From contig NZ_CP038255.1 of the NCBI RefSeq assembly GCF_004564135.1, positions 2,777,501 through 2,841,500 on the forward strand: a stretch of 64,000 bases of DNA. Reading direction: 5' to 3'. This document shows positions 1 through 64,000 of this stretch, in pieces. The position numbers and the translations under genes are program-made. Position 1 is the stretch's first letter, and each line of letters begins with the position of its first letter. The notes beneath the pieces were generated by a model. The model was not told the DNA's origin. It saw only the letters and a program-made list of their open reading frames with translations, and searched no databases. Source of the stretch: Terasakiella sp. SH-1. Lineage in GTDB: Bacteria; Pseudomonadota; Alphaproteobacteria; Rhodospirillales; Terasakiellaceae.

Positions 1-508
<508 letters not shown>

Positions 509-509
509 C

Positions 510-530
510 CTCTCACCCAAATGGGTGAGG
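510..530 (+). terminator. hairpin after ligA, possible terminator
   Basis: CTCACCC (512-518) and GGGTGAG (523-529) form a perfect 7-bp stem with a 4-base loop just after the ligA stop codon. It is followed by a mixed sequence rather than a clean T-run, so it is at best a weak or factor-assisted terminator. Confidence 0.35.
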
Positions 531-598
531 ATTCGCGACTCTTTTACACATATCTTTTCCTATAAGGCGCTTATACAAAAGAAATATAGGATAAAAGA

Positions 599-829
599 AT
601 GTGTGCATCGCGGCTAACATTCTCAGAAGATCTGGACCTGGATGACCCCTGTGTCATTGCCACCCAACTTTATGAAAGACAGGGCTATCTGAGGGCCCTT
701 GATACGGTTGCCAGCTATATCCATGCTGCTGGTAATGAAACCGAGCGCAGGGAATGGCTCCTCATCGCCACTGAAATCAAGAAAATGGGCAAAACGGATA
801 TCCAGCAGGTCCAAACTGGCTTGCGTTGA
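599..829 (+). CDS. small conserved-looking protein of unknown function
   Basis: A 76-residue soluble, acidic protein without signal peptide or membrane segment. An AGGA ribosome-binding site lies about 7 bases before the ATG, and the stop codon abuts the stop of the convergent tag gene. The pattern (a short helix, then AxxL-xxxGYxxALxxVAxYI, then W near residue 53 and LxxATEI) resembles the many 60-80 residue helical proteins of Alphaproteobacteria, but I cannot name a family. The ligA-distal position and its own ribosome-binding site support a real gene; the function is unknown. Confidence 0.6.
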   Translation: MCASRLTFSEDLDLDDPCVIATQLYERQGYLRALDTVASYIHAAGNETERREWLLIATEIKKMGKTDIQQVQTGLR

Positions 830-1429
830 CTATTTGCCTTTATGCCTGATCACATCAGCCTGTAAACAGGCTGTTTTTGCGTGTTGCGGACAATCAACAA
901 CATGATCATTCACCATCCCAATGGCTTGTAAATAGGCATATACAGTTGTTGTCCCTACAAATTTAAAGCCCCGTTTTTTTAAGTCTTTGGCAATCTTGTC
1001 GGAAAGCTCCGTCTTTGAGGGAACCTCTTTCAAGCTGTTCCGTACATGACCAAGGGGAACATAATCAACAAAAGACCAGATATAGTGACTGAACGAACCA
1101 AACTCTTTTTGAATGGCGATAATCGCATGGGCATTGTTAAGCGTCGCGGCAATTTTTTGGCGATGGCGTACAATTCCTTCAAACTGTAAAAGTCGTTCAA
1201 TATCATCCTCCCCCATTTGAGATACTTTGGCGATATCAAAATGATGAAAAGCCTCACGATACCCTTCACGTTTAGCCAACACCGTGCTCCAGCTTAGGCC
1301 GGATTGCGCACTTTCCAGTGTAATCATTTCAAAATGCTGGGCATCTTCAAAAACAGGTACGCCCCATTCCTTATCATGATACGCTTGATCACGCGGTGTT
1401 TTTTGCGCCCATGTACAACCCGACATCAC
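830..1429 (-). CDS. tag: DNA-3-methyladenine glycosylase I
   Basis: This 199-residue protein has the full length and signature of the Tag family, which removes 3-methyladenine from alkylated DNA to start base-excision repair. Visible marks are the N-terminal CxWA motif, the 'YHDxEWGVP' block, 'GLSWSTVLxKREGYREAF', and the C-terminal 'GMVNDHVVDCPQH', which with the N-terminal Cys and His supplies the structural zinc site of this family. Two ATGs are adjacent at the start, so the protein begins at 1429 or 1426. The gene is convergent with the small gene at 599-829 and lies 17 bp downstream of the TDT transporter gene on the same strand. Confidence 0.95.
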   Translation of the reverse strand: MMSGCTWAQKTPRDQAYHDKEWGVPVFEDAQHFEMITLESAQSGLSWSTVLAKREGYREAFHHFDIAKVSQMGEDDIERLLQFEGIVRHRQKIAATLNNAHAIIAIQKEFGSFSHYIWSFVDYVPLGHVRNSLKEVPSKTELSDKIAKDLKKRGFKFVGTTTVYAYLQAIGMVNDHVVDCPQHAKTACLQADVIRHKGK

Positions 1430-1446
1430 ATCTCCCTTCTTTTCCC

Positions 1447-2409
1447 CTAATCGGCAACGCAGACTTCACATCTAATTAAAGCGATCACCGTGCGCACCGT
1501 TAAAGCTGCAATCACAGCAAAAGTAATTGCATACAGGGTTGCCGCCCCGTGCAGGAAAAACACCTGCCCGGTAAGCTCCCCCATCAAGTTAGTCGCAGCT
1601 GTAAAGGCAGCCAAGGGGAAAGTATAGGCCCACCACGACATGGCAAATTTAATACGCAGCATGCGGCGCACCTGAAAGGTCAGCAATAGAAAGAAAAAGG
1701 CAGCCCAGTAATAAATCAGACGGCCAAACACATCCAATTCCCCGACAAGCTGAATATAGGCAACAAAACCAATGCTGGGGGGAGCCAGTAAAATAAAGAG
1801 CGTGGGCAACAGCTTTTCTGGCATTGGGTTATGGAATACCAAACGGTTCATAATCAAAATCAGCAAAATGCCCCAGAACATCAGCCCCCAGGAAAAGAAA
1901 AACCAGGAGATTTCTGCCGGAGCATGCTGTACCCCAACAACTGGGACAATGATATTGCCCACTGCCGGGATAAACCACGCAGGTGTACTATGAACGATTT
2001 CATAACGGGTATGGGTGATCCAGCTGTTGATGATAGCCATGGAGAGGAAGAACTGGAAAAAACACCCGGTGCCCCAGAGAAAGAAAGACAAGCGCTCATT
2101 GATGGGGAAAAAGGCAGTGCCTAATAAAAGCAGGCTGATACTGGCCGCTGGGAAAAAACTGATTTTAATCGGGTGGTTCCAATCTGCCAACACAGCAGCC
2201 GGATACTTCAACGATTTCAGCGTATAGGTCGCCAGAATCGCAATATAAATTGCCAAAGACAAATACGCCAACACCGTGAAGACAAGCCCCGTTCCATTCC
2301 AAAGCCAATCCATCTTATGGGTAATCAGCGTCAGCCCCGACAGCCCCATTGTGGTGGCAAACATCGGGATGGGGAAATATTGCAGTTTACTGTGTTGTTC
2401 TTCAGACAT
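1447..2409 (-). CDS. TDT/SLAC1-family transporter (TehA-like)
   Basis: An integral membrane protein of 320 residues with about ten hydrophobic segments and the N-terminal 'FPIPMFATTMGLSGLTL' motif of the tellurite-resistance/dicarboxylate transporter (TDT) family, which includes TehA and the plant SLAC1 anion channel. Family members form trimeric anion channels or carry C4-dicarboxylates or sulfite; which substrate applies here cannot be read from sequence. The open frame extends further upstream, but the ATG at 2409 (MSEEQHSK) is the natural start just before the first membrane helix. The gene follows the ATP synthase terminator and precedes tag. Confidence 0.82.
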   Translation of the reverse strand: MSEEQHSKLQYFPIPMFATTMGLSGLTLITHKMDWLWNGTGLVFTVLAYLSLAIYIAILATYTLKSLKYPAAVLADWNHPIKISFFPAASISLLLLGTAFFPINERLSFFLWGTGCFFQFFLSMAIINSWITHTRYEIVHSTPAWFIPAVGNIIVPVVGVQHAPAEISWFFFSWGLMFWGILLILIMNRLVFHNPMPEKLLPTLFILLAPPSIGFVAYIQLVGELDVFGRLIYYWAAFFFLLLTFQVRRMLRIKFAMSWWAYTFPLAAFTAATNLMGELTGQVFFLHGAATLYAITFAVIAALTVRTVIALIRCEVCVAD

Positions 2410-2513
2410 GATATGCAACTCTGAGCTTATTATATATAAATCAAACCTTATCCTGAGAACCAGAATTATGCAATCAAACAGCACAGTGCATTGCGTTTTA
2501 TCAATGTTAATGA

Positions 2514-2550
2514 CATAAAAAAAGAGCCCCCAAAATGGAGACTCTTTTTA
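2514..2550 (-). terminator. rho-independent terminator of the ATP synthase operon
   Basis: On the minus strand AAAAAGAG...CTCTTTTTTT forms a stem that also contains a short GC-rich part (TCC/GGG) and ends in a run of seven T. It lies 28 bases after the stop of the last operon gene (subunit b) and separates the operon from the TDT transporter gene. Confidence 0.8.
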
Positions 2551-2577
2551 AGATGCGATTGTCGAGATGACGATTGC

Positions 2578-3111
2578 TTAGTTGCTCAGTTGACCTGAGA
2601 GTTGGGCAATGGCATCGTCGATCATAGCATTGGCTTGTGTCGCATTGATGCTTTCTGACAAAAGTTGTTCAGAAGCAGCAATCGCAACATTTGTTGCCAG
2701 TGCCTGCACTTCAGCGATTGCCGTTGCTTCAGCCTGTGCAATACGGGCTTGGGCAGCAGCTTCACGGCGCTTCAGAGCATTTTCAAGATCAGTTTTCGAC
2801 TTAGCTTCCAGGCGAGCTGCTTCTTCTTTCGCACGCTGCAGGATTTTCGCGGCTTCTTCTTCCGCTTCCTGCTGCTTGCGTTTGTAAGAAGCCAGGAGTT
2901 CCTGAGCTTCTTCGCGAAGTTTTTCAGCTTCGTCCAGCTGCGCTTTAATCGTATCGGCGCGATCATCCAGTGCAGTCCCCAGCATACGACCTACTGGTTT
3001 TGCAACGAGGACCATCAAGGTGATGAATGCCAAAGCGACCCAGAAAGTCGGATCGTGGAACATACCGCCTTCAGCGCCTGCGCCAGATGCGGCGTGTGCG
3101 ACAGAAATCAT
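2578..3111 (-). CDS. atpF: F0F1 ATP synthase subunit b
   Basis: A 177-residue peripheral-stalk subunit. It has one N-terminal membrane helix (about residues 22-42, 'FWVALAFITLMVLVA') followed by a long charged Ala/Glu/Lys-rich coiled coil. In alphaproteobacteria two different b-type chains (b and b') form the stator heterodimer that holds the F1 head against the rotor; this is the second of the pair and the last gene of the operon. Its ATG shares one base with the b' stop codon (TGATG), so translation is likely coupled. The residues before the helix (MISVAHAASGAGAEG) look like a short periplasmic or cleaved leader, common in alphaproteobacterial b chains. Confidence 0.93.
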   Translation of the reverse strand: MISVAHAASGAGAEGGMFHDPTFWVALAFITLMVLVAKPVGRMLGTALDDRADTIKAQLDEAEKLREEAQELLASYKRKQQEAEEEAAKILQRAKEEAARLEAKSKTDLENALKRREAAAQARIAQAEATAIAEVQALATNVAIAASEQLLSESINATQANAMIDDAIAQLSGQLSN

Positions 3112-3599
3112 CAGTTTGTCTCCATTGCTTTAGCAACAGCGGCAGAAACCGCTGCATCGTCTACAGAAACACCAGAGAGTTTCTCAACAGTTGCTTTCGC
3201 AACGTCGCCAGAAACCTCAGAAATGTTTGCGAGCGCCTTGTCTTTTGCTTCCGCGATGCGGGCTTCTGCTTCAGAAAGCTTGGCATCCAGCTTGGCAGCC
3301 AGCTCGTCTTGAGCTTTCGCCTGAGCCGCGTTCGCCTGATCAATAACTGCTTTCACAGCATCTTGAGCGTTTGAACGAGCTTCAGCCAGAGACTTTTCAT
3401 AAGCTTCTGCAGCTTCTTCCGCTTCTTTCTTCAAAGCGGCAGCCTTTTCCAGGTTTTCGTCGATGCGTGTTTGACGCTCTTCAAGAACCTCGGCAATGCG
3501 CGGCAAAGCCACTTTAGCCATGAGGAAATACATAGCTAAAAAGGTGATAACAAGCCAAACAATTTGCGGGGCAAAAAGGCTTATATCTAACTGTGGCAT
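3111..3599 (-). CDS. atpF': F0F1 ATP synthase subunit b'
   Basis: A 162-residue stalk chain that begins 'MPQLDISLFAPQIVWLVITF', the usual b' start with the membrane helix at about residues 12-30. The next 'KVALPRIAEVLEERQTRIDENLEKA' leads into a long coiled coil. It pairs with subunit b encoded directly downstream. Presence of a separate b' chain is a feature of photosynthetic and alphaproteobacterial ATP synthases. The gene sits between atpE (73-bp gap) and the b gene (one-base overlap). Confidence 0.94.
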   Translation of the reverse strand: MPQLDISLFAPQIVWLVITFLAMYFLMAKVALPRIAEVLEERQTRIDENLEKAAALKKEAEEAAEAYEKSLAEARSNAQDAVKAVIDQANAAQAKAQDELAAKLDAKLSEAEARIAEAKDKALANISEVSGDVAKATVEKLSGVSVDDAAVSAAVAKAMETN

Positions 3600-3672
3600 A
3601 ATGCGCTCCTTCCAAAAAAGTTCGAAAGGTTACTGAATGAACAGCAACCTATGAAACTTAACTCTCGACTTC

Positions 3673-3897
3673 TTATGTGAAGAGGATCAGGAAGGAGATG
3701 AGCAGTGCGTACAGAGCAACCGCTTCCACGAGTGCGAAGCCAAGCATAGCCAGGCCGAATACTTGTGAACGAGCAGCAGGGTTGCGAGCAACAGAGCCGA
3801 TCAGAGAAGAGAAGATGTTACCAATACCAGCACCAACGCCAGACAGGCCGATTACAGCCAGACCAGCACCGATCATTTTAGCAGCAGCGAGTTCCAT
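3673..3897 (-). CDS. atpE: F0F1 ATP synthase subunit c
   Basis: A 74-residue proteolipid that forms the rotor ring. Two membrane helices are joined by the polar loop 'RNPAARSQ'; the second helix carries the ion-binding glutamate in '[14 protein letters not shown]'. The glycine-rich first helix ([17 protein letters not shown]) is typical, and no extra Gln/Thr ligands of a sodium-type c subunit are evident, so proton coupling is expected. A longer open frame exists upstream, but the ATG at 3897 ([10 protein letters not shown]) gives the standard family length. Confidence 0.95.
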
Positions 3898-4015
3898 AGA
3901 TCTAAATCCTATAAGAAAAGTAAAAAATGAAAGACTGAGGGTCTCGAGCTTCGTCATCACCTGAAGTCAACGAAACCCACCGTCTTGCGAGAAACCTATA
4001 CTAAGTTGCTTAGGC

Positions 4016-4765
4016 TTAGTGCAGGTGAATGGAGTCGTTCAGATAGATACAAGTCAGTACGGCAAATACGTACGCTTGCAAGAACGCCACCAAGAATTCG
4101 AAGCCTGTCAGCGCCACATCAATGGCAAACGGTGCCCAACCGCCGATGAAACCAAGCGGAATAATGAAGCCAGCAAATACTTTCATCATTGTGTGACCAG
4201 CTGTCATGTTCGCAAACAAACGAATAGACAGGGATACCGGGCGAGACAGGTAAGAGATAATTTCAATCGGTACCAGCAGCGGAAGCATAACTTTCGGAAC
4301 GCCACCGGGAACGAAGAATGTAAAGAAGTGCATGCCGTGGCGCGCAATACCGATCAGCGTCACACCGATAAACACAGCCATCGCCAGTGTGAATGTCACA
4401 GCGATGTGGGATGTGAAGGTGAAGCTGTAAGGCAGCAGGCCAAGGAAGTTCCCGAACAGAATGAACATGAACAATGTGAAGATGATCGGGAAGTACTTGG
4501 CGCCTTCTTTCCCGACGTTGTCACGGACCATGTCGGCAACGAAGCTGTAGCAAAGCTCAGCCATGGACTGCCAGCGACCCGGAACCAGTGAGCGTTTGCC
4601 CATGCCCATGATCAGGAAGATAGAAACCACGGCGACGGTCGCAACCATCATGAAGCCAGAGTTTGTGAAAGACGCATCGATACCAGCGATGTTGATCTCA
4701 GGACCGATATTCTTAATGTCAAATTGCGCGAGTGGAGATGCCACGGTGCCCTCATCTTTGCCCAA
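4016..4765 (-). CDS. atpB: F0F1 ATP synthase subunit a
   Basis: A 249-residue membrane protein forming the proton half-channels. The N-terminus 'SPLAQFDIKNIGPEINIAG' is the characteristic alphaproteobacterial start. The essential arginine lies in 'SRPVSLSIRLFANMTAGHTMMKV', and the last helices 'FLVAFLQAYVFAVLTCIYLNDS' carry the conserved glutamine. It follows atpI by 7 bp and precedes atpE. The identification is certain. Confidence 0.97.
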   Translation of the reverse strand: MGKDEGTVASPLAQFDIKNIGPEINIAGIDASFTNSGFMMVATVAVVSIFLIMGMGKRSLVPGRWQSMAELCYSFVADMVRDNVGKEGAKYFPIIFTLFMFILFGNFLGLLPYSFTFTSHIAVTFTLAMAVFIGVTLIGIARHGMHFFTFFVPGGVPKVMLPLLVPIEIISYLSRPVSLSIRLFANMTAGHTMMKVFAGFIIPLGFIGGWAPFAIDVALTGFEFLVAFLQAYVFAVLTCIYLNDSIHLH

Positions 4766-4772
4766 TTATGGG

Positions 4773-5138
4773 CTAATCCTTTAAAGTGTCGTCTTTTTCA
4801 CGCGGTTCAAAGTTATCTTTATAGCCAGCGGCCATCCCTAGACCCTGAACAGTGCGAAAAACGTTCATAATTCCGGCTGCTGCGCCCAAGAAGAAGAACA
4901 GAACCATCAGCCACGGTTTCGTGTCGAACACATAATGGTCCAACGCGTAGCCAATTGCCACCCCTACAGCCAGACCTGAAATAAGGTCCGCGCCGCAACG
5001 CAAGGCAAGTCCTAACCCTTTCGGCGGTTCGTTGGTCGGTGCCTTCAAACCACGAGGCGCAATAGAATGATCCTGCGCCTGCTTCAGACGGGTGTCGAAC
5101 TCGTCCAGTTCAGAGGGTTTCTTATCGTCATTACTCAT
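4773..5138 (-). CDS. atpI: ATP synthase assembly protein AtpI
   Basis: A 121-residue protein with a hydrophilic N-terminus, two membrane helices (about 50-68 and 78-98, the second containing 'WLMVLFFFLGAAAGIMNVFR'), and a charged tail. AtpI proteins lead F0 operons and help assemble the c ring and/or handle magnesium. The frame can be extended five codons to a TTG, but the ATG at 5138 has a GGGGAT ribosome-binding sequence about 7 bases upstream and is preferred. First gene of the operon. Confidence 0.85.
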   Translation of the reverse strand: MSNDDKKPSELDEFDTRLKQAQDHSIAPRGLKAPTNEPPKGLGLALRCGADLISGLAVGVAIGYALDHYVFDTKPWLMVLFFFLGAAAGIMNVFRTVQGLGMAAGYKDNFEPREKDDTLKD

Positions 5139-5224
5139 TAATTTTATCCCCAAAAGCCGGGGTCAAATTGAGCAAGAGATTGATGATCCCCCCACTTCTC
5201 GACTCATAAGCCGAAGTGCGTCGC

Positions 5225-5253
5225 AACATATATAGGGAGCCCCCCCATGTCAA
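5225..5253 (-). promoter_or_regulatory. probable sigma-70 promoter of the ATP synthase operon
   Basis: On the minus strand a perfect -35 box TTGACA (5253-5248) is followed after exactly 17 bases by TATGTT (5230-5225). It lies 87 bases upstream of the atpI ATG in an otherwise gene-free stretch of about 290 bp (5139-5425). The rest of that stretch is AT-rich with no recognisable element. Confidence 0.6.
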
Positions 5254-5425
5254 GGCTGGAAAACCCGCCTATAACCCATTGTAAACAAAAGTGAAAAAGT
5301 GGAATTACCAGTTATATTTCCGTGGTAGAAGGCAGGAATCGCGATCTTCTCTCAATTTCGCAAAAAAGATTCCCTTGAATTTTCAAATATTCGTAAACCA
5401 AAAGGAACTTTGAAATTAAATGACT

Positions 5426-5785
5426 TTAACTAATCCAAATGCCACTGGCTTTGGGTTTTTCTTCATCATTGAAGGTGATGGTAATGATGAAGTCATTTTT
5501 GCTTTTGGTGAAACGTGCCTTATAGATGAAACCGATACGGCCATCGCGATGGATTGTGGTCAGGAAGTGTTTTTCCGCCAAGGTGCCCATGGTTTTGCCG
5601 ATATTTTTCTGATTGCGCAGAAAATCATCTTTGGTGATATTATCTTTCAGCGTCGCCTCAAAGCTGGCACAAAAGCCGTCATAATCCCCTTCATCCTGAG
5701 CTTTTAGGATGGAGTCGACAATCGGGCTGACACGAGTGAGGGCTTCTTTTTCATTGTTACCGAGTTTGCCAAAATACGTTTCCAT
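5426..5785 (-). CDS. hypothetical protein, small NTF2-like candidate
   Basis: A 119-residue soluble protein with no signal peptide. A good AAGGAAA ribosome-binding site stands 5 bases before its ATG. The pattern (helical N-terminus with 'ILKAQDEGDYDGFCASF', then 'FLRNQKNIGKTMG' and a run of alternating hydrophobic strands ending 'FIITITFNDEEKPKASGIWI') resembles the NTF2-like/DUF3887-type fold in which a small alpha+beta cone ends with strands; this is only a fold guess. It stands alone between the ATP synthase promoter region and radC. Confidence 0.6.
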   Translation of the reverse strand: METYFGKLGNNEKEALTRVSPIVDSILKAQDEGDYDGFCASFEATLKDNITKDDFLRNQKNIGKTMGTLAEKHFLTTIHRDGRIGFIYKARFTKSKNDFIITITFNDEEKPKASGIWIS

Positions 5786-5849
5786 GGGTTTTCCTTTCTT
5801 AAGTTGCCTATGGCTATGATGGGTTTTCGCTCAAAATTCAACCCTTTCC

Positions 5850-6551
5850 TTACAGCAAACTATGACTTTTAAAGCTGTAATACCCCTTTCGACTGACGAT
5901 CACATGATCATGGAGTTCAAGGCTTAAAGGTCGCGCAATGTCACGAATGCGTTTGGTCATGTCGATATCCGCCCGCGAAGGCGTTGTATCGCCACTAGGG
6001 TGGTTATGCACCATGATCAGCGCTGATGCTTCCAGTTCAAGGGCACGTTTGATCACTTCACGTGGATAAACCGGTGTATGATCAATCGTGCCGCGTTGCT
6101 GAAGTTCATCGGCAATCAGAACATTTTTGCGATTAAGATAGAGAACACGAAACTGTTCCACCCCGTGATAGGCCATGGAGGCACGGCAATAATCCAACAA
6201 CGTTTGCCAGGAAGATAAAACAGGCTTGTTCAACACCTGCTCCTGTGCCAAACGTATCGCCCCGGCCTGACTGGCTTTTAGGGAACAAACGGCTGCTTCC
6301 CCCAAACCATCTTCCAGTAATAATGTTCTGGGGTCTGCGGAAATGACATCGGCAAAACTGCCAAAGCTTTTGATCAAGCGCTTGGCAAGTGGCTTGACAT
6401 CCCCACGCGGAATTGCCCCAAACAATAACAGTTCCAACAATTCATAATCATGGAGAGCCTCGCCACCTGATTTTAAAAACCGTTCACGCAAACGTTTTCG
6501 ATGACCGACATAATGGGGGATTTCACTCACAACAACCTCATTTCTCTTCAT
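5850..6551 (-). CDS. radC: RadC family JAB-domain protein
   Basis: This 233-residue protein has the RadC architecture: an N-terminal UPF0758 helix-hairpin-helix region ('HYVGHRKRLRERFLKSG', 'DYELLELLLFGAIPRGDVKPLAKRL') and a C-terminal JAB/MPN metalloprotease-like domain. That domain carries the JAMM zinc motif, here E in the strand before 'LIMVHNHPSGDTTPSRADID'. The molecular function of RadC remains unsettled; the old repair assignment is not supported. In many alphaproteobacteria radC follows map; here two genes lie between them. Confidence 0.92.
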   Translation of the reverse strand: MKRNEVVVSEIPHYVGHRKRLRERFLKSGGEALHDYELLELLLFGAIPRGDVKPLAKRLIKSFGSFADVISADPRTLLLEDGLGEAAVCSLKASQAGAIRLAQEQVLNKPVLSSWQTLLDYCRASMAYHGVEQFRVLYLNRKNVLIADELQQRGTIDHTPVYPREVIKRALELEASALIMVHNHPSGDTTPSRADIDMTKRIRDIARPLSLELHDHVIVSRKGYYSFKSHSLL

Positions 6552-6583
6552 GTTAATGAGGCTATGAAAGGAACAGGGCGTTT

Positions 6584-7324
6584 TTAAATCGCCTTGATCA
6601 TGGTGCTGGCTTTTTCAACCAGTTTATTCAGCGCCAAGACGACAACCTTGGTGCTATAGCCAAAGATAAAGGCCAACAGTTCCGGAGCCGCAAAATGCTT
6701 TCCATTTCCTCCTGCCGCTGCGGCTCCCTCGTTAAAGAAGAGAGAAATCACCACGAAGGAAACGATGATTGCCAACAGGAAATGAATGCAAAAACTTATT
6801 ACATGAAAAAGTCCGTTCTTTTCTTTTTTCAGGACACTTTCATACGTTCTTGTCAGCAACAAAGCAAAGGCACCAAAGACACTGAAAACCACCATCTTCA
6901 CCTTTTCCTGATCCTTCAGACCAAAGATGCTGTTATCCGCTTTCACAAAAGTATAGGCAAAATACCCAACGATCACGAGCAACACAATCCCGATAATGGC
7001 TTGTAACCATTTGCTCAACGGCCGGGTCAAAGAACGTTCCAGATCAAGAAAACGATCATAGATATCCCAGAATTTTACATCGTCTTCCTCAAGAGGGGTC
7101 AGCTCTTTTTTTAATTCCAGACACTTGCTTTGCAAGTCACGGATTTTTGTCCGCGAGAACGTCGATTCTGATTTACATCGGGAAAACTGGATAAGCTTGT
7201 CGATTTCCACCATCAAGTCGTCTTTTGTGTCAATCGCCTGCACCGATTGCCCCGTATTCGCAGCAGCTTTTGTATCTGACATCCCAAGAGTTCCCTTCTT
7301 TAACAAAGGTGTGTTTTGCATCAT
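6584..7324 (-). CDS. membrane protein of unknown function
   Basis: A 246-residue protein. The cytoplasmic N-terminal part (about 1-105) contains a predicted coiled coil ('RDLQSKCLELKKELTPLEEDD'). Three or four hydrophobic helices follow (about 108-128, 142-160, 175-200, and a weaker 215-235), with a Gly/Ala-rich periplasmic loop 'NEGAAAAGGNG'. The start is one of two tandem ATGs preceded by AAGG; an alternative is MSDTKAAAN 14 codons later. I do not recognise a family. It lies 61 bp downstream of a chemoreceptor gene and 32 bp upstream of radC, so it may share their transcript. Confidence 0.6.
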   Translation of the reverse strand: MMQNTPLLKKGTLGMSDTKAAANTGQSVQAIDTKDDLMVEIDKLIQFSRCKSESTFSRTKIRDLQSKCLELKKELTPLEEDDVKFWDIYDRFLDLERSLTRPLSKWLQAIIGIVLLVIVGYFAYTFVKADNSIFGLKDQEKVKMVVFSVFGAFALLLTRTYESVLKKEKNGLFHVISFCIHFLLAIIVSFVVISLFFNEGAAAAGGNGKHFAAPELLAFIFGYSTKVVVLALNKLVEKASTMIKAI

Positions 7325-7385
7325 AAAACAACCTTGAAAAAAAGGTAACGGACTCTCAATTAAAAATCAAGATCGTGACGTGTTT

Positions 7386-8879
7386 CTAAAAAATCTCGAA
7401 CCCTTGCTGACCATTCTGATCCGGTGAAAGATGTTCGGGGAAATCATTGGCATTATTGATGATCAAATCTTCGATGAAATATTTAAAATCACCCGAACTC
7501 AATTCTTCCTGATCAAACTGTAAATGCACACCGTTACCTGACTGTTGAATGACCGTTGCATTGACATTAACGTCAAAATCACCCGGCGAGATCACCACAT
7601 GCTGGCGGTCTTCAAATTGGGGCATCTCATCGCTTTTAATAAAGCAGCCCCCCAGAGAAATATTTTCAATTGTCGTCTGGATTTTACGGTCGCCCAAATG
7701 CACAAGTGCATGGGAATCAATGGTGAAACGTTCATGAGCCCGCAGGTTATTTTGCGCCGATAGCGTCAAATCATTAATGATGATTTTCATGCGGCGTGTC
7801 ATATGATGAACAACCTGATTCGCCAAACCTGACGTCTCAACAATTTTCTCACTCAGATGGGTTTCATTGGCGACTTCATTGGCAACTTCTTCATTCTTAA
7901 TGCGCAAACTATCCATCGCCTGATCCACATGGGTAATGGTCGTGGCAATTTCAGAGGTTGCTGCACTTTGTTCAAGGGCTGCCTGGGCAACTTGCTGTGT
8001 GATCTTTTCAATTTCACCGACAACAGCCTCAATTTCATGCATGGCCCCCAGGGTCGATTCCGTCTCTCCCTGAATATCCTGAATATGGTTGCCAATTTCC
8101 GTCGTCGCCTTGGCCGTTTCAGTTGCGAGTTTTTTCACCTCACTGGCCACAACGCTAAAGCCTTTGCCCGCTTCACCTGCACGTGCAGCTTCAATCGTGG
8201 CATTCATTGCCAACATATTGGTCTGATCTGCAATTTCAGCGATAATGCGCACAAAATTACGGATTTGGTTTACAGAGGAGGAAAGCCCTTCCACGGTATT
8301 CAAGGCAGTCCGTGTTGTCTCAACCGACTTATGAGACGTCTGTTGCAAATCCTTGCTTAACCCATCAACCTGCGTATTGCTTTGAGATAAGCGGTCTGTA
8401 TGTTCAACGACCGTATTAATGCCCTGATTGGCATTCTCAGATAATGTCACCAGATCATGGGTCAATGACGCAATTGATTTGGATGACTGGCTGATTTCCC
8501 TGGTGACATATTCCATCACGGAAACATTCTGACCGATATCGGCTGTGGATTGCTTAAAGCGCATATCCAACATTTCAGCAATGTTGAGGAAACGTTCACG
8601 CAAGAGATCTTCAAGAAACAGTTCTTTATTTACAAAAACTTCCTCTTTATCCGTGTCATTGCCACCTGTGGAAACGGATGCTTCTTCAACGACAGTCGGT
8701 GCACTGGGGACCTTTTGACTTTGGGTAGACAAACGCACCGAGGTCCCAATAAAGGCCAAGAAACAAACTGCCAGCACAGCTGCACTGACATATGAATTTT
8801 CAGAACTAATAATAAAAACAGCAGCCAAAAGCCACAGCGCTGCATTCAGCCAGATATACTGTCTTATCGCGTAAACCAT
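7386..8879 (-). CDS. chemoreceptor-like protein with C-terminal PilZ domain
   Basis: A 497-residue protein with two closely spaced N-terminal membrane helices (about 10-25 and 29-46) and essentially no periplasmic sensing domain. It has no clear HAMP. A full methyl-accepting signalling domain follows, whose hairpin tip contains '[33 protein letters not shown]'. The C-terminal ~100 residues form a PilZ domain with both c-di-GMP motifs, R-x3-R (RAHER, about residue 380) and N-x-S-x2-G (NISLGG). Family knowledge predicts interaction with CheW/CheA and c-di-GMP binding. I chose the ATG at 8879 because AGGGA lies 5 bases upstream; the longer frame starting at 8900 lacks one. The gene lies between map and an unknown membrane protein. 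Confidence 0.88.
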
Positions 8880-8975
8880 TGTATCCCTATAGATCCCCAT
8901 CTATTGATGTTTTGTATAAAGGAAAATGGGCAATTTGTAATGATGTTTCTAACCTGTCAAAATCCTTAAGGGGAA

Positions 8976-9770
8976 TTACTGGTAAGGCGGCTTGTCCCAG
9001 CCTTTATCAGAAAGCGTGAAAATTTCACATCCTTCAGCCGTCACACCAATGGAATGTTCAAACTGGGCAGAAAGGGAACGGTCCCGCGTCACTGCTGTCC
9101 AACCATCAGACAGGATTTTAATATCGTATTTGCCTGCATTGATCATTGGTTCAATCGTAAAGAACATGCCTTCTTGCAAAATAGGCCCCTCATCAGGGTT
9201 GCCATCAGCGTAATGAAGAACATTAGGCGCATCATGGAAAACCTTACCCAAACCATGACCACAGAAATCTCGCACGATAGAATAGCGAAAAGATTCCGCA
9301 TAAGTTTGAATCGCATGACCAATACGGTTTAAGGGAACGCCCGGCTTTACCTGCCCAATTCCCAACATCAGGGCTTCATAGGTGACATCCACCAGCTTGT
9401 TGGCTTTGACCTTGGTTTTTCCCACAGGGAACATGCGCGATGTATCCCCATACCAGCCATCTAAAATAGTGGTGACATCAATATTAACGATATCGCCTTC
9501 CACCAGTTTTTTATCACCGGGAATGCCGTGACAGACCACATGGTTGATAGAAGTACAAATGGATTTCGGAAAACCGCGATAATTCAACGGTGCACAAATC
9601 GCCCCATGATCGGTAATAAAATCATGACACAGCTTGTCCAATTCCCCTGTTGTCACACCGGGTTTGACATAAGGGGTGATAAAATCCAGTGTTTGGGCAG
9701 CCAGCTTGCCAGATTTGCGCATGCCTTCAAAATCTTCGGGCTTGTGAATTTTAATCGGTCCGCGGGCCAT
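8976..9770 (-). CDS. map: methionine aminopeptidase, type I
   Basis: A 264-residue enzyme that removes the initiator methionine from new proteins. All metal ligands of the pita-bread fold are visible: Asp in 'NIDVTTILDGWYGDTSRMF' (two), His in 'CGHGLGKVFHDAPNVLHY', Glu in 'FFTIEPMINAG' and Glu in 'QFEHSIGVT'. The substrate-positioning His is in 'VVCHGIPG'. Length and motif order match type I enzymes. Downstream come a chemoreceptor, a membrane protein and radC; sfsA lies upstream on the same strand. Confidence 0.97.
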   Translation of the reverse strand: MARGPIKIHKPEDFEGMRKSGKLAAQTLDFITPYVKPGVTTGELDKLCHDFITDHGAICAPLNYRGFPKSICTSINHVVCHGIPGDKKLVEGDIVNIDVTTILDGWYGDTSRMFPVGKTKVKANKLVDVTYEALMLGIGQVKPGVPLNRIGHAIQTYAESFRYSIVRDFCGHGLGKVFHDAPNVLHYADGNPDEGPILQEGMFFTIEPMINAGKYDIKILSDGWTAVTRDRSLSAQFEHSIGVTAEGCEIFTLSDKGWDKPPYQ

Positions 9771-9854
9771 GTGTTTTCCTTATGCTTTCACCATCACCCT
9801 TCTAAAGAAGGAAGGGCTATGTCTTCTATGATGCAGTTGTTGTTAGACCAATTC

Positions 9855-10556
9855 CTATAAAAATGCAACCGGAACGGGGGTTGTGATACTGATCTCTTCC
9901 GGGGTGACATCACATTGATAACAAATCACCTCGACCCCGCGCTTTAACGCATTTTTCAGTTCTTCATCATAGGCCGGGTCAATATCGCGTGCAATGTCCA
10001 TCACCGTGCAATCTGGGCGCTGTACCAGATAAAACATTACCGAACGATGACCTTCTTCCACCATATCGCCAAGTTCGCGCAAATGTTTTGCCCCGCGCGA
10101 TGTCACCGCATCGGGAAAATCCGCGTTATCGCCTCGACGAAGCGTCACGTTTTTAACCTCCACATAACATTTCGGCTTATCGTCATCTTCCAACAACACA
10201 TCAATACGGGAATTCTGGCCGTATTTCACTTCACGGCGCAGGTTGGCATATCCCGTCAATTCCTTGATCTGACCTGCTAAAATAGCCTCTTCAACAATCT
10301 TGTTGGGATGGCCTGTGTTGATGCCCACATTATGACCGTCAACCTCAACAATTTCCCAGGTGAACTTCAATTTGCGTTTTGGGTTATTGCTGGGGGACAG
10401 CCAAACAGTGGCCCCAGCCTCTTTAACCGACAACATGGAGCCTGAATTGGCACAATGGGCGGTGACAACCTCACCATTTTCCAGTTCCACATCGGCCAAA
10501 AAACGTTTGTAACGCTTAATCAGTTTGCCTTTGATCAGTTCGGTTTCAAATTTCAT
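9855..10556 (-). CDS. sfsA: SfsA family protein
   Basis: A 233-residue protein matching SfsA along its length. The N-terminal OB-like part contains 'LIKGKLIKRYKRFLADVELENGEVVTAHCANSGSM'-type sequence. The nuclease-like core has 'GYANLRREVKYGQNSRIDVLL', 'CYVEVKNVTLRRG' and 'FPDAVTSRGAKHLREL', where Asp, Glu and Lys form a PD-(D/E)xK-like site. SfsA was named for sugar-fermentation stimulation in E. coli and is suspected to bind or cut DNA. It lies one base from the stop of the upstream methyltransferase gene, so the two are co-transcribed and probably translationally coupled. Confidence 0.93.
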   Translation of the reverse strand: MKFETELIKGKLIKRYKRFLADVELENGEVVTAHCANSGSMLSVKEAGATVWLSPSNNPKRKLKFTWEIVEVDGHNVGINTGHPNKIVEEAILAGQIKELTGYANLRREVKYGQNSRIDVLLEDDDKPKCYVEVKNVTLRRGDNADFPDAVTSRGAKHLRELGDMVEEGHRSVMFYLVQRPDCTVMDIARDIDPAYDEELKNALKRGVEVICYQCDVTPEEISITTPVPVAFL

Positions 10557-10557
10557 C

Positions 10558-11487
10558 TTATTGCTCTTTTCCTGTCAAAATATGTTCGGCTACACCTAAG
10601 GCATCCGCAAGTTTTTGAGTATCTGCACTGCTGCCTGCACCGGGTTTAAGCGGTTTTTGCTGGCTGGGATCATCTTTCCAGGCGGTCATGAACATCACCT
10701 GAAATGTCGCAGGCACACGCCCGTCATCACCTGTAAATTCTTCCATATATTTTTGCATGGCGCTAAAGATCAACGCACGCTTGGTAAAGTTTTTGCGCCG
10801 TTCCAGCACCTTGTTATTTTCGCCCATGCCCTTTAGGTCTTTGAGCAACTTCATCGGATTTTCATAACGCACATCAAGGGCATCTGCATCCACCACAGGC
10901 AGGGTAAAGCCTGCACGTTGTAACAACATACCTGCATCGCGCACATCGGCAAAAGGCGAGATACGCGGGCTCATGCCCCCATCCACATCCATCTCAGCCT
11001 GCCCAAGGCATTGGCGCAATTCGCGCAAGGTCTCAATGCCGAACATCGTGCCAATAAACAATCCATCGGGTTTCAGGCAACGATTAATTTGTAACAAGGC
11101 ACCGGGGAGATCATTGGTCCAATGCAAACTGAGATTGGACACAATCAGATCAAAGCTATTGGGCGCAAACGGCAAAAACTCTTCATCTGCAACAAGGCTT
11201 AGGGCCTGATGCTCCCCTGCCCGTTTGATCATTTTCTCAGACAAGTCACACTGGATGACCTGTTTCACCTTGGGGTAGTTTTCCAGCACATGGGCGACTT
11301 CACCACCATGACACCCAATATCGAGGGCCAAGGGGAAATCACGGATCACATCATCCAGGCGGTCACACAGACGCAACGCAACTTCTTTATGCAAGAAATC
11401 GAAATCCGGCCAGTTTTGGGCTGCACGCTCGCGATGTTCACGCACCAGCTTGCGATCAAACACAGTCATGATTTCAAGATCGGACAT
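10558..11487 (-). CDS. NDUFAF5/BioC-like SAM-dependent protein
   Basis: A 309-residue class I methyltransferase fold with motif I 'ALDIGCHGGEVAHVL', an acidic loop 'QCDLSEKMI' and motif IV 'FDLIVSNLSLHWTNDLPGAL'. The C-terminus 'RVPATFQVMFMTAWKDDPSQQKPLKPGAG' is typical of the alphaproteobacterial/mitochondrial NDUFAF5 group, whose human member modifies an arginine of complex I; bacterial members are often labelled BioC-like. The ATG at 11487 has GAGG 8 bases upstream, so the longer open frame is not used. The comF neighbourhood is standard for this family in alphaproteobacteria. Confidence 0.83.
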   Translation of the reverse strand: MSDLEIMTVFDRKLVREHRERAAQNWPDFDFLHKEVALRLCDRLDDVIRDFPLALDIGCHGGEVAHVLENYPKVKQVIQCDLSEKMIKRAGEHQALSLVADEEFLPFAPNSFDLIVSNLSLHWTNDLPGALLQINRCLKPDGLFIGTMFGIETLRELRQCLGQAEMDVDGGMSPRISPFADVRDAGMLLQRAGFTLPVVDADALDVRYENPMKLLKDLKGMGENNKVLERRKNFTKRALIFSAMQKYMEEFTGDDGRVPATFQVMFMTAWKDDPSQQKPLKPGAGSSADTQKLADALGVAEHILTGKEQ

Positions 11488-11556
11488 AAAAACGGCCTCA
11501 ACCATCCATAGGGAATGAAAAGACATAAGCAGCAAACAGTCAGACGTCAAATCCAA

Positions 11557-12264
11557 ATGGGCATAATCACCAAAGTTTTAGATCTTCTCCTCCCCCCGCG
11601 TTGTATGCGCTGCCAGAAAATGGTGGGTGAACATAAGACCCTGTGTCAGGACTGTTGGGAAGAAGCCTGTTTCATCACCGCCCCTTTTTGTAAATCCTGT
11701 GGCCTGCCCTTTGAATATGATGTGCCTGACGGGGCCTTGTGCCTGAATTGCGCCCGCCTACGCCCACCTTTTGTCGCCGCACGGGCTGTTTTTCCCTATG
11801 ACGATCTTTCACGGGATTTAATTCTGGCTTTTAAACATGGTGATCGGTGCGATCTGGCCCCAACCTTTGCTGGATGGATGGTGCGCAGTGCCCAGGACCT
11901 GCTTGAAAAAAGTGACCTCATCACCCCAGTGCCACTTCATTGGCGCAGGCTTTCAAAACGCCGCTATAATCAAGCTGCGTTGCTGGCATATGAAATGGCA
12001 AACATCACAGGCTTGCCTTATCACCCTCAACTTTTAAAACGCACCCGCCACACGCCAAGTCAAGGGACACTTTCTAAAACGGCGAGACAGAAAAACCTGC
12101 AAGGTGCCATTAAGGTTACGGAAGAAATCAAGGGACAAACCATTTTACTGGTCGATGATGTGCTGACCACAGGGGCCACCATATTGGCCTGCACCCAGCA
12201 ACTGTTGCGCGCTGGGGCCAAAGAGGTTCGCGTCATCACCATTGCACGGGTCATTCAGACATGA
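11557..12264 (+). CDS. comF: ComF family phosphoribosyltransferase-like protein
   Basis: About 235 residues. The N-terminal double-zinc region shows 'CMRCQKMVGEHKTLCQDCW' and 'CKSCGLPFE...CLNCARLRPPF'. A type I phosphoribosyltransferase domain follows with 'LITPVPLHWRRLSKRRYNQAALLA' and the PRPP loop 'ILLVDDVLTTGATILA'. ComF proteins support DNA uptake in competent species and are also linked to DNA repair; the enzymatic activity is unproven. The start is uncertain: an ATG at 11515 gives 14 more residues, but neither start has a good ribosome-binding site. Divergent from the methyltransferase gene and followed by grxC. Confidence 0.87.
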   Translation: MGIITKVLDLLLPPRCMRCQKMVGEHKTLCQDCWEEACFITAPFCKSCGLPFEYDVPDGALCLNCARLRPPFVAARAVFPYDDLSRDLILAFKHGDRCDLAPTFAGWMVRSAQDLLEKSDLITPVPLHWRRLSKRRYNQAALLAYEMANITGLPYHPQLLKRTRHTPSQGTLSKTARQKNLQGAIKVTEEIKGQTILLVDDVLTTGATILACTQQLLRAGAKEVRVITIARVIQT

Positions 12265-12330
12265 CTGGCAAATTCACCCAGTCATGCTATATGTGTTGTA
12301 ACATTTGATCACGAGATTTGAGAAAACAAC

Positions 12331-12585
12331 ATGGCGAAAATTGAAATTTACACCACCCGTATCTGTCCCTATTGCCTGCGTGCCAAGGCGTTACTGGCCG
12401 ATAAAGGGGTCGGTTTTAAGGAAATTGACGTGAATTCAGGCCCTGATCTGCGCCAACAAATGATGCAGCGTGCCAATGGCGGTTATACCGTGCCGCAGAT
12501 TTTTATCAATGACGAACATATCGGGGGCTGTGATGACCTTTATGCATTAGAGCGCACCGGACAATTAGACGCAAAACTAGGGTGA
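12331..12585 (+). CDS. grxC: glutaredoxin 3
   Basis: An 84-residue dithiol glutaredoxin with the CPYC redox motif in 'TTRICPYCLRAKALL', the cis-proline segment 'GGYTVPQIFIND' and the glutathione-binding 'GGCDDLYAL'. It reduces protein disulfides and glutathione-mixed disulfides in the cytoplasm. It lies 66 bp after comF and 4 bp before the nitrilase-family gene, the usual order in alphaproteobacteria. Confidence 0.96.
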   Translation: MAKIEIYTTRICPYCLRAKALLADKGVGFKEIDVNSGPDLRQQMMQRANGGYTVPQIFINDEHIGGCDDLYALERTGQLDAKLG

Positions 12586-12589
12586 TCCC

Positions 12590-13402
12590 ATGCTGAAAGC
12601 CGCCATTGTACAAGTCAACGCTTCTGCCGACATGGATGAAAATATCACAACAGCCTGTGAGATGGTACGCGATGCAGCCCATCAAGAGGCCAAATTCATC
12701 GCTATGCCGGAAAATGTCTCCATGATGGAATTTGGCGGTAAAAATGTGATTGCCAAATCTTTTGCCCAAGATGAACACCCCGCCCTTCACGCCTTTCGTG
12801 ATCTGGCCATTGAAACCAAAACATGGTTACTCATTGGTTCTCTTGCCATTCGTCTGGACAATGGCAAAGTTGCCAACAGATCTTTCCTGATTAATGAAGA
12901 AGGAAGCATCACAGGCCGATACGATAAAATCCACCTGTTTGATGTGGATCTTCCCGGTGGCGAAAGCTATCGCGAATCCAATACGTTTGATGGTGGGGAC
13001 CAAGCTGTTCTGGCAGAAACCCCTTGGGGCAAAATCGGCATGTCAATCTGTTATGACGTACGCTTTCCCCATCTTTATCGCGCTTATGCGCAGGCAGGTG
13101 CCAAGATCATGACCGTACCAGCAGCCTTTACCAAACAAACCGGTGAAGCCCACTGGAAAGTCCTGCTGCGTGCACGCGCCATTGAAAACGGATGTTTTAT
13201 TATTGCACCGGGCCAATGTGGCAGCCATAAAGGTGAGCGGGAGACCTATGGTCATTCGCTGATCATTGACCCATGGGGGAGCGTACTCGCCGAAGGCGGT
13301 AATGAACCTTGTGTCTTAACGGCAGAGCTTAATCTGGACGACGTTGAAGCCACACGCGGGAAGATTCCGTCGCTGCAACATGATCAAGCGTATCAGTTTT
13401 AA
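12590..13402 (+). CDS. Nit1-type carbon-nitrogen hydrolase (omega-amidase or deaminated-glutathione amidase)
   Basis: A 270-residue nitrilase-superfamily enzyme with the complete Glu-Lys-Cys triad: Glu in 'FIAMPENVSMMEF', Lys in 'GRYDKIHLFDVDLPGG' and Cys in 'IGMSICYDVRFPHLYRAYAQAGA'. The 'GESYRESNTFDGGD' and 'ARAIENGCFIIAPGQCG' segments place it in the Nit1/NitFhit branch, whose members hydrolyse deaminated glutathione or 2-oxoglutaramate. Start codon is 4 bp after the grxC stop, so they are one operon. Substrate choice within the branch is inference. Confidence 0.88.
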   Translation: MLKAAIVQVNASADMDENITTACEMVRDAAHQEAKFIAMPENVSMMEFGGKNVIAKSFAQDEHPALHAFRDLAIETKTWLLIGSLAIRLDNGKVANRSFLINEEGSITGRYDKIHLFDVDLPGGESYRESNTFDGGDQAVLAETPWGKIGMSICYDVRFPHLYRAYAQAGAKIMTVPAAFTKQTGEAHWKVLLRARAIENGCFIIAPGQCGSHKGERETYGHSLIIDPWGSVLAEGGNEPCVLTAELNLDDVEATRGKIPSLQHDQAYQF

Positions 13403-13407
13403 AAAAC

Positions 13408-13472
13408 GTCGCCCTCGCACAGGCGAGGGCCTTTATCCGCAATAAGAAAATCCCCGCATTCGCGGGGATGAC
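13408..13472. repeat. dispersed double-hairpin repeat, copy A (also convergent terminator position)
   Basis: Two perfect hairpins lie side by side: GCCCTCGC/GCGAGGGC and ATCCCCGC/GCGGGGAT (13450-13457 with 13462-13469). The unit starts GTCGCCCTCGC and ends GGGGATGAC, matching six other intergenic copies in the window. It separates the convergent nitrilase and smc genes and may stop transcription from both sides. Confidence 0.8.
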
Positions 13473-13480
13473 GGCTATTG

Positions 13481-16400
13481 CTAACTATCCACCAGCTCTT
13501 CGGCTTTTTGCAGGTCAACAGACACCAGTTGTGAGACACCACGTTCGGTCATGGTCACACCAAACAGGCGCTGCATGCGGGCCATGGTCATACGGTGGTG
13601 GGTGATAATCAGGAAACGCGTTTGACCACTGCGTGACATTTCTTCCAACATGGTACAGAAACGGTCCACGTTGGCATCATCGAGCGGGGCATCGACCTCA
13701 TCGAGTACACAGATCGGGGCCGGATTGGTCAAAAACACCCCAAACAACAAGGCCAACGCCGTCAAAGCCTGCTCGCCACCAGAAAGCAGAGACAAAATCT
13801 GCATGCGTTTCCCCGGTGGCGAGGCCATAATCTCAAGACCAGCTTGCAACGGGTCTTCATCTTCAATCAATTCCAGATGGGCCTGACCACCACCAAACAA
13901 ACGGGTAAACAAGTCCTGAAAATGCACATTGACTTCATTGAAAGACGTCAGCAAACGATCACGTCCTTCACGGTTAAGTTCGTTAATCCCTTGGCGCAGT
14001 TTTTCAATGGCTTTGAGCAGGTCGTCACGTTCTGAATTCATGGTCTGGACTTGCTCGTTCAGCTCTTCCAGCTCCGTTTCTGCGCGCAAATTGACAGGCC
14101 CCATGGTATCGCGTTCACGGTGCAGGCGATCAACGCGTTTTTCCGCTGTTTCCAAATCCGGCAGTTCAGAACCTTCATCAATTTCAGCGATCCCGACCAG
14201 TTCTTCTGCCTTACAATCAAGGCGCTCACGAATACGTTCAGCCAGTGACATGCACAGCTGTTTGCCCTGATCCACATGAGCCTCAAAGCGCACCCGTTCT
14301 TCACGGCATTTGGACAGCTCCATTTCCGCCTGACGGGCATGAGAATCCACATCACGCAAGTGGGTTTCAGCCTCAGCCAGTTTGTCACCGCACAATTTGC
14401 GCTTTTCTTCGGACCGTTCAATGGCTTCAAACAAGGACTGGCGTTTTTCTTCAATTTCCTGTGGGCGTTCCGCCAAAGCTTCCAGCTCTTCAATCAGGGT
14501 TTCTTTGCGCAGTTTTAAATCTTCGATATGACGTATGGCCCGTTCAGAACGGTTTTTCCACGACTGGATTTCCTCGCCAATTTCTTCCATGCGGCGTTTG
14601 CGGTTTTCTGCATCACGGGCCACCCGTTCATAAGCACTTTGGTGATCAAGCAAGAGGTTACGTTTTTCGCCCAGTTCTTCACGCAATAAAGCCAGCTGTT
14701 CCCGCCCCTCATCACCGACGGGTAACTCTTCAAGCTGTTCCTGTGTTTCCACATGGCTGGCCTGCACCTCTTCCAATTCCTCAAGACAGCGTTGTAAACT
14801 GTCATTGAGTGTTTCCAGCTTGGCTTCAAAACCCGCCAGTTTATTTTTCAGGGTACTGAGCTGATTTTGAGCGTCTTTCACCTGTGAATTGGTATGGCGT
14901 AAATCTTCACGCAAAGATTTTTCCGCCTCGTCACTTTGGGCCTCGTGTTCCTTAGCAAGCTCAAGGCGTTCCTGAGCTTCATCACCTTTGGCCCGCGCCT
15001 CTTCCCATTGACTGCGAATTTCAGCAAGACGATTTTTCTGTTTCAGGCGGATCGCAGCAGCACTCGGCGCACCGGGCAAAGTCACAAAACCATCCCAACG
15101 CCACATCCCACCTTCACGTGTGACCAGACGTTGTCCCTGTTGCAAGCGAGCTTGCAAGTTTTGGGCTTCCTCCATCGTATCCACAACCCCGATTTGGGAT
15201 AAACGACGTTTAAGTTCCGCTGGCCCCTTGGCAAATTCAGCCAAAAATTTCACCCCATTGGGCAACAAAATGGGCGTTTGCAAGGCCGGTAGTTCTTCCC
15301 AATGAAGGGTCGCTGCTTTATCGCGCGAGGCCGATAAATCATCACCTAATGCAGAACCAAGGGCGGCTTCATAGCCCGGTTCCACACTGACCTCATCCAA
15401 CACAGGCTTCCCGCCGTCCACTTCCTTTGGGTCCAGCAATTCAGCCAGGGCGTCTTCTTCGGCTTCCAGTTTGGCAATAACAGCTTCACATTCGCGCAAA
15501 TGTTCAAGAGCAGCCTGTACAGCAGCGCGGGCCTCAATACGTTTTTGTTCGGCCTGCTCAATCGCCTCTTCCTGCATGGCTTGTTGTTCAAGGGCGGCTT
15601 CGACACGTGCCTCCCCTTCCATGATTTCATCATCGGAAATACGCGTGGCGTTCAGCTCTTCTTTTTGACGTTGCAGGTCATCCTGGCGATTTTTCAGCTT
15701 ATCGAGCTGGCTGGTCAATTCATTGAGACGGTTTTTCAGGCTGTTGCGTTTGGCCTCTGATTGTGCGACCTCTTCGGTTAATTCATTGATGCGTTCTTCG
15801 CGCATCTGAACTTCTTCCTTGATAACTTCAAGGCGTTCCAATGCCTCTTCGCGTAACATGTCATCATCTTCACCTTGAAGCAGAATATTTTCCCGTTCAT
15901 TTTCAAGGCGAGTATGGGCAGCTTGCGCATCTTTGGAAAATTCACCTTCACGTTCCAAATCCTGCTCGGCCTGATGAAGACGGCGTTGTAGCTCCAGCTT
16001 GACTTCTGATAAGCGTTTTTCATCGCCATCAAGCTGTTCACGCGCAATCGAGAGACGATGAAGTTCCGCAGCCGCAGCAGCCTCAGCCTCACGCAAGGCG
16101 GGCAAATGGGTCGAGGCTTCGGCCTGTACTTTTGATGCCTCAGCCGCACGCGAGGTCAGTTCATTCACCCGCGCATCAGCCTCTTTAAAAGAGTTGCGCG
16201 CCTTATCCATTTCATCCAGCGCATTGCCCCAACGCATGTGGAACAACAAAGCTTCAGCCTTGCGGATACGATCAGAAATGGTGCGATAGCGACTGGCTTG
16301 ACGGGCCTGTTTCTGTAAATTTTTATGCTGGGTTTCCAGCGTGATCAACACATCATCCAGACGCGACATGTTGGTTTCCGCCCCGCGCAGACGTAATTCC

Positions 16401-16942
16401 GCCTCATGTCGGCGCGAATGAAGCCCCGTGATCCCGGCAGCCTCTTCCAAAATGGTGCGGCGCTGTTGCGGCTTGGCACTAATGATCGTGCCGATCTTAC
16501 CCTGGCTCACCATGGCGGTGGAACGAGCACCCGTGGCCGCATCGGCAAAAAGTAGCTGCACATCACGCGCACGCACATCATTGCCGTTCACCTTGTAATT
16601 TGACCCTTTGGATCGTTCAATGCGCCGGGTAACTTGCAGTTCAGCATCATTATTAAACAGCGCCGGGGCCGTGCGATCAGAGTTATCCAGCACAAGGCCG
16701 ACTTCGGCCACATTTCGCGCCGGACGGTTCGCACTGCCGGCAAAAATCACATCGTCCATCTCGCCACCACGCATTTGTTTGGCCGAAGTTTCCCCCATGA
16801 CCCAGCGCAATGCCTCAACCAGATTGGATTTGCCACAGCCGTTCGGCCCGACCACCCCGGTTAACCCGGTACTGATCAGGAGTTCTGTATGATCAACAAA
16901 AGATTTAAACCCCGTCAGACGGAGCTTCTTAAATTGGATCAA
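13481..16942 (-). CDS. smc: chromosome segregation protein SMC
   Basis: A 1153-residue SMC ATPase. Residues 1-170 form the N-terminal half of the head with Walker A 'GPNGCGKSN' and the start 'MIQFKKLRLTGFKSFVD'. Two long Glu/Arg-rich coiled coils flank a hinge domain around residues 500-640. The C-terminal half of the head has the ABC signature 'LSGGEQALTALALLF' and Walker B 'PICVLDEVDAPLDDAN'. SMC with ScpAB loads near the origin and aligns chromosome arms by loop extrusion. It lies downstream of dsbA and the DUF721 gene in the common alphaproteobacterial order; a terminator-like hairpin separates it from dsbA. Confidence 0.97.
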   Translation of the reverse strand: MIQFKKLRLTGFKSFVDHTELLISTGLTGVVGPNGCGKSNLVEALRWVMGETSAKQMRGGEMDDVIFAGSANRPARNVAEVGLVLDNSDRTAPALFNNDAELQVTRRIERSKGSNYKVNGNDVRARDVQLLFADAATGARSTAMVSQGKIGTIISAKPQQRRTILEEAAGITGLHSRRHEAELRLRGAETNMSRLDDVLITLETQHKNLQKQARQASRYRTISDRIRKAEALLFHMRWGNALDEMDKARNSFKEADARVNELTSRAAEASKVQAEASTHLPALREAEAAAAAELHRLSIAREQLDGDEKRLSEVKLELQRRLHQAEQDLEREGEFSKDAQAAHTRLENERENILLQGEDDDMLREEALERLEVIKEEVQMREERINELTEEVAQSEAKRNSLKNRLNELTSQLDKLKNRQDDLQRQKEELNATRISDDEIMEGEARVEAALEQQAMQEEAIEQAEQKRIEARAAVQAALEHLRECEAVIAKLEAEEDALAELLDPKEVDGGKPVLDEVSVEPGYEAALGSALGDDLSASRDKAATLHWEELPALQTPILLPNGVKFLAEFAKGPAELKRRLSQIGVVDTMEEAQNLQARLQQGQRLVTREGGMWRWDGFVTLPGAPSAAAIRLKQKNRLAEIRSQWEEARAKGDEAQERLELAKEHEAQSDEAEKSLREDLRHTNSQVKDAQNQLSTLKNKLAGFEAKLETLNDSLQRCLEELEEVQASHVETQEQLEELPVGDEGREQLALLREELGEKRNLLLDHQSAYERVARDAENRKRRMEEIGEEIQSWKNRSERAIRHIEDLKLRKETLIEELEALAERPQEIEEKRQSLFEAIERSEEKRKLCGDKLAEAETHLRDVDSHARQAEMELSKCREERVRFEAHVDQGKQLCMSLAERIRERLDCKAEELVGIAEIDEGSELPDLETAEKRVDRLHRERDTMGPVNLRAETELEELNEQVQTMNSERDDLLKAIEKLRQGINELNREGRDRLLTSFNEVNVHFQDLFTRLFGGGQAHLELIEDEDPLQAGLEIMASPPGKRMQILSLLSGGEQALTALALLFGVFLTNPAPICVLDEVDAPLDDANVDRFCTMLEEMSRSGQTRFLIITHHRMTMARMQRLFGVTMTERGVSQLVSVDLQKAEELVDS

Positions 16943-16958
16943 GGCTGTAACTACCCCA

Positions 16959-16993
16959 TAAAAAAGACGACCCGCTTATATAAGGGGTCGCCT
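16959..16993 (-). terminator. rho-independent terminator between dsbA and smc
   Basis: On the minus strand AGGCGACCC (16993-16985) pairs with GGGTCGTCT (16973-16965; one G-T pair) across an 11-base loop and is followed by a T-run (16964-16959). It lies 31 bases past the dsbA stop and 17 bases before the smc start, so smc may need its own promoter or read-through. Confidence 0.65.
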
Positions 16994-17024
16994 GATTTTA
17001 CGCAATTTTAAACTGCGAGATGGC

Positions 17025-17615
17025 TTATTTCAGTTTGCCTTCAATAATATCTTTAAAACGGCTGTATTCACCGCCGCCCACGACTTTTTCCCCATTGATC
17101 AAGAAGCTGGGTGTGGAATTAAACCCATGCGTATCCATGGCTTCCTTGCGGATCATGATGATTTTATCGAGCAGTTTTTCATTAGCCAAACACGAATCGA
17201 TTTTTTCTTGGGACATGCCTGCCAGTTTTGCCAGCGTAAACAAACTGCCAATCGGATTTTTAGAGCCTGCCCATTGTTCCTGCTGCTTCATCAGCAAGTC
17301 ATTAAAACCGACATAACGTTTTTCATCCACACAACGCGACAACAACGCCGCTGTGGCCCCCACACGTTCAAACGGGAAATCACGGAAGATGACCTTCACC
17401 TTGCCTGTTTCCACATAATCTTTCTTGATTTGCGGCAGGACATTTTTGTGAAAATCTGCACAGTGAGAACAAGTGTAAGAAGCATATTCAATCAAGGTCA
17501 CAGGTGCATTGGGATCACCCATCACACGTTCTTCATATTGAGTTTCAGCCTGCGCTGTCAAACTGGCACCAACAAGCACGAGAGTTGCAGCAATAAAACG
17601 GGCAATTTTTTTCAC
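17025..17615 (-). CDS. exported DsbA-like thiol oxidoreductase
   Basis: A 196-residue periplasmic thioredoxin-fold protein. A Sec signal peptide 'KKIARFIAATLVLVGASLTAQA' is followed by 'YEERVMGDPNAPVTLIEYASYTCSHCADFHKNVLPQIK', with the active-site CSHC and helical insertion of the DsbA/DSBA-oxidoreductase (27-kDa outer membrane-type) group. The cis-proline is in 'STPSFLING'. I chose the GTG at 17615 because GGAG lies 7 bases upstream and gives a normal signal peptide; the ATG at 17630 and longer frames lack a ribosome-binding site. Its place between the DUF721 gene and smc is conserved in alphaproteobacteria. Confidence 0.88.
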   Translation of the reverse strand: MKKIARFIAATLVLVGASLTAQAETQYEERVMGDPNAPVTLIEYASYTCSHCADFHKNVLPQIKKDYVETGKVKVIFRDFPFERVGATAALLSRCVDEKRYVGFNDLLMKQQEQWAGSKNPIGSLFTLAKLAGMSQEKIDSCLANEKLLDKIIMIRKEAMDTHGFNSTPSFLINGEKVVGGGEYSRFKDIIEGKLK

Positions 17616-17713
17616 GGGAATGCTCCACATTCTAAAAGGGTCTGGTTGAGTTATGCAGAGGCTAGAGACCGATTGTGGCAAAAAAAGGATAATTATGTAA
17701 CAAACTTAAGAAC

Positions 17714-17776
17714 GTCGTCCTCGCATATACGGGGGGCTCCTTGCTTATACAGATTCCCGATCACGTCGGGAATGAC
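17714..17776. repeat. dispersed double-hairpin repeat, copy B
   Basis: Starts GTCGTCCTCGCATATACGGG and ends ATTCCCGATCACGTCGGGAA followed by TGAC, the same layout as copies C and D. It lies between dsbA and the DUF721 gene, both on the minus strand, so it is transcribed as part of an intergenic region. Confidence 0.8.
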
Positions 17777-17790
17777 GGTGTTTCATAAAC

Positions 17791-18720
17791 CTACCCGTTG
17801 CGAGCTTTAATCACCTTGCCTAATTCTTCAAAGGCTTTTTTAAACTCCGGGTCTTTAATCCCATCCACCATAGCCGCCACATTGGGGGCCAGTTCTTTGG
17901 CGGGCTGGACACGTTTGGAAATCACAGTTCGGGCAATCTGTTGCCCAGTGGTTTCAGCCTCATCAAAATAGCGTTTGGATATACGAATCTCAGATACAGC
18001 CTTAAAGCCAAAATGACTGTTAATGCGAAACAGGATTTCCTGACTATTGTGCTGGATAATCGTATTAAACCCTTGGCGGGCCTTAATAAACAAGGTCCCA
18101 TTGGTGCGCCCTTTTGGGGGAAAGCTAATGCGCTCAGGTCGCGTATTTTCAGCCAACGCCGTGCCTACAATCTTGGCCCAGTTGCGCAAAATATTGGCCC
18201 CGACCAGACCGATTTGGTTGAGCCCCGGTTCAATCACATCAAAGCTGAGTTCTTCCACATCCTTGGGAAAGCCAAAACGTACTGGGCGAATACGGGTTTT
18301 TGACCCATCCATATAATCTAGCGGTAAAAGATGGGGGTTGGCACGGGCAAAAGCTTTTTCCGCATCCAGACGGGCAAGGGCGCGGGCCTCTTCTGTTTCA
18401 GCCCCTATGATTTGGTTTTGATACGGTGCCCCCTTATCCGTTGTCAGCCAATCTTCAAACAATTTTTGAAACTGTTTGAGAGATTTTTTGCGTTTATTAT
18501 CCTGTTTTCGATAGGCATCATCCGCCTTATAAGCCTCTTCTGCCTTGCGCAAAATTTGGACCGCACGGTCTTCGCCGCCGGGTTTAGACAGGGTGCGTTC
18601 CAGTTTTTGCACATGAGCTTGCGCCTGATCAGAAGCCAACCACGTGCGAAAACGCTTGGACAGGCTGCGGTTTCGCCGTCTTTCTTCGCGATTTAGGAAA
18701 TCTTCAATCAGGTTAAACAT
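17791..18720 (-). CDS. DUF721 (DciA-like) protein with long N-terminal extension
   Basis: A 309-residue soluble protein. Residues from about 175 to 265 ('GANILRNWAKIVGTALAENTRPERISFP...GTLFIKARQGFNTIIQHNSQEILFRINSHFG') are a DUF721 domain; family members such as DciA load or recruit the replicative helicase DnaB. The first ~150 residues are charged, rich in Lys/Arg/Asp and largely helical, and are not part of that domain. A short acidic/basic C-terminal tail follows. It is divergent from mutY and upstream of dsbA and smc, a standard alphaproteobacterial neighbourhood. The extension is longer than I expect for most family members. Confidence 0.78.
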   Translation of the reverse strand: MFNLIEDFLNREERRRNRSLSKRFRTWLASDQAQAHVQKLERTLSKPGGEDRAVQILRKAEEAYKADDAYRKQDNKRKKSLKQFQKLFEDWLTTDKGAPYQNQIIGAETEEARALARLDAEKAFARANPHLLPLDYMDGSKTRIRPVRFGFPKDVEELSFDVIEPGLNQIGLVGANILRNWAKIVGTALAENTRPERISFPPKGRTNGTLFIKARQGFNTIIQHNSQEILFRINSHFGFKAVSEIRISKRYFDEAETTGQQIARTVISKRVQPAKELAPNVAAMVDGIKDPEFKKAFEELGKVIKARNG

Positions 18721-18788
18721 GAAAGGCTCTTGTCATTTGTGTGTGCAGAGAATACTCCTATCTGTTCAAAAAGCACAGTGGGATATTT

Positions 18789-19832
18789 ATGAGCATTCAG
18801 GCACAACCGCTTTTAGACTGGTATGATCGCGAACGCCGCGACCTGCCTTGGCGCATGGCACCGGGGAAAACAGCTGATCCTTACAAGGTGTGGATGAGCG
18901 AGATTATGTTGCAACAAACCACTGTAGCAACCGTGAAATCCTATTATAAAAAATTTCTGGAAAATTGGCCCACCGTACAGGATTTGGCAGGCGCTGATCT
19001 GGATGAGGTGCTCCACGCCTGGCAGGGGCTGGGTTATTATGCCCGTGCGCGTAACCTGCATAAATGTGCTTGTGTGGTAACGCGTGACTTTAATGGTCGC
19101 TTCCCGGAAGATGAAAAACGCTTGCTGGACCTTCCCGGTATTGGGCCTTATACGGCAGCAGCCATTACCTCCATTGCCTTTGGACAAAAAGCAACCCCGG
19201 TGGATGGCAATGTGGAACGGGTGGTTTCACGCCTGTTTAAGGTCGAAGAAAAAATGCCCAAGGCCAAAAAGAAACTGGCGGAACTGGCCGCGACCCTGAC
19301 ACCGGATCAACGCGCAGGCGATTTTGCCCAGGCGATGATGGATTTAGGCGCAACTGTCTGTAGCCCCAAAAAAGCAGCGTGCGCCATTTGCCCCTGGATG
19401 GGTGGCTGTGAAGCCCGGCTCAAGGCAGAACCAACCGATTACCCCAAGAAAGAACCCAAAAAGCCAAAGCCCACACGCCAAGCCTATATCTTTTGGATCA
19501 CCCGTAAAGATGGGGCCGTACTCTTGCGCAAACGCCCAGAAAAAGGCTTGCTCGGCGGGTTGATGGAATTTCCCTCCACCGACTGGGTGGAACGCGCCAT
19601 TGATAAACAGGAAGCCCAGCGCCAAAGCCCGGCCCCTGCTTTGTTAAAGGAACTGAGCGGGTGCGTGCGCCATACCTTCACCCATTTTCATTTGGAACTC
19701 ACCGTTTTAAAAGGGCAAGTCAGCGCCAACCCGCCCATTAACGGCGTCTGGGTAAAGCCTGAGCAGTTTAAAGACTACGCCCTGCCCACAGCCATGAAAA
19801 AAGTCGCAAAACACGTTTCACAATGCATTTGA
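18789..19832 (+). CDS. mutY: A/G-specific adenine DNA glycosylase
   Basis: A 347-residue MutY that removes adenine mispaired with 8-oxoguanine. The catalytic Glu is in 'SEIMLQQTTVATV', the helix-hairpin-helix in 'LLDLPGIGPYTAAAI' and the catalytic Asp in 'PVDGNVERVVSRLF'. The iron-sulfur cluster ligands are C-x6-C-x2-C-x5-C in 'CSPKKAACAICPWMGGC'. A C-terminal NUDIX-like domain (about 225-347) recognises 8-oxoguanine. The start at 18789 (MSIQAQPLLDWYDRERRDLPWR) matches the family; the longer frame to 18741 is not needed. Confidence 0.96.
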   Translation: MSIQAQPLLDWYDRERRDLPWRMAPGKTADPYKVWMSEIMLQQTTVATVKSYYKKFLENWPTVQDLAGADLDEVLHAWQGLGYYARARNLHKCACVVTRDFNGRFPEDEKRLLDLPGIGPYTAAAITSIAFGQKATPVDGNVERVVSRLFKVEEKMPKAKKKLAELAATLTPDQRAGDFAQAMMDLGATVCSPKKAACAICPWMGGCEARLKAEPTDYPKKEPKKPKPTRQAYIFWITRKDGAVLLRKRPEKGLLGGLMEFPSTDWVERAIDKQEAQRQSPAPALLKELSGCVRHTFTHFHLELTVLKGQVSANPPINGVWVKPEQFKDYALPTAMKKVAKHVSQCI

Positions 19833-19906
19833 TCTATTGCAGGTAGCAAATCTATATTGACTTCTATAAGGTTGAACACAAGATTTACCTATTCAAGGAG
19901 GGACCT

Positions 19907-20710
19907 GTGCGTTTTACGTTTCTTTGCTGTTTGGTGTTACTGGTTGCAGGATGTCAGACCGTCCAGATGGGACATTTCTCTGCCCCTGCCCTCATTGCCT
20001 TTGACCCACAACAAGCACGTCAACTTGCCAAACGAGCAGAAGGCTATGGCTATGTAAAAGGGCGCCCTTTCAACCTACAAAACTATCCCTTTTTCACACA
20101 AAACAGTTTTGGACAAAACTGGCTGAAACAAAGCAGCCATAAAGTCATTACCATCGGCTACCCCAAAGAATGTGCGACCTATAATGCACGCTGGCGCCAT
20201 CGCAATTTATTTGATGCAATTGAACGGACCATGACAACTTGCCTGTCACGGGTAAAAGAATTTTCCAAACATACGGGCAAAAAATGCGGCTGCCGTATTG
20301 CCGCAATCAATAACAATGTGTTCCTCACCCCTGAAGAACTCCCCTTTAGGAGAAATCTACCAGCAATTGCTCTGGTAAAAGACACACGCGGGCGTAAGGA
20401 GATTTTGGGCTATGCCTCAACAACCGGACGGACAGGGCAGAACCAGCCGATGGATTTCTTCACCCAAAGTGGTGAAAAAGTCTGTACAGGTCGTTATAAT
20501 TTAGGTTCCTTGTCTTTTAAAGGCGATGCCCAGCTCAATTGTTTTGGCGGACGCATCAAAGGCCCTGCCGTCTTCAAGGTTGCAGGTTACCGTGAAGGCC
20601 AAGCCTATGGCACCGCCCTTGTCAACGCCGGAGAAAACCAGTTGATTTTGGTCTATGGTTTACCCACCGATGAATTTAGAAAACGCCGTGCGGAGTTACT
20701 AGAAGAATGA
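19907..20710 (+). CDS. lipoprotein of unknown function, coupled to caspase-like gene
   Basis: A 267-residue protein that starts at GTG behind a very strong AAGGAGG ribosome-binding site. Residues 1-16 form a lipoprotein signal with lipobox 'LVAGC', so it should be membrane-anchored. The mature part has five further cysteines and a C-terminal repeat-like segment ('GEKVCTGRYNLGSL...QLNCFGGRIKGPAVF...GYREGQAYGTALV') that looks like a small beta-rich domain. No family recognised. Its stop overlaps the start of the caspase-family gene (ATGA), which suggests the two products act together in the cell envelope. Confidence 0.75.
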   Translation: MRFTFLCCLVLLVAGCQTVQMGHFSAPALIAFDPQQARQLAKRAEGYGYVKGRPFNLQNYPFFTQNSFGQNWLKQSSHKVITIGYPKECATYNARWRHRNLFDAIERTMTTCLSRVKEFSKHTGKKCGCRIAAINNNVFLTPEELPFRRNLPAIALVKDTRGRKEILGYASTTGRTGQNQPMDFFTQSGEKVCTGRYNLGSLSFKGDAQLNCFGGRIKGPAVFKVAGYREGQAYGTALVNAGENQLILVYGLPTDEFRKRRAELLEE

Positions 20711-21720
20711 GAAGTCTACTTTTGCTCATCGCATCTTTTTTCTTGGCTTTGACAACAACAGCCCAAGCCCAAACATCCTTCATGGACCTGTGGTGTGAAT
20801 ATGGTGGGAAGGGCTGCGTTGAACAACCTCAAAAAGCCAAACCCGCCCCTGTTGCACAACCTGTACCAAAGCCAAAACCCGTTCAAGCCAAACCGAAACC
20901 ACAACCAAAGCCCCTTAAACAGGTCAGCACCCCGTTAATCACACGCAATGCCTCTTTGGCCCAATCCAAAGGGGTCACATTTGGACGTTATTATGCTCTG
21001 GTCATTGGCAATAACAAGTATCCGAATTTAGATAACCTGAAAACAGCCATTCATGATGCCAAACAGGTCGGCCAGTTGTTGAAGAAATCTTATGGCTTTT
21101 CTGTCACCCAACTGATCAATGCCAGCCGGGATCAGATTATTGCGGCTTTAGACGAATATCGTAAAATTCTGAGAGAAGAAGATAATCTGCTGATTTATTA
21201 TGCCGGACATGGCTGGCTGGATAAGGAAAGCGAGCGTGGCTACTGGTTACCGGTAGATGCCGCCAAGGACACACGGGCACGCTGGGTCTCCAATGCCGAT
21301 ATTACAGATACGTTAAAAGCCCTTAAAGCCCGCCATGTCATGGTGGTCGCTGATAGCTGTTATGCCGGTACCCTGACCCGATCAGCAGAAGCAGGACTTG
21401 AAGGGACACGCGGGCTCAAGCTGGTGGAACGTCCCTCTGGCTATCTGGAAACTCTTGTTGGGCGAAAATCACGCACGGTCTTAGCCTCTGGGGCGTTGGA
21501 ACCTGTCAGTGATCAAGGCGGGGGCAAACATTCCGTTTTTGCCTATGCCTTTCTTAAAAGCCTTCAAGAAAATAAGGCGATGATGGATGGCACCCAATTA
21601 TTTGGCAATGTGCGCAAACAAGTACTGCTCAATGCCCGCCAGACACCACAATATTCAAACATTCGTTTTGCGGGTCATGATATCGGTGGGGATTTCGTTT
21701 TCTTGCGCCGGGATAAATAA
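20707..21720 (+). CDS. exported caspase-family (peptidase C14) protein
   Basis: A 337-residue protein. A signal peptide (1-21, ending AQA) is followed by a Pro/Lys-rich linker (about 40-75: repeated 'KPxPxxKP'). The C14 caspase-like domain starts at 'YYALVIGNNKYPNLDNLKTAIHDAKQV'. The catalytic His is in 'LIYYAGHGWLD' and the catalytic Cys in 'MVVADSCYAGTL'. Bacterial proteins of this type cut after basic or acidic residues, and some act in regulated cell death or stress; here export makes a periplasmic or surface role more likely. It overlaps the upstream lipoprotein gene by 4 bases. Confidence 0.86.
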   Translation: MRSLLLLIASFFLALTTTAQAQTSFMDLWCEYGGKGCVEQPQKAKPAPVAQPVPKPKPVQAKPKPQPKPLKQVSTPLITRNASLAQSKGVTFGRYYALVIGNNKYPNLDNLKTAIHDAKQVGQLLKKSYGFSVTQLINASRDQIIAALDEYRKILREEDNLLIYYAGHGWLDKESERGYWLPVDAAKDTRARWVSNADITDTLKALKARHVMVVADSCYAGTLTRSAEAGLEGTRGLKLVERPSGYLETLVGRKSRTVLASGALEPVSDQGGGKHSVFAYAFLKSLQENKAMMDGTQLFGNVRKQVLLNARQTPQYSNIRFAGHDIGGDFVFLRRDK

Positions 21721-21749
21721 ATGCTTACCTTTAGGGTCAGGAGAAAAAC

Positions 21750-22148
21750 ATGACAGATAAAATCACCAAAACAGAAGACGAGTGGCGAAGCCAGCTTAGC
21801 GCTGAGGAATATAGCGTCTGTCGCCAAAATGGGACCGAACGGGCCTTTAGCGGGCGCTATTGGGATAGCAAAATCAAGGGCATGTACCATTGTATCGGCT
21901 GTGGCGAAGCCTTGTTTGATTCTGAGACCAAATATGATTCCGGCAGTGGCTGGCCAAGTTTTTATCAACCTGTCACGAACCAATGCGTGGAAGAAACCCG
22001 TGATACCTCCCACGGGATGGTACGTGTTGAAGTCCATTGTGCCAAGTGTGAAAGCCACCTTGGTCATGTATTTGAAGATGGACCACAGCCCACGGGTTTG
22101 CGCTATTGCATCAATTCGCTTTCACTTAACCTGAAAGAAAAAGAGTAG
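21750..22148 (+). CDS. msrB: peptide-methionine (R)-S-oxide reductase
   Basis: A 132-residue MsrB that reduces the R form of methionine sulfoxide in proteins. The two zinc-binding CxxC motifs are in '[11 protein letters not shown]' and '[14 protein letters not shown]', the conserved substrate pocket is '[13 protein letters not shown]', and the catalytic cysteine is in '[10 protein letters not shown]'. No signal peptide, so it acts in the cytoplasm. It has a plain AGGAG ribosome-binding site 29 bp after the caspase-family gene, and the MATE gene starts 5 bp after its stop. Confidence 0.96.
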
Positions 22149-22153
22149 GCCCC

Positions 22154-23449
22154 TTGCACGCCATTTGGGTCCTCGCCTTCCCCATTATCCTGTCCAACAT
22201 CACCATCCCGTTGCTTGGCGCTGTCGATGCGGCTGTCATGGGACATATGGACAGTGCGGCCTATTTGGGGGCCGTGGCTGTCGGCGGGTTGATTTTTGAT
22301 TATATATACTGGGGTTTTGGCTTCCTGCGTTTAAGCACCACCGGACTAACCGCTCAGGCCATCGGGGCAAACAACGGGGAAGAAGCCCGCGCTATCTTTG
22401 GCCGTGCGGCCCTGATCGCCCTGGGTGGTGCCCTGTTATTATGGGCCTCTCAGCCCCTTATTTTTTATGGTGCAGCCCTGGTTATTGACGCAAGCTACGA
22501 GGTTGAACAACTTGCCCGCACCTATTTTACAATCCGCATCTGGTCAGCCCCTGCTGCTTTGCTGAATTATGCGCTGATCGGCTGGATACTGGCCCATCGC
22601 AATACAAAAGGGGTGCTTATTCAACAAGTGATCACCAATCTCACCAATGTTATTCTGGATCTGTGGTTTGTCATGGGGTTGGGATATGGGGTTGAAGGGG
22701 TCGCCTGGGCAACCGTGATTGCCCAATATACAGGTCTGATGGTCGGTCTGACCCTCTTGCAACGTAACCTGTCCCAACTGGAGGGGCACTGGCGGCTTCC
22801 CTCCATTTTTAATCTTGCCAAGATCAAACGGCTGATGTCGATGAATTTTGACCTGTTCATTCGCACGGTTTGTCTGCTCAGTGCCTTTGCCTGGTTTACT
22901 GCCCAAGGGGCCAAACTGGGTGATCTGGTACTTGCAGCCAATGCGATTTTATTACAGTTTCAGCAGTTTACCTCTTATGCACTGGATGGGTTTGCCCATG
23001 CTGTTGAAGTGTTAAGCGGACATAGCGCAGGGCGAAAAAACAAGGCACAGTTTAAACGCGATGTCAAAAGCTCCACCCAGCTTGCCTTTCTTTTTGCCTG
23101 TGGCTTTTCACTTATCTATTTCACCTTCGCAGGGTCACTGATCAATCTGTTTAGTGATATTGAACCAGTCCTTGCGCTGGCAAAAGACTATACCTTGTGG
23201 ATGGCACTGCTGCCTTTAGTTTCAATTTGGGGCTTCCAGCTGGACGGTATTTATTTTGGCCTAACGGAAACACGGACCTTGCGCAATATGATGATACTCA
23301 GTCTCGCCCTTTATCTACCACTGAGCATCATTTTACGGGATCATTTTGAAAATCACGGTTTATGGGCTGCGTTTACCATATTTTTTCTATTTAGGGGTAT
23401 AACGCTGGGCATGAGATTTCCATCAGTTGAAAAACGAGCTTTTCCATGA
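22154..23449 (+). CDS. MATE family efflux transporter, DinF subgroup
   Basis: A 431-residue membrane protein with about twelve helices in two similar halves. The start 'FPIILSNITIPLLGAVDAAVMGHM' and 'GFGFLRLSTTGLTAQAIGANN' are hallmarks of the DinF-type multidrug and toxic compound extrusion branch, driven by Na+ or H+. The initiation codon appears to be TTG: no ATG or GTG is available between the preceding in-frame stop (22127) and it. It runs directly on from msrB and overlaps the next gene by 4 bases. Confidence 0.88.
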   Translation: MHAIWVLAFPIILSNITIPLLGAVDAAVMGHMDSAAYLGAVAVGGLIFDYIYWGFGFLRLSTTGLTAQAIGANNGEEARAIFGRAALIALGGALLLWASQPLIFYGAALVIDASYEVEQLARTYFTIRIWSAPAALLNYALIGWILAHRNTKGVLIQQVITNLTNVILDLWFVMGLGYGVEGVAWATVIAQYTGLMVGLTLLQRNLSQLEGHWRLPSIFNLAKIKRLMSMNFDLFIRTVCLLSAFAWFTAQGAKLGDLVLAANAILLQFQQFTSYALDGFAHAVEVLSGHSAGRKNKAQFKRDVKSSTQLAFLFACGFSLIYFTFAGSLINLFSDIEPVLALAKDYTLWMALLPLVSIWGFQLDGIYFGLTETRTLRNMMILSLALYLPLSIILRDHFENHGLWAAFTIFFLFRGITLGMRFPSVEKRAFP

Positions 23450-24606
23450 TTACCCGCCGTGCCTTTCTTGCAGGTTGCCTGCCCGCAGCTCTGACTGCCT
23501 GTTCCACAACAGAAATTGTCCGCACCTTTGAAGCTGCCGCTCGGGGCGGGTCCCTGAAAGGGGCGGTGCGCTCCGTTGCGACCTCCAAGGCACAAAGCTG
23601 GGCACGCAACCCAACCACCTTTATCAGCGACATTCGCCGTTTTGACAGTCTTGCCCAGGAATTCGTACGCGATGTGGTGAATGTCTGGGGCCAAGATAAT
23701 GCCAAAGCCCCTTCCGAACAGGTCTATGTCAAATACAGTGATGATTATAACAGTCGCGGGATCATTGATTTTCAACGTTCCATCGTGCGTGTTGAAACCC
23801 TGATCCCCAACCATCTCAAACAAGCAATCGTCACCACCCTTCTCTCCCCCAGCGATCCACGCGGGGTTGATCTATTTTCCGCCAAACCGGTAAAATTGGG
23901 GGGAGAACCTTTTCTCTATAAACAAGTGGTCGACCATGAAGGTAAAGAAATTCGCTGGGAATGGCGTGCCAACCGCTATGCCGATTACCTTCTGGCCCAT
24001 AAACGCCAGACCCGTTCAGTTACCTTGAATAATGGCACATCAAAACAGGAAACTTTCGTGGAATTCCCACTGGTGCGCAATCACACGGCACAACGTTCCG
24101 GGCGCTATGACGCTTTGGTCCAGAAATATGCCGCCCACTATGGTCTGGAACGTGCCTTGGTCTATGCCATCATTCAAACAGAAAGTAACTTTAACCCCTA
24201 TGCCGTCAGCTGGGTCCCGGCCTATGGGTTGATGCAAATCGTCCCGACCACAGCTGGGCGCGATGCCTATGAAGTCATCCATGGTCGCCCCGGCACGCCG
24301 AGCCGAGACTACCTATTTAACGTAGAAAATAACATCCGCATGGGCTGTGCCTACCTCCACATCCTGCAAACCCGCTATCTGGTTAAAGTCAAAAACCCAA
24401 CCACACGGGAATATTGCATGATTGCGGCCTATAACGGCGGGGCAGGCAATGTGTTACGCTCGTTCCATTCCAACCGCGACACAGCCTTTACCCTGATTAA
24501 CCGCTCTTCACCAAGCACTGTCTATAGCCGCCTGCGCAGCAAAATGCCGACGGAAAGTCAGCATTACTTGCAAAAAGTCACAACGGCGAAAAAGAAGTAT
24601 GCCTAA
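23446..24606 (+). CDS. membrane-bound lytic murein transglycosylase, MltC-like
   Basis: A 386-residue lipoprotein. The N-terminus '[20 protein letters not shown]' combines a twin-arginine pair with a lipobox ending LTAC. Residues about 90-215 resemble the MltC N-terminal domain. The SLT domain follows from '[35 protein letters not shown]', with catalytic Glu in 'QTESNFN', then '[12 protein letters not shown]' and 'YNGGAGNV'. It cleaves peptidoglycan glycan strands, leaving 1,6-anhydro-muropeptides. The start overlaps the MATE stop (ATGA); the end overlaps the convergent chemoreceptor gene by 4 bases. Confidence 0.88.
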
Positions 24607-26276
24607 GCGCTTTTCACCTTAGTGATAAATTGTTCAACTTCATTTTTCAGGTTATCAGAATGAACACCCAATGTACGCGCTGCCTGAAGCACTTCTTGTG
24701 AAGCATTCCCGGTTTCATTGGCCGCACTGCTGACATCGGAAATATTGTTTGTCACTGCTTCCGTTCCCTGAGATGCCTCATCAATATTGCGGGCGATTTC
24801 CTGGGTTGCACTGCTTTGTTCTTCCACAGCAGAGGCAATGGTTGCTGAAATTTGTTGAATTTCACGAATGATCCCAATCACCCCATCCATTGATGTAGCA
24901 GCCTGATGTGTCGCCGTCTGGACATCTCTGATCTGCATGCCGATTTCTTCCGTGGCTTTCGCTGTCTGGTTTGCAAGGTTCTTCACTTCGCTGGCAACAA
25001 CCGCAAACCCTTTGCCAGCCTCACCTGCGCGTGCAGCCTCAATCGTCGCATTCAAAGCAAGCAGGTTGGTTTGGTCTGCAATATCATTAATCAGCTTGAT
25101 CACTTCACCAATACGTTGGGAGCTTTGTGTCAAACGATCAATTTCAGTTGCGGCCTCATCGGCTTCTTCCACAGCCTTATTGGCAACATCGGTAGAAAGG
25201 GAAACCTGAGATGCAATCTCGTTAATGGACCCTGTCAATTCTTCAGAAGCTGCGGCAACCGTCTGCACATTGGCAGACGCTTGAACAGCTGCTGTATTAA
25301 CTGTTTCAGCACGTTCACTTGTACGGTTGGCAATGGAATTCATTCCTTGGGCATTGCTATCCATTTGAACGGCCGCTGACCCAACAGATTCCAGAATTTG
25401 TTTCATGGACAAGTCAAATTCACCGGCCATTTCCTCAATCGCCTGCGCCCGTTTTTGCTGTTCTTCCTGACGTTTGACATCTTCTGCTGCCATAGCGTCG
25501 GCTTCCACAAGGCTTTTTCTAAAGTCTTCAACGTTATGAGCCATATCCCCGATTTCGTCTTTACGTTCAAGACCAGGAATAGGGCTTTCTTTCTCCCCTT
25601 CTTTCAGGGAGAGCATCCGTTGACCAAGGGCGGCAATCGGCTTTTTGATACTGGCTGTGATCAACCAGGCAATCAGGATCCCAATCGCAATTGAGGCAAC
25701 AATAAGAATAATAGCTTCAATTTTAATAAAATCACGGGTCTCACCTGCTTTTTTCATAAAGCCATCAGCCTTGTTAAAGGCAAAATTTGTCAGGTAATCA
25801 ATACTGTCATTGATCTTTTTAACAACCTTTGCCCCTTTGCCTTTCGTGATTTCAGCGGCCTCAAGACGTTTGCCCTGACGCATCAAGGCAATGACTTCAT
25901 CGCGTACCGTCTTCCAATTGATAACGGCTTGTTTCAGTTCGTTGACCTTTGCCTTATCACCTAAAAAGCGTTCATTAATAATGTCAAAATAACCAAGGAC
26001 CTCTTTTTCAAGAACATCAACTTTTTTGGCCGCAGCCGTGATCCCTTCATCATTTTTAGCCAGGGCAACATCTTTCATCCCCCGGTGCATGGCAATGATC
26101 CCCGCCTTTACCTGCAAGACTTTTGTACTGACGGCAAAGGGGTGTTTGTAAAGTTTTTCAGTCAGTCCACTGAGTGTGTTCAGACTGCTTACCGATACGA
26201 CGCCCAAAATAAGAGTCAGCACAAGAATAATCGCAAAGCCCGAAAACAAACGGACCCCAATTTTCACATTTGACAT
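24603..26276 (-). CDS. methyl-accepting chemotaxis protein with helical sensor and HAMP
   Basis: A 557-residue chemoreceptor. Membrane helix 1 (about 9-31) is followed by a periplasmic helical bundle of ~150 residues, membrane helix 2 (about 184-207), a HAMP domain ('[45 protein letters not shown]'), and a signalling domain whose tip contains '[33 protein letters not shown]'. No C-terminal methyltransferase-tethering pentapeptide is visible. The ligand cannot be read from sequence. The gene is convergent with the transglycosylase gene. Confidence 0.93.
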
Positions 26277-26545
26277 GATATATCCCGCCTAGATTTGTCA
26301 TTTTGACATTGGCTTCTGCGACATTTGCGCCTGCTAGAAACCAAATCTGAAAATTTAAAAGTTTGGGATTCTCTATCGCGAGGAATGGGGTGTCTGCAAG
26401 ATCCTTATACGAAAGAACAGAAAATAAAGTGTATTTTGCCATGCATATGGCGGACTATTCCTGTTGTACTCAATTCTTAATTGATTTTTATTGATATATT
26501 AGATTTTAATTTCATAAAATTGAACGAATCTAATACGCAACCACA
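26277..26545. other. AT-rich intergenic region between chemoreceptor and pepN
   Basis: A 269-bp gap downstream of pepN and upstream of the chemoreceptor gene. It is clearly more AT-rich than the genes. I see no gene, hairpin terminator or repeat in it; it presumably holds the chemoreceptor promoter. Confidence 0.5.
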
Positions 26546-29146
26546 TTAGCCTAACGATTTACTCGCCATTTCAAAGGTATCTTTGGACAATCCATCCGTG
26601 TCGATAATCCGTTGCAATTGCGCCTTCATCAAGACTTGGCGGGCTTCCTCAAAACGACGCCAGCGCCCCAGCGGAGCCACCATGCGCGCTGCAATTTGCG
26701 GATTGATTTTATCCAGTTCCAAAATCCGGTCTGTATGAAAAGCATACCCTGAACCGTCTGCTGCATGATAATGAAGCTGGTTGGCATGGGCAAAAACAGC
26801 GATAAGGGAGCGTACCTTGTTCGGGTTTTTAATGGAAAAGGCTTCATGACCTAGCAGGGATTTCACCTTATCCAGAGTGGATGGCAACGACGACATGGCC
26901 TGAACCGCCAACCATTTATCCACCACCAGCGGGTCATCCTGATAGCGGTTATAGAAATCTTTCAACGCCTCTTCACGGGCATCAATATCCATATTGGACA
27001 GGATACCCAACGCCGCCATGCGGTCTGTCATATTATCGCCATTGTGATATTGCGATGTCAGCAAGCCCAAACAGGCCGGATCATCCAGTTCTGACAGATA
27101 GGCCAGACAGATATTTTTCAGGGATCGCTGACCTGCCGATTTCGCATCGGGTGAATAAGGTGCATCACTGCGCAAAACACGTAATCTGTCGAGCAGGTCC
27201 TCTTGCAAATCATGGGCAATAAACCCACGCAAGGCTTCGCGTGCCCCATGAATGGCATCCACATCAATCACGTCCATCTGTTCAGCCAAATAGCTTTCTG
27301 TGGGTAATTGTAAACAAAGGGCGATAAATTCAGCATCCAGTTGCTCGTTCAATAATGTTTGGCGCAATGCTTCAATGAAACTTGCATCTTTTTCAAACGC
27401 TTTGCCCTGTTGATGGGCCGCAATCATATCCAGCAACAACTGTGTGCCGTAAGCCTGGGCCGCTTCCCAACGGGCAAAGTCATCCCTGTCATTTGCCATC
27501 AAAAAGGCAAGCTCATCTGCCGGGTAATCAGCCTTCAGCTTAATCGGGGCGGAAAAATCACGGTTCAGTGAGACAACAGGCTGTTCTTTAATATTTTCAA
27601 AAGTAAACGTTTGTTCAGCCTCTTTCAGCGAAAGGACCTCTGCAACCAAATCTTGCCCATCGGCCCCGACAAGCCCGATGGAAATCGGCATATGCATCAC
27701 CTCTTTCGTCTCTTGCCCCGGTGTGGCCTCCATATGCTGGGCCAGTGTCAGGCTAAATTTCTGCGCAGCCTCATCATACGTCCAGTTGGCCGTAATTTCC
27801 GGTGTACCTGCCTGAGAATACCATAACTTAAACTGGCTCAGATCAATACCAGAAGCATCACTCATCGCAGCGGCAAAATCATCACAGGTCACGGCCTGAC
27901 CATCATGGCGTTCAAAATACAGCTTCATCCCTTTTTGGAAATTCTCTTCTCCCAGCAAGGTATGCATCATGCGGATGACTTCTGATCCTTTGTTATAGAC
28001 AGTCGCCGTATAGAAGTTATCAATGGCCATATAGCTATCCGGGCGCACCGGATGGGCCAAGGGGCCAGCATCTTCGGGGAATTGCCCCGCGCGTAAGATT
28101 TTCACGTTGGAGATACGTTCACAAGCCCGTGAACGCATATCAGAAGAAAATTCCTGATCGCGAAAAACCGTCAGCCCTTCTTTCAAGGAAAGCTGGAACC
28201 AGTCACGGCATGTCACCCGGTTGCCCGTCCAGTTATGGAAATATTCATGGGCGATCACTGCTTCAATCCCAGCATAGTCCGTATCGGTCGCCGTATCAGA
28301 TTTTGCCAGCACATATTTGGTGTTAAAGACATTAAGCGATTTATTTTCCATCGCCCCCATATTGAAATCAGAAACAGCCACAATGTTATAAAGGTCCAGA
28401 TCATATTCCAGACCAAAGCGCTCTTCGTCCCATTTCATTGACGCCTTCAGGCTTTCCATCGCCCAGCCACAGCGGTCTTCATTGCCATGTTCCACAAAGA
28501 TACGCAGATCAACTGAACGACCGGAAAGGGTGGTAAATGTATCTTTCACACAGGCCAGATCCCCCGCAACCAAAGCAAACAGGTAGCTTGGCTTCGCAAA
28601 CGGGTCTTCCCACACAGCGGCATGCTGGCCGTCTTCCAGTTCTGTCTCGCTGATCAAATTGCCGTTGGACAACATCACCGGGCAGGTTTCTTTATCCGCA
28701 ACAATTGTCACCGTATAAGGTGCCATGACATCGGGGCGGTCCTGAAAATAGGTGATCCGGCGAAAACCTTGTGCCTCACACTGGGTGCAATAATTGCCAC
28801 TGGACTGATAAAGGCCACTAAGCTGCGTGTTGCCTTTGGGGTCAATCTCGGTTTCCACCACCAGCTCAAAACGTTCTGGCACATTCGGGATGATCATTTG
28901 GTTATCGGCAATTTCATAATCACCGTCTTCCAAAGTGCGACCATCCAGGGCAATATTTAACAAGGTGAGGTCTTCCCCATCCAAAACCAGCGCTGCCCCC
29001 ACCTCATTATTGGCGTAATAAGTGGTGGCACACAGCACGCGTGTGCTTTCAGCTTCCAGATCAAAGACAAGCTCGACATTTTCCACCAGATAATCAGGCG
29101 CAGCATAATCTTCCAAACGAATGGTCTTCGGTTGATCGGTTTTCAT
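26546..29146 (-). CDS. pepN: aminopeptidase N
   Basis: An 866-residue M1-family zinc aminopeptidase of the E. coli PepN type. The exopeptidase motif is 'NMGAMENKSLNVF', the zinc motif is HExxH in 'VIAHEYFHNWTGNRVTCRDW', and the third ligand Glu follows in 'SLKEGLTVFRDQEFSSD'. A large helical C-terminal domain (DUF3458 type) occupies roughly residues 440-866. It removes N-terminal residues from peptides in the cytoplasm during protein turnover. It follows the thioesterase gene by 22 bp on the same strand. Confidence 0.97.
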   Translation of the reverse strand: MKTDQPKTIRLEDYAAPDYLVENVELVFDLEAESTRVLCATTYYANNEVGAALVLDGEDLTLLNIALDGRTLEDGDYEIADNQMIIPNVPERFELVVETEIDPKGNTQLSGLYQSSGNYCTQCEAQGFRRITYFQDRPDVMAPYTVTIVADKETCPVMLSNGNLISETELEDGQHAAVWEDPFAKPSYLFALVAGDLACVKDTFTTLSGRSVDLRIFVEHGNEDRCGWAMESLKASMKWDEERFGLEYDLDLYNIVAVSDFNMGAMENKSLNVFNTKYVLAKSDTATDTDYAGIEAVIAHEYFHNWTGNRVTCRDWFQLSLKEGLTVFRDQEFSSDMRSRACERISNVKILRAGQFPEDAGPLAHPVRPDSYMAIDNFYTATVYNKGSEVIRMMHTLLGEENFQKGMKLYFERHDGQAVTCDDFAAAMSDASGIDLSQFKLWYSQAGTPEITANWTYDEAAQKFSLTLAQHMEATPGQETKEVMHMPISIGLVGADGQDLVAEVLSLKEAEQTFTFENIKEQPVVSLNRDFSAPIKLKADYPADELAFLMANDRDDFARWEAAQAYGTQLLLDMIAAHQQGKAFEKDASFIEALRQTLLNEQLDAEFIALCLQLPTESYLAEQMDVIDVDAIHGAREALRGFIAHDLQEDLLDRLRVLRSDAPYSPDAKSAGQRSLKNICLAYLSELDDPACLGLLTSQYHNGDNMTDRMAALGILSNMDIDAREEALKDFYNRYQDDPLVVDKWLAVQAMSSLPSTLDKVKSLLGHEAFSIKNPNKVRSLIAVFAHANQLHYHAADGSGYAFHTDRILELDKINPQIAARMVAPLGRWRRFEEARQVLMKAQLQRIIDTDGLSKDTFEMASKSLG

Positions 29147-29168
29147 AAGGGCTATTCTTTCTTAAGAG

Positions 29169-29933
29169 TTATCTGGTGATATGGGCACGGATCAATTCCT
29201 TGGCCCCGTGGGACGACAGCAAGACACAACTGTCATGTTCGCTAAGCTGTTCAACCTCGGCCTGAACACTGTCGTTTAATGTACATTCATTGCGAAACAC
29301 AATATCCAGCGCACTGGGCTGAAAAGGATGGCGTACCTTTTCAGAAGCTGCGCTTAAGGCCCATTCAATCAGTTTGGTGTTATTGACATGGTTATATAAA
29401 TCCAGATCACCCAAACGCGGTTTGAATGGTTCTTGCGGGATGCCCAGTAATGGCTTTTCAATGGTGCGACGTTGAAAGTCAATCGGCTTTGGCCCGGCAT
29501 CAGGCATGCGAGCCTGTACAAATTCCGGCCATTCAGCAATGGCACGTTCCTTCAAATCAAACAGGGCAAAGGTAGAAAGGGCACAGGCAATCACCATGTT
29601 ATTTTCATCACGAAAACGATAAAACCGATGACCAAATTTACCTTGCACGCCTGCATACCAGGTCTCAACCGCAACCGCGTCGCCTTTATGGGGATAATGG
29701 CGTACAAAAATCGCAAGGCGGGCTAGAACCCAGGCCAGCTCTGTCCCCTTTAGCGCCTCCATTCCCAAATTCAACAAAGAGGAATTGCGAAAGGCACTTT
29801 CCTGTAAATATTCAGCCATCGAACAAATGGAAAAAAGCCCGTTGGGGCAAATTTCAGAGACACGGACATGATAAATTTCCTGCCCCAGTGTGGGCGGGGC
29901 AACAGCGCTGTCTACTTTGGCCCAATCAATCAT
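29169..29933 (-). CDS. acyl-ACP thioesterase-like protein (FatA/FatB family)
   Basis: A 254-residue protein built of two hot-dog halves. The N-terminal half has 'YLQESAFRNSSLLNLG' and 'WVLARLAIFVRHYPHKGDAVAVETW'; the C-terminal half has 'RLGDLDLYNHVNNTKLIEWAL', the D-x-x-N-H-V-N-N catalytic segment of plant and bacterial acyl-ACP thioesterases. It probably releases fatty acids from acyl carrier protein or hydrolyses acyl-CoA; chain-length preference is not predictable. Divergent from the OsmC-family gene, so a bidirectional promoter is likely in the short gap between them (29934-30001). Confidence 0.82.
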   Translation of the reverse strand: MIDWAKVDSAVAPPTLGQEIYHVRVSEICPNGLFSICSMAEYLQESAFRNSSLLNLGMEALKGTELAWVLARLAIFVRHYPHKGDAVAVETWYAGVQGKFGHRFYRFRDENNMVIACALSTFALFDLKERAIAEWPEFVQARMPDAGPKPIDFQRRTIEKPLLGIPQEPFKPRLGDLDLYNHVNNTKLIEWALSAASEKVRHPFQPSALDIVFRNECTLNDSVQAEVEQLSEHDSCVLLSSHGAKELIRAHITR

Positions 29934-30001
29934 ACGTCTTTCCTTTTTTTTCTTTTATGATATGTAGGGATTAGATGAAGTTCAAGTCAAGGATTGAAGC
30001 A

Positions 30002-30418
30002 ATGACAACTCGGGTAAAATGGGTGAAAGATCGTGTGTTCGAAGGCACAAGCAGCAGCGGCCATAGCGTCGTGATGGAAGCCAAAGGCCCCGGTGAAGGC
30101 AGCGTTGGCCCCAGCCCGATGGAAATGCTCTTGCTTGGTATGGGCGGCTGTACGACCTTTGATGTGGTTCATATTTTAGGCCGTATGCGCGAAGATGTAG
30201 CCGACTGCGAAGTCGAAATTGACGGCACACGCGCAGATGAAGACCCGAAGGTCTACACCAAGATTCATGCGCATTTTAAAGTCTCAGGCCGTGCCTTAAA
30301 GGAAAAAAAAGTCAAGCAAGCCGTGGAAATGTCAGCGGAAAAATACTGTTCTGCCTCCATCATGCTAGGCGCAACTGCCGAAATCACCCACGACTTTGAA
30401 GTGATTGAACTGGATTAA
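30002..30418 (+). CDS. OsmC family protein, YhfA-like
   Basis: A 138-residue protein closely following E. coli YhfA: 'RVKWVKDRVFEGTSSSGH', 'GPSPMEMLLLGMGGCTTFDVVHIL' and 'LSAEKYCSASIML'-type sequence. The two OsmC-type cysteines are in 'GGCTTFD' and 'KYCSAS'. OsmC proteins reduce organic hydroperoxides through these cysteines; the YhfA branch is uncharacterised. The ATG at 30002 is chosen by alignment to YhfA; an upstream ATG (29975) also has a fair ribosome-binding site. Its stop overlaps that of the convergent cobM. Confidence 0.87.
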   Translation: MTTRVKWVKDRVFEGTSSSGHSVVMEAKGPGEGSVGPSPMEMLLLGMGGCTTFDVVHILGRMREDVADCEVEIDGTRADEDPKVYTKIHAHFKVSGRALKEKKVKQAVEMSAEKYCSASIMLGATAEITHDFEVIELD

Positions 30419-31176
30419 GCCTTTTTCTCACGCAACACGTGGGTATGATCCACATCATAAAGTTTGCTGTCGGTGAAATCTTCTGCCCCTAACACATGGC
30501 CGACAAGGATCAAGGCCGTACGGGTAATGCCGCTATCTTTCACCTTGGCACGAATATCAGAAAGCGTGCCATGGATGAAGGCTTCATCGGGCCAAGAGAC
30601 ACGATAGGCCACCACAACTGGGCAATCCTCGCCATAATGGGGCACCAAGGTATCGACCACATGTTTCAGGTTATTCACTGAGAGGTGGATCGCCAGTGTC
30701 GCCCCAGTTTGGCCGAACATTTCCAATGTTTCATTATTCGGCATCTTGCTTGATCGCACGGCTGTGCGGGTCAACACGATGGACTGGGACACATCCGGCA
30801 AGGTCAATTCTGTTTTCAACGCCGCAGAAGCCGCGGCATAAGCCGACACACCCGGCACCACTTCATAATCAATATCCAGCTTATCCAAACGGCGCATCTG
30901 TTCAGCAATCGCCCCATAAAGACACGGGTCCCCACTATGCACACGGGCCACATCATGGCCGTCTTTATGGGCGGCTTCGATCTCGGCAATGATTTCATCC
31001 AGATGCATCGGGGCGGTATCTTTGACCACAGAAGCCTTATCAGCCTGGGCGACAATGCCTTCGGGCACCAAAGAGCCTGCAAACAAAACAACCGGCGCTT
31101 CTTTAATGATGTTGAGGCCACGAACTGTGATCAGGTCCGGGGCACCCGGCCCTGCGCCAATGAAATAAACCGTCAT
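30415..31176 (-). CDS. cobM: precorrin-4/cobalt-precorrin-4 C11-methyltransferase
   Basis: A 253-residue SAM-dependent tetrapyrrole methyltransferase (CobM/CbiF). It has the fold's 'VYFIGAGPGAPDLITVRGLNII' start, 'VARVHSGDPCLYGAIAEQMRRL', 'YEVVPGVSAYAAASAAL' and the CobM-specific 'QSIVLTRTAVRSSKMPNNETL'. It adds the methyl group at C11 of the corrin ring. Last gene of the cobalamin operon; its ATG overlaps the stop of the preceding gene (ATGA), so translation is coupled. Confidence 0.95.
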   Translation of the reverse strand: MTVYFIGAGPGAPDLITVRGLNIIKEAPVVLFAGSLVPEGIVAQADKASVVKDTAPMHLDEIIAEIEAAHKDGHDVARVHSGDPCLYGAIAEQMRRLDKLDIDYEVVPGVSAYAAASAALKTELTLPDVSQSIVLTRTAVRSSKMPNNETLEMFGQTGATLAIHLSVNNLKHVVDTLVPHYGEDCPVVVAYRVSWPDEAFIHGTLSDIRAKVKDSGITRTALILVGHVLGAEDFTDSKLYDVDHTHVLREKKA

Positions 31177-32987
31177 GATGCCACCTTCATTTTCTTTTCA
31201 TAGCCACGCGGCGTATAAACCCACTTGTTCACACCACGTTCAATCACCCGGCTTTGGCTTGAACCGACCAAAACCATGGTCAGCATATCAGCGTGATCAG
31301 AGGTCAACTCACCCAAGGTAATCACTTCTAAGCTTTCCGTTGCCCGACCAAGGTTACGCCCCAACACAACAGGGGTTTGTGGCGGACGACCTGTCAGCAA
31401 AATATCGCGTGCACGTTCAATCTGTGTAACCCGGCGTTTGGAACGCGGGTTATAAAAGGCCACAACGAAATCGCCATCTGCTGCGGCCTTGAGGCGACGT
31501 TGAATATCCTCCCACGGTGTCAGCAAGTCAGACAAGGAAATGGTACAGAAATCATGGTTGATCGGTGCGCCAATGCGTGCAGCACAAGCTTGCAGGGCCG
31601 AAATTCCCGGGGCCACATCCACCTGCAAACGGTTCCATTCCGGCTTGTTTTCCTTATCCAGCAGTTCAAAGGCCAATGTGGCCAGGGCATAAATCCCGGC
31701 GTCCCCGGAACAAACCAGACAGACACGCTTGCCTTGAGCCGCCAGATCCAGCGCGATACGGGCACGTTTTTCTTCATTGGCAAGGCCACTTTCATGGCGA
31801 TCTTTGCCCACGATCAAATCTTCAACCAGATCAAGATAAAGCCCATAGCCCACCACATCAGTGGCATCACGCAAAGCTTGCGTGGCTTGAGGCGAGCGCC
31901 ATTCATCACTGCCCGGACCAATCCCGATGATAGACAGATAGCCCTGCGCACGTCCCAGTGCACCGGGCTGTAGATCAACAGGTGAACGGGCAATGGCGCA
32001 GGTGGCTTTATCAGTCTTTTGTTTTTCAACGACCAGCTCACCCAAACCGCCAACTGCGGCCAGTGCGGCACCTTCGGCCACACCGTGACAGCCGACTTCG
32101 TTATAAACCACATCAGATGGGTTTTTCAGGCGCGGTTGTTGGGCATCCAGTTCTTGCGGGGTAAAGAAACGTGCAGGCACGCCCAATTCCTCAGCCAGTG
32201 CATGAACGGCCACTTCATCAGCTTTCACATCCACCGACACAACACAGCCGACAGACTGTTTGGTCAAGCCAGCGCCTTCCAATGTCTTCATCACATGATC
32301 AATAAGATGTTGTGGCGGGCAGTTACGCTCACAGCCAACACCCAAGGCCAAAACAGGCGGGTGATAGAGCAGCTCATTGCCATCAGGTTCCACATCGCGA
32401 TCAGAAATACGAATGCGCGGGAAACCTTCTTCTTCGAAGCTGAGGCCCTTTTCCTGAAGCCAGCTGCTTTCGCCTGCTTCTTGTTCCAAGGCAACCGGGT
32501 CGTTGTTCAACAAGGCAGCCGCAATATCCTTGGCCTGATCCGGGTTGGAAATGCGCCAGCCTTGCGGCGGTTCATCCAGTGCTAGACCGAAGTTCAGCTC
32601 ACCTGCTGTCGTAATCGCCGCAGCACCATCCAGAATATCAGCAATCCAGCGCGCCAGCTCGTTTGCACCATGATGCCCACCTAAAAGCGGCACGGCACAA
32701 GAGGCATCTTCGGCCACAGCAACCACGGGCGGTTCAACCCATTTATCGGCCAGAAGCGGGGCTAATGCGCGGATCAAAATACCACTGGCGCAAATCCCGA
32801 TAATCGGGCGACCTTGACGAAATAAGGACTTCACATGCTCAATGGTATTGTCAAACGTTATGGCACAATCCGGTAAGCGTTTTTTCAGGCCGTGGATTTC
32901 CACATCACCCATGGTTTGGGCCAGCTCGTCAGCCAGTTGATATCCGCCAACTGACAGGCAGAGAATTACAGGGGTCTTTTTAGTCAT
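31173..32987 (-). CDS. cobJ: CbiG-CobJ fusion: cobalt-precorrin-5A hydrolase / precorrin-3B C17-methyltransferase
   Basis: A 604-residue bifunctional protein. Residues 1 to about 340 match CbiG: 'ILCLSVGGYQLADELAQTMG', 'IIGICASGILIRALAPLLADKW', 'GGHHGANELARWIADILDGAAAITTA'-type core and the C-terminal CbiG domain 'LALGVGCERNCPPQHLIDHV'. Residues from about 348 match CobJ/CbiH: 'LSIIGIGPGSDEWRSPQA', 'VCLVCSGDAGIYALATLAFEL', 'VAPGISALQACAARIGAP' and 'FYNPRSKRR'. CbiG opens the ring lactone after ring contraction, a step of the early-cobalt pathway. The start is the ATG at 32987, overlapping the cobI stop (ATGA). Confidence 0.93.
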   Translation of the reverse strand: MTKKTPVILCLSVGGYQLADELAQTMGDVEIHGLKKRLPDCAITFDNTIEHVKSLFRQGRPIIGICASGILIRALAPLLADKWVEPPVVAVAEDASCAVPLLGGHHGANELARWIADILDGAAAITTAGELNFGLALDEPPQGWRISNPDQAKDIAAALLNNDPVALEQEAGESSWLQEKGLSFEEEGFPRIRISDRDVEPDGNELLYHPPVLALGVGCERNCPPQHLIDHVMKTLEGAGLTKQSVGCVVSVDVKADEVAVHALAEELGVPARFFTPQELDAQQPRLKNPSDVVYNEVGCHGVAEGAALAAVGGLGELVVEKQKTDKATCAIARSPVDLQPGALGRAQGYLSIIGIGPGSDEWRSPQATQALRDATDVVGYGLYLDLVEDLIVGKDRHESGLANEEKRARIALDLAAQGKRVCLVCSGDAGIYALATLAFELLDKENKPEWNRLQVDVAPGISALQACAARIGAPINHDFCTISLSDLLTPWEDIQRRLKAAADGDFVVAFYNPRSKRRVTQIERARDILLTGRPPQTPVVLGRNLGRATESLEVITLGELTSDHADMLTMVLVGSSQSRVIERGVNKWVYTPRGYEKKMKVAS

Positions 32988-33688
32988 GTCCACGCCTCGC
33001 CGCGTTTATGTACGATAATCATTGAAAAATAAGGGGCTTTGTCAAAATCAGCCTCATCTAAGGGCATCATTTTCTGGTTATCCATAGTCGCATGCTCGAT
33101 ATAATAAGCATTCTCGCTGATCCCGAGGGTGGAGAGCACATCACGCACCTTGGTAAAATGGCGACCGACTTTCATAATGATGGCCGCATCACAGTGTTGT
33201 AAACGCACCATTAAATCTTCGGCTGGCAAGGGGGCTGGCAAAACGGTCAGCACATCATAGCGCGACGTGATCGGCACCCCCAATTGCGCGCAACTTGCCA
33301 TGGCCGAAGACACACCGGGGACCACCACGGTTTCAAAACGATCTGCCAGACGGCCATAAAGATACATGAAGGATCCAAAGAAAAACGGGTCCCCCTCACA
33401 CAGCACGGCCACATCATGTCCGGCTTCTAATTCCTTGGCAATTTCCACACTGTATTTGTCATAGACATCATTGGCGGGAAACTTGCCCGGAATCATCGGG
33501 GTTTCAATCACGATCTCTTTTTGATTGCCCGGCAAGTGGCTTTCTACAATAGCGCGCGCCAGTGACGGTTTACCTTCGGGGGCCGGATAAGCCAGCACGG
33601 GGGCGGCTTGCATAATCTTTAGCGCCTTCAGCGTAATCAAATCCGGGTCGCCCGGACCGATGCCCAGACCATAGAGTGTCCCACTCAT
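32984..33688 (-). CDS. cobI: precorrin-2/cobalt-factor-II C20-methyltransferase
   Basis: A 234-residue CobI/CbiL enzyme with 'LYGLGIGPGDPDLITLKALKIM', 'AYPAPEGKPSLARAIV', 'VAVLCEGDPFFFGSFMYLYGRL' and 'VVPGVSSAMASCAQLGVP'. It methylates C20, committing the ring to B12. Its ATG is preceded by AAGGA, 6 bp after cobL, and its stop overlaps the next gene. Confidence 0.95.
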   Translation of the reverse strand: MSGTLYGLGIGPGDPDLITLKALKIMQAAPVLAYPAPEGKPSLARAIVESHLPGNQKEIVIETPMIPGKFPANDVYDKYSVEIAKELEAGHDVAVLCEGDPFFFGSFMYLYGRLADRFETVVVPGVSSAMASCAQLGVPITSRYDVLTVLPAPLPAEDLMVRLQHCDAAIIMKVGRHFTKVRDVLSTLGISENAYYIEHATMDNQKMMPLDEADFDKAPYFSMIIVHKRGEAWT

Positions 33689-33694
33689 CTTGCT

Positions 33695-34885
33695 TTATTC
33701 CTTAATCGCAGACAATTGCAACACCGGGGCCATGGGCTTGAGTGCAGTCAATCGTCCGACATGTTCTTCACGGGAAATGGCAATGCGTATCAATTGCCCC
33801 CCGATTTTCTCGGCAAAATGCAACATTTCACGCTCTGCCTCAAGTGTTACTGTGTTCGCCACCAATCGCCCCCCGATAGGCAAGGCATTCCAGCAGGCTT
33901 CCAACACCCCTTTTTTCGAAATCCCACCCCCGATGAAAATGGCATCTGGTGTAGGCAACCCCCCCAAGGCTTCGGGGGCGCGACCATCAACAATTTCCAA
34001 TGTGGGCACCCCAAGACTGGCGCCATTATGGGCAATCATGGAACGACGATGATCATTTTGTTCAATGGCAAGGGCCTGACAGGTGGGATGAGCCCGCATC
34101 CATTCAATGGCGATGGAGCCACAGCCTGCACCCACATCCCACAGCAATTCACCGGGTTGCGGGGCCAATGTGGATAAGGTAACAGCGCGCACTTCGCGTT
34201 TGGTCAATTGCCCATCATGTTCAAACAGATCATCACCCAGACCCGAGGTCAGGGGCAAACAACGCGCGCCTGTTCCGGCCTTACAGTCAATGGCAATGGT
34301 GTTGAGATCAGCAGTCTGTGCGGTCCAGCCTGTGGCTGTGCCTTCCAGACGTTTTTCATCCTCCCCCCCCATATGTTCAAAAACCGTAAGGTGCGAGTCG
34401 CCATAGCCATATTTCGCCAGCAGGTCGGCAACCTCAATCGGGGATTTACCATCCCGGCTCAAGACCAGAATTTTCACCCCATCGGCGATATAACGGTTCA
34501 GACTTTCAAGCGCGCGACCATGGATGGTCATACAGACACAATCCTGCACCGCCCAGCCCATGCGCGCGGCCGTCAGTGAAAAAGACCCATTGGCCGGATG
34601 GATCATCAGCTCAGTGGCCTCAAAATGTTTCAGCAAAGTTGCGCCAATGCCAAACCACAGCGGTTCGCCACTGGCCAGCACCACAATGCGCTTATCCTGA
34701 TTGGCCTTGATCTCGTCAATGCCTTTACCCAGCCCAACACCCCAGGAAATTTTACGTGCCTCGCTGTCCACCATTTCCAGATGGCGCACACCACCGACCA
34801 GAATTTCAGCCGTTTCAATCAATTGGCGTGCCGTTGGCTTGACACCCTCAAGGCCGTCTTCCCCAATTCCAATCACATGGATCAT
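33695..34885 (-). CDS. cobL: precorrin-6Y C5,15-methyltransferase, decarboxylating (CbiE-CbiT fusion)
   Basis: A 396-residue fusion. The N-terminal half (about 1-200) is CbiE-type: 'VIGIGEDGLEGVKPTARQLIETAEILVGGVRHL' and 'ASGEPLWFGIGATLL'. The C-terminal half is CbiT-type, with SAM motif 'LWDVGAGCGSIAIEWMRAHP' and 'GGLPTPDAIFIGGGISKKGVL'. Together they methylate C5 and C15 and decarboxylate the C12 acetate. The ATG at 34885 overlaps the stop of the CobH gene (ATGA); the much longer upstream open frame lies within that gene and is not used. Confidence 0.95.
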   Translation of the reverse strand: MIHVIGIGEDGLEGVKPTARQLIETAEILVGGVRHLEMVDSEARKISWGVGLGKGIDEIKANQDKRIVVLASGEPLWFGIGATLLKHFEATELMIHPANGSFSLTAARMGWAVQDCVCMTIHGRALESLNRYIADGVKILVLSRDGKSPIEVADLLAKYGYGDSHLTVFEHMGGEDEKRLEGTATGWTAQTADLNTIAIDCKAGTGARCLPLTSGLGDDLFEHDGQLTKREVRAVTLSTLAPQPGELLWDVGAGCGSIAIEWMRAHPTCQALAIEQNDHRRSMIAHNGASLGVPTLEIVDGRAPEALGGLPTPDAIFIGGGISKKGVLEACWNALPIGGRLVANTVTLEAEREMLHFAEKIGGQLIRIAISREEHVGRLTALKPMAPVLQLSAIKE

Positions 34886-36432
34886 TGCGTAATCCCTTTC
34901 TTTGCCAAGGCATTCAGGGCAGAGGCCGCAATAGCACTGCCACCACGTTTGCCGCGCAAGGTAATATAGGGCACATCGATATCTTCGGCCAAGGCAATCA
35001 GGGTTTCTTTTGACTCCATCGCGCCGACAAATCCGACAGGACACGCCACGATCAAGGCAGGCTTGGCAAAGCGCCCATCCAGAATACCCTGGATCAAATG
35101 GAACAGAGCTGTCGGTGCATTACCGATGACGACAACAGAGCCTTCCAGCCAGTCCCCCCAAAATTCCACGGCTGCGGCAGAACGGGTTGTGCCCAGTTCT
35201 TCGGCCTTGGCAGGGGTGCGCGCATCATTGAGGGTACAAACCACCGGATTATGATGGGCCAGACGTTTGCGAATAATGCCGTGAGACACCATTTCCACAT
35301 CCACCAAAATGGGACAGCCACTTTCCAGTGCCTCACGCCCCTTGGTCGCCGCCTCTTCACTGTAAGAAATATCCACGCCTACATCCACATCACCGCACGC
35401 ATGGATCATGCGAATGGCGACTTCGCGCATTTCTTCTTCGAAACCGGAAACGTCGATATCCTGTTCAATCAACTGCTGGGATTTGCGATAGATATCATTG
35501 GGCAAGCGGATATAGCTATTGAGCCATTCCAGCGCCTGATCCTTTTCGCTTTTACCCACACCGAGAACCCAGCCTTCTTCACCGATTACAGTGACGCGTT
35601 CTTCTTCTGTGAGATTTTCATCCCCGCTAAAGAGCGCGGCCAGTTCCCCGATTTGATCCAGCTCACCATAATGACGCGCCATGGTACGCACCTGAACCGC
35701 ATCCTTGGGCAATTCGGCCATAGACTGAACCTTGATTTGTGACGGGTAAATTTCAGCGAGGGTAACTTCGCCTAAATTATCCGCGGACAAGCCTGTTTCA
35801 AACGGCCAGACCTTAACGTAACCGTCTAACCACGGATGGTGGCGAAGGCGTTGCAAATGGGCAATCCCCATCATGGTTTGCGACCCAACACAGCCTGTAC
35901 CCAACAACTGCCACACAGGTTTCACCCCGGAAATGCGCTGTTCACACAACCGCATCTCATTGGTCAGCGGGTTCATATAAGGTTTCTTGCTTTCCAGAAA
36001 CTGGGTTTGCTGCGCCTTGGGACATCCCCAAAACGGGCCTGTCGTGCCGGAAATTTGCTTATTCAAATCAGCGGCCACAGCAAAGCGGTTGTTGTGATTA
36101 TCCGCCCCATCCTTGATGCGTGCGGCCAGTTCTTTCCACACCCCGGCCCAGCTTTGATCTTTCAGACCCAAACTTGCGGCAAAATCTTTCGGATAACCAA
36201 AGGCGAAATCACAGCCGACCAACACTTTTAGACCACGCGCCACCTGATCATTGAGCAGGTCCGCCAATTCCGTCATAGCGGCCTCGCGGGTCGATGGATT
36301 TTTCAGTGCCACTTCCGTCAGCTTGGAGCCACGGCGTTCAATCAGACAATACCAGATACTGTCCGCCCCCATCTTCGGTGTGGAAGCAGCCGACCAGTCA
36401 ACCATGATGTAGCTGTCAAAAAGGTGTGTCAT
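34882..36432 (-). CDS. cobH: precorrin-8X methylmutase with unusual N-terminal domain
   Basis: A 516-residue protein. Residues from about 300 to 516 are CobH/CbiC: 'IRLPNDIYRKSQQLIEQDID', the catalytic histidine in 'IRMIHACGDVDV', 'PILVDVEMVSHGI', 'GNAPTALFHLIQGI' and 'PVGFVGAMESKETLI'. It shifts the C11 methyl to C12 to give hydrogenobyrinate or cobyrinate. The first ~290 residues are an extra domain starting 'FDSYIMVDWSAASTPKMGADSIW', with 'VLVGCDFAFGYPKDFAASL' and 'FWGCPKAQQ'. The acidic 'VDWS' and 'GCDFAFGYP' strands suggest an RNase H/DUF429-like fold, but its role is unknown. Confidence 0.9.
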   Translation of the reverse strand: MTHLFDSYIMVDWSAASTPKMGADSIWYCLIERRGSKLTEVALKNPSTREAAMTELADLLNDQVARGLKVLVGCDFAFGYPKDFAASLGLKDQSWAGVWKELAARIKDGADNHNNRFAVAADLNKQISGTTGPFWGCPKAQQTQFLESKKPYMNPLTNEMRLCEQRISGVKPVWQLLGTGCVGSQTMMGIAHLQRLRHHPWLDGYVKVWPFETGLSADNLGEVTLAEIYPSQIKVQSMAELPKDAVQVRTMARHYGELDQIGELAALFSGDENLTEEERVTVIGEEGWVLGVGKSEKDQALEWLNSYIRLPNDIYRKSQQLIEQDIDVSGFEEEMREVAIRMIHACGDVDVGVDISYSEEAATKGREALESGCPILVDVEMVSHGIIRKRLAHHNPVVCTLNDARTPAKAEELGTTRSAAAVEFWGDWLEGSVVVIGNAPTALFHLIQGILDGRFAKPALIVACPVGFVGAMESKETLIALAEDIDVPYITLRGKRGGSAIAASALNALAKKGITQ

Positions 36433-36442
36433 AACCTAAACT

Positions 36443-36508
36443 GTCATCCTCGCGAATGCGGGGATCTTTTATATACGGATAAAGATCCCCGATCACGTCG
36501 GGGATGAC
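36443..36508. repeat. dispersed double-hairpin repeat, copy C (inside the cobalamin operon)
   Basis: Starts GTCATCCTCGCGAATGCGGG and ends ATCCCCGATCACGTCGGGGA followed by TGAC. It fills most of the 89-bp gap between cbiX and the cobH fusion, so the operon transcript would carry its hairpins. Confidence 0.82.
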
Positions 36509-36521
36509 GCCCTAATTGGGG

Positions 36522-37484
36522 TTACTTCTCATCCCCATGATGGTGATGATGGTGGTGACCATGATCATGACCGTGGTGGTGGTGATGGCCGTGTTCCCCA
36601 TCGGTACCAATGCCCATCACATGATGGTGGTGACCAACCTGAGCCGTGCCCACTTCACCTTCATAGCCGATGATCTGTTCACGATATTTACAGAGCTGAC
36701 AGTTCATGTCGTTGCCACCGTTGAGCATCTCTTCCACACGATCCACAAAGGTATCAATCACCAGCGGGTGATCTTTCAGATAACCTGCTTTGACAAATTC
36801 AATATCAGAATGGTTCGCCGCCACTTCATCAGTTTGTGTGTAAATGCGATCCACCAGAATGCCTGTAAACAGGAAGTAAGGGATCACAAGGATACGTTTG
36901 TATCCCAACTTGGCGGCATGCTCCAAACCTTCGGGCACACGCGGGAATGCCACGCCGGAATAACAAACTTCGCCCCAGCCAAAGCCCATACCTTCCCACA
37001 ACATGCGCATCACCTTGGACACGTTGGAATTGGCATCACTATCATTGGTGCCACGACCGACAACCATCAACAAGGTATCTTTGCGTTCCACCTTATCCAC
37101 GCAAGCGGCTTCAGCTTCTTCAATACGTTGCTTACAGACTTCAAGAAGGCGGCGATCAATAGCAAGTTCGCGGCCAAAACGCACATCGATTTCTTCATTT
37201 TCTGCGGCAAAGTTATTTACTTCGCTCGGCAAATCATTTTTCACATGACCTGCGGCAAACAACATGCCCGGTACACACAGAATTTGTTTTGCGCCACGTT
37301 CTTTCAGCTTGTCCAGCCCGGTGCGAATGATCGGTGTGGCAAATTCCAGAAAGCCGCTTTCCACATCGCGATCAGGGAAACGTTCGCGCAGGTTTTTGGC
37401 CAGCAGATTAAATTCTTCAACAGCATTGTCATCACGGCTACCGTGACCACAGATCATAATTGCAGGTGTATCGGACATGGACAT
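36522..37484 (-). CDS. cbiX: sirohydrochlorin cobaltochelatase CbiX, long form with His-rich tail
   Basis: A 320-residue two-domain chelatase that inserts cobalt into sirohydrochlorin. The first half has the metal-binding His of 'IMICGHGSRDDNAVEEF' and 'CVPGMLFAAGHVKNDLP'; the second repeats the fold ('LLMVVGRGTNDSDANSN', 'VIPYFLFTGILVDRIY'). The C-terminus carries an M-x-C-x2-C motif (MNCQLCKYR), linked to an Fe-S centre in long CbiX proteins, and then a tail in which roughly half the last 45 residues are histidine, probably holding or buffering cobalt. First gene of the cobalamin cluster and the committing step of the early-cobalt route. Confidence 0.94.
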   Translation of the reverse strand: MSMSDTPAIMICGHGSRDDNAVEEFNLLAKNLRERFPDRDVESGFLEFATPIIRTGLDKLKERGAKQILCVPGMLFAAGHVKNDLPSEVNNFAAENEEIDVRFGRELAIDRRLLEVCKQRIEEAEAACVDKVERKDTLLMVVGRGTNDSDANSNVSKVMRMLWEGMGFGWGEVCYSGVAFPRVPEGLEHAAKLGYKRILVIPYFLFTGILVDRIYTQTDEVAANHSDIEFVKAGYLKDHPLVIDTFVDRVEEMLNGGNDMNCQLCKYREQIIGYEGEVGTAQVGHHHHVMGIGTDGEHGHHHHHGHDHGHHHHHHHGDEK

Positions 37485-37631
37485 AAATCTCTTACTCAGT
37501 GGGTGTTTTGCCTTACAGCATCAAACGAAAGGCCCTGCCTGAAAGCATCGGGCCGCCTGTTCCCTGTCATGTAGCCGTTTGCCAGACAAAGAGCAAGGAG
37601 ATTGTTGGTCAGGAGAACAAATGTCCCCACT

Positions 37632-37697
37632 GTCGTCCTCGCACATACGGGGACCTTTATCACATGGATAGAGATTCCCAATCGAGTTGGGAATGAC
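37632..37697. repeat. dispersed double-hairpin repeat, copy D
   Basis: Starts GTCGTCCTCGCACATACGGG and ends GATTCCCAATCGAGTTGGGA followed by ATGAC. It lies directly after the Lon-like protease stop, upstream of cbiX, and may act as a terminator between them. The remaining 130 bp up to cbiX contain no convincing riboswitch. Confidence 0.8.
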
Positions 37698-37704
37698 TTG
37701 TTTT

Positions 37705-40110
37705 TTAACGATCCGCCGCATGGGCCATTTCAAACCAGCGCCGGGTAAAAGCCATCAGGCGTACCGCCGCCAGGCGATTAATCGTTCCAATGGGATATTG
37801 CCTTTTTTCATCCAGCTCCCCGGCAGGTACTCCTGTGAGGATTTCAATCCCCTGATCAATGGTTTCCACCGGATAGATATGAAAATCGCCGCGCTCACAC
37901 GCATCCACCACATCAGCGCGCAACATCAGATGTTTGACATTATCTTTCGGGATCAAGACGCCTTGTTCCCCATTAAGCCCACGGGCCATACAAACATCAA
38001 AGAACCCTTCGATCTTTTCATTCACCCCGCCAATGGCTTGCACGTGACCATATTGATCCACCGATCCGGTCACCGCCAGCGATTGCTTGATCGGCACATC
38101 AGCCAAGGCTGACAGCAAGCTGTAAAGCTCAGTTGATGAGGCACTATCGCCATCAATGTTGGAATAAGACTGTTCAAACACGATATTGGCGGTCAAAGAC
38201 AGTGGGCGGTCTTTGGCAAACCGATGGGCCAAAAAGGAGGTCAGGATCAACACCCCCTTGGAATGAAGCGGACCGCTTAGGGCAACTTCGCGTTCAATAT
38301 TAACAATCTCGCCACGGCCCATGCGCACCGTACAGGAAATACGTGACGGACGGCCAAACATGAAATGATCAAGCTGTAAAACCGCCAACCCGTTGATCTG
38401 GCCGACAACCTCACCTTCTGTGTCAATATGAATGGTGCCACGATGAATTTCATCCAGAATGCGTTCGCGGATACGGTCAGAGCGATAGATTTTCGCATCA
38501 ATGGCCTGCTCCACATGGGCTTTGGCAATAACTTTTTGCCCATCTTCGCGGGCCCAATAATCCGCCTCGCGCACCAGATCAACGATGGAGGCCATATGGG
38601 TGGTGAGCCGTTCCACATCTTCACACAAGCGTGAACCATGTTCGACCACACGCGCCACCCCGGATGGATCAAGCGGGCTTAACCCTTCCTGCTGCACCAA
38701 GGTCCCAATCAGGCGGGCATAAGTCTGTATTGTCTCATCACTACGTTCCATCTGATCATCAAAATCTGCCGCGACCTTAAACAGCTCATGAAAATCCGGG
38801 TCCAAGTGATTGAGCATATAATACAGGTAGGCATCGCCCAAAAGCACCACCTTGATATCCAGGGGAATGGGTTCTGGTTCCAACATCATGGTAGAACCTA
38901 ATCCATAACTTTCCGCAGCCGATTCAATGCGGATGGATTGGGCATTTAAAATCCGTTTCAAAGCTTCCCAGGCAAAAGGCTGCATCAACAGCTTATGCAC
39001 ATCCAGCACCAAATACCCCCCATTGGCCTGATGCAAGGCCCCGGATTTAATCAGGGTAAAGTCTGTCACCTGCGTACCGTATGTGGCAATACTTTCAATA
39101 CGCCCCACCACATTGGGTAAGGTGGGATGATCTTCTTCTACAATCGGTGCACCACAGCCATCAGCGCAATTATCAACAATCACATTAACCGAAAAGCGTC
39201 TGAAATCTTTTGGCTTTGCCCCTAAGATTGCCAAGCCCGCAGCCTCTTGCCCCTGTTCTTGCGGCAAAAAGTCATCAGCGGTTTCAATAACATCTTCTTC
39301 CACATCATCGAGATAAGCCTGCACCAGCTGATGATCTTCATAAGTCTTGCGCAGCTCGTTAATCTGATGTTCTACCGCAAACTGGGTCACTTCGCGGTTT
39401 AACTCACGTACGCTCAGGCGATATTCCTTTTCCATGCGTGGCAAGTCTTCAACAATCTGTGCCAGCTCACCTTCTAATTCATCAATGGCGCTCTTGCGGG
39501 CCTCCTGATCTTCTTCACTCAGTGCCTGAAATTCTTCCGGCTTTAAAATCGCCCCATCTTTTAACGGCACAAGGGCAAAGCCTGTCGGGGTGCGCAATAA
39601 ACCGACATTTTTCTTTTCCCCACGTTCGCGAAAATCACCGAACGCTTTTTCCTGAATTTCTTTATATTTTTGTTCCAGACTATCGCGACGTTGGCGATAT
39701 TCTTCTTGCTCAAACGCCTGGGGGATAGTCGCCTTAAGATCATCAACCAGCTGATCCATGGCATTGGCAAAACCACGCGCTTGGCCCGGGGGAAAGGAAA
39801 TGGCCTTGGGCTTGTGGGGCAAGGTGAAATTATTGACATAAACCCAATCATTGGGCACGGCGCGATCGTGCGCTTTTTCTTTGAGCAAGCGCAAGACAAG
39901 GGAGCTTTTGCCTGTACCACGCGGACCAAAGGCAAACAGGTTATAGCCCAGACCTTTCATGCCAATAGCAAATTTAGCCGCGGCCAATGCACGATCTTGA
40001 CCGACAAATTTATCCAGTTCTTTCAAGTCAGCCGTGGTCTTGAAATCAAACTGTTTTGGATCACAAACTCGATAGAGGTCTTTACGTTTTAACGCCTTAA
40101 CAACACTCAT
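37705..40110 (-). CDS. Lon-like ATP-dependent protease (AAA_32/S16, LonB-like)
   Basis: An 801-residue protein. Walker A is 'AFGPRGTGKSSLVLRLL' near residue 60; a long coiled-coil insertion (about 130-290) interrupts the AAA region. The second half carries the S16 protease domain with catalytic Ser in 'IDGDSASSTELYSLL' and Lys in 'AIGGVNEKIEGFFDVC'. This is the YcbZ/LonB-like family of bacterial proteases, distinct from housekeeping Lon; substrates are unknown. The ATG at 40110 has a near-perfect AAAGGAGG 6-7 bases upstream, which rules out the longer frame. It is divergent from phhB. Confidence 0.9.
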   Translation of the reverse strand: MSVVKALKRKDLYRVCDPKQFDFKTTADLKELDKFVGQDRALAAAKFAIGMKGLGYNLFAFGPRGTGKSSLVLRLLKEKAHDRAVPNDWVYVNNFTLPHKPKAISFPPGQARGFANAMDQLVDDLKATIPQAFEQEEYRQRRDSLEQKYKEIQEKAFGDFRERGEKKNVGLLRTPTGFALVPLKDGAILKPEEFQALSEEDQEARKSAIDELEGELAQIVEDLPRMEKEYRLSVRELNREVTQFAVEHQINELRKTYEDHQLVQAYLDDVEEDVIETADDFLPQEQGQEAAGLAILGAKPKDFRRFSVNVIVDNCADGCGAPIVEEDHPTLPNVVGRIESIATYGTQVTDFTLIKSGALHQANGGYLVLDVHKLLMQPFAWEALKRILNAQSIRIESAAESYGLGSTMMLEPEPIPLDIKVVLLGDAYLYYMLNHLDPDFHELFKVAADFDDQMERSDETIQTYARLIGTLVQQEGLSPLDPSGVARVVEHGSRLCEDVERLTTHMASIVDLVREADYWAREDGQKVIAKAHVEQAIDAKIYRSDRIRERILDEIHRGTIHIDTEGEVVGQINGLAVLQLDHFMFGRPSRISCTVRMGRGEIVNIEREVALSGPLHSKGVLILTSFLAHRFAKDRPLSLTANIVFEQSYSNIDGDSASSTELYSLLSALADVPIKQSLAVTGSVDQYGHVQAIGGVNEKIEGFFDVCMARGLNGEQGVLIPKDNVKHLMLRADVVDACERGDFHIYPVETIDQGIEILTGVPAGELDEKRQYPIGTINRLAAVRLMAFTRRWFEMAHAADR

Positions 40111-40228
40111 CGCCCCCTCCTTTGAATTCAGGTTGTCCAGACACAAAGGTTTGTTTTTATAGGGATATTGTACTCTCTTTTTGGAAAAACTCAAAGCTTC
40201 CCTATATTAAGGATAAGGAGGCCCCATC

Positions 40229-40489
40229 ATGATCGACATTTCACAACTTCCCCACTGGCAGGCTGTTGAAGGCCGCGATGCCATCACCCGTACCTTTACC
40301 TTTAAAAACTTTATGGAAGCCTTTGCCTTTATGACCCAGGTCGCCCTAAAGGCTGAAAAAATGAATCATCACCCGGAATGGTTCAATGTATATAACCGTG
40401 TCGAGGTCACACTGACCACCCATGATAGTGGCGGGGTCAGTGAAAAAGATATTAAACTGGCACAATTTATGGACGGGATTTCGCCCTAA
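40229..40489 (+). CDS. phhB: pterin-4-alpha-carbinolamine dehydratase
   Basis: An 86-residue PCD/DCoH protein with the active-site motif '[26 protein letters not shown]'. It dehydrates the 4a-hydroxytetrahydropterin formed by aromatic amino acid hydroxylases and in some bacteria acts in molybdopterin or folate metabolism. No phenylalanine hydroxylase gene is visible nearby. An AAGGAGG ribosome-binding site precedes the ATG. The stop overlaps that of the convergent small gene. Confidence 0.94.
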
Positions 40490-40779
40490 TCCCCAATAAA
40501 GACAATCCAGGCTTCAACCGCCTGAAAGAAAATATTGCGGCTGATTTGTTGGCTTTGGTCTCCCCCTTCCAGCGCGGTGATCGTCACAAACTTATCGTCA
40601 AAACTGACCGTATAGGCATTGGCGGTCCGTTCACCATGCTTGCGTTCCAGAAACTGCAACAACTCGACAGCAGCTTCTTTATCATCCTGCACATCACTTT
40701 CAAGAAAGTCAGCTAAAATCGCCAGCTCCTCACCAGCTGATGCACGAGGGTCATTATTTTCATCACGATAGAGTTTCAT
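40486..40779 (-). CDS. small acidic protein, candidate EndoU immunity protein
   Basis: A 97-residue acidic cytoplasmic protein with no signal peptide. Features are '[26 protein letters not shown]' (helical), '[15 protein letters not shown]' (strands) and a C-terminal helix '[12 protein letters not shown]'. Its ATG shares one base with the stop of the exported EndoU-like nuclease (TAATG), so both are made from one message in coupled fashion. Small, acidic and downstream of a secreted nuclease is the usual form of an immunity gene, so this is inferred. It faintly recalls the UPF0231/YacL pattern, but I cannot confirm that. Confidence 0.6.
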
Positions 40780-41330
40780 TATCTGTCTTTCCTATAAATC
40801 GGATAAGCGGTGTTAATCGCCCCATCCGGGCATGTTGCCGTCCCGCCTTTGGGACACAACCAACCTTCAATGGTGAAACCGATGGTACTGCGCCCGCGCC
40901 ATTTGCCGCGTTTATCAATCCTGGACCCTTTATAGGCAAATAAAATCTGATCAACCACCTGCTTTTTGCTCAGTTGATCCGGAAAAAATGAAGAAAAAGC
41001 CTTACTGCGCCACACATCACGTTTTGCATCATAAATTTCCACCCGTGCGGTATAAACCCCTACCCGGTTCGGCCCGGATATGATCCCATCAACCTCGGCA
41101 TGTTCCGGGTCACGACCAAAGGGACGGGCATGATAGCCCACAGGGCGTCCCTTTTTATTGATTTCCCCTTCAAAAATATGGGTGATGTTAATGGAAGGTT
41201 CAGTATCACTCCAATCAGCAGCCCAAGCAATTGGGGAAAAACAACATAAGAGAAAAGCAGCTTGCCAACCAAGCCGTGCTGCGCGTATGGTTTTATGAGG
41301 AAATAATAAAAGATTTAAAGGCGTACTCAT
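40779..41330 (-). CDS. exported EndoU-type endoribonuclease (candidate toxin)
   Basis: A 183-residue protein. A signal peptide (about 1-37, ending 'FSPIAWA') leads to a domain with all landmarks of bacterial EndoU nucleases: 'HIFEGEINKKGRPVGYHARP' with the two catalytic histidines (51 and 67), 'DGIISGPNRVGVYTARVEIYD', 'SSFFPDQLSKKQVVDQI', 'GFTIEGWL' and the closing 'INTAYPIY'. In known systems such domains are C-terminal toxins of CdiA or polymorphic secreted proteins that cut RNA; here the domain stands alone behind a Sec signal. The ATG at 41330 is preferred over a frame reaching 41480. It overlaps the start of the divergent small membrane gene and is coupled to the downstream small gene. 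Confidence 0.78.
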   Translation of the reverse strand: MSTPLNLLLFPHKTIRAARLGWQAAFLLCCFSPIAWAADWSDTEPSINITHIFEGEINKKGRPVGYHARPFGRDPEHAEVDGIISGPNRVGVYTARVEIYDAKRDVWRSKAFSSFFPDQLSKKQVVDQILFAYKGSRIDKRGKWRGRSTIGFTIEGWLCPKGGTATCPDGAINTAYPIYRKDR

Positions 41331-41490
41331 GGATATCATCCGCATCATCATTGCTATTTTCATTCCCCCATTGGCGGCCTTTTTGACCGTGGGGATCGGT
41401 TTGCACTTCTGGCTCAACCTGATCCTGACGATCTTCTTCTTCGTCCCTGGTATGATCCATGCTTTATGGCTGGTGGTCAAAAATAAATAA
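41329..41490 (+). CDS. Pmp3/YqaE-like small membrane protein
   Basis: A 53-residue protein, 'MDIIRIIIAIFIPPLAAFLT' followed by 'VGIGLHFWLNLILTIFFFVP' and 'GMIHALWLVVKNK'. It shows the two-helix Pmp3/UPF0057 pattern: first helix with a PP motif, a short polar turn, second helix ending PGxIHALW. Such proteolipids affect membrane potential and salt or stress tolerance in yeast and plants; bacterial roles are little known. AAAGG lies 7 bases before the ATG. Its start codon overlaps, head to head, the proposed start of the EndoU gene on the other strand by two bases, so at least one of the promoters must lie in the other gene. Confidence 0.85.
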   Translation: MDIIRIIIAIFIPPLAAFLTVGIGLHFWLNLILTIFFFVPGMIHALWLVVKNK

Positions 41491-41491
41491 T

Positions 41492-41531
41492 AAAAAAAGC
41501 GGCCCTTTCCTAAAAAGAGGCCGCTTTTTTT
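41492..41531. terminator. bidirectional terminator between Pmp3-like gene and folD
   Basis: AAAAAAAGCGGCC pairs with GGCCGCTTTTTTT across a 14-base loop. T-runs on both strands follow the GC-rich stem, so it can end both the + strand Pmp3-like transcript and the - strand folD transcript. Confidence 0.85.
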
Positions 41532-41542
41532 AATCCATTCTC

Positions 41543-41600
41543 GTCATTCCCGACTTGATCGGGAATCCAGCTAGATCATCGGATCAAGCCCGATGATGAC
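41543..41600. repeat. dispersed repeat, copy E
   Basis: Starts GTCATTCCCGACTTGATCGG and ends GGATCAAGCCCGATGATGAC. It shares the GTCATYC/GRTGAC ends with the other copies, and 'CCAGCTAGA' with copy F, so E and F form a slightly different subgroup. It lies between folD and the bidirectional terminator. Confidence 0.75.
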
Positions 41601-41609
41601 AGTTGAAGC

Positions 41610-42506
41610 TTAATCAATTTTCGGTTCTTCAACCTTATGCTGGCGACACGCCGCTGTCACCGTATTTGCCAGCAAACAGGCAATGGTCATCGGACCAACC
41701 CCACCCGGCACTGGCGTGATGGCACCGGCGACTTCTTTCACTTCTTCGAAATCTACATCACCCACCAACTTGGTCTTGCCGTCTTCTTTTTCAATGCGGT
41801 TAATCCCCACATCAATGACCACAGCCCCCGGCTTGATCCAGTCTTTCTTGATCATTTGTGCACGGCCAACCGCAGCCACCAAAATATCGGCACGACGGCA
41901 TTCTTCTTCAATATCTTGCGTGCGTGAATGAACTGTTGTCACCGTACAGCTTTCATTGAGCAATAAAGCGCCCATAGGCTTACCAACAATATTGGAACGC
42001 CCCACAACAACGGCGCGTTTACCAGACAGACCATCTTCAAAATGATCTTGCAACATCATCAAACAGCCCAGCGGCGTGCAAGGCACCATGGCTTCATCAG
42101 CCCCTGTTGCCAGCAAACCTGTGTTGATCACATGGAAGCCATCCACATCTTTTTCAGGAGCGATGGCCGCAATGACTTTATCTTCGGCAATATGATCCGG
42201 CAGGGGCAGTTGCACGAGAATACCGTGAACTTCCGGGTTTTCATTGAGCCCATGAACCAACGTCAGCAGTTCCTGTTCAGAAATGTCAGGATCACGACGA
42301 TATTCCAATGATTTCATACCGCATTCTTCGGTTTGCTTGACCTTATTGCGTACATAAACCTGGCTTGCCGGGTCTTCCCCCACCAAAACAACAGCCAACC
42401 CCGGTGTGAGGTTTTCATAGTCCTTGAGATACTGAACCTGTTTTGCAACACGGCTACGCACATTTTGTGCAAACAGTTTACCGTCAATGATTTTAGCGTC
42501 AGACAT
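41610..42506 (-). CDS. folD: methylenetetrahydrofolate dehydrogenase/cyclohydrolase
   Basis: A 298-residue bifunctional FolD that converts 5,10-methylene-THF to 10-formyl-THF. The catalytic Tyr and Lys are in '[18 protein letters not shown]', the family signature in '[12 protein letters not shown]', and the NADP site in '[18 protein letters not shown]'. The closing '[20 protein letters not shown]' is diagnostic. Third gene of an overlapping yggT-DUF167-folD operon; its start overlaps the DUF167 stop by 8 bases. Confidence 0.97.
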
Positions 42507-42825
42507 TGTTCTGCTTCATCCATTCTGTTAGTCGTTGTGTCAGGGCAGTTACATCGCCCCTTAACAACAGGGTTTTGTTCCGGCTGGTTTCACCAGCACG
42601 AATTTCGATATCAGACTTGGCTAATTTCCACTCTTTTGACAAAAGCTTGATCAGCGCAGCATTGGCCTTGCCTTTTTCAGGAACAGCCGTAACGGAAACC
42701 TTGAAGACCCCAGTGCCTTCGGCCTCTTCTTTCCATTCATTGATTGCATTCTTTTTTCCCTTGGGCGTCAGGCGCACACAAACACGTACACCGCCTTCCA
42801 TAGGAACAAAGAGTTTTTCAATCAT
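42499..42825 (-). CDS. DUF167 (YggU) family protein
   Basis: A 108-residue protein with the DUF167 pattern '[16 protein letters not shown]', '[47 protein letters not shown]'-type core (strand-Pro-Lys and AVPexGKAN motifs). No function is established. It is translationally coupled at both ends: ATGA overlap with yggT and 8-base overlap with folD. The yggT-yggU order is widely conserved. Confidence 0.88.
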
Positions 42826-43124
42826 CCCACAAATTTAAACATCAACTGATGGATGACGTTTTGCAGGAAGAAAACAAGCAACAGCAAAATAATCGGTGAA
42901 AGATCAATCCCGCCCATGTTCGGAATAAACCCACGAATTTTGGACAAGACAGGCTCGGTCAATTTAGAACAGAGATCCCAAATAATACGCACAAACTGAT
43001 TGCTGTAATTGATCACATTGAAATGGAACAGCCAGGACATCACCACAGCGATCACCACGACCAGTTCATAGATATTCAAGATCGCCAGCAAAACCTGGAA
43101 CAAAGGTACGATAACGACGTCCAT
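42822..43124 (-). CDS. YggT family membrane protein
   Basis: A 100-residue protein with two hydrophobic helices ('VLLAILNIYELVVVIAVVMSW' and 'SPIILLLLVFFLQNVI'). Between them is the YGGT signature 'IIWDLCSKLTEPVLSKIRGFIPNMGGIDLSP', here with 'TEPVL..IR..IP..GGIDLSP' intact. Related proteins take part in envelope organisation, division or SepF/FtsZ-associated steps in other phyla; the proteobacterial role is unclear. The ATG at 43124 lies just before the first helix. First gene of the folD operon. Confidence 0.88.
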   Translation of the reverse strand: MDVVIVPLFQVLLAILNIYELVVVIAVVMSWLFHFNVINYSNQFVRIIWDLCSKLTEPVLSKIRGFIPNMGGIDLSPIILLLLVFFLQNVIHQLMFKFVG

Positions 43125-43225
43125 GGGAACCCCTTTTTCACCACGTCTTTTTATTACACTTAAGTTGGTCGCCAACCTATACCGGGAGTGACGGGAGTGC
43201 AAGTGATGTGTTGAAGGGCGCAGCT

Positions 43226-43738
43226 TTACTTGAACAGGTCGCGCGTCACCACCCCGACAAATTTGGTAAAGGCTTCAGAATCTGCGCGCACATCCTGATG
43301 AACCCAGCCGGAAATATCGCGATACACATCATCACCTACGCAGAACACAATGGAAAATGTCGGTTTATCCTGAGGGGTAGAGTCGGGCATCTCCCCTTTA
43401 CACAAGCGATTGTTATTAAAATTTTTCGGTGGTGCAATCAGCCAGAACACCCGATAAGCAGGTGAATCTGCTTCTTCAATGCGGGTCGTTGCCTTAAACG
43501 GACGCCTTGCCATGCCCCGCTCCATCCCCTTAAGGATTACATCTGTGACGGCCTCAGCCTCAAAACCGGGGTAATTTCCCCGTACATCCACCAGTAAGGG
43601 GCCGCGCGATGTGGCGGTAAAGAAGTAATCATAGGTACTTTCACGCGCAGAATACATTTCCACATGACCATATGGCGCATCCTGTCCACAGGCTGCAACC
43701 CCCACCAAAGACGCCAATCCCGCCAAAAGTTTTTTCAT
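43226..43738 (-). CDS. lipoprotein of unknown function
   Basis: A 170-residue protein. 'MKKLLAGLASLVGVAAC' is a lipoprotein signal with lipobox VAAC. The mature part contains 'LLVDVRGNYPGFEAEAVTDVILKGMERGMARRPFKATTR' and two further cysteines that could form a disulfide ('NRLCKGEMP' and 'FSIVFCVGDD'). AAGGA lies 10 bases upstream. No family recognised; a GTG one codon upstream is an alternative start. Confidence 0.7.
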   Translation of the reverse strand: MKKLLAGLASLVGVAACGQDAPYGHVEMYSARESTYDYFFTATSRGPLLVDVRGNYPGFEAEAVTDVILKGMERGMARRPFKATTRIEEADSPAYRVFWLIAPPKNFNNNRLCKGEMPDSTPQDKPTFSIVFCVGDDVYRDISGWVHQDVRADSEAFTKFVGVVTRDLFK

Positions 43739-43923
43739 CACGCAAAATCCTTTTTAAATCTCAATTTCTTGCCAGCTTACCCCAATCCAACAAGAAAGGC
43801 TAATACGAAAGAATATAGCGTTCTATATATGATTATTTTTTGACTAATTAAAAAAACACTGGAAACATGCGGAGTCGCACGGTAGAATCTTTTCATTAGA
43901 GTACGGATGTAAAGGAGATGCAC

Positions 43924-44115
43924 ATGCACCTTCTCAGCTCGCATGGTCTTGCCTATGCTGAAACTGCACCGCCCCCAACGCGGCGCCTTTCAGCCATCAC
44001 CGTCTCTACCCTTTGTTTCATTCACACAAATATGTTGAAGATGTGCCTGCCTCCACCGCCTTTGTGGGGGCTTTTTTTATGGCATATCCTATTTTCAGGA
44101 GAGACCCATGGGTAA
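43924..44115 (+). CDS. possible leader peptide ORF upstream of phoH
   Basis: A 63-codon frame begins at an ATG 6 bases after a strong AAAGGAG, runs straight through the terminator hairpin at 44049-44078, and stops at TAA 44113-44115, overlapping the phoH start by 8 bases. The peptide is Pro- and Leu-rich with no known family. It may be a regulatory leader whose translation opens the terminator and couples to phoH. Alternatively the region is a small RNA ended by the terminator and the frame is accidental. The 180 bases before it (43742-43917) show no other gene. Confidence 0.35.
   Translation: MHLLSSHGLAYAETAPPPTRRLSAITVSTLCFIHTNMLKMCLPPPPLWGLFLWHILFSGETHG
44049..44078 (+). terminator. terminator/attenuator in the phoH leader
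   Basis: GCCTCCAC (44049-44056) pairs with GTGGGGGC (44064-44071) around a 7-base loop, followed by seven T (44072-44078): a textbook rho-independent terminator. It lies only 30 bases before the phoH start, upstream of it, so it either attenuates phoH or ends a short upstream transcript. Confidence 0.8.
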
Positions 44116-44875
44116 GCGCGCACGTAAAAACACCAAAGTTGATGCCGATGTCAGAGCCTTGTTTTTTGACGAACACCAACGTGAAGAAGAAATGAATAAA
44201 AAAGCATGGGACCCGATCAACGGGCACCGCACAGACTCTCCGAGGGATCAAAAATACGTCAAGAATGTCCGCCCCAGAAGCGACAATCAGGCCCAACTCA
44301 TGCAAGCCATTGATGAACGCCATATGGTTGTTGCCCTTGGCCCGGCAGGCACCGGCAAAACCTACATCGCAGTTGCCAAGGCCGTGGAAGCCCTGGAAAA
44401 TGGCAAGATCGAACGTATTGTCCTGTCACGCCCTGCTGTGGAAGCTGGGGAAAGCATCGGTTATCTACCCGGTGATATGGAAGAAAAACTCGCCCCTTAC
44501 CTGCGCCCTCTTTACGACGCGCTCACTGATCGCTTAGGCAATCGCCGTCTCAAACAACTGATGACAAACGGCACCATTGAACTCGCCCCGGTTGGCTATA
44601 TGCGCGGGCGCACGCTTAATAACGCCTTTGTGGTAATTGATGAAGCACAGAACTGCACCTACGGCCAGCTTAAAATGCTGATCACCCGTCTGGGCTGGAA
44701 CGCCACCATGGTCTTAACAGGTGATCCGGACCAAAGCGACTTACTACCGGGCATTTCCGGACTGAAAGACATCGCAGATAAACTGGAACCCCTGGAAGAC
44801 ATCGCCACCATCCGCCTAAAAGACCGCGACATCGTACGCCACCCACTGGTTGCCAGTATTCTAACAGTTGTTTAA
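44108..44875 (+). CDS. phoH: PhoH family ATPase
   Basis: A 255-residue P-loop protein. A ~60-residue charged N-terminal region is followed by 'NQAQLMQAIDERHMVVALGPAGTGKTYIAVAKAVEAL' (Walker A), 'LSRPAVEAGESIGYLPGDMEEKLAPYLRPLYDAL' and Walker B/PhoH motif 'GRTLNNAFVVIDEAQNCTYGQLKMLITRLGWNATMVLTGDPDQSD'. PhoH proteins are RNA-associated ATPases; the ybeZ type works with YbeY in rRNA maturation, but no ybeY lies here and this is the shorter stand-alone type. AGGAGA ribosome-binding site. Expression may be controlled by the leader and terminator just upstream. Confidence 0.92.
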   Translation: MGKRARKNTKVDADVRALFFDEHQREEEMNKKAWDPINGHRTDSPRDQKYVKNVRPRSDNQAQLMQAIDERHMVVALGPAGTGKTYIAVAKAVEALENGKIERIVLSRPAVEAGESIGYLPGDMEEKLAPYLRPLYDALTDRLGNRRLKQLMTNGTIELAPVGYMRGRTLNNAFVVIDEAQNCTYGQLKMLITRLGWNATMVLTGDPDQSDLLPGISGLKDIADKLEPLEDIATIRLKDRDIVRHPLVASILTVV

Positions 44876-44907
44876 CATAAGGTCTCTCTAACAAGTGCCC
44901 CCTCAGC

Positions 44908-44965
44908 GTCATTCTCAACTTGATTGAGAAACCAGCTAGACCCTTATATCAAGTACGAGGGCGAC
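44908..44965. repeat. dispersed repeat, copy F
   Basis: Starts GTCATTCTCAACTTGATTGA, contains CCAGCTAGA as in copy E, and ends ACGAGGGCGAC. Degenerate relative to the others. It lies in the 274-bp gap (44876-45149) between phoH and mutA; the rest of the gap is AT-rich and presumably holds the mutA promoter, but no clear boxes were identified. Confidence 0.7.
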
Positions 44966-45149
44966 AAAGGCAGGAGTAACAAAATTACAAACTATTCTCC
45001 CCTTGCGAAACTTTTGCCATTTTCTTATAAGTCAGGTTACGAAAAATACTGGGATTATGACTATTCCCCTATAGCCAACGCGGGAATAATGTGGTAAATC
45101 GGTATTGTAATGCGTATTTATTTTTCGAAGTGTCTCGCAAAGGATTATC

Positions 45150-47120
45150 ATGAGCGATGAACGTTTAGCCCTCGCGGCTGAATTTCCGGCGACTTCCGTA
45201 GAAGCCTGGAAAGAGTCTTTGGAGAAAGTTCTCAAAGGTGCCCCGTTTGAAAAGAAGATGGTTGTCAAAACCTATGATGGAATCGACATCCAGCCTCTTT
45301 ATACACAAGCCGACTGGGATGCAGCTGGCAACCCGTCTGGTTTCCCGGGCAATGCCCCGTTTACCCGTGGTAATTCTGCACAAGGGCGCAGCGTTGATGG
45401 CTGGGATATCCGCCAGGTTCACGCCAATGCCGATAAAGCTGCCGCCAATGAACAAATCCTTGATGATCTGGAACGCGGTGTCACTTCCCTGATCCTGCAA
45501 TTTGACGAAGCCGCGCGTGCGGGTAAGTCTGGTGCAGATGCAGGCGAGCTTGCCGGTCGCGGCGGGATCATGATCTATTCCAAAGAAGACCTCGCCGATG
45601 TGCTGGATGGTGTTCTCCTTGATCTGGCTTCCGTTTCTGTTGAAGCAGGTGCCCAAGCCAAGGCCGCAGCAGAAATGCTCAAAGGTCTGTGGGCTGATAA
45701 AAACATTGATGCCAAACAAGCCATGGGCGCGTTTAACGCTGACCCGCTGGGTAACCTCGCTGCAAATGGTGAATTACCACAGTCTGTGGAAGAAGCCCTG
45801 GCTGATCTTGGCGCACTGGCAAAAGAAACCTCTGAAACATACCCGCATGTCACTGCGGTAAAAGTTGATACCTCTGCCTATTACGGTGCAGGGGCAACGG
45901 AAACACAAGACCTCGCCATTGCACTGGCAACAGGTGTGGCGTACTTGCGTGCCATGACGGATGCGGGCCTAAGCGTTGATGATGCAGCCAAGCAAATCGT
46001 CTTTAGCTTCGCCAATGGCGCAGACGTATTCCCGAACATCGCGAAACTCCGTGCCGCCCGTTTCTTGTGGGCACAGGTTGTAAAAGCGTCTGGTGGTTCT
46101 GATGAGGCATGTGCCATGAACCTTCACGCGGCCACAGCAGCGCGTGCGCTTTCCAAGCGTGACCCATGGGTGAACATGCTGCGTGTGACAGCGACCTGTT
46201 TTGCTGGTGCCGTTGGTGGTGCAGATGCAATCACAGTTCTGCCGTTTGACCACCACTGCGGTGTCGCAGATGATTTTGCCCGACGCATTGCACGTAACAC
46301 GCAAATCGTTCTGCAAGAAGAAAGTTCCCTGAACAAAGTGATCGACCCGGCGGGTGGGTCCTGGTTCATTGAAACCCTGACGGAACAATATGCTGAAAAA
46401 GCATGGAATATTTTCCAGAAGATCGAAGAAAAAGGCGGCATGGCTGCAATTATTCTTTCCGGTCACGTACAGGAAGCCATCGCAGACATCTGGGATGCCC
46501 GTGTGAAAAACATCGCCAAGCGTAAAGACCCGGTGACAGGCGTTTCTGAATTCCCGAATATTGCCGAAGAAGCCGTTGAGCGTAGCGAACCTGATTACGC
46601 CACCTTGATTGGTAAAATTGCCAATGCAGATCAGTCCATTGCTGATCTGGCTGTGTCCGGTGCAGGCGTGACAGCCCAAGCCCTTCCGGCACACCATCTG
46701 GCTGAAGATTATGAAAAACTGCGCGATGCAGCAGATGAGTATGCAGCGAAGAACGGTTCCTTGCCGAAAATCTTCTCTGCCAATATCGGCGCGATTGCCA
46801 AACACACAGCGCGTGCCACATTTGCCAAAAACTTCTTTGAAGCGGGCGGCATTCAGGCTGTAACCAACAACGGTTTTGCCACAGCAGAAGAAGCGGTTGC
46901 CGCCTTTAAAGAAAGCGGTGCAGAAGTCGCGGTTCTTTGTGGGTCCGATGACCAGTATGAAGAACTGGCCGCAGGTTTTGCTGGCAGCCTTAAGGCAGCG
47001 GGTGCCAAGAAAGTTTACTTGGCAGGTCGCGGTGAATTTGACGGTGTTGACGCAAGCGTCGGCATGGGTAGCGATGTACTTGCAACATTGCGCGATCTCC
47101 ACACTGTTTTGGGAGTGTAA
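45150..47120 (+). CDS. mutA: methylmalonyl-CoA mutase small subunit
   Basis: A 656-residue subunit homologous to MutB but with a degenerate substrate and cofactor site. It has the mutase N-terminal 'QPLYTQADWD' region, a TIM-barrel part with 'FANGADVFPNIAKLRAARFLWAQVV' and '[27 protein letters not shown]', and a C-terminal B12-like domain. That domain lacks the cobalt-binding D-x-H-x2-G motif. It is the non-catalytic partner of the heterodimer converting methylmalonyl-CoA to succinyl-CoA, used in propionate breakdown. AAAGGA precedes the ATG; mutB begins 5 bp after its stop. Confidence 0.92.
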   Translation: MSDERLALAAEFPATSVEAWKESLEKVLKGAPFEKKMVVKTYDGIDIQPLYTQADWDAAGNPSGFPGNAPFTRGNSAQGRSVDGWDIRQVHANADKAAANEQILDDLERGVTSLILQFDEAARAGKSGADAGELAGRGGIMIYSKEDLADVLDGVLLDLASVSVEAGAQAKAAAEMLKGLWADKNIDAKQAMGAFNADPLGNLAANGELPQSVEEALADLGALAKETSETYPHVTAVKVDTSAYYGAGATETQDLAIALATGVAYLRAMTDAGLSVDDAAKQIVFSFANGADVFPNIAKLRAARFLWAQVVKASGGSDEACAMNLHAATAARALSKRDPWVNMLRVTATCFAGAVGGADAITVLPFDHHCGVADDFARRIARNTQIVLQEESSLNKVIDPAGGSWFIETLTEQYAEKAWNIFQKIEEKGGMAAIILSGHVQEAIADIWDARVKNIAKRKDPVTGVSEFPNIAEEAVERSEPDYATLIGKIANADQSIADLAVSGAGVTAQALPAHHLAEDYEKLRDAADEYAAKNGSLPKIFSANIGAIAKHTARATFAKNFFEAGGIQAVTNNGFATAEEAVAAFKESGAEVAVLCGSDDQYEELAAGFAGSLKAAGAKKVYLAGRGEFDGVDASVGMGSDVLATLRDLHTVLGV

Positions 47121-47125
47121 GATAA

Positions 47126-49318
47126 ATGAGCACGATTCCTAATTTTGCAAATGTTGCACTGGATACATCCGGTCTGAACAAAGAACAAGTTGCCGACTGG
47201 AAAGGTCGCATCGAAGGCGAAACAGGTCAAAAGCTTGATGACCTGACATGGAACACACCGGAAGGCATCGGGGTTAAGCCGCTTTATACGCAAGAAGACC
47301 TCAAAGGTCTGGATAACCTTGAATCTGTACCGGGTTTTGCGCCCTTTAAACGCGGCCCCTATAACTCCATGTACACAACGCGTCCATGGACAATCCGCCA
47401 GTATGCGGGTTTCTCAACAGCTGAAGAATCCAACGCCTTTTACCGCCGCAACCTGGCTGCGGGTCAAAAAGGTCTCTCAGTTGCCTTCGACCTTGCCACA
47501 CACCGTGGCTATGACTCCGATCACCCGCGTGTAACAGGTGACGTTGGTATGGCCGGTGTGGCCATTGACTCCATCTATGATACACGTACGCTGTTTGATG
47601 GTATTCCGCTGGATCAAATGTCTGTCTCCATGACCATGAATGGTGCGGTTCTTCCGGTTCTCGCCCTTTATGTTCTGGCGGCTGAAGAACAAGGTGTCAG
47701 CCCGGATAAACTGTCCGGTACCATTCAGAATGATATTCTGAAAGAATTTATGGTGCGTAACACCTATATCTATCCGCCGACCCCGTCCATGAAGATCATT
47801 TCCGATATCTTTGGCTTCACATCACGTGAAATGCCGAAATATAACTCGATCTCCATTTCCGGCTATCACATGCAGGAAGCGGGTGCGACAGCTGATCTGG
47901 AACTGGCGTACACACTGGCTGATGGTGTGGAATATATCCGTTCCGGTATTGAGGCTGGCCTGGATGTGGATGCCTTTGCACCACGCTTGTCCTTCTTCTG
48001 GGCAATCGGTACAAACTTCTTTATGGAAGTTGCCAAAATGCGTGCGGGCCGTATGTTGTGGTCTCGTCTGGTTAACCAGTTTAACCCGAAAAACACAAAA
48101 TCACTGGCGCTTCGCACCCACTCCCAGACATCTGGTTGGTCACTGACAGCACAAGACGTGTTCAACAACGTAACGCGTACTTGTATTGAAGCCATGGCAT
48201 CAAGCCAAGGTCACACACAGTCGCTGCATACAAACGCGTTGGACGAAGCCTTGGCCCTTCCGACAGACTTCTCTGCGCGTATTGCACGGAACACGCAAAT
48301 CTTCCTGCAACAAGAAACTGGCACTTGTGATGTGATCGACCCATGGGGTGGTTCTTACTATGTTGAGAAACTGACCCAAGACCTGGCTGAAAAAGCCTGG
48401 GCACACATTCAGGAAGTGGAAGAACAAGGCGGTATGGCAAAAGCCATTGAAGCCGGCATTCCGAAGATGCGCATTGAAGAAGCTGCGGCACGTACACAAG
48501 CGCGCATCGACAGTGGTCGCCAGACCGTTGTGGGCGTGAACAAGTACCAGCTTGAAAACGAAGAAGCGATCGACGTTCTGAAGGTAGAAAACACCGAAGT
48601 ACGTAAGTCCCAAATCGACAAGCTGAACCGCCTGCGTGCAGAGCGTAACGAAGATGCATGTCAAGCCTCTTTGGATGCCCTGACTGAATGTGCCAAGAGT
48701 GAAAACGGCAACCTGCTTGATCTGGCGATTAAAGCGGGCCGTGAGAAGGCAACTGTTGGTGAAATCTCCGATGCACTGGAAAAAGTCTATGGTCGCCATC
48801 AGGCAACCATCCGTACAATTTCCGGCGTTTACAAAAACGAGGTTGGTGAAATGAACGAGAAAGTCGAAGACGTAACAGCTCTCGTTAAGAAGTTCGAAGA
48901 CTCAGAAGGTCGTCGTCCGCGTATCCTGATTGCCAAAATGGGCCAGGATGGTCACGACCGTGGTCAGAAAGTGATCGCGACAGCCTTTGCTGATCTCGGC
49001 TTTGACGTGGATATCGGTCCGCTGTTCCAGACACCGGAAGAAACAGCGCGTCAAGCGGTTGAAAACGATGTGGATATCGTGGGTGCTTCTTCACTGGCAG
49101 CTGGTCACTTGACCCTTGTCCCGCAACTGCGCGGCGAGCTGGAAAAGCTGGAACGTGATGACATCCTGATCGTTTGTGGTGGTGTTATTCCGCCGCAAGA
49201 TTTCGATGCCCTTTATGAAGGTGGTGCAGAAGCAATCTTCCCACCGGGTACCGTCATTTCCGAAGCGGCCATCGATCTGATGAAAAAGCTGAACGAAGTT
49301 GTCGGTATTGAGGACTAA
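47126..49318 (+). CDS. mutB: methylmalonyl-CoA mutase large (catalytic) subunit
   Basis: A 730-residue enzyme. Catalytic barrel landmarks are '[21 protein letters not shown]', '[19 protein letters not shown]', '[18 protein letters not shown]' and '[22 protein letters not shown]'. The C-terminal cobalamin domain has the base-off/His-on motif in '[36 protein letters not shown]'. With MutA it rearranges (R)-methylmalonyl-CoA to succinyl-CoA through an adenosylcobalamin radical. It depends on the B12 made by the operon at 30-37 kb and is protected by MeaB encoded next. Confidence 0.97.
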
Positions 49319-49336
49319 GTCCTAAGCCATTATTAT

Positions 49337-49402
49337 GTCGTCCTCGCGAATGCGGGGGCCTTTATCCCTGTTGATGGAGGTCCCCACGTACGTGAGGACG
49401 AC
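49337..49402. repeat. dispersed double-hairpin repeat, copy G
   Basis: Starts GTCGTCCTCGCGAATGCGGG and ends GGTCCCCACGTACGTGAGGA followed by CGAC. It lies in the 104-bp gap between mutB and meaB on the same strand. The whole unit folds as a long imperfect inverted repeat (GTCGTCCTC at one end, GAGGACGAC at the other). Confidence 0.8.
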
Positions 49403-49422
49403 GTGTTTTTAAGAGGTAAACC

Positions 49423-50463
49423 ATGAACGACATTGTGAATCATTCCGTAAAAAGAGGACCTGTTCGCCGCCGCAAGCAATTGAGCGTGGATGAATATGTA
49501 CAGGGTGTTCTGGATGGTGATCGCACAATGATCGGACGCACCATTTCCTTGGTGGAAAGCACCTCGCCTAAATACCGTAAAATGGCGCAAGAGGTGTTGC
49601 TCAAACTCCTGCCTCACAGTGGCAAGGCCCATCGTGTCGGGATTACAGGCGTGCCCGGCGTGGGGAAATCCACCACCATTGAAGCCCTGGGCTGTAACCT
49701 GTGTGAAGCAGGCCATCGCGTGGCCGTGCTTGCTGTGGACCCGACCAGTTCAGTTTCCGGCGGCTCCATTCTGGGTGATAAGACCCGCATGAATAACCTT
49801 GCTATTCAGGAAAATGCCTTTATCCGCCCAAGCCCGTCGTCTTGTACGCTGGGCGGTGTGACAAAAATGACCCGTGAAACCATGATCGTCTGTGAAGCTG
49901 CTGGCTATGACGTGATCTTGGTAGAAACCGTTGGGGTCGGCCAGTCTGAAACCGTGGTGGCCGATATGGTCGATTTCTTCCTTGTTCTCATGCTGCCCGG
50001 TGCAGGTGATGAGCTGCAAGGCATCAAAAAAGGCGTACTTGAACTGGCCGATATGATTGCGGTCAATAAATCAGATGCCCCCAACGAAAAGCGTGCCAAG
50101 ATGGCGGCGCGTGAATATAAAAATGCCCTTCACATCATGAAACCACAAAGCCCGAACTGGAACCCGCCTGTGGTGTGTATTTCCGGCCTGTCCAACATGA
50201 ATTTGGATGAAATGTGGACCAATGTGGAAGAGCATCGCAGCAAACTGAGTGAGACGGGTGAGCTGAAAGAAAAGCGCACCGAACAGCAGTTCCGCTGGAT
50301 GTGGGCCATGGTCGAAGACCGCCTGATGGAAGCCCTGAAAACCCATCCGGATGTGGTCGGGCAACTCGATACCATCCATGATGCCATCACCCATGACAAA
50401 CTAACAGCAACCGTGGGTGCCCAGCGTATCCTTGATGCCTTTGGCCTGACCGATACGTTATAA
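49423..50463 (+). CDS. meaB: MeaB/ArgK-type GTPase, mutase chaperone
   Basis: A 346-residue G3E GTPase. Walker A is 'GITGVPGVGKSTTIEALG', switch residues are in 'AVDPTSSVSGGSILGDKTRM' and 'ILVETVGVGQSETVVADMVDFF', and the base-recognition motif is 'AVNKSDA'. MeaB gates delivery of adenosylcobalamin to methylmalonyl-CoA mutase and helps eject damaged cofactor. It follows mutA-mutB, the usual grouping, and its stop directly abuts that of the convergent merR gene. Confidence 0.95.
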   Translation: MNDIVNHSVKRGPVRRRKQLSVDEYVQGVLDGDRTMIGRTISLVESTSPKYRKMAQEVLLKLLPHSGKAHRVGITGVPGVGKSTTIEALGCNLCEAGHRVAVLAVDPTSSVSGGSILGDKTRMNNLAIQENAFIRPSPSSCTLGGVTKMTRETMIVCEAAGYDVILVETVGVGQSETVVADMVDFFLVLMLPGAGDELQGIKKGVLELADMIAVNKSDAPNEKRAKMAAREYKNALHIMKPQSPNWNPPVVCISGLSNMNLDEMWTNVEEHRSKLSETGELKEKRTEQQFRWMWAMVEDRLMEALKTHPDVVGQLDTIHDAITHDKLTATVGAQRILDAFGLTDTL

Positions 50464-50862
50464 TCAGCGGCGTTTTCTTTTTTGCCCTTTCATAGCCAGT
50501 TCAACTTGGCGAAGAAAGTTTGGGCATTGAAAATGTGAGCTTTCCGGGCAGGCGGCAGCATGGCGCAAGCCATCACGCATGGCCGTCATTTGTTTGATAT
50601 TGCGATCCAGCTCATCCGCTTTATCCAACAATTGCTGGCGATCAATTTGCGGGCCATCTTCGGTGAACATGGCGTCAATTTCATCCAGTGAAAAGCCTGC
50701 ACTGCGCCCCAAGGCGATTAAGGCCAAACGATCCAACACGGATTTGTCAAACACCCGGCGCAACCCATTGCGTCCCACCGATTTGATCAGCCCCTTTTCC
50801 TCATAATAGCGCAGGGTTGAGGCTGGCAAACCGGATGCTTTTGAAACCTCCCCTATATCCAT
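50464..50862 (-). CDS. MerR family transcriptional regulator
   Basis: A 132-residue regulator. The winged helix-turn-helix is 'MDIGEVSKASGLPASTLRYYEEKGLI', followed by 'LRRVFDKSVLDRLALIALGRSAGFSLDEIDAMF' and a dimerising coiled coil (about 78-105). The C-terminal part has two cysteines, 'AAACPESSHFQCPNFL', which could bind a metal or sense thiol chemistry; it is not a SoxR Fe-S motif. It is divergent from tpm, with a MerR-type promoter between them, so tpm is the likely target. Inducer unknown. Confidence 0.9.
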   Translation of the reverse strand: MDIGEVSKASGLPASTLRYYEEKGLIKSVGRNGLRRVFDKSVLDRLALIALGRSAGFSLDEIDAMFTEDGPQIDRQQLLDKADELDRNIKQMTAMRDGLRHAAACPESSHFQCPNFLRQVELAMKGQKRKRR

Positions 50863-50886
50863 TTTAACTTTCCTGCATTTTTCCTA

Positions 50887-50917
50887 TTGACCTCAAGTAA
50901 GCTTGAAGTTGTATGCT
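50887..50917 (+). promoter_or_regulatory. MerR-type promoter and operator driving tpm
   Basis: A -35 box TTGACC (50887-50892) and a -10 box TATGCT (50912-50917) are separated by 19 bases, the long spacer typical of MerR-activated promoters. Across the spacer lies the dyad ACCTCAAG (50890-50897) / CTTGAAGT (50902-50909), very like known SoxR/MerR operators. Direction is toward tpm, and the merR gene diverges on the other side. Confidence 0.8.
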
Positions 50918-50958
50918 AACGCCAATTCAACAAAGACGCAAATTTGAAAGGTCAAAAC

Positions 50959-51597
50959 ATGGAAGCAGACTTTTGGCATGAATGCTGGGAAAAGAACCAA
51001 ATCGGTTTTCACGAAAAAGAATTCAATTCCACACTGGTACACTATTTTGAAGAACTCCCTATTGGACAAGACGCACGTATCTTTGTCCCCTTATGTGGGA
51101 AAACACGTGATATTCACTGGCTTCTGTCACGCGGGTTTCATGTCTTTGGAGCGGAATTAAGCGAGATTGCGATCATTGATCTTTTCAAAGACCTCAACAT
51201 CACTCCAAAAATCATAGAAAGCGGGGCGATGAAACAGTATCAAGGCGATCATATTGATATTTTTGTCGGGGACTTTTTTAAACTTGAACCCCAACAAATT
51301 GGCAAAATAGATGCTGTCTATGACCGGGGCGCTTTTGTTGCCCTGCCCGATGATATGCGCCAAAACTATTCGACCCATTTAATGGCGATCACACAAAAGG
51401 CCCCCCAGCTGCTTTTGGCTTTGGAATATGACATCAGCCTTTATCAAGGCCCGCCGTTTCATATTTCGCAAGAAGAAATCGAACACCATTACGGGAAAAA
51501 CTATAACCTTGCTCTAAAAAATACCGTGCATCTTCCCGATGCCTTGCGCATTCCTGTTGATGAAAAAGGCTGGTTTCTCATGCCAAAAACATCCTGA
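50959..51597 (+). CDS. tpm: thiopurine S-methyltransferase
   Basis: A 212-residue enzyme with 'MEADFWHECWEKNQIGFHEKEFN', 'RIFVPLCGKTRDIHWLLSRGFHVFGAELSEIAI' and 'YDRGAFVALPDDMRQNYSTHL'-type landmarks of the bacterial TPMT family. These enzymes methylate thiopurines and, in several bacteria, selenite or tellurite species, aiding metalloid resistance. The ATG at 50959 has GAAAGG upstream; a TTG five codons earlier is less likely. Control by the divergent MerR regulator is inferred from the operator. Confidence 0.9.
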   Translation: MEADFWHECWEKNQIGFHEKEFNSTLVHYFEELPIGQDARIFVPLCGKTRDIHWLLSRGFHVFGAELSEIAIIDLFKDLNITPKIIESGAMKQYQGDHIDIFVGDFFKLEPQQIGKIDAVYDRGAFVALPDDMRQNYSTHLMAITQKAPQLLLALEYDISLYQGPPFHISQEEIEHHYGKNYNLALKNTVHLPDALRIPVDEKGWFLMPKTS

Positions 51598-51673
51598 TGC
51601 ACGGACAATAAAACATATAGGTTGATGCAAATGATTTTCTCTTTTAGTCTGATCACAGCAAAAAGAGGAAAAG

Positions 51674-52927
51674 ATGAAAAAGCTTCTGCTGGTCGAAGAT
51701 GTTAAATTCTTCAACGCCCTGGTTGAAAAACACGTCAAACGCAACCTTGATGTCGAGGTTGTGTCCTGCACCAGTTATCAGGAAGCTGTGACAGCCCTGA
51801 AAGGCGGGGGGAGTGAATATTTCCTCGCCATTTTGGACTTAAACCTTCCCGATGCCCCAGATGGGGAAATTGTTGATCTGGTGATTGGCTACGATGTCCC
51901 TGCTGTTGTTTTCTCTGCCCATTTTAGCGAAGACCTGCGCGATCAGATCCTGTCCAAGAACGTTATTGATTATGTGGTCAAACAAAACCCGTCCAGTCTG
52001 GACTATCTGGTCTCCCTGATTTCACGGCTTTATTACAATCGCAATTACAAAGTCCTGATTGTGGATGATTCCACAACCGCACGCAAATATGTCTGTGACC
52101 TGATGACACGCTATCAATTTCAGGTTCTTGAAGCAAAAGACGGCTATGAAGCGTTAAAGGAACTGGAACAGCATCCTGATATCAAGCTTGTTATTACAGA
52201 TTACAATATGCCGGAAATGGATGGGTTTGAACTCACCCGTGAAATCAGGCGGCAATATCCCAAACATAAAATCGGCATTATCGGACTATCCACCGTAGGC
52301 AGTAATGTGCTGTCCGCCAAGTTCATCAAGAACGGGGCAAATGATTTTCTAAACAAACCGTTTTTGCGCGAAGAGTTTTTCTGCCGGGTCTGTCAAAATG
52401 TCGAACTGATCGAATATATGGATAACCTGAAATCTGCGGCCACCCATGATTTCCTGACCGGCTTGCACAATCGTCGTTTCTTGCAAGATATCGGGAATAA
52501 TCATATTGCACGCGCCCAACGCGATGGTATCCCCATCAGTGTCGCCCTACTAGACGTGGACCATTTTAAAAATGTCAATGACACTTACGGCCACAGCGCA
52601 GGTGATGAAGTCTTGATCCAGTTAGGCGAATTACTCAATGAACGCTGTCGTCGCTCAGACGTTCTGGCCCGCTATGGCGGGGAAGAAATCTGCATCATTG
52701 CCAATAACCTGCCGGAAGAACACAGTTTCCGCCTGTTTGACGACCTGCGCCAGCTGATTGAAGATCATAATTTCAATATTGGCGACAAACAAATCAAGAT
52801 CACCGCCAGTATTGGCTTTTGCACAATCCTTGAAAGCCGCTTTGAAGCCATGATTGATCATGCCGACAAGGCCCTTTATGTCGCCAAACATGCCGGGCGC
52901 AACCGGGTTTCCCAATATCAACCCTAG
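51674..52927 (+). CDS. two-receiver diguanylate cyclase (PleD-like)
   Basis: A 417-residue response regulator. Receiver 1 (about 3-125) has phosphoacceptor Asp in 'AILDLNLPDAP'; receiver 2 (about 128-245) in 'VITDYNMPEMDG'. The GGDEF domain (about 255-417) has 'THDFLTGLHNRRFL', 'LLDVDHFKNVNDTYGH' and the active site reading GGEEI rather than GGEEF. An inhibitory I-site RxxD (RRSD) lies five residues before it. It should make c-di-GMP when phosphorylated. Its TAG stop (52925-52927) is completed by the first G of the inverted-repeat element downstream, so the native C-terminus may have been changed. Confidence 0.93.
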   Translation: MKKLLLVEDVKFFNALVEKHVKRNLDVEVVSCTSYQEAVTALKGGGSEYFLAILDLNLPDAPDGEIVDLVIGYDVPAVVFSAHFSEDLRDQILSKNVIDYVVKQNPSSLDYLVSLISRLYYNRNYKVLIVDDSTTARKYVCDLMTRYQFQVLEAKDGYEALKELEQHPDIKLVITDYNMPEMDGFELTREIRRQYPKHKIGIIGLSTVGSNVLSAKFIKNGANDFLNKPFLREEFFCRVCQNVELIEYMDNLKSAATHDFLTGLHNRRFLQDIGNNHIARAQRDGIPISVALLDVDHFKNVNDTYGHSAGDEVLIQLGELLNERCRRSDVLARYGGEEICIIANNLPEEHSFRLFDDLRQLIEDHNFNIGDKQIKITASIGFCTILESRFEAMIDHADKALYVAKHAGRNRVSQYQP

Positions 52928-52985
52928 GGCGTAAACTTATAAAATACATCTCTGCCAAACAAGTCTATTTTATGAGTTTACGCCC
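52927..52985. mobile_element. 59-bp TA-flanked inverted-repeat element, copy 1
   Basis: GGGCGTAAACTTATAAAATA at the left and TATTTTATGAGTTTACGCCC at the right are 20-bp terminal inverted repeats (one mismatch) around a 19-bp middle. TA stands on both sides. The form fits a non-autonomous element of a TA-targeting transposase (IS630/Tc1-like or an IS5 subgroup), but no transposase is in the window. It forms the last base of the stop codon of both neighbouring convergent genes. Confidence 0.75.
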
Positions 52986-54277
52986 TAATCCTCATACGAT
53001 TTGAGCAATACTTTCTTGGCCTTGCGCAACCCTGTCCATAACAGGAAGGCCACAACAGGCACAGCAACCCCTGTCGCCAAATCAGGATTGATCGGCACAC
53101 CTAACGCCTTGATGCCCTTAAGCCCATAGCCCAACAAGCCAATCAGGTAATAACTGATTGCCACTACTGACAAACCTTCCACAGTTTCCTGTAAGCGCAA
53201 TTGCAGGCCAGCACGCTTGTTCATGGTTTCCAGCACTTCCTGATTTTGCTTTTCCAGTTCCACTTCCACACGTGCACGCAACAAGCTGGCGACACGGGTG
53301 ACACGGCGCGACAAAAAATCCTGACGGGTGGCAGTATAATCACAGGTTTTCATCGCCGGAGCCATGCGCCGTTCCAGTGTCTCAGATAAGGTGGGCAAGC
53401 CTTCCATACGTTCTTCACGCAGGTCATGCAGCCGTTGCTGAACAAGGGCATAATAGGCTTTTGTCGCGCCAAAACGATAACTGTTCTTTGCAGAAATCTC
53501 TTCAATTTGTGCAGCCAGCATGGAGAGTTCTTCCAACAAGTCCCCATCTTTATATTCCCCACTTTTATGGGCCATGCGAGAAGCAATTTTGGCAACATCT
53601 TCGTCAATGCGGCGAACATGCGGGCTGGCTTCACGGGCCAACGGCAACCCCAACAAGGCCATAAAGCGATAGGTCGATATTTCCAACACCCGCTGAACCG
53701 TACGTCCGGCCTGACGGTCCGTCATGGAAATATCTCGCATGAGAATGCGGCTAAAACGGTCCTCATGCACACGCAGATCTGTCCACATTTGTGCTGCCCC
53801 ACCTGCGACCTCGCAACCGATGTAGCTGTTGCCCGCAAAATAACGCGATATTTCAGCGGGTTTCCTGCCCGGCGCATTCTTGTGTTCAAGCTCCAGATGC
53901 ACCGCATTAATCACCTGACCGGGCATTTTCTTCAACCAGTCTTGGGAAACCAGTTCAATAACCGGATGCAAGAAAGGCTCTTCACATTCTTCTTCACGAA
54001 AAAAGCTGTAAGTGGAAAATTCCGTATGACGCTCCCAACGAATGCGAAACGGGCCAAGATCACCAATAAAATGGGTCGCCTTTTGCGGTGGGGGTGGCAC
54101 ATCATATTTCTCACATAACAAGGCCAAATGGGCACGTTCACGCTCAACCCCGTTTTCCCCACTCATCACCGCAATATGGGAAATCCGTTCAGGCACATTT
54201 AACGGAATATATGGACGTGCGTGAATTTCACGGACCAACATGTCACGTAATGGATGTTCCTGCCCCAGGTGCGTCAT
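52985..54277 (-). CDS. DUF3422 family membrane protein
   Basis: A 430-residue protein. A long soluble N-terminal part opens 'MTHLGQEHPLRDMLVREIHARPYIPL', with 'ISHIAVMSGENGVERERAHLALL' and 'FRIRWERHTEFSTYSFFRE'. A helical region follows, then two membrane helices near the C-terminus ('VVAISYYLIGLLGYGLKG' and 'LATGVAVPVVAFLLWTGL'). The domain is common in alpha- and betaproteobacteria; its function is unknown. The ATG at 54277 has AAGGAAT upstream. The TAG stop (52987-52985) is completed by the element at 52927-52985. Confidence 0.85.
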   Translation of the reverse strand: MTHLGQEHPLRDMLVREIHARPYIPLNVPERISHIAVMSGENGVERERAHLALLCEKYDVPPPPQKATHFIGDLGPFRIRWERHTEFSTYSFFREEECEEPFLHPVIELVSQDWLKKMPGQVINAVHLELEHKNAPGRKPAEISRYFAGNSYIGCEVAGGAAQMWTDLRVHEDRFSRILMRDISMTDRQAGRTVQRVLEISTYRFMALLGLPLAREASPHVRRIDEDVAKIASRMAHKSGEYKDGDLLEELSMLAAQIEEISAKNSYRFGATKAYYALVQQRLHDLREERMEGLPTLSETLERRMAPAMKTCDYTATRQDFLSRRVTRVASLLRARVEVELEKQNQEVLETMNKRAGLQLRLQETVEGLSVVAISYYLIGLLGYGLKGIKALGVPINPDLATGVAVPVVAFLLWTGLRKAKKVLLKSYED

Positions 54278-54376
54278 TATTCCTTGCCCTTCATATCTTG
54301 AGATAAAAATGGTATTACCACTATAATTAACCTTCTGACAAGAAGTAATCATCATTTTCTTTCATTGGCCTGTCTA

Positions 54377-54435
54377 GGGCGTAAACTCATAAAATAGACT
54401 TGTTTGGCGGAGATGTATTTTATGAGTTTACGCCC
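54377..54435. mobile_element. 59-bp TA-flanked inverted-repeat element, copy 2 (inverted)
   Basis: Perfect 20-bp terminal inverted repeats, GGGCGTAAACTCATAAAATA and its complement, enclose 19 bp that are the reverse complement of the copy 1 middle with one difference. Flanked by TA (54375-54376 and 54436-54437). It lies between the DUF3422 start and rsmB, in opposite orientation to copy 1. Confidence 0.75.
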
Positions 54436-54513
54436 TAATCGCCTTTTGCGTGGCATTTGAACAGAAACATGTTATGAAACCGCCACTCACTCACCAGATA
54501 AGGATTCAAAATC

Positions 54514-55860
54514 ATGAGCGACGAACAACAAAAGTCCGCCTACGGCCTTGGCCGTGCGGCCCGATTGAATTTGGCTCATGAAATCTTGAATGAACTGGCT
54601 GAAACAGGTCGTCCCTTAGACCGCATTTTATCAGGGCGTTTTCGCCATCTTCAAGATCAGCTTGAACGCCGGGATCGCCGGGACCTGGAAACCCGTGTCA
54701 GGTCCGTGCTTCTTCATTATCGCCGTTTATTGTGGTGGTTAAAACAGGTCAAACTGGCCCCTAATATGCGCACCATGCTTTTGGCCGATATGATCCTTAA
54801 TGCCAAAGCCGATATTGATCAGCTGCAAAAGCTCTGCACCGGGGCACATAACCGTATGGATATGATGCGCAAAGAAGAAATTGCCGCCCTAAAAGGCTTG
54901 ATTGGCAAGGAAATCAACGCCCCGGATATGAGTGAGGCCATCCAGTGTGAATGCCCGGACTGGGCCGAAGCTGGTTTCAAACAAGCCTTTGGCGATAAGT
55001 TTGGTGACGAAATGACTGCTCTCAACAGCAAAGCCACCAGTGATTTTCGCATCAACACCCTGCACGGCGATGTGCAAACCGTACAAGACAGCTTGGCGGC
55101 ACAAGGGTTTAAGACAGAACCCTGCGCCCTGTCCCCCATTGGCCTGCGCCAAACAGAAAGCGGCGGACCGATCCTCTCAGAAACCGAAGCCTTTCGCCAA
55201 GGCTGGATTGAAGTTCAGGACGAAGGCTCCCAACTTGTGGCCTTGATGGTTGGGGCCAAGAAAGGCATGCAAGTGGCTGATTTCTGTGCCGGGGCAGGTG
55301 GAAAAACACTGGCCTTGGCCGCAGATATGGAAAATGGCGGCCATCTGGTTGCCTGTGATGTGCACAGTAAGCGTCTACAACGTGCCAAAACCCGCCTGAA
55401 ACGTGCTGGCATCGTCAATGCCCAGCGCATTGTGCTGGAAAACACTTATGATAAATGGGTGAAAAAAAGCAAAGGTAAGTTTGACCGGGTGCTTATTGAT
55501 GCACCGTGCAGTGGCACGGGAACATGGCGTCGTAACCCGGATTCCAAATGGTCCAAAGATGAAAATGACCTCAAGGAACTGATTGCCCTGCAAGCTGATA
55601 TTTTAAAAAGTGCGAACCGTCTGGTGAAAAGCGGTGGTCGGCTGGTTTATGCCACCTGTTCCTTGCTTCCTGAAGAAAATGAACAGCAGATTGACGCTTT
55701 CTTAAAAGAGTACCCTCACTTCAAGCGCCTAAATGCCAAAACGGTCTGGGAAGAACGCATCCCTGCCCCTTACCCCGGCCAAAGCGAGGACTTCCTGCGC
55801 CTGACCCCGCATCAGCACGGCTGTGACGGCTTTTTTGCCTGTATGTTAGAACGGGACTAG
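54514..55860 (+). CDS. rsmB: 16S rRNA (cytosine-967-C5)-methyltransferase-like protein
   Basis: A 448-residue RNA m5C methyltransferase. The N-terminal NusB-like helical region includes 'AARLNLAHEILNELAETGRPLDRIL'. The catalytic part has 'GWIEVQDEGSQLVALMVG', SAM motif 'VADFCAGAGGKTLALAADM', and the two catalytic cysteines in 'IDAPCSGTGTWRRNPDSKW' and 'VYATCSLLPEENE'. In E. coli RsmB methylates C967 of 16S rRNA; the assignment to the same base is inference. Ribosome-binding site AAGGA. Confidence 0.88.
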   Translation: MSDEQQKSAYGLGRAARLNLAHEILNELAETGRPLDRILSGRFRHLQDQLERRDRRDLETRVRSVLLHYRRLLWWLKQVKLAPNMRTMLLADMILNAKADIDQLQKLCTGAHNRMDMMRKEEIAALKGLIGKEINAPDMSEAIQCECPDWAEAGFKQAFGDKFGDEMTALNSKATSDFRINTLHGDVQTVQDSLAAQGFKTEPCALSPIGLRQTESGGPILSETEAFRQGWIEVQDEGSQLVALMVGAKKGMQVADFCAGAGGKTLALAADMENGGHLVACDVHSKRLQRAKTRLKRAGIVNAQRIVLENTYDKWVKKSKGKFDRVLIDAPCSGTGTWRRNPDSKWSKDENDLKELIALQADILKSANRLVKSGGRLVYATCSLLPEENEQQIDAFLKEYPHFKRLNAKTVWEERIPAPYPGQSEDFLRLTPHQHGCDGFFACMLERD

Positions 55861-55923
55861 CTTGCTATTTTTAAACGGGCACTTTAGTCTACGCCTAAAG
55901 GTCGCAAGATAAGGATCTAGATC

Positions 55924-56697
55924 ATGAGTGACGAAACTGAACACCATCCAGATGTCCCCTGCCGACGTACGTTTAACACAGCGGTCGAGCTGTTTTTAAC
56001 CTTGGCAAAACAGCAGGAATATAACGGTCAGGTCAGTCTTGAAGCACTGGAAGCCGTTTCCGAAGCCTTGCACCATGATCCAGCTGTTCATGAAAAATAT
56101 TGCGACAAACTGTTTGAACGCTGTTCAGAACAAATTCGTCGTTCCATGCAGAAAACGCCACGGGTAAATGTCTATGGACGCATTGTTGCCCAACCGTTTG
56201 AAACGCTTCTCAACCGTGATCCTGTTGTAATTGCCACCGCGCAACTCAACAATTTTTTCCACGCCATTGAGGTCATTTTGGGCCGGGCAAAATACGAACA
56301 TCTGATGGAAGATTCCTTACGCCTGATGGAACGTATTTCACGTGATCGCGGCAGTAAATTTACCTATTACGACCTTTATATTTCTGATGAATGCTGGGAA
56401 ATCCGTTGGGATAGTTTCATGGCACTGGCCGGGTTTTTTACCAAGTTCAACATTCGCAAAGACTGGTTCATCCGCATGATGCAAAGCGACACCCATAACC
56501 CCGGACATGGGATCGGCGCTTATCCTTTTACCGATTATCAGTTCAAGGAAATGATGATGTGCATTTTCCGCGAATTCACCAACCTGTCTGATGAACAGCG
56601 TGTTATTTTTGAAAAACGCTATAATCAGAAAGAGCGCGACGATCTGTCCAAATTCCTTGCCAATATTGCCGCGCTTGAACTTGAAGACGAGATATGA
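55924..56697 (+). CDS. conserved-looking soluble protein of unknown function
   Basis: A 257-residue acidic, mainly helical protein without signal peptide or membrane segments. Recognisable blocks are 'CRRTFNTAVELFLTLAKQQEYNGQVSLEALEAVSEAL'-type helices, 'ERISRDRGSKFTYYDLYISDECWEIRWDSFMALAGFF' and 'GIGAYPFTDYQFKEMMMCIFREF'. No family or catalytic motif recognised. AAGGA lies upstream, and its stop overlaps the start of hrpB (ATGA), so it is expressed together with the helicase. Confidence 0.7.
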   Translation: MSDETEHHPDVPCRRTFNTAVELFLTLAKQQEYNGQVSLEALEAVSEALHHDPAVHEKYCDKLFERCSEQIRRSMQKTPRVNVYGRIVAQPFETLLNRDPVVIATAQLNNFFHAIEVILGRAKYEHLMEDSLRLMERISRDRGSKFTYYDLYISDECWEIRWDSFMALAGFFTKFNIRKDWFIRMMQSDTHNPGHGIGAYPFTDYQFKEMMMCIFREFTNLSDEQRVIFEKRYNQKERDDLSKFLANIAALELEDEI

Positions 56698-59204
56698 GCC
56701 CCGCGCTTCCTTCTTTAGGCTATCCGGTTGAAGAAACCTTTTGCGCCCTTAAGGACGCCTTAAGCCAAAACAATTGTGCCATTTTAGAAGCCCCCCCTGG
56801 TGCAGGGAAAACCACGCTGGTTCCACTGACCCTCAAAGATGAGTCCTGGCTGAAAGGCCAAAAAATCATCATGCTGGAACCCCGGCGACTGGCCGCACGC
56901 ATGGCCGCCCAACGTATGGCAAGCCTGCTGGGTGAAAAGCTTGGAGAAACAGTTGGCTACCGCATTCGTCAGGAAAAAAAGGTTGGCCCCCAAACCCGCA
57001 TCGAAGTGGTCACAGAAGGTATTCTTACCCGCATGATCCAGCAAGACCCGGAACTGGATGGGGTCGGGCTGGTCATTTTTGATGAATTTCATGAACGTAA
57101 CCTGCAAGGCGATCTTGGCCTTGCCTTTTGCCTGGAAACGCTGGATGCCTTACGCGATGACTTACGCTTGCTCATCATGTCCGCCACTCTGGACGGGGCT
57201 GCTCTTTCCGAATTTTTAGATCAGGCCCCCTGCATCAGTTCCAAAGGGCGCAGCTTTGATGTTGAAAGCCGCTATCTTAATCGCCCCGATAAATTCAACC
57301 TGCCCCATGATGTCACACACGCCATCTCACAGGCATTACGTGAAGAAACAGGCAACATTCTGGTCTTTCTGCCCGGTGAAGGTGAAATTCGCAAAACCCA
57401 ACAGCTCTTATCTGAACGATATGGAACAGATGGAACCATCCTGATCGTCCCACTTTATGGGGCCTTGCCTGCCACCCAACAAGACTGCGCCCTGTCCCCT
57501 ACACAAAAAGGTCAACGCAAAATCGTGCTTGCCACCACTATTGCTGAAACCAGCCTGACGATTGAAGGCATCCGGGTGGTGATTGATTGCGGCCTGAAAC
57601 GGGTGTCGCGCTTTGATCCCGCCAAAGGCATGTCCAAACTGGAAACCGTACGTGTTTCCAAAGCCTCCGCAGAACAACGAAAGGGCCGGGCCGGACGACT
57701 GGAAAACGGGGTCTGTTACCACCTGTGGCCCAAGGCAGAAACACAGGCATTGGCCCAACGCGATCAGCCTGAAATTCTGGACAGCGACCTGGCCCCCTTT
57801 GCACTGGAGCTGGCCCATTGGGGTGTCAAACATCCCGGTGAGCTTCGGCTTATGGACCTGCCTAGTGACAGCCTGTTTAAAAACGCCCAGGATTTATTGG
57901 TAAAGCTTGGCGCACTGGATGATAAATGCAATCTGACAGATCATGGCAAACAGATGCAGAAACTGGCGCTTCATCCCCGCCTTGCCCATATGGTTTTAAA
58001 AGCCAAAACCCGCTCTCAAGAAGACGGCTTGCTGGCTTGTCATATCGCTGCTGTTTTACATGACGGTCCCCTGTTTAAAGGTTGGCGGGACTGTGATATC
58101 CGCCACGGGGTTGCCTGTCTGAGTGAAAAGATCAAAGACAATCAACTCAACAAAGCCGCCTATCACCGGGCCAAAGAGACCTCCCAAAAACTGAAACGCC
58201 AACTCAAGCTTTCAGCAGATCGCACGACCAGCAGCAGTGAAAGCGGGCGGATTTTGGCTGCAGCCTATCCTGAACGCATTGCCAAACTGCGCAATAAAGG
58301 CAGTGGCGATTACCATATGAGCGGCGGAGCGGGGGCACAATTGGGCGAAAATGATCCTCTTTTTGGAGAAGACTATCTAGTCATTGCCGAACTTGGGGGC
58401 CATCAGGCACAGGGGCGGATTTTTACAGCAGCTCCTCTGAGCTTGGCCGATGTTGAAAACGAATTTCACGGCCAGATTGTGGAAAGTGAAACAATCGGCT
58501 GGGATAAGAAAACCCAATCTGCCAAAGCTGAAAAACGACGTACATTGGGCAGCTTGCGCTTAAAATCAAGCCCCCTTCACACAATCGCGCCTGACCAATT
58601 GGCAACAGCCTTGTGTGTCGGAATTAAGCAGCTTGGCCTCCATATCCTACCTTGGGACAAAGACAGCGAAACCTTATGCCAACGCATTGAATTTTTGCGC
58701 CAAACAGATGAAAACTGGCCCGACATGAGTGAGGCGGGCCTGCTGGACACACTGGAAGACTGGCTGGCCCCTTTCCTCAACGGAATTAACAAGGTTGATC
58801 AACTCAAGAAACTGGATCTACAAACTGCCTTGCTTTCAAAACTGGATTGGGCAAAACAACAAGAACTCGATACACGCGCCCCCACCCATTACCGCGTCCC
58901 CAGCGGGTCCAACATTCGACTGGATTACAGCACAATTGAAAAACCTGTTCTCTCCGTCAAGTTGCAGGAAATGTTTGGAGAACCGCAGTCCCCGACCATT
59001 AATAACGGGCGTTGTCCCTTGCAAATACATCTGCTTTCCCCAGCCGGACGGCCCTTGCAAGTGACTGAAGATTTGGCAAGTTTCTGGCAAAACGGATACG
59101 ATTCGGTTAAAAAAGAAATGAAAGGGCGCTATCCCAAACACCCTTGGCCCGATAATCCTATAGAGGCAATTGCTACAGGAAAAACAAAACGTAACATGGG
59201 ATAA
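56694..59204 (+). CDS. hrpB: ATP-dependent helicase HrpB
   Basis: An 836-residue DExH-box helicase. Motifs are in order: I 'LEAPPGAGKTTLVPL' (about 32), Ia 'MLEPRRLAARMAAQRM', II 'VIFDEFHERNLQGDLG', III 'LLIMSATLDG', then 'ILVFLPGEGEIRKTQ', V 'VLATTIAETSLTIEGIRVVIDCG' and VI 'QRKGRAGRLENG'. The helicase-associated region and an HrpB-type C-terminal domain ending 'MKGRYPKHPWPDNPIEA' follow. Despite similarity to RNA helicases, its cellular role is not firmly known. Translationally coupled to the unknown gene upstream. Confidence 0.95.
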   Translation: MSPALPSLGYPVEETFCALKDALSQNNCAILEAPPGAGKTTLVPLTLKDESWLKGQKIIMLEPRRLAARMAAQRMASLLGEKLGETVGYRIRQEKKVGPQTRIEVVTEGILTRMIQQDPELDGVGLVIFDEFHERNLQGDLGLAFCLETLDALRDDLRLLIMSATLDGAALSEFLDQAPCISSKGRSFDVESRYLNRPDKFNLPHDVTHAISQALREETGNILVFLPGEGEIRKTQQLLSERYGTDGTILIVPLYGALPATQQDCALSPTQKGQRKIVLATTIAETSLTIEGIRVVIDCGLKRVSRFDPAKGMSKLETVRVSKASAEQRKGRAGRLENGVCYHLWPKAETQALAQRDQPEILDSDLAPFALELAHWGVKHPGELRLMDLPSDSLFKNAQDLLVKLGALDDKCNLTDHGKQMQKLALHPRLAHMVLKAKTRSQEDGLLACHIAAVLHDGPLFKGWRDCDIRHGVACLSEKIKDNQLNKAAYHRAKETSQKLKRQLKLSADRTTSSSESGRILAAAYPERIAKLRNKGSGDYHMSGGAGAQLGENDPLFGEDYLVIAELGGHQAQGRIFTAAPLSLADVENEFHGQIVESETIGWDKKTQSAKAEKRRTLGSLRLKSSPLHTIAPDQLATALCVGIKQLGLHILPWDKDSETLCQRIEFLRQTDENWPDMSEAGLLDTLEDWLAPFLNGINKVDQLKKLDLQTALLSKLDWAKQQELDTRAPTHYRVPSGSNIRLDYSTIEKPVLSVKLQEMFGEPQSPTINNGRCPLQIHLLSPAGRPLQVTEDLASFWQNGYDSVKKEMKGRYPKHPWPDNPIEAIATGKTKRNMG

Positions 59205-59408
59205 ACATTAGGTATATTTACTTAATGTCACAAAATTATCCATAAAATGAGTGCATTTTTAATCAGTTGACTGTTGCCCCACTAGATAAACGTAATGTAA
59301 AACTTATGTTTCATGACGGTAATTTTTGCTTTGTGTTAAAAACTTGGTAAGGACTCGTCAATAATATGAAGACATTCGCTAGCTGAATAACAAGAACGGC
59401 AAAGTTTA
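59205..59408. other. AT-rich intergenic region upstream of motA
   Basis: A 204-bp gap, much richer in A and T than the flanking genes. It presumably holds the motAB promoter; I could not pick out convincing flagellar sigma-28 or sigma-54 boxes. ACATTA/TAATGT just after hrpB is a weak inverted repeat without a T-run. Confidence 0.5.
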
Positions 59409-60170
59409 ATGGATCTCGCAACGCTAATTGGTATCGCATTGGGGCTCGTGCTCATCGTGGCGTCCATCATGATGGGTGGTGATATCGGTTCCTTCATCAA
59501 CATTCCCTCTATCGTGGTTGTGTTTGGTGGGGTGACAGCGGCAACACTTGTAAAATTCCCTCTTTCAGAATGTATTGCGGCCCTGAAAATCGGCGGCAAG
59601 ATTGCCTTTAAAAATACAGCTGATGATCCGCGCAGCGTATACGACATTGCCATTGAACTGGCTGGTATCGTTCGTCAAAAGGGCCTGCTGGGCCTTGAAA
59701 GCGTACAGGTTGATAACGAACTGATGGCCCGTGGCATCCGTATGTGTGTGGATGGAATGGCCGCCGAAGTTATTAAAGAAAGTATCAGCAAAGAAGTCGA
59801 CATGGCCCTGAAAGCGGAGATGCAGGGTGAAAGTTTCTGGCGTGGTTTGGGCGACATGGCCCCGGCCTTCGGGATGATCGGGACCCTGATCGGTCTGGTA
59901 CAGATGCTGGCGAACCTGTCTGACCCGGCTGCGATTGGTCCGGCGATGGCGGTTGCGATGTTGACAACCTTCTATGGGGCGGTACTCGCAAACCTGATTG
60001 CTATTCCACTAGCTGACAAGCTGGAAATTAAAATCAATAATACAAAGAACACACGTGCCTTGATCGTTGAAAGCGTCATGCAAATTCATGCCTCTCAAAA
60101 CCCGATGGTTCTGCAAGAGCTTCTGGGTGTATACCTGCCAGGTGGTAAGCCGGCTGAGGAAGAAGAGTAA
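59409..60170 (+). CDS. motA: flagellar motor stator protein MotA/PomA
   Basis: A 253-residue stator subunit with four membrane helices. The start 'MDLATLIGIALGLVLIVASIMMGGDIGSFINIPSIVVVFGG' closely follows the PomA pattern. A cytoplasmic loop with charged residues that contact FliG spans about 75-150. The last helices contain 'FWRGLGDMAPAFGMIGTLIGLVQML' and 'AMAVAMLTTFYGAVLANLIAIPLADKL'. Overall it matches sodium-type PomA more than E. coli MotA (253 versus about 295 residues). motB starts 10 bp after its stop. Confidence 0.93.
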   Translation: MDLATLIGIALGLVLIVASIMMGGDIGSFINIPSIVVVFGGVTAATLVKFPLSECIAALKIGGKIAFKNTADDPRSVYDIAIELAGIVRQKGLLGLESVQVDNELMARGIRMCVDGMAAEVIKESISKEVDMALKAEMQGESFWRGLGDMAPAFGMIGTLIGLVQMLANLSDPAAIGPAMAVAMLTTFYGAVLANLIAIPLADKLEIKINNTKNTRALIVESVMQIHASQNPMVLQELLGVYLPGGKPAEEEE

Positions 60171-60180
60171 GATTTAGCCC

Positions 60181-61065
60181 ATGGCTGAAGAAGAAGAAGA
60201 AAAGAAATGCCCCCCGGCGGGCTCTCCAGCGTGGATGGCAACCTTTGCCGATCTCATGTCCCTGCTGCTGGTTCTTTTCGTGCTGCTTTTGACCTTCTCA
60301 GAAATGAATGTGATTAAATACAAGCAGATGGCGGGTGCCATGCGCAACGCCTTTGGTATTTCCAAACAGGACCGTCTGGCCGGTGTAATCGAAATTGACG
60401 GGCAGATGCAGCGCAAGGTGGCGCGCAACGTCTCACCAACAGACGTTCAGGTCCCGAAAATCTCCATGGATATCCCGGATACGACGGACGAAGAAGAATT
60501 CGATATTGATCCCTCTGAGTCACCGGAAGAACAAGCCAGCGACGTTGAAAATGAAGTCGCCAAGATCGTGGCCGAAGAAGCTGCTGATAAAGGCGTAGAA
60601 GTCGAACGCACAGGCAACGAGGTGAAAATCCGTTTCCCCAGCGAAATTGCCTTTGGTTCCGGTTCAGCCAACATCGGCGCAGATTTTGCCCAACTTCTGG
60701 ATAAACTGACCGATGTGATTAAAAAGTCCCAAGGCCAGGTACAAGTTGGCGGTCATACAGATAACGTGCCCTTAGGCGGTGGTGGGCAATACCGATCCAA
60801 CTGGGACCTGTCAGCAGCCCGTGCCACATCTGTGGTCCATCATTTTTTGAATCATTCTGATATTGAACCTAATAAAATGACAGTTCAGGGCTTTGGGGAT
60901 AGTCGCCCCTTGGTAGAAAACGATTCTGCTGAAAACCGGGCACGCAATCGCCGGGTAGAGCTGACCCTGGTACTGGGTGAAAAAGAAGAAGCCCAGGCCA
61001 ATTCCGTTCAGCAACAACTAGAAAGCGTCTTTGGCCCCCGCCCTGATGCGGGTCTAAAAAAATAA
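60181..61065 (+). CDS. motB: flagellar motor stator protein MotB/PomB
   Basis: A 294-residue protein. The N-terminus 'KKCPPAGSPAWMATFADLMSLLLVLFVLLLTFSEMN' carries the single membrane helix with the ion-carrying Asp (ATFADLM) and the CPP-x-G-x-P-x-W lead of PomB. An acidic linker follows (about 95-130, 'TTDEEEFDIDPSESPEEQ'). The OmpA-like peptidoglycan-binding domain has 'QVQVGGHTDNVPLGGG' and 'LSAARATSVVHHFL...NRARNRRVEL'-type core. PomB-like sequence suggests sodium coupling, an inference. Confidence 0.93.
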   Translation: MAEEEEEKKCPPAGSPAWMATFADLMSLLLVLFVLLLTFSEMNVIKYKQMAGAMRNAFGISKQDRLAGVIEIDGQMQRKVARNVSPTDVQVPKISMDIPDTTDEEEFDIDPSESPEEQASDVENEVAKIVAEEAADKGVEVERTGNEVKIRFPSEIAFGSGSANIGADFAQLLDKLTDVIKKSQGQVQVGGHTDNVPLGGGGQYRSNWDLSAARATSVVHHFLNHSDIEPNKMTVQGFGDSRPLVENDSAENRARNRRVELTLVLGEKEEAQANSVQQQLESVFGPRPDAGLKK

Positions 61066-61151
61066 CATTTCTGCCTATCTTGCTGTTGAACCTATTCTAG
61101 ATCAGGTTATGATACGTTTGTAGAAACGATTAACTCAAGCAAGCAATAAAA

Positions 61152-62741
61152 ATGCCGGAACTCGACTTCAGTTCATATCGAATTATGCTGTGTGATAATG
61201 ATCCAGAAAGCATAGATATCGCCAGAACCACTTATATGGATCATGAGATTGATGATTTTGTGGCGACCCCTTCCCCGGAAGAAGCCCTGTCTCATATCCC
61301 TGTGATGAAGCCGGACCTGATCCTTGTCGGGATTGATTTCCCTGATATATCCGGCATTGAAGTCATCCGCAAAATCCGCAATCTCAATGACGGGGAATTC
61401 TTCAAAACCCCGATCCTGTTATTGATGGAAAAAGTGTCTCAGAAAACATTGAAAGAAGCCTGTAATGTCGGGATCGAAGGGGCGCTGAAAAAACCGTTGG
61501 AAGCCGATAAAATCCTGCGTTTTAGTCGCACAGCGATTCAAACACCGCGCCGTTTTGTCTGTAAAAACTCCTATTTTGGCCCGGAAAGAGGGGCCAAAGA
61601 CTCAGAAAGTCTGAATAGTCCCCGTGCGGGTAAAGCCATCCGCCCCCCGGCCCAACCCGGACGTAGCGCCTTAGATAGCGCCCCTCTCATGAGTGGTGGT
61701 GGCATTGATCTGTTTGACCCGCCCCCCAAAGCAGAAGCCCCGAAAAAGGCAGAAGTTCTTCCCCAGACTCCAAAAGAAAAAGCAGAAGAACAAGTCGTTC
61801 ATCAAGAAAAACTGGTGGGCACAAAGCAGGCAGGTCAGTCAGAAGCCCCTGTGATGAATTTAAGCGATATCAAAGCACGCCGCAATCCGGCCTCAGGTGA
61901 AACGCTTACCCACCCCCAAAGGCAAAAGAAAGAGTCTTATGCCCTAAGCGAGGTGCCAGAAGAAAAGAAAAAACGCCAAGATTACGCCCTGACTGACGAA
62001 GAAGGTGCACAGAAAAAATCCCGCGATTATGACCTTGCCCCAGAAGAAGAAGGTCCAGACGCCGGGAAAAAGAAAAAGGTAAAAGCACAAAGCGAAGCTG
62101 AAACCACCCCCCAGAAGAAAGCACAGCCCCCTGTCGAACCTGCCGTAGAAACCACGCCTGAGAAAAAGAGCAAAAAGAAAGAAGGGCTTGAAGCTAAGGA
62201 AACAGAGGCTGGCCCCAAAGATGATGATTTTGAAGAAATCGTCGATCTTGATGAATGTCTGGAACAACACAAGCTCTGGATCGACAGTGGTGGGCGATCA
62301 GGCCAGCAGGCCAAACGTCCTCATTCTGATTTTCGTGGTAAGGAAATTGCCGAGGCTGATTTTACCCAAGCCCAGTTGCCCCAATCCTGCTTTGAGGGGC
62401 TCAACTGCACCAGCACCGTTTTTCGAAAGGCCGACCTGAGCGGATCAACCTTTAAAGAAGCCCTGCTGTCCAGTGCAGATATGCGCGTTGCCCGCCTTGC
62501 CAAAGCTGATATGCGAAATGCCCGCCTTGATCGCGCTGATCTGTTAGGGGCCGACCTATCAGGGGCCGATTTGGAAGGTGCCAGCCTGCGTCGGGTGAAC
62601 TTGAGCGGGGCCAACCTGCACCTGACCAACCTGCGCGGGGTGAACCTGACAACAGTTCAAGGCTTGATTGCCGAACAAGTCAGACGGGCGATTACAGACA
62701 AAACAACACGCCTGCCATCAAGCCTGCGTATTACGCCGTAA
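61152..62741 (+). CDS. degenerate receiver - Lys/Glu linker - pentapeptide-repeat protein
   Basis: A 529-residue protein 86 bp after motB. Residues 5-125 have a CheY fold ('YRIMLCDNDPESIDIART', 'KPDLILVGIDFPDISGIEVI', 'GALKKPLEADKIL'), but the phosphoacceptor position reads Gly in 'LVGIDFPD' and the Thr/Ser switch position reads Met ('ILLLMEK'); the Lys is kept. Residues 130-390 are low-complexity and charged, with three variations on a Y-x-L-x2-E-E motif (SYALSEVPEE, DYALTDEEG, DYDLAPEEEG). From about 395 to 510 are pentapeptide repeats (A(D/N)LxxADL). Probably a non-phosphorylatable docking protein; a link to the motor is inferred from position. Confidence 0.85.
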   Translation: MPELDFSSYRIMLCDNDPESIDIARTTYMDHEIDDFVATPSPEEALSHIPVMKPDLILVGIDFPDISGIEVIRKIRNLNDGEFFKTPILLLMEKVSQKTLKEACNVGIEGALKKPLEADKILRFSRTAIQTPRRFVCKNSYFGPERGAKDSESLNSPRAGKAIRPPAQPGRSALDSAPLMSGGGIDLFDPPPKAEAPKKAEVLPQTPKEKAEEQVVHQEKLVGTKQAGQSEAPVMNLSDIKARRNPASGETLTHPQRQKKESYALSEVPEEKKKRQDYALTDEEGAQKKSRDYDLAPEEEGPDAGKKKKVKAQSEAETTPQKKAQPPVEPAVETTPEKKSKKKEGLEAKETEAGPKDDDFEEIVDLDECLEQHKLWIDSGGRSGQQAKRPHSDFRGKEIAEADFTQAQLPQSCFEGLNCTSTVFRKADLSGSTFKEALLSSADMRVARLAKADMRNARLDRADLLGADLSGADLEGASLRRVNLSGANLHLTNLRGVNLTTVQGLIAEQVRRAITDKTTRLPSSLRITP

Positions 62742-63815
62742 CACAACCTCAATTACATCATCATGTGTGAGGCGAACAGGCAAAACCTGTTCGTCCCAAT
62801 TTTGAATAATGAGGGCGCACATCTCTTCGATACGCCCTTCTTCCAGGGAGAATCTGGGCAGTTCCAAACGCGCAATCCAGCGCCGCAATGTCCCGATTAG
62901 GGAGGCATAGGCTTCTTCCCGATTTTCAAAGGGGCGTTCGGCTAACAGCTCTCCAACCATGGCATATTTATCCATGGCTTCACTATCGGGTAACAACTCC
63001 CCCAGCATCTCCAGCTGAATATTGCTGACTTCGGCACACAAGCTGCCACAGGACTGGGCATAGGTCAGGCCCGTTTCCTGTTCCACAGCTGCACCAAGGC
63101 GATGGGTCAAACCAAAACCTGCCTGCCCAGCCCCAACCCCGGCCATCAAGGATGCATAAAAGACCTCATCTCGCCCATCTGCCTCACCTTCCACACCGCG
63201 AACAAAGCCGCGCACAAAAGCTTCCAGCCCCGACCAGACCAGCGCATCAGACAAAACAGATGCCTTGGGCGACACATAGGCTTCCACCAACAACATCAAC
63301 ACAGCCAGTGAGCGTGCAGCAAAATCATCCCGGTCCATCTCATCCAGAAAACCCGGATCACCCAAAACCACACGGGGGAGCAAGGCATCACCATATGTAG
63401 CCACAGCCCCGCCCAGACCGCCAAAGATCACACCATTCATCGGCGCTCCGGTCCCTGCCGTTGTGGGCACACAGACATGCGGACACTGACGAGCCACCAG
63501 CTTGCCCGTATCAACTGCACGCCCCCCGCCAATAGAGACCACACAGTCAATTTTATCCAAATCCACCTTTTGGGCAATTTCATTACAGGCATCAAACGTT
63601 TGCTTGGCCAGCGCCAGAACATGTTCAACCTGCAAGCCCTGAACCAAAAGCTTGTCCGTGACTTCTTTCATCAAGCTGGGATGGTCTTTCATATAGGCAT
63701 CGCCCACAACAAGGATATGCCTGCCCAAAGGGGCCACATGTTGGCTGAGTTGTTCAAACACACCACGGCCAAAAACCAGTTCAGGAACACCGCTTGCTGT
63801 AAATTGCCTATTCAT
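62718..63815 (-). CDS. iron-containing alcohol dehydrogenase homologue lacking most metal ligands
   Basis: A 365-residue protein of the Fe-ADH/glycerol dehydrogenase fold. The nucleotide-binding half has 'ELVFGRGVFEQL', 'HILVVGDAYMKDHP' and 'DCVVSIGGGRAVDTGKLVA', and 'CVPTTAGTGAPMNG' follows. In the metal-binding half the usual D-A-L-T-H-A-I-E is A-V-L-M-L-L-V-E, so Asp and the first His are lost. The His of 'THRLG' is present, and the PHG position reads SCG. The ATG at 63815 is chosen because it begins the conserved domain. Its 3' end overlaps the upstream convergent gene by 24 bases. Confidence 0.82.
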   Translation of the reverse strand: MNRQFTASGVPELVFGRGVFEQLSQHVAPLGRHILVVGDAYMKDHPSLMKEVTDKLLVQGLQVEHVLALAKQTFDACNEIAQKVDLDKIDCVVSIGGGRAVDTGKLVARQCPHVCVPTTAGTGAPMNGVIFGGLGGAVATYGDALLPRVVLGDPGFLDEMDRDDFAARSLAVLMLLVEAYVSPKASVLSDALVWSGLEAFVRGFVRGVEGEADGRDEVFYASLMAGVGAGQAGFGLTHRLGAAVEQETGLTYAQSCGSLCAEVSNIQLEMLGELLPDSEAMDKYAMVGELLAERPFENREEAYASLIGTLRRWIARLELPRFSLEEGRIEEMCALIIQNWDEQVLPVRLTHDDVIEVVLRRNTQA

Positions 63816-63906
63816 TGTGACGAAATCCCATTTTTCTTTTTGCCAATTTCTCACATCCCTGTACAAAATCCAAATCAGAATTTTATGACAATCAAGACAG
63901 GCTTTC

Positions 63907-64000
63907 ATGAGCATAATAAAAACGGATGTTCTCATCATCGGTGCGGGTGCTGCTGGCATGATGTGCGCTGCCCAATCCGCCCAACGCGGTCGTCACACAC
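63907..64000 (+). CDS. HI0933/BaiN-type FAD-dependent oxidoreductase, N-terminal start (3' end outside window)
   Basis: Only about 31 residues are present: 'MSIIKTDVLIIGAGAAGMMC' and then 'AAQSAQRGRHT'. This is a Rossmann dinucleotide-binding motif GxGxxG followed by the 'MMCAAxxAxRGR' seen in the HI0933-like flavoproteins (NAD(P)/FAD-dependent reductases). Other FAD enzymes such as succinate dehydrogenase flavoproteins share part of this pattern, so the subfamily is not certain. Divergent from the Fe-ADH homologue across 91 bp. Confidence 0.75.
   Translation, partial: MSIIKTDVLIIGAGAAGMMCAAQSAQRGRHT

Follow-up and report, generated by a model that had tools for sequence, protein, structure and literature searches.

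The gene at the center of this analysis encodes a DUF3422 protein (PF11902; mechanical open reading frame, ORF, at 52985..54355 on the minus strand) and lies in a window of 64 kb, the whole stretch of DNA that was analysed, taken from a genome of 3.83 Mb in one contig (G000). It converges with the gene for a response regulator with a GGDEF domain (diguanylate cyclase; 51674..52927, plus strand) and diverges from rsmB, which encodes an RsmB/F-type 16S rRNA methyltransferase (54514..55860, plus strand). The true start of DUF3422 is probably near 54277 (MTHLGQEHPLRD) and not at the ORF start at 54355, judged by eye from its resemblance to the MTYLG... starts of relatives. DUF3422 matches only once in this genome, and no mention of it was found in the open PMC literature searched.

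DUF3422 is flanked by two copies of a 63-bp element, TA included, in inverted orientation. Copy 1 (52925..52987, minus relative to the 271-bp element described below) fills the whole GGDEF/DUF3422 gap, and copy 2 (54375..54437, plus) lies within the divergent DUF3422/rsmB intergenic region. The terminal inverted repeats measure 22 bp including the TA and are perfect in copy 2 (54375..54396 on the plus strand and 54416..54437 on the minus strand), with a single mismatch in the left end of copy 1 (52925..52946, plus strand; T for C at 52938) as compared to its right end (52966..52987, minus strand). Two of the 63 positions distinguish the copies, whose arms, spaced by 1387 bp, are 97% complementary; the 19-bp middles are reverse complements save one difference, and a TA stands on both outer sides of the pair. 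The 22-mer end has four matches in the window at up to three mismatches, compared to a mean of 0.00 and a maximum of 0 in 100 shuffles. Hence, the inverted pair reported by the initial annotation is real and correctly placed, with ends of 22 bp once the TA is counted, and it does frame one gene in that the copies flank DUF3422, but copy 1 is at the same time the entire gap between two convergent genes.

Both copies fold more stably than their shuffles on both strands (z -7.3 to -9.5), and the stem base of the 63-bp fold includes the stop codon. An intrinsic terminator was considered and ruled out, as neither stem is followed by a run of T, whichever strand is read; a terminator scan of 52700-54700, restricted to loops of 3-8 bases and so blind to the 19-base loop, returned 0 sites (2.4 expected by shuffling).

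Copy 1 provides the stop codons of both convergent genes. The TA and first G of the element form the TAG of the GGDEF gene (52925..52927, plus strand), and its other end forms the TAG of DUF3422 (52985..52987, minus strand). When the flanks of copy 1 are joined in silico a single CTAA results, which provides a TAA to the GGDEF gene and, on the other strand, a TAG to DUF3422, and copy 1 thus apparently split one CTAA that closed both genes. Overlaps of this 4-bp kind are a common arrangement, occurring in 3 of the 12 convergent ORF pairs of the window, based on crude ORF calls. Placed at both stop codons, a strong hairpin of this kind may influence the 3' ends of the mRNAs.

The 63-bp copies belong to a larger family. 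In G000 the end pattern, allowing up to three mismatches, has 36 matches (reversed-pattern control, 0), which resolve into 15 complete elements (nine of 271 bp, two of 270 bp, one each of 177 and 171 bp, and the two of 63 bp) and 6 solitary or truncated ends. BLAST added a 117-bp deletion derivative that the end pattern does not catch (448481-448597), in which the same base is absent from both arms, bringing the total to 16 complete elements of 63-271 bp, 11 of them full length (270/271 bp). Across G000, G001 and G005, 17 of the 21 complete elements begin and end with TA, and a single end base deviates in the other four (L037, L038, L086 and L081). Judged from their length and sequence the elements are non-coding. 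Terminal repeats, dispersed short copies, TA duplication and ends common to a transposase-bearing insertion sequence (IS) identify them, on sequence grounds, as a miniature inverted-repeat element (MITE), i.e. a non-autonomous IS derivative. The assignment to a TA-duplicating miniature family made in the initial annotation is accordingly borne out by the 36 end matches, by IS5-family transposases beside the same ends elsewhere, and by element-free relatives. Among 60 related genomes, seven match the end at up to two mismatches, namely G000, its five congeners and G025.

In the 63-bp form, the first 46 bp of the MITE are fused directly to its other end, and TATTT is found, by eye, at both breakpoints of this deletion. 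No further 63-bp copy was found in G000 besides the two around DUF3422, nor in the six Terasakiella genomes besides this pair and one element in G005. The exact gapped 63-bp pattern, allowing no mismatches, gave no match in a named-genome collection from which G000 and its close relatives may be absent, and no description of this MITE family was found in the open PMC literature searched, which is not proof of absence. A known structured RNA was rejected as a candidate, since an Rfam search of four loci (E up to 1), besides a genuine tRNA in one of them, returned two matches that were far below cut-off. One of the latter, MIR1507, falls inside the MITE.

The complete elements share a target. 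YTAR is found at 20 of the 21 complete elements of G000, G001 and G005, compared to 28% expected from the 100 of 357 TA sites outside ORF bodies that conform to it in the 64-kb window (P 1.4e-10); with the TTAA of the 117-bp element the count becomes 21 of 22 in the three genomes. The lone exception is the 63-bp element of G005, with GTAA, where the sister species has CTAA. The same target is also stated for IS5 in one report (PMC10359306). YTAR covers every TAA or TAG stop codon that follows a pyrimidine, and since the element begins with TAGG, insertion into a YTAR stop codon rebuilds a TAG stop. For 9 of 21 elements, the adjoining ORF ends in a stop codon that the element contributes, compared to 4.0 expected (P 0.01, uncorrected). 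The figure is 6 of 15 in G000 alone (P 0.049), and 10 of 29 compared to 4.0 when the YTAR restriction is lifted (P 0.004); the observed numbers are hand counts, and the null is based on crude ORF calls in a single 64-kb window. The excess of stop-forming insertions is modest. No account combining insertion sequence, stop codon, TAG and YTAR was found in the open PMC literature searched.

The full-length element is itself highly structured. The 271-bp MITE folds as one cruciform-like structure, both as RNA (-144.1 kcal/mol, z -16.8) and as DNA (-86 kcal/mol, z -16.0), of which the 63-bp copies retain just the base. An alignment of 16 full-length copies, drawn from three species, shows changes on both sides at 18 of 107 pairs, as compared to 1-3 when the structure is slid along the alignment, and 48 doubly changed cells compare with 12.8 in shuffles, in each case using a structure predicted from the same alignment. 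Within genomes (15 copies from G000 and G001, each set compared to its own consensus), 11 of 11 double changes restore Watson-Crick pairs, against 0.22 + 0.34 (about 0.55) double changes expected if the arms evolved independently; the same set holds 34 unmatched single changes. These 11 are partly dependent, as one recurs in a second copy, two are neighbors within a single copy and one equals the state of the other species, and we read them as about 8 independent events. The covariation does not separate selection on RNA from template switching on DNA, as double changes of both the transition and the transversion type are seen. Homogenisation of the arms by template switching nevertheless appears more likely than selection on each copy, because the copies are dispersed in unrelated places.

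A parent-like IS is found in a congener. When named genomes were scanned for the end, 68 stretches matched, mostly from Alphaproteobacteria judging by the record titles. Of these, 38 have a tblastn match to the IS5 transposase of Terasakiella pusilla DSM 6293 (G002) within 1.2 kb of the end, a number that includes 7 from T. pusilla and 5 with matches of at most 34 residues. All 38 carry a pyrimidine just outside the end dinucleotide. T. pusilla, where an IS with ends of this type is present in several copies, has seven such ends, six of them less than 500 bp from a contig end. Its one complete IS measures 852 bp including both TAs, sits in a TTAA target, deviates from the end pattern by 5 mismatches at its right end, and contains two reading frames matching DUF4096 (PF13340), DDE_Tnp_1 (PF01609) and the NCBIfam model transpos_IS5_3 (NF033580). 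Its IS5-type transposase, length of about 850 bp and TA duplication suggest an IS427-like member of the IS5 family: 852 bp with TA on both sides fits the IS427 range of about 830-865 bp with a 2-bp direct repeat, and the two-frame layout of the transposase is presumably a mark of the IS427 group.

The search for further copies and a matching transposase that was proposed in the initial annotation is thus answered in part, with many copies found in G000 and no intact parent transposase detected there, either with a DUF4096 family search (two partial matches, one above cut-off with an internal stop and one below cut-off) or with a 110-residue query (one short fragment). Similarly, the DUF4096 search gave no matches in G001 and G005, and no convincing transposase match was obtained in 20 element loci and the window (best E 0.5). 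The MITE therefore looks orphaned in these three genomes. In our judgement an intact parent IS is commonly missing from the genome of an old MITE family and is not required for one. As no intact parent transposase was found in G000, present-day mobility of the MITE is at most a prediction.

Based on these data we consider it very probable that the 63-bp copies are minimal MITEs, each derived by deletion from the 270/271-bp IS5-family (IS427-like) element and inserted with TA duplication in YTAR, and we propose the following origin for the pair. An IS5-family (IS427-like) transposase would move the 270/271-bp non-coding element in trans, and an internal deletion between the TATTT microhomologies would yield the 63-bp form. 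This form would then enter the CTAA that closed both the GGDEF gene and DUF3422, and would make a short second hop, inverted and 1.4 kb away, to the position upstream of DUF3422, or the two insertions may have occurred in the other order. The inverted arrangement would thereby reflect the chance orientation of the second insertion and not a switch. A common origin of both copies is suggested because they share the deletion junction and no other 63-bp copy was found in G000, and the pair is best explained as two insertions of one deletion derivative.

The relatives bear on this proposal at both sites. DUF3422 and rsmB are divergent neighbors in all six Terasakiella genomes, G000 included, each representing one species; the rsmB-side copy is absent from five of them, and neither element is present in four. 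For the region of copy 2, the comparison is with G001, which is closest to G000 (support 82/81 and 96/95) and lacks the element; the two align with matching sequence on either side, and the dinucleotide at the join in G001 is other than TA. At the site of copy 1, the GGDEF/DUF3422 junction of G003 is element-free, with a different 9-bp spacer. These element-free sites belong to other species (71-78% protein identity). No complete element is found at the DUF3422 stop in G001, G003 and G004; near the corresponding spot in G004 stands a TAGGCCT, which may be chance or a remnant.

In G005, a related 63-bp element is located exactly at the DUF3422 stop codon and supplies both stops, there facing a MeaB-like gene (named by eye) in place of the GGDEF gene. 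Its orientation is opposite to that of copy 1, and by eye the junctions in the two species lie about three codons apart at the end of the DUF3422 protein. The element is missing from T. pusilla, which both trees place as the sister of G005 (support 100/99 in each); there the DUF3422 and MeaB-like ORFs share precisely the four bases CTAA where they meet, a clean empty site. The simplest reading is that the G000 and G005 elements represent two independent insertions. With roughly 100 YTAR sites outside ORF bodies in each 64 kb, a genome would hold some 6,000 by rough extrapolation, and two species hitting the DUF3422 stop is thus a striking coincidence, which may be due to chance, to a hot spot or to a benefit. 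A tentative extension, to which we give a minor share of belief, is that TAGG-ended YTAR elements use overlapping convergent CTAA stops as a safe harbor, where insertion regenerates each of the two stops as TAG and equips both 3' ends with a strong hairpin; the 63-bp form would have reached the shared DUF3422 stop independently in two species since the site tolerates, or gains from, the hairpin, and template switching would keep the arms matched.

Alternatively, the element at the DUF3422 stop may be ancestral to the genus, retained under selection as a bidirectional hairpin at the 3' ends and lost in other species. The shared position in G005, the strong fold with the stop codon within its stem base, the restriction of 63-bp copies in the six genomes to the G000 pair and G005 and, if it is a remnant, the TAGGCCT of G004 are compatible with such a history, yet the closest relative on each side is element-free (G001 for G000, T. 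pusilla for G005) and T. pusilla keeps the empty shared CTAA. Moreover, four losses would be required on the RsmB tree, and the two elements differ in downstream neighbor, orientation and junction; the DUF3422 tree leaves the remaining forks in the genus unsettled. We therefore regard an ancestral element as improbable. Less probable still is an invertible gene, as raised in the initial annotation, in which recombination between the copies flips DUF3422. Such recombination is physically possible over a 63-bp inverted repeat that is 97% identical, but DUF3422 has a single orientation in all six genomes, copy-free ones included, and a flip would point it at rsmB; the comparison of relatives thus yielded element-free sites and never the opposite orientation. 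The remaining suggestion, a composite transposon in which both elements and DUF3422 moved as one unit, accommodates two copies of one element around one gene with an outer TA on both sides and is the least credible, since DUF3422 adjoins rsmB in four genomes that carry neither element and matches once only in G000, both sides of copy 2 align with element-free G001, and the two copies occupy separate YTAR sites.

In conclusion, from its sequence the family is a new IS5/IS427-type MITE of an ordinary kind, and what appeared to be a gene-flipping cassette becomes a worked example of how compact genomes may come to accommodate small IS5-driven elements. As the target motif overlaps stop codons and the element ends restore stops, insertion at such places may cost genes little. 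Specialist attention is best directed at the shared-stop target and the co-evolving arms.

Compared with known systems, REPINs, or REP doublets, are likewise very short palindromic mobile units between genes, and rely on RAYT transposases, whereas the present elements have IS5 ends with TA duplication. The IS427-group ISs of Paracoccus (e.g. ISPaes1 and ISPbe2) are described as about 850 bp long with mostly 2-bp direct repeats, ISPha1 being listed as an exception with a 4-bp repeat (PMC3281130). The T. pusilla IS is alike in IS5-type transposase, length and 2-bp repeat, and the MITE shares about 20 bp of its end; in contrast, the window elements lack a transposase and, by eye, show no likeness to that IS beyond the ends. 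MITEAba12 of Acinetobacter is described as short and non-coding, with IS-type ends, presumably mobilised in trans by an IS transposase, and one copy hands its host gene a stop codon, but it differs in its 16-bp ends, 9-bp duplications and parent, ISAba12 (PMC6382973). Template switching, finally, is reported to homogenise inverted-repeat arms, resulting in paired changes, and also to invert the spacer (PMC8794818, PMC8604942). Those reports concern RNA genes and yeast coding DNA, whereas the changes described here occur among the copies of a bacterial MITE, a family that thereby offers a natural data set in which template-switch repair of palindromes can be tested in bacteria.

The intergenic region between DUF3422 and rsmB contains a perfect palindrome, TGGTANTACCA (window 54310-54320; also present in the related loci L052-L056), which occurs once in the window against an expected 0.04. 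Among 160 loci compared, 14 carry the palindrome, all of them representing the DUF3422/rsmB locus, from the six Terasakiella genomes. It is a candidate conserved operator, serving either DUF3422 or rsmB. The promoter scan, which overall performed at chance level (3 found versus 2.4 expected), returned a sigma-70-like match (11/12) on the plus strand at 54298-54327. Because this promoter-like match lies upstream of copy 2, the MITE derivative on the rsmB side of DUF3422, the 63-bp hairpin of that copy could be included in the leader of the rsmB transcript.

Elsewhere on the sole contig of the Terasakiella sp. SH-1 genome, six solitary or truncated element ends (897302, 1923729, 2747383, 2909438, 3279851 and 3453755) are probably decayed MITEs. 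By eye, some of the six adjoin gene ends or terminator-like hairpins.

The same ends also occur in MAGs. A Hyphomicrobiales MAG (L152, 7293-7589) has them as a pair with a spacing of approximately 300 bp, and in one Sphingomonadales and one Rhodospirillales MAG (L098, L101, L116, L142; L126, L136, L151, L158) they lie approximately 75-95 bp from a terminus of the stretch. At the ends in these Hyphomicrobiales, Sphingomonadales and Rhodospirillales stretches, no match to the T. pusilla transposase was detected, and they possibly belong to other elements sharing those ends.

Regarding gene order opposite DUF3422, a MeaB-like ORF faces the gene directly in T. pusilla and the congener G005 (L082, L092). 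In the SH-1 window (49423-54355), MerR-like, methyltransferase-like and GGDEF ORFs intervene between the two, the names MeaB, MerR and methyltransferase being assigned by eye.
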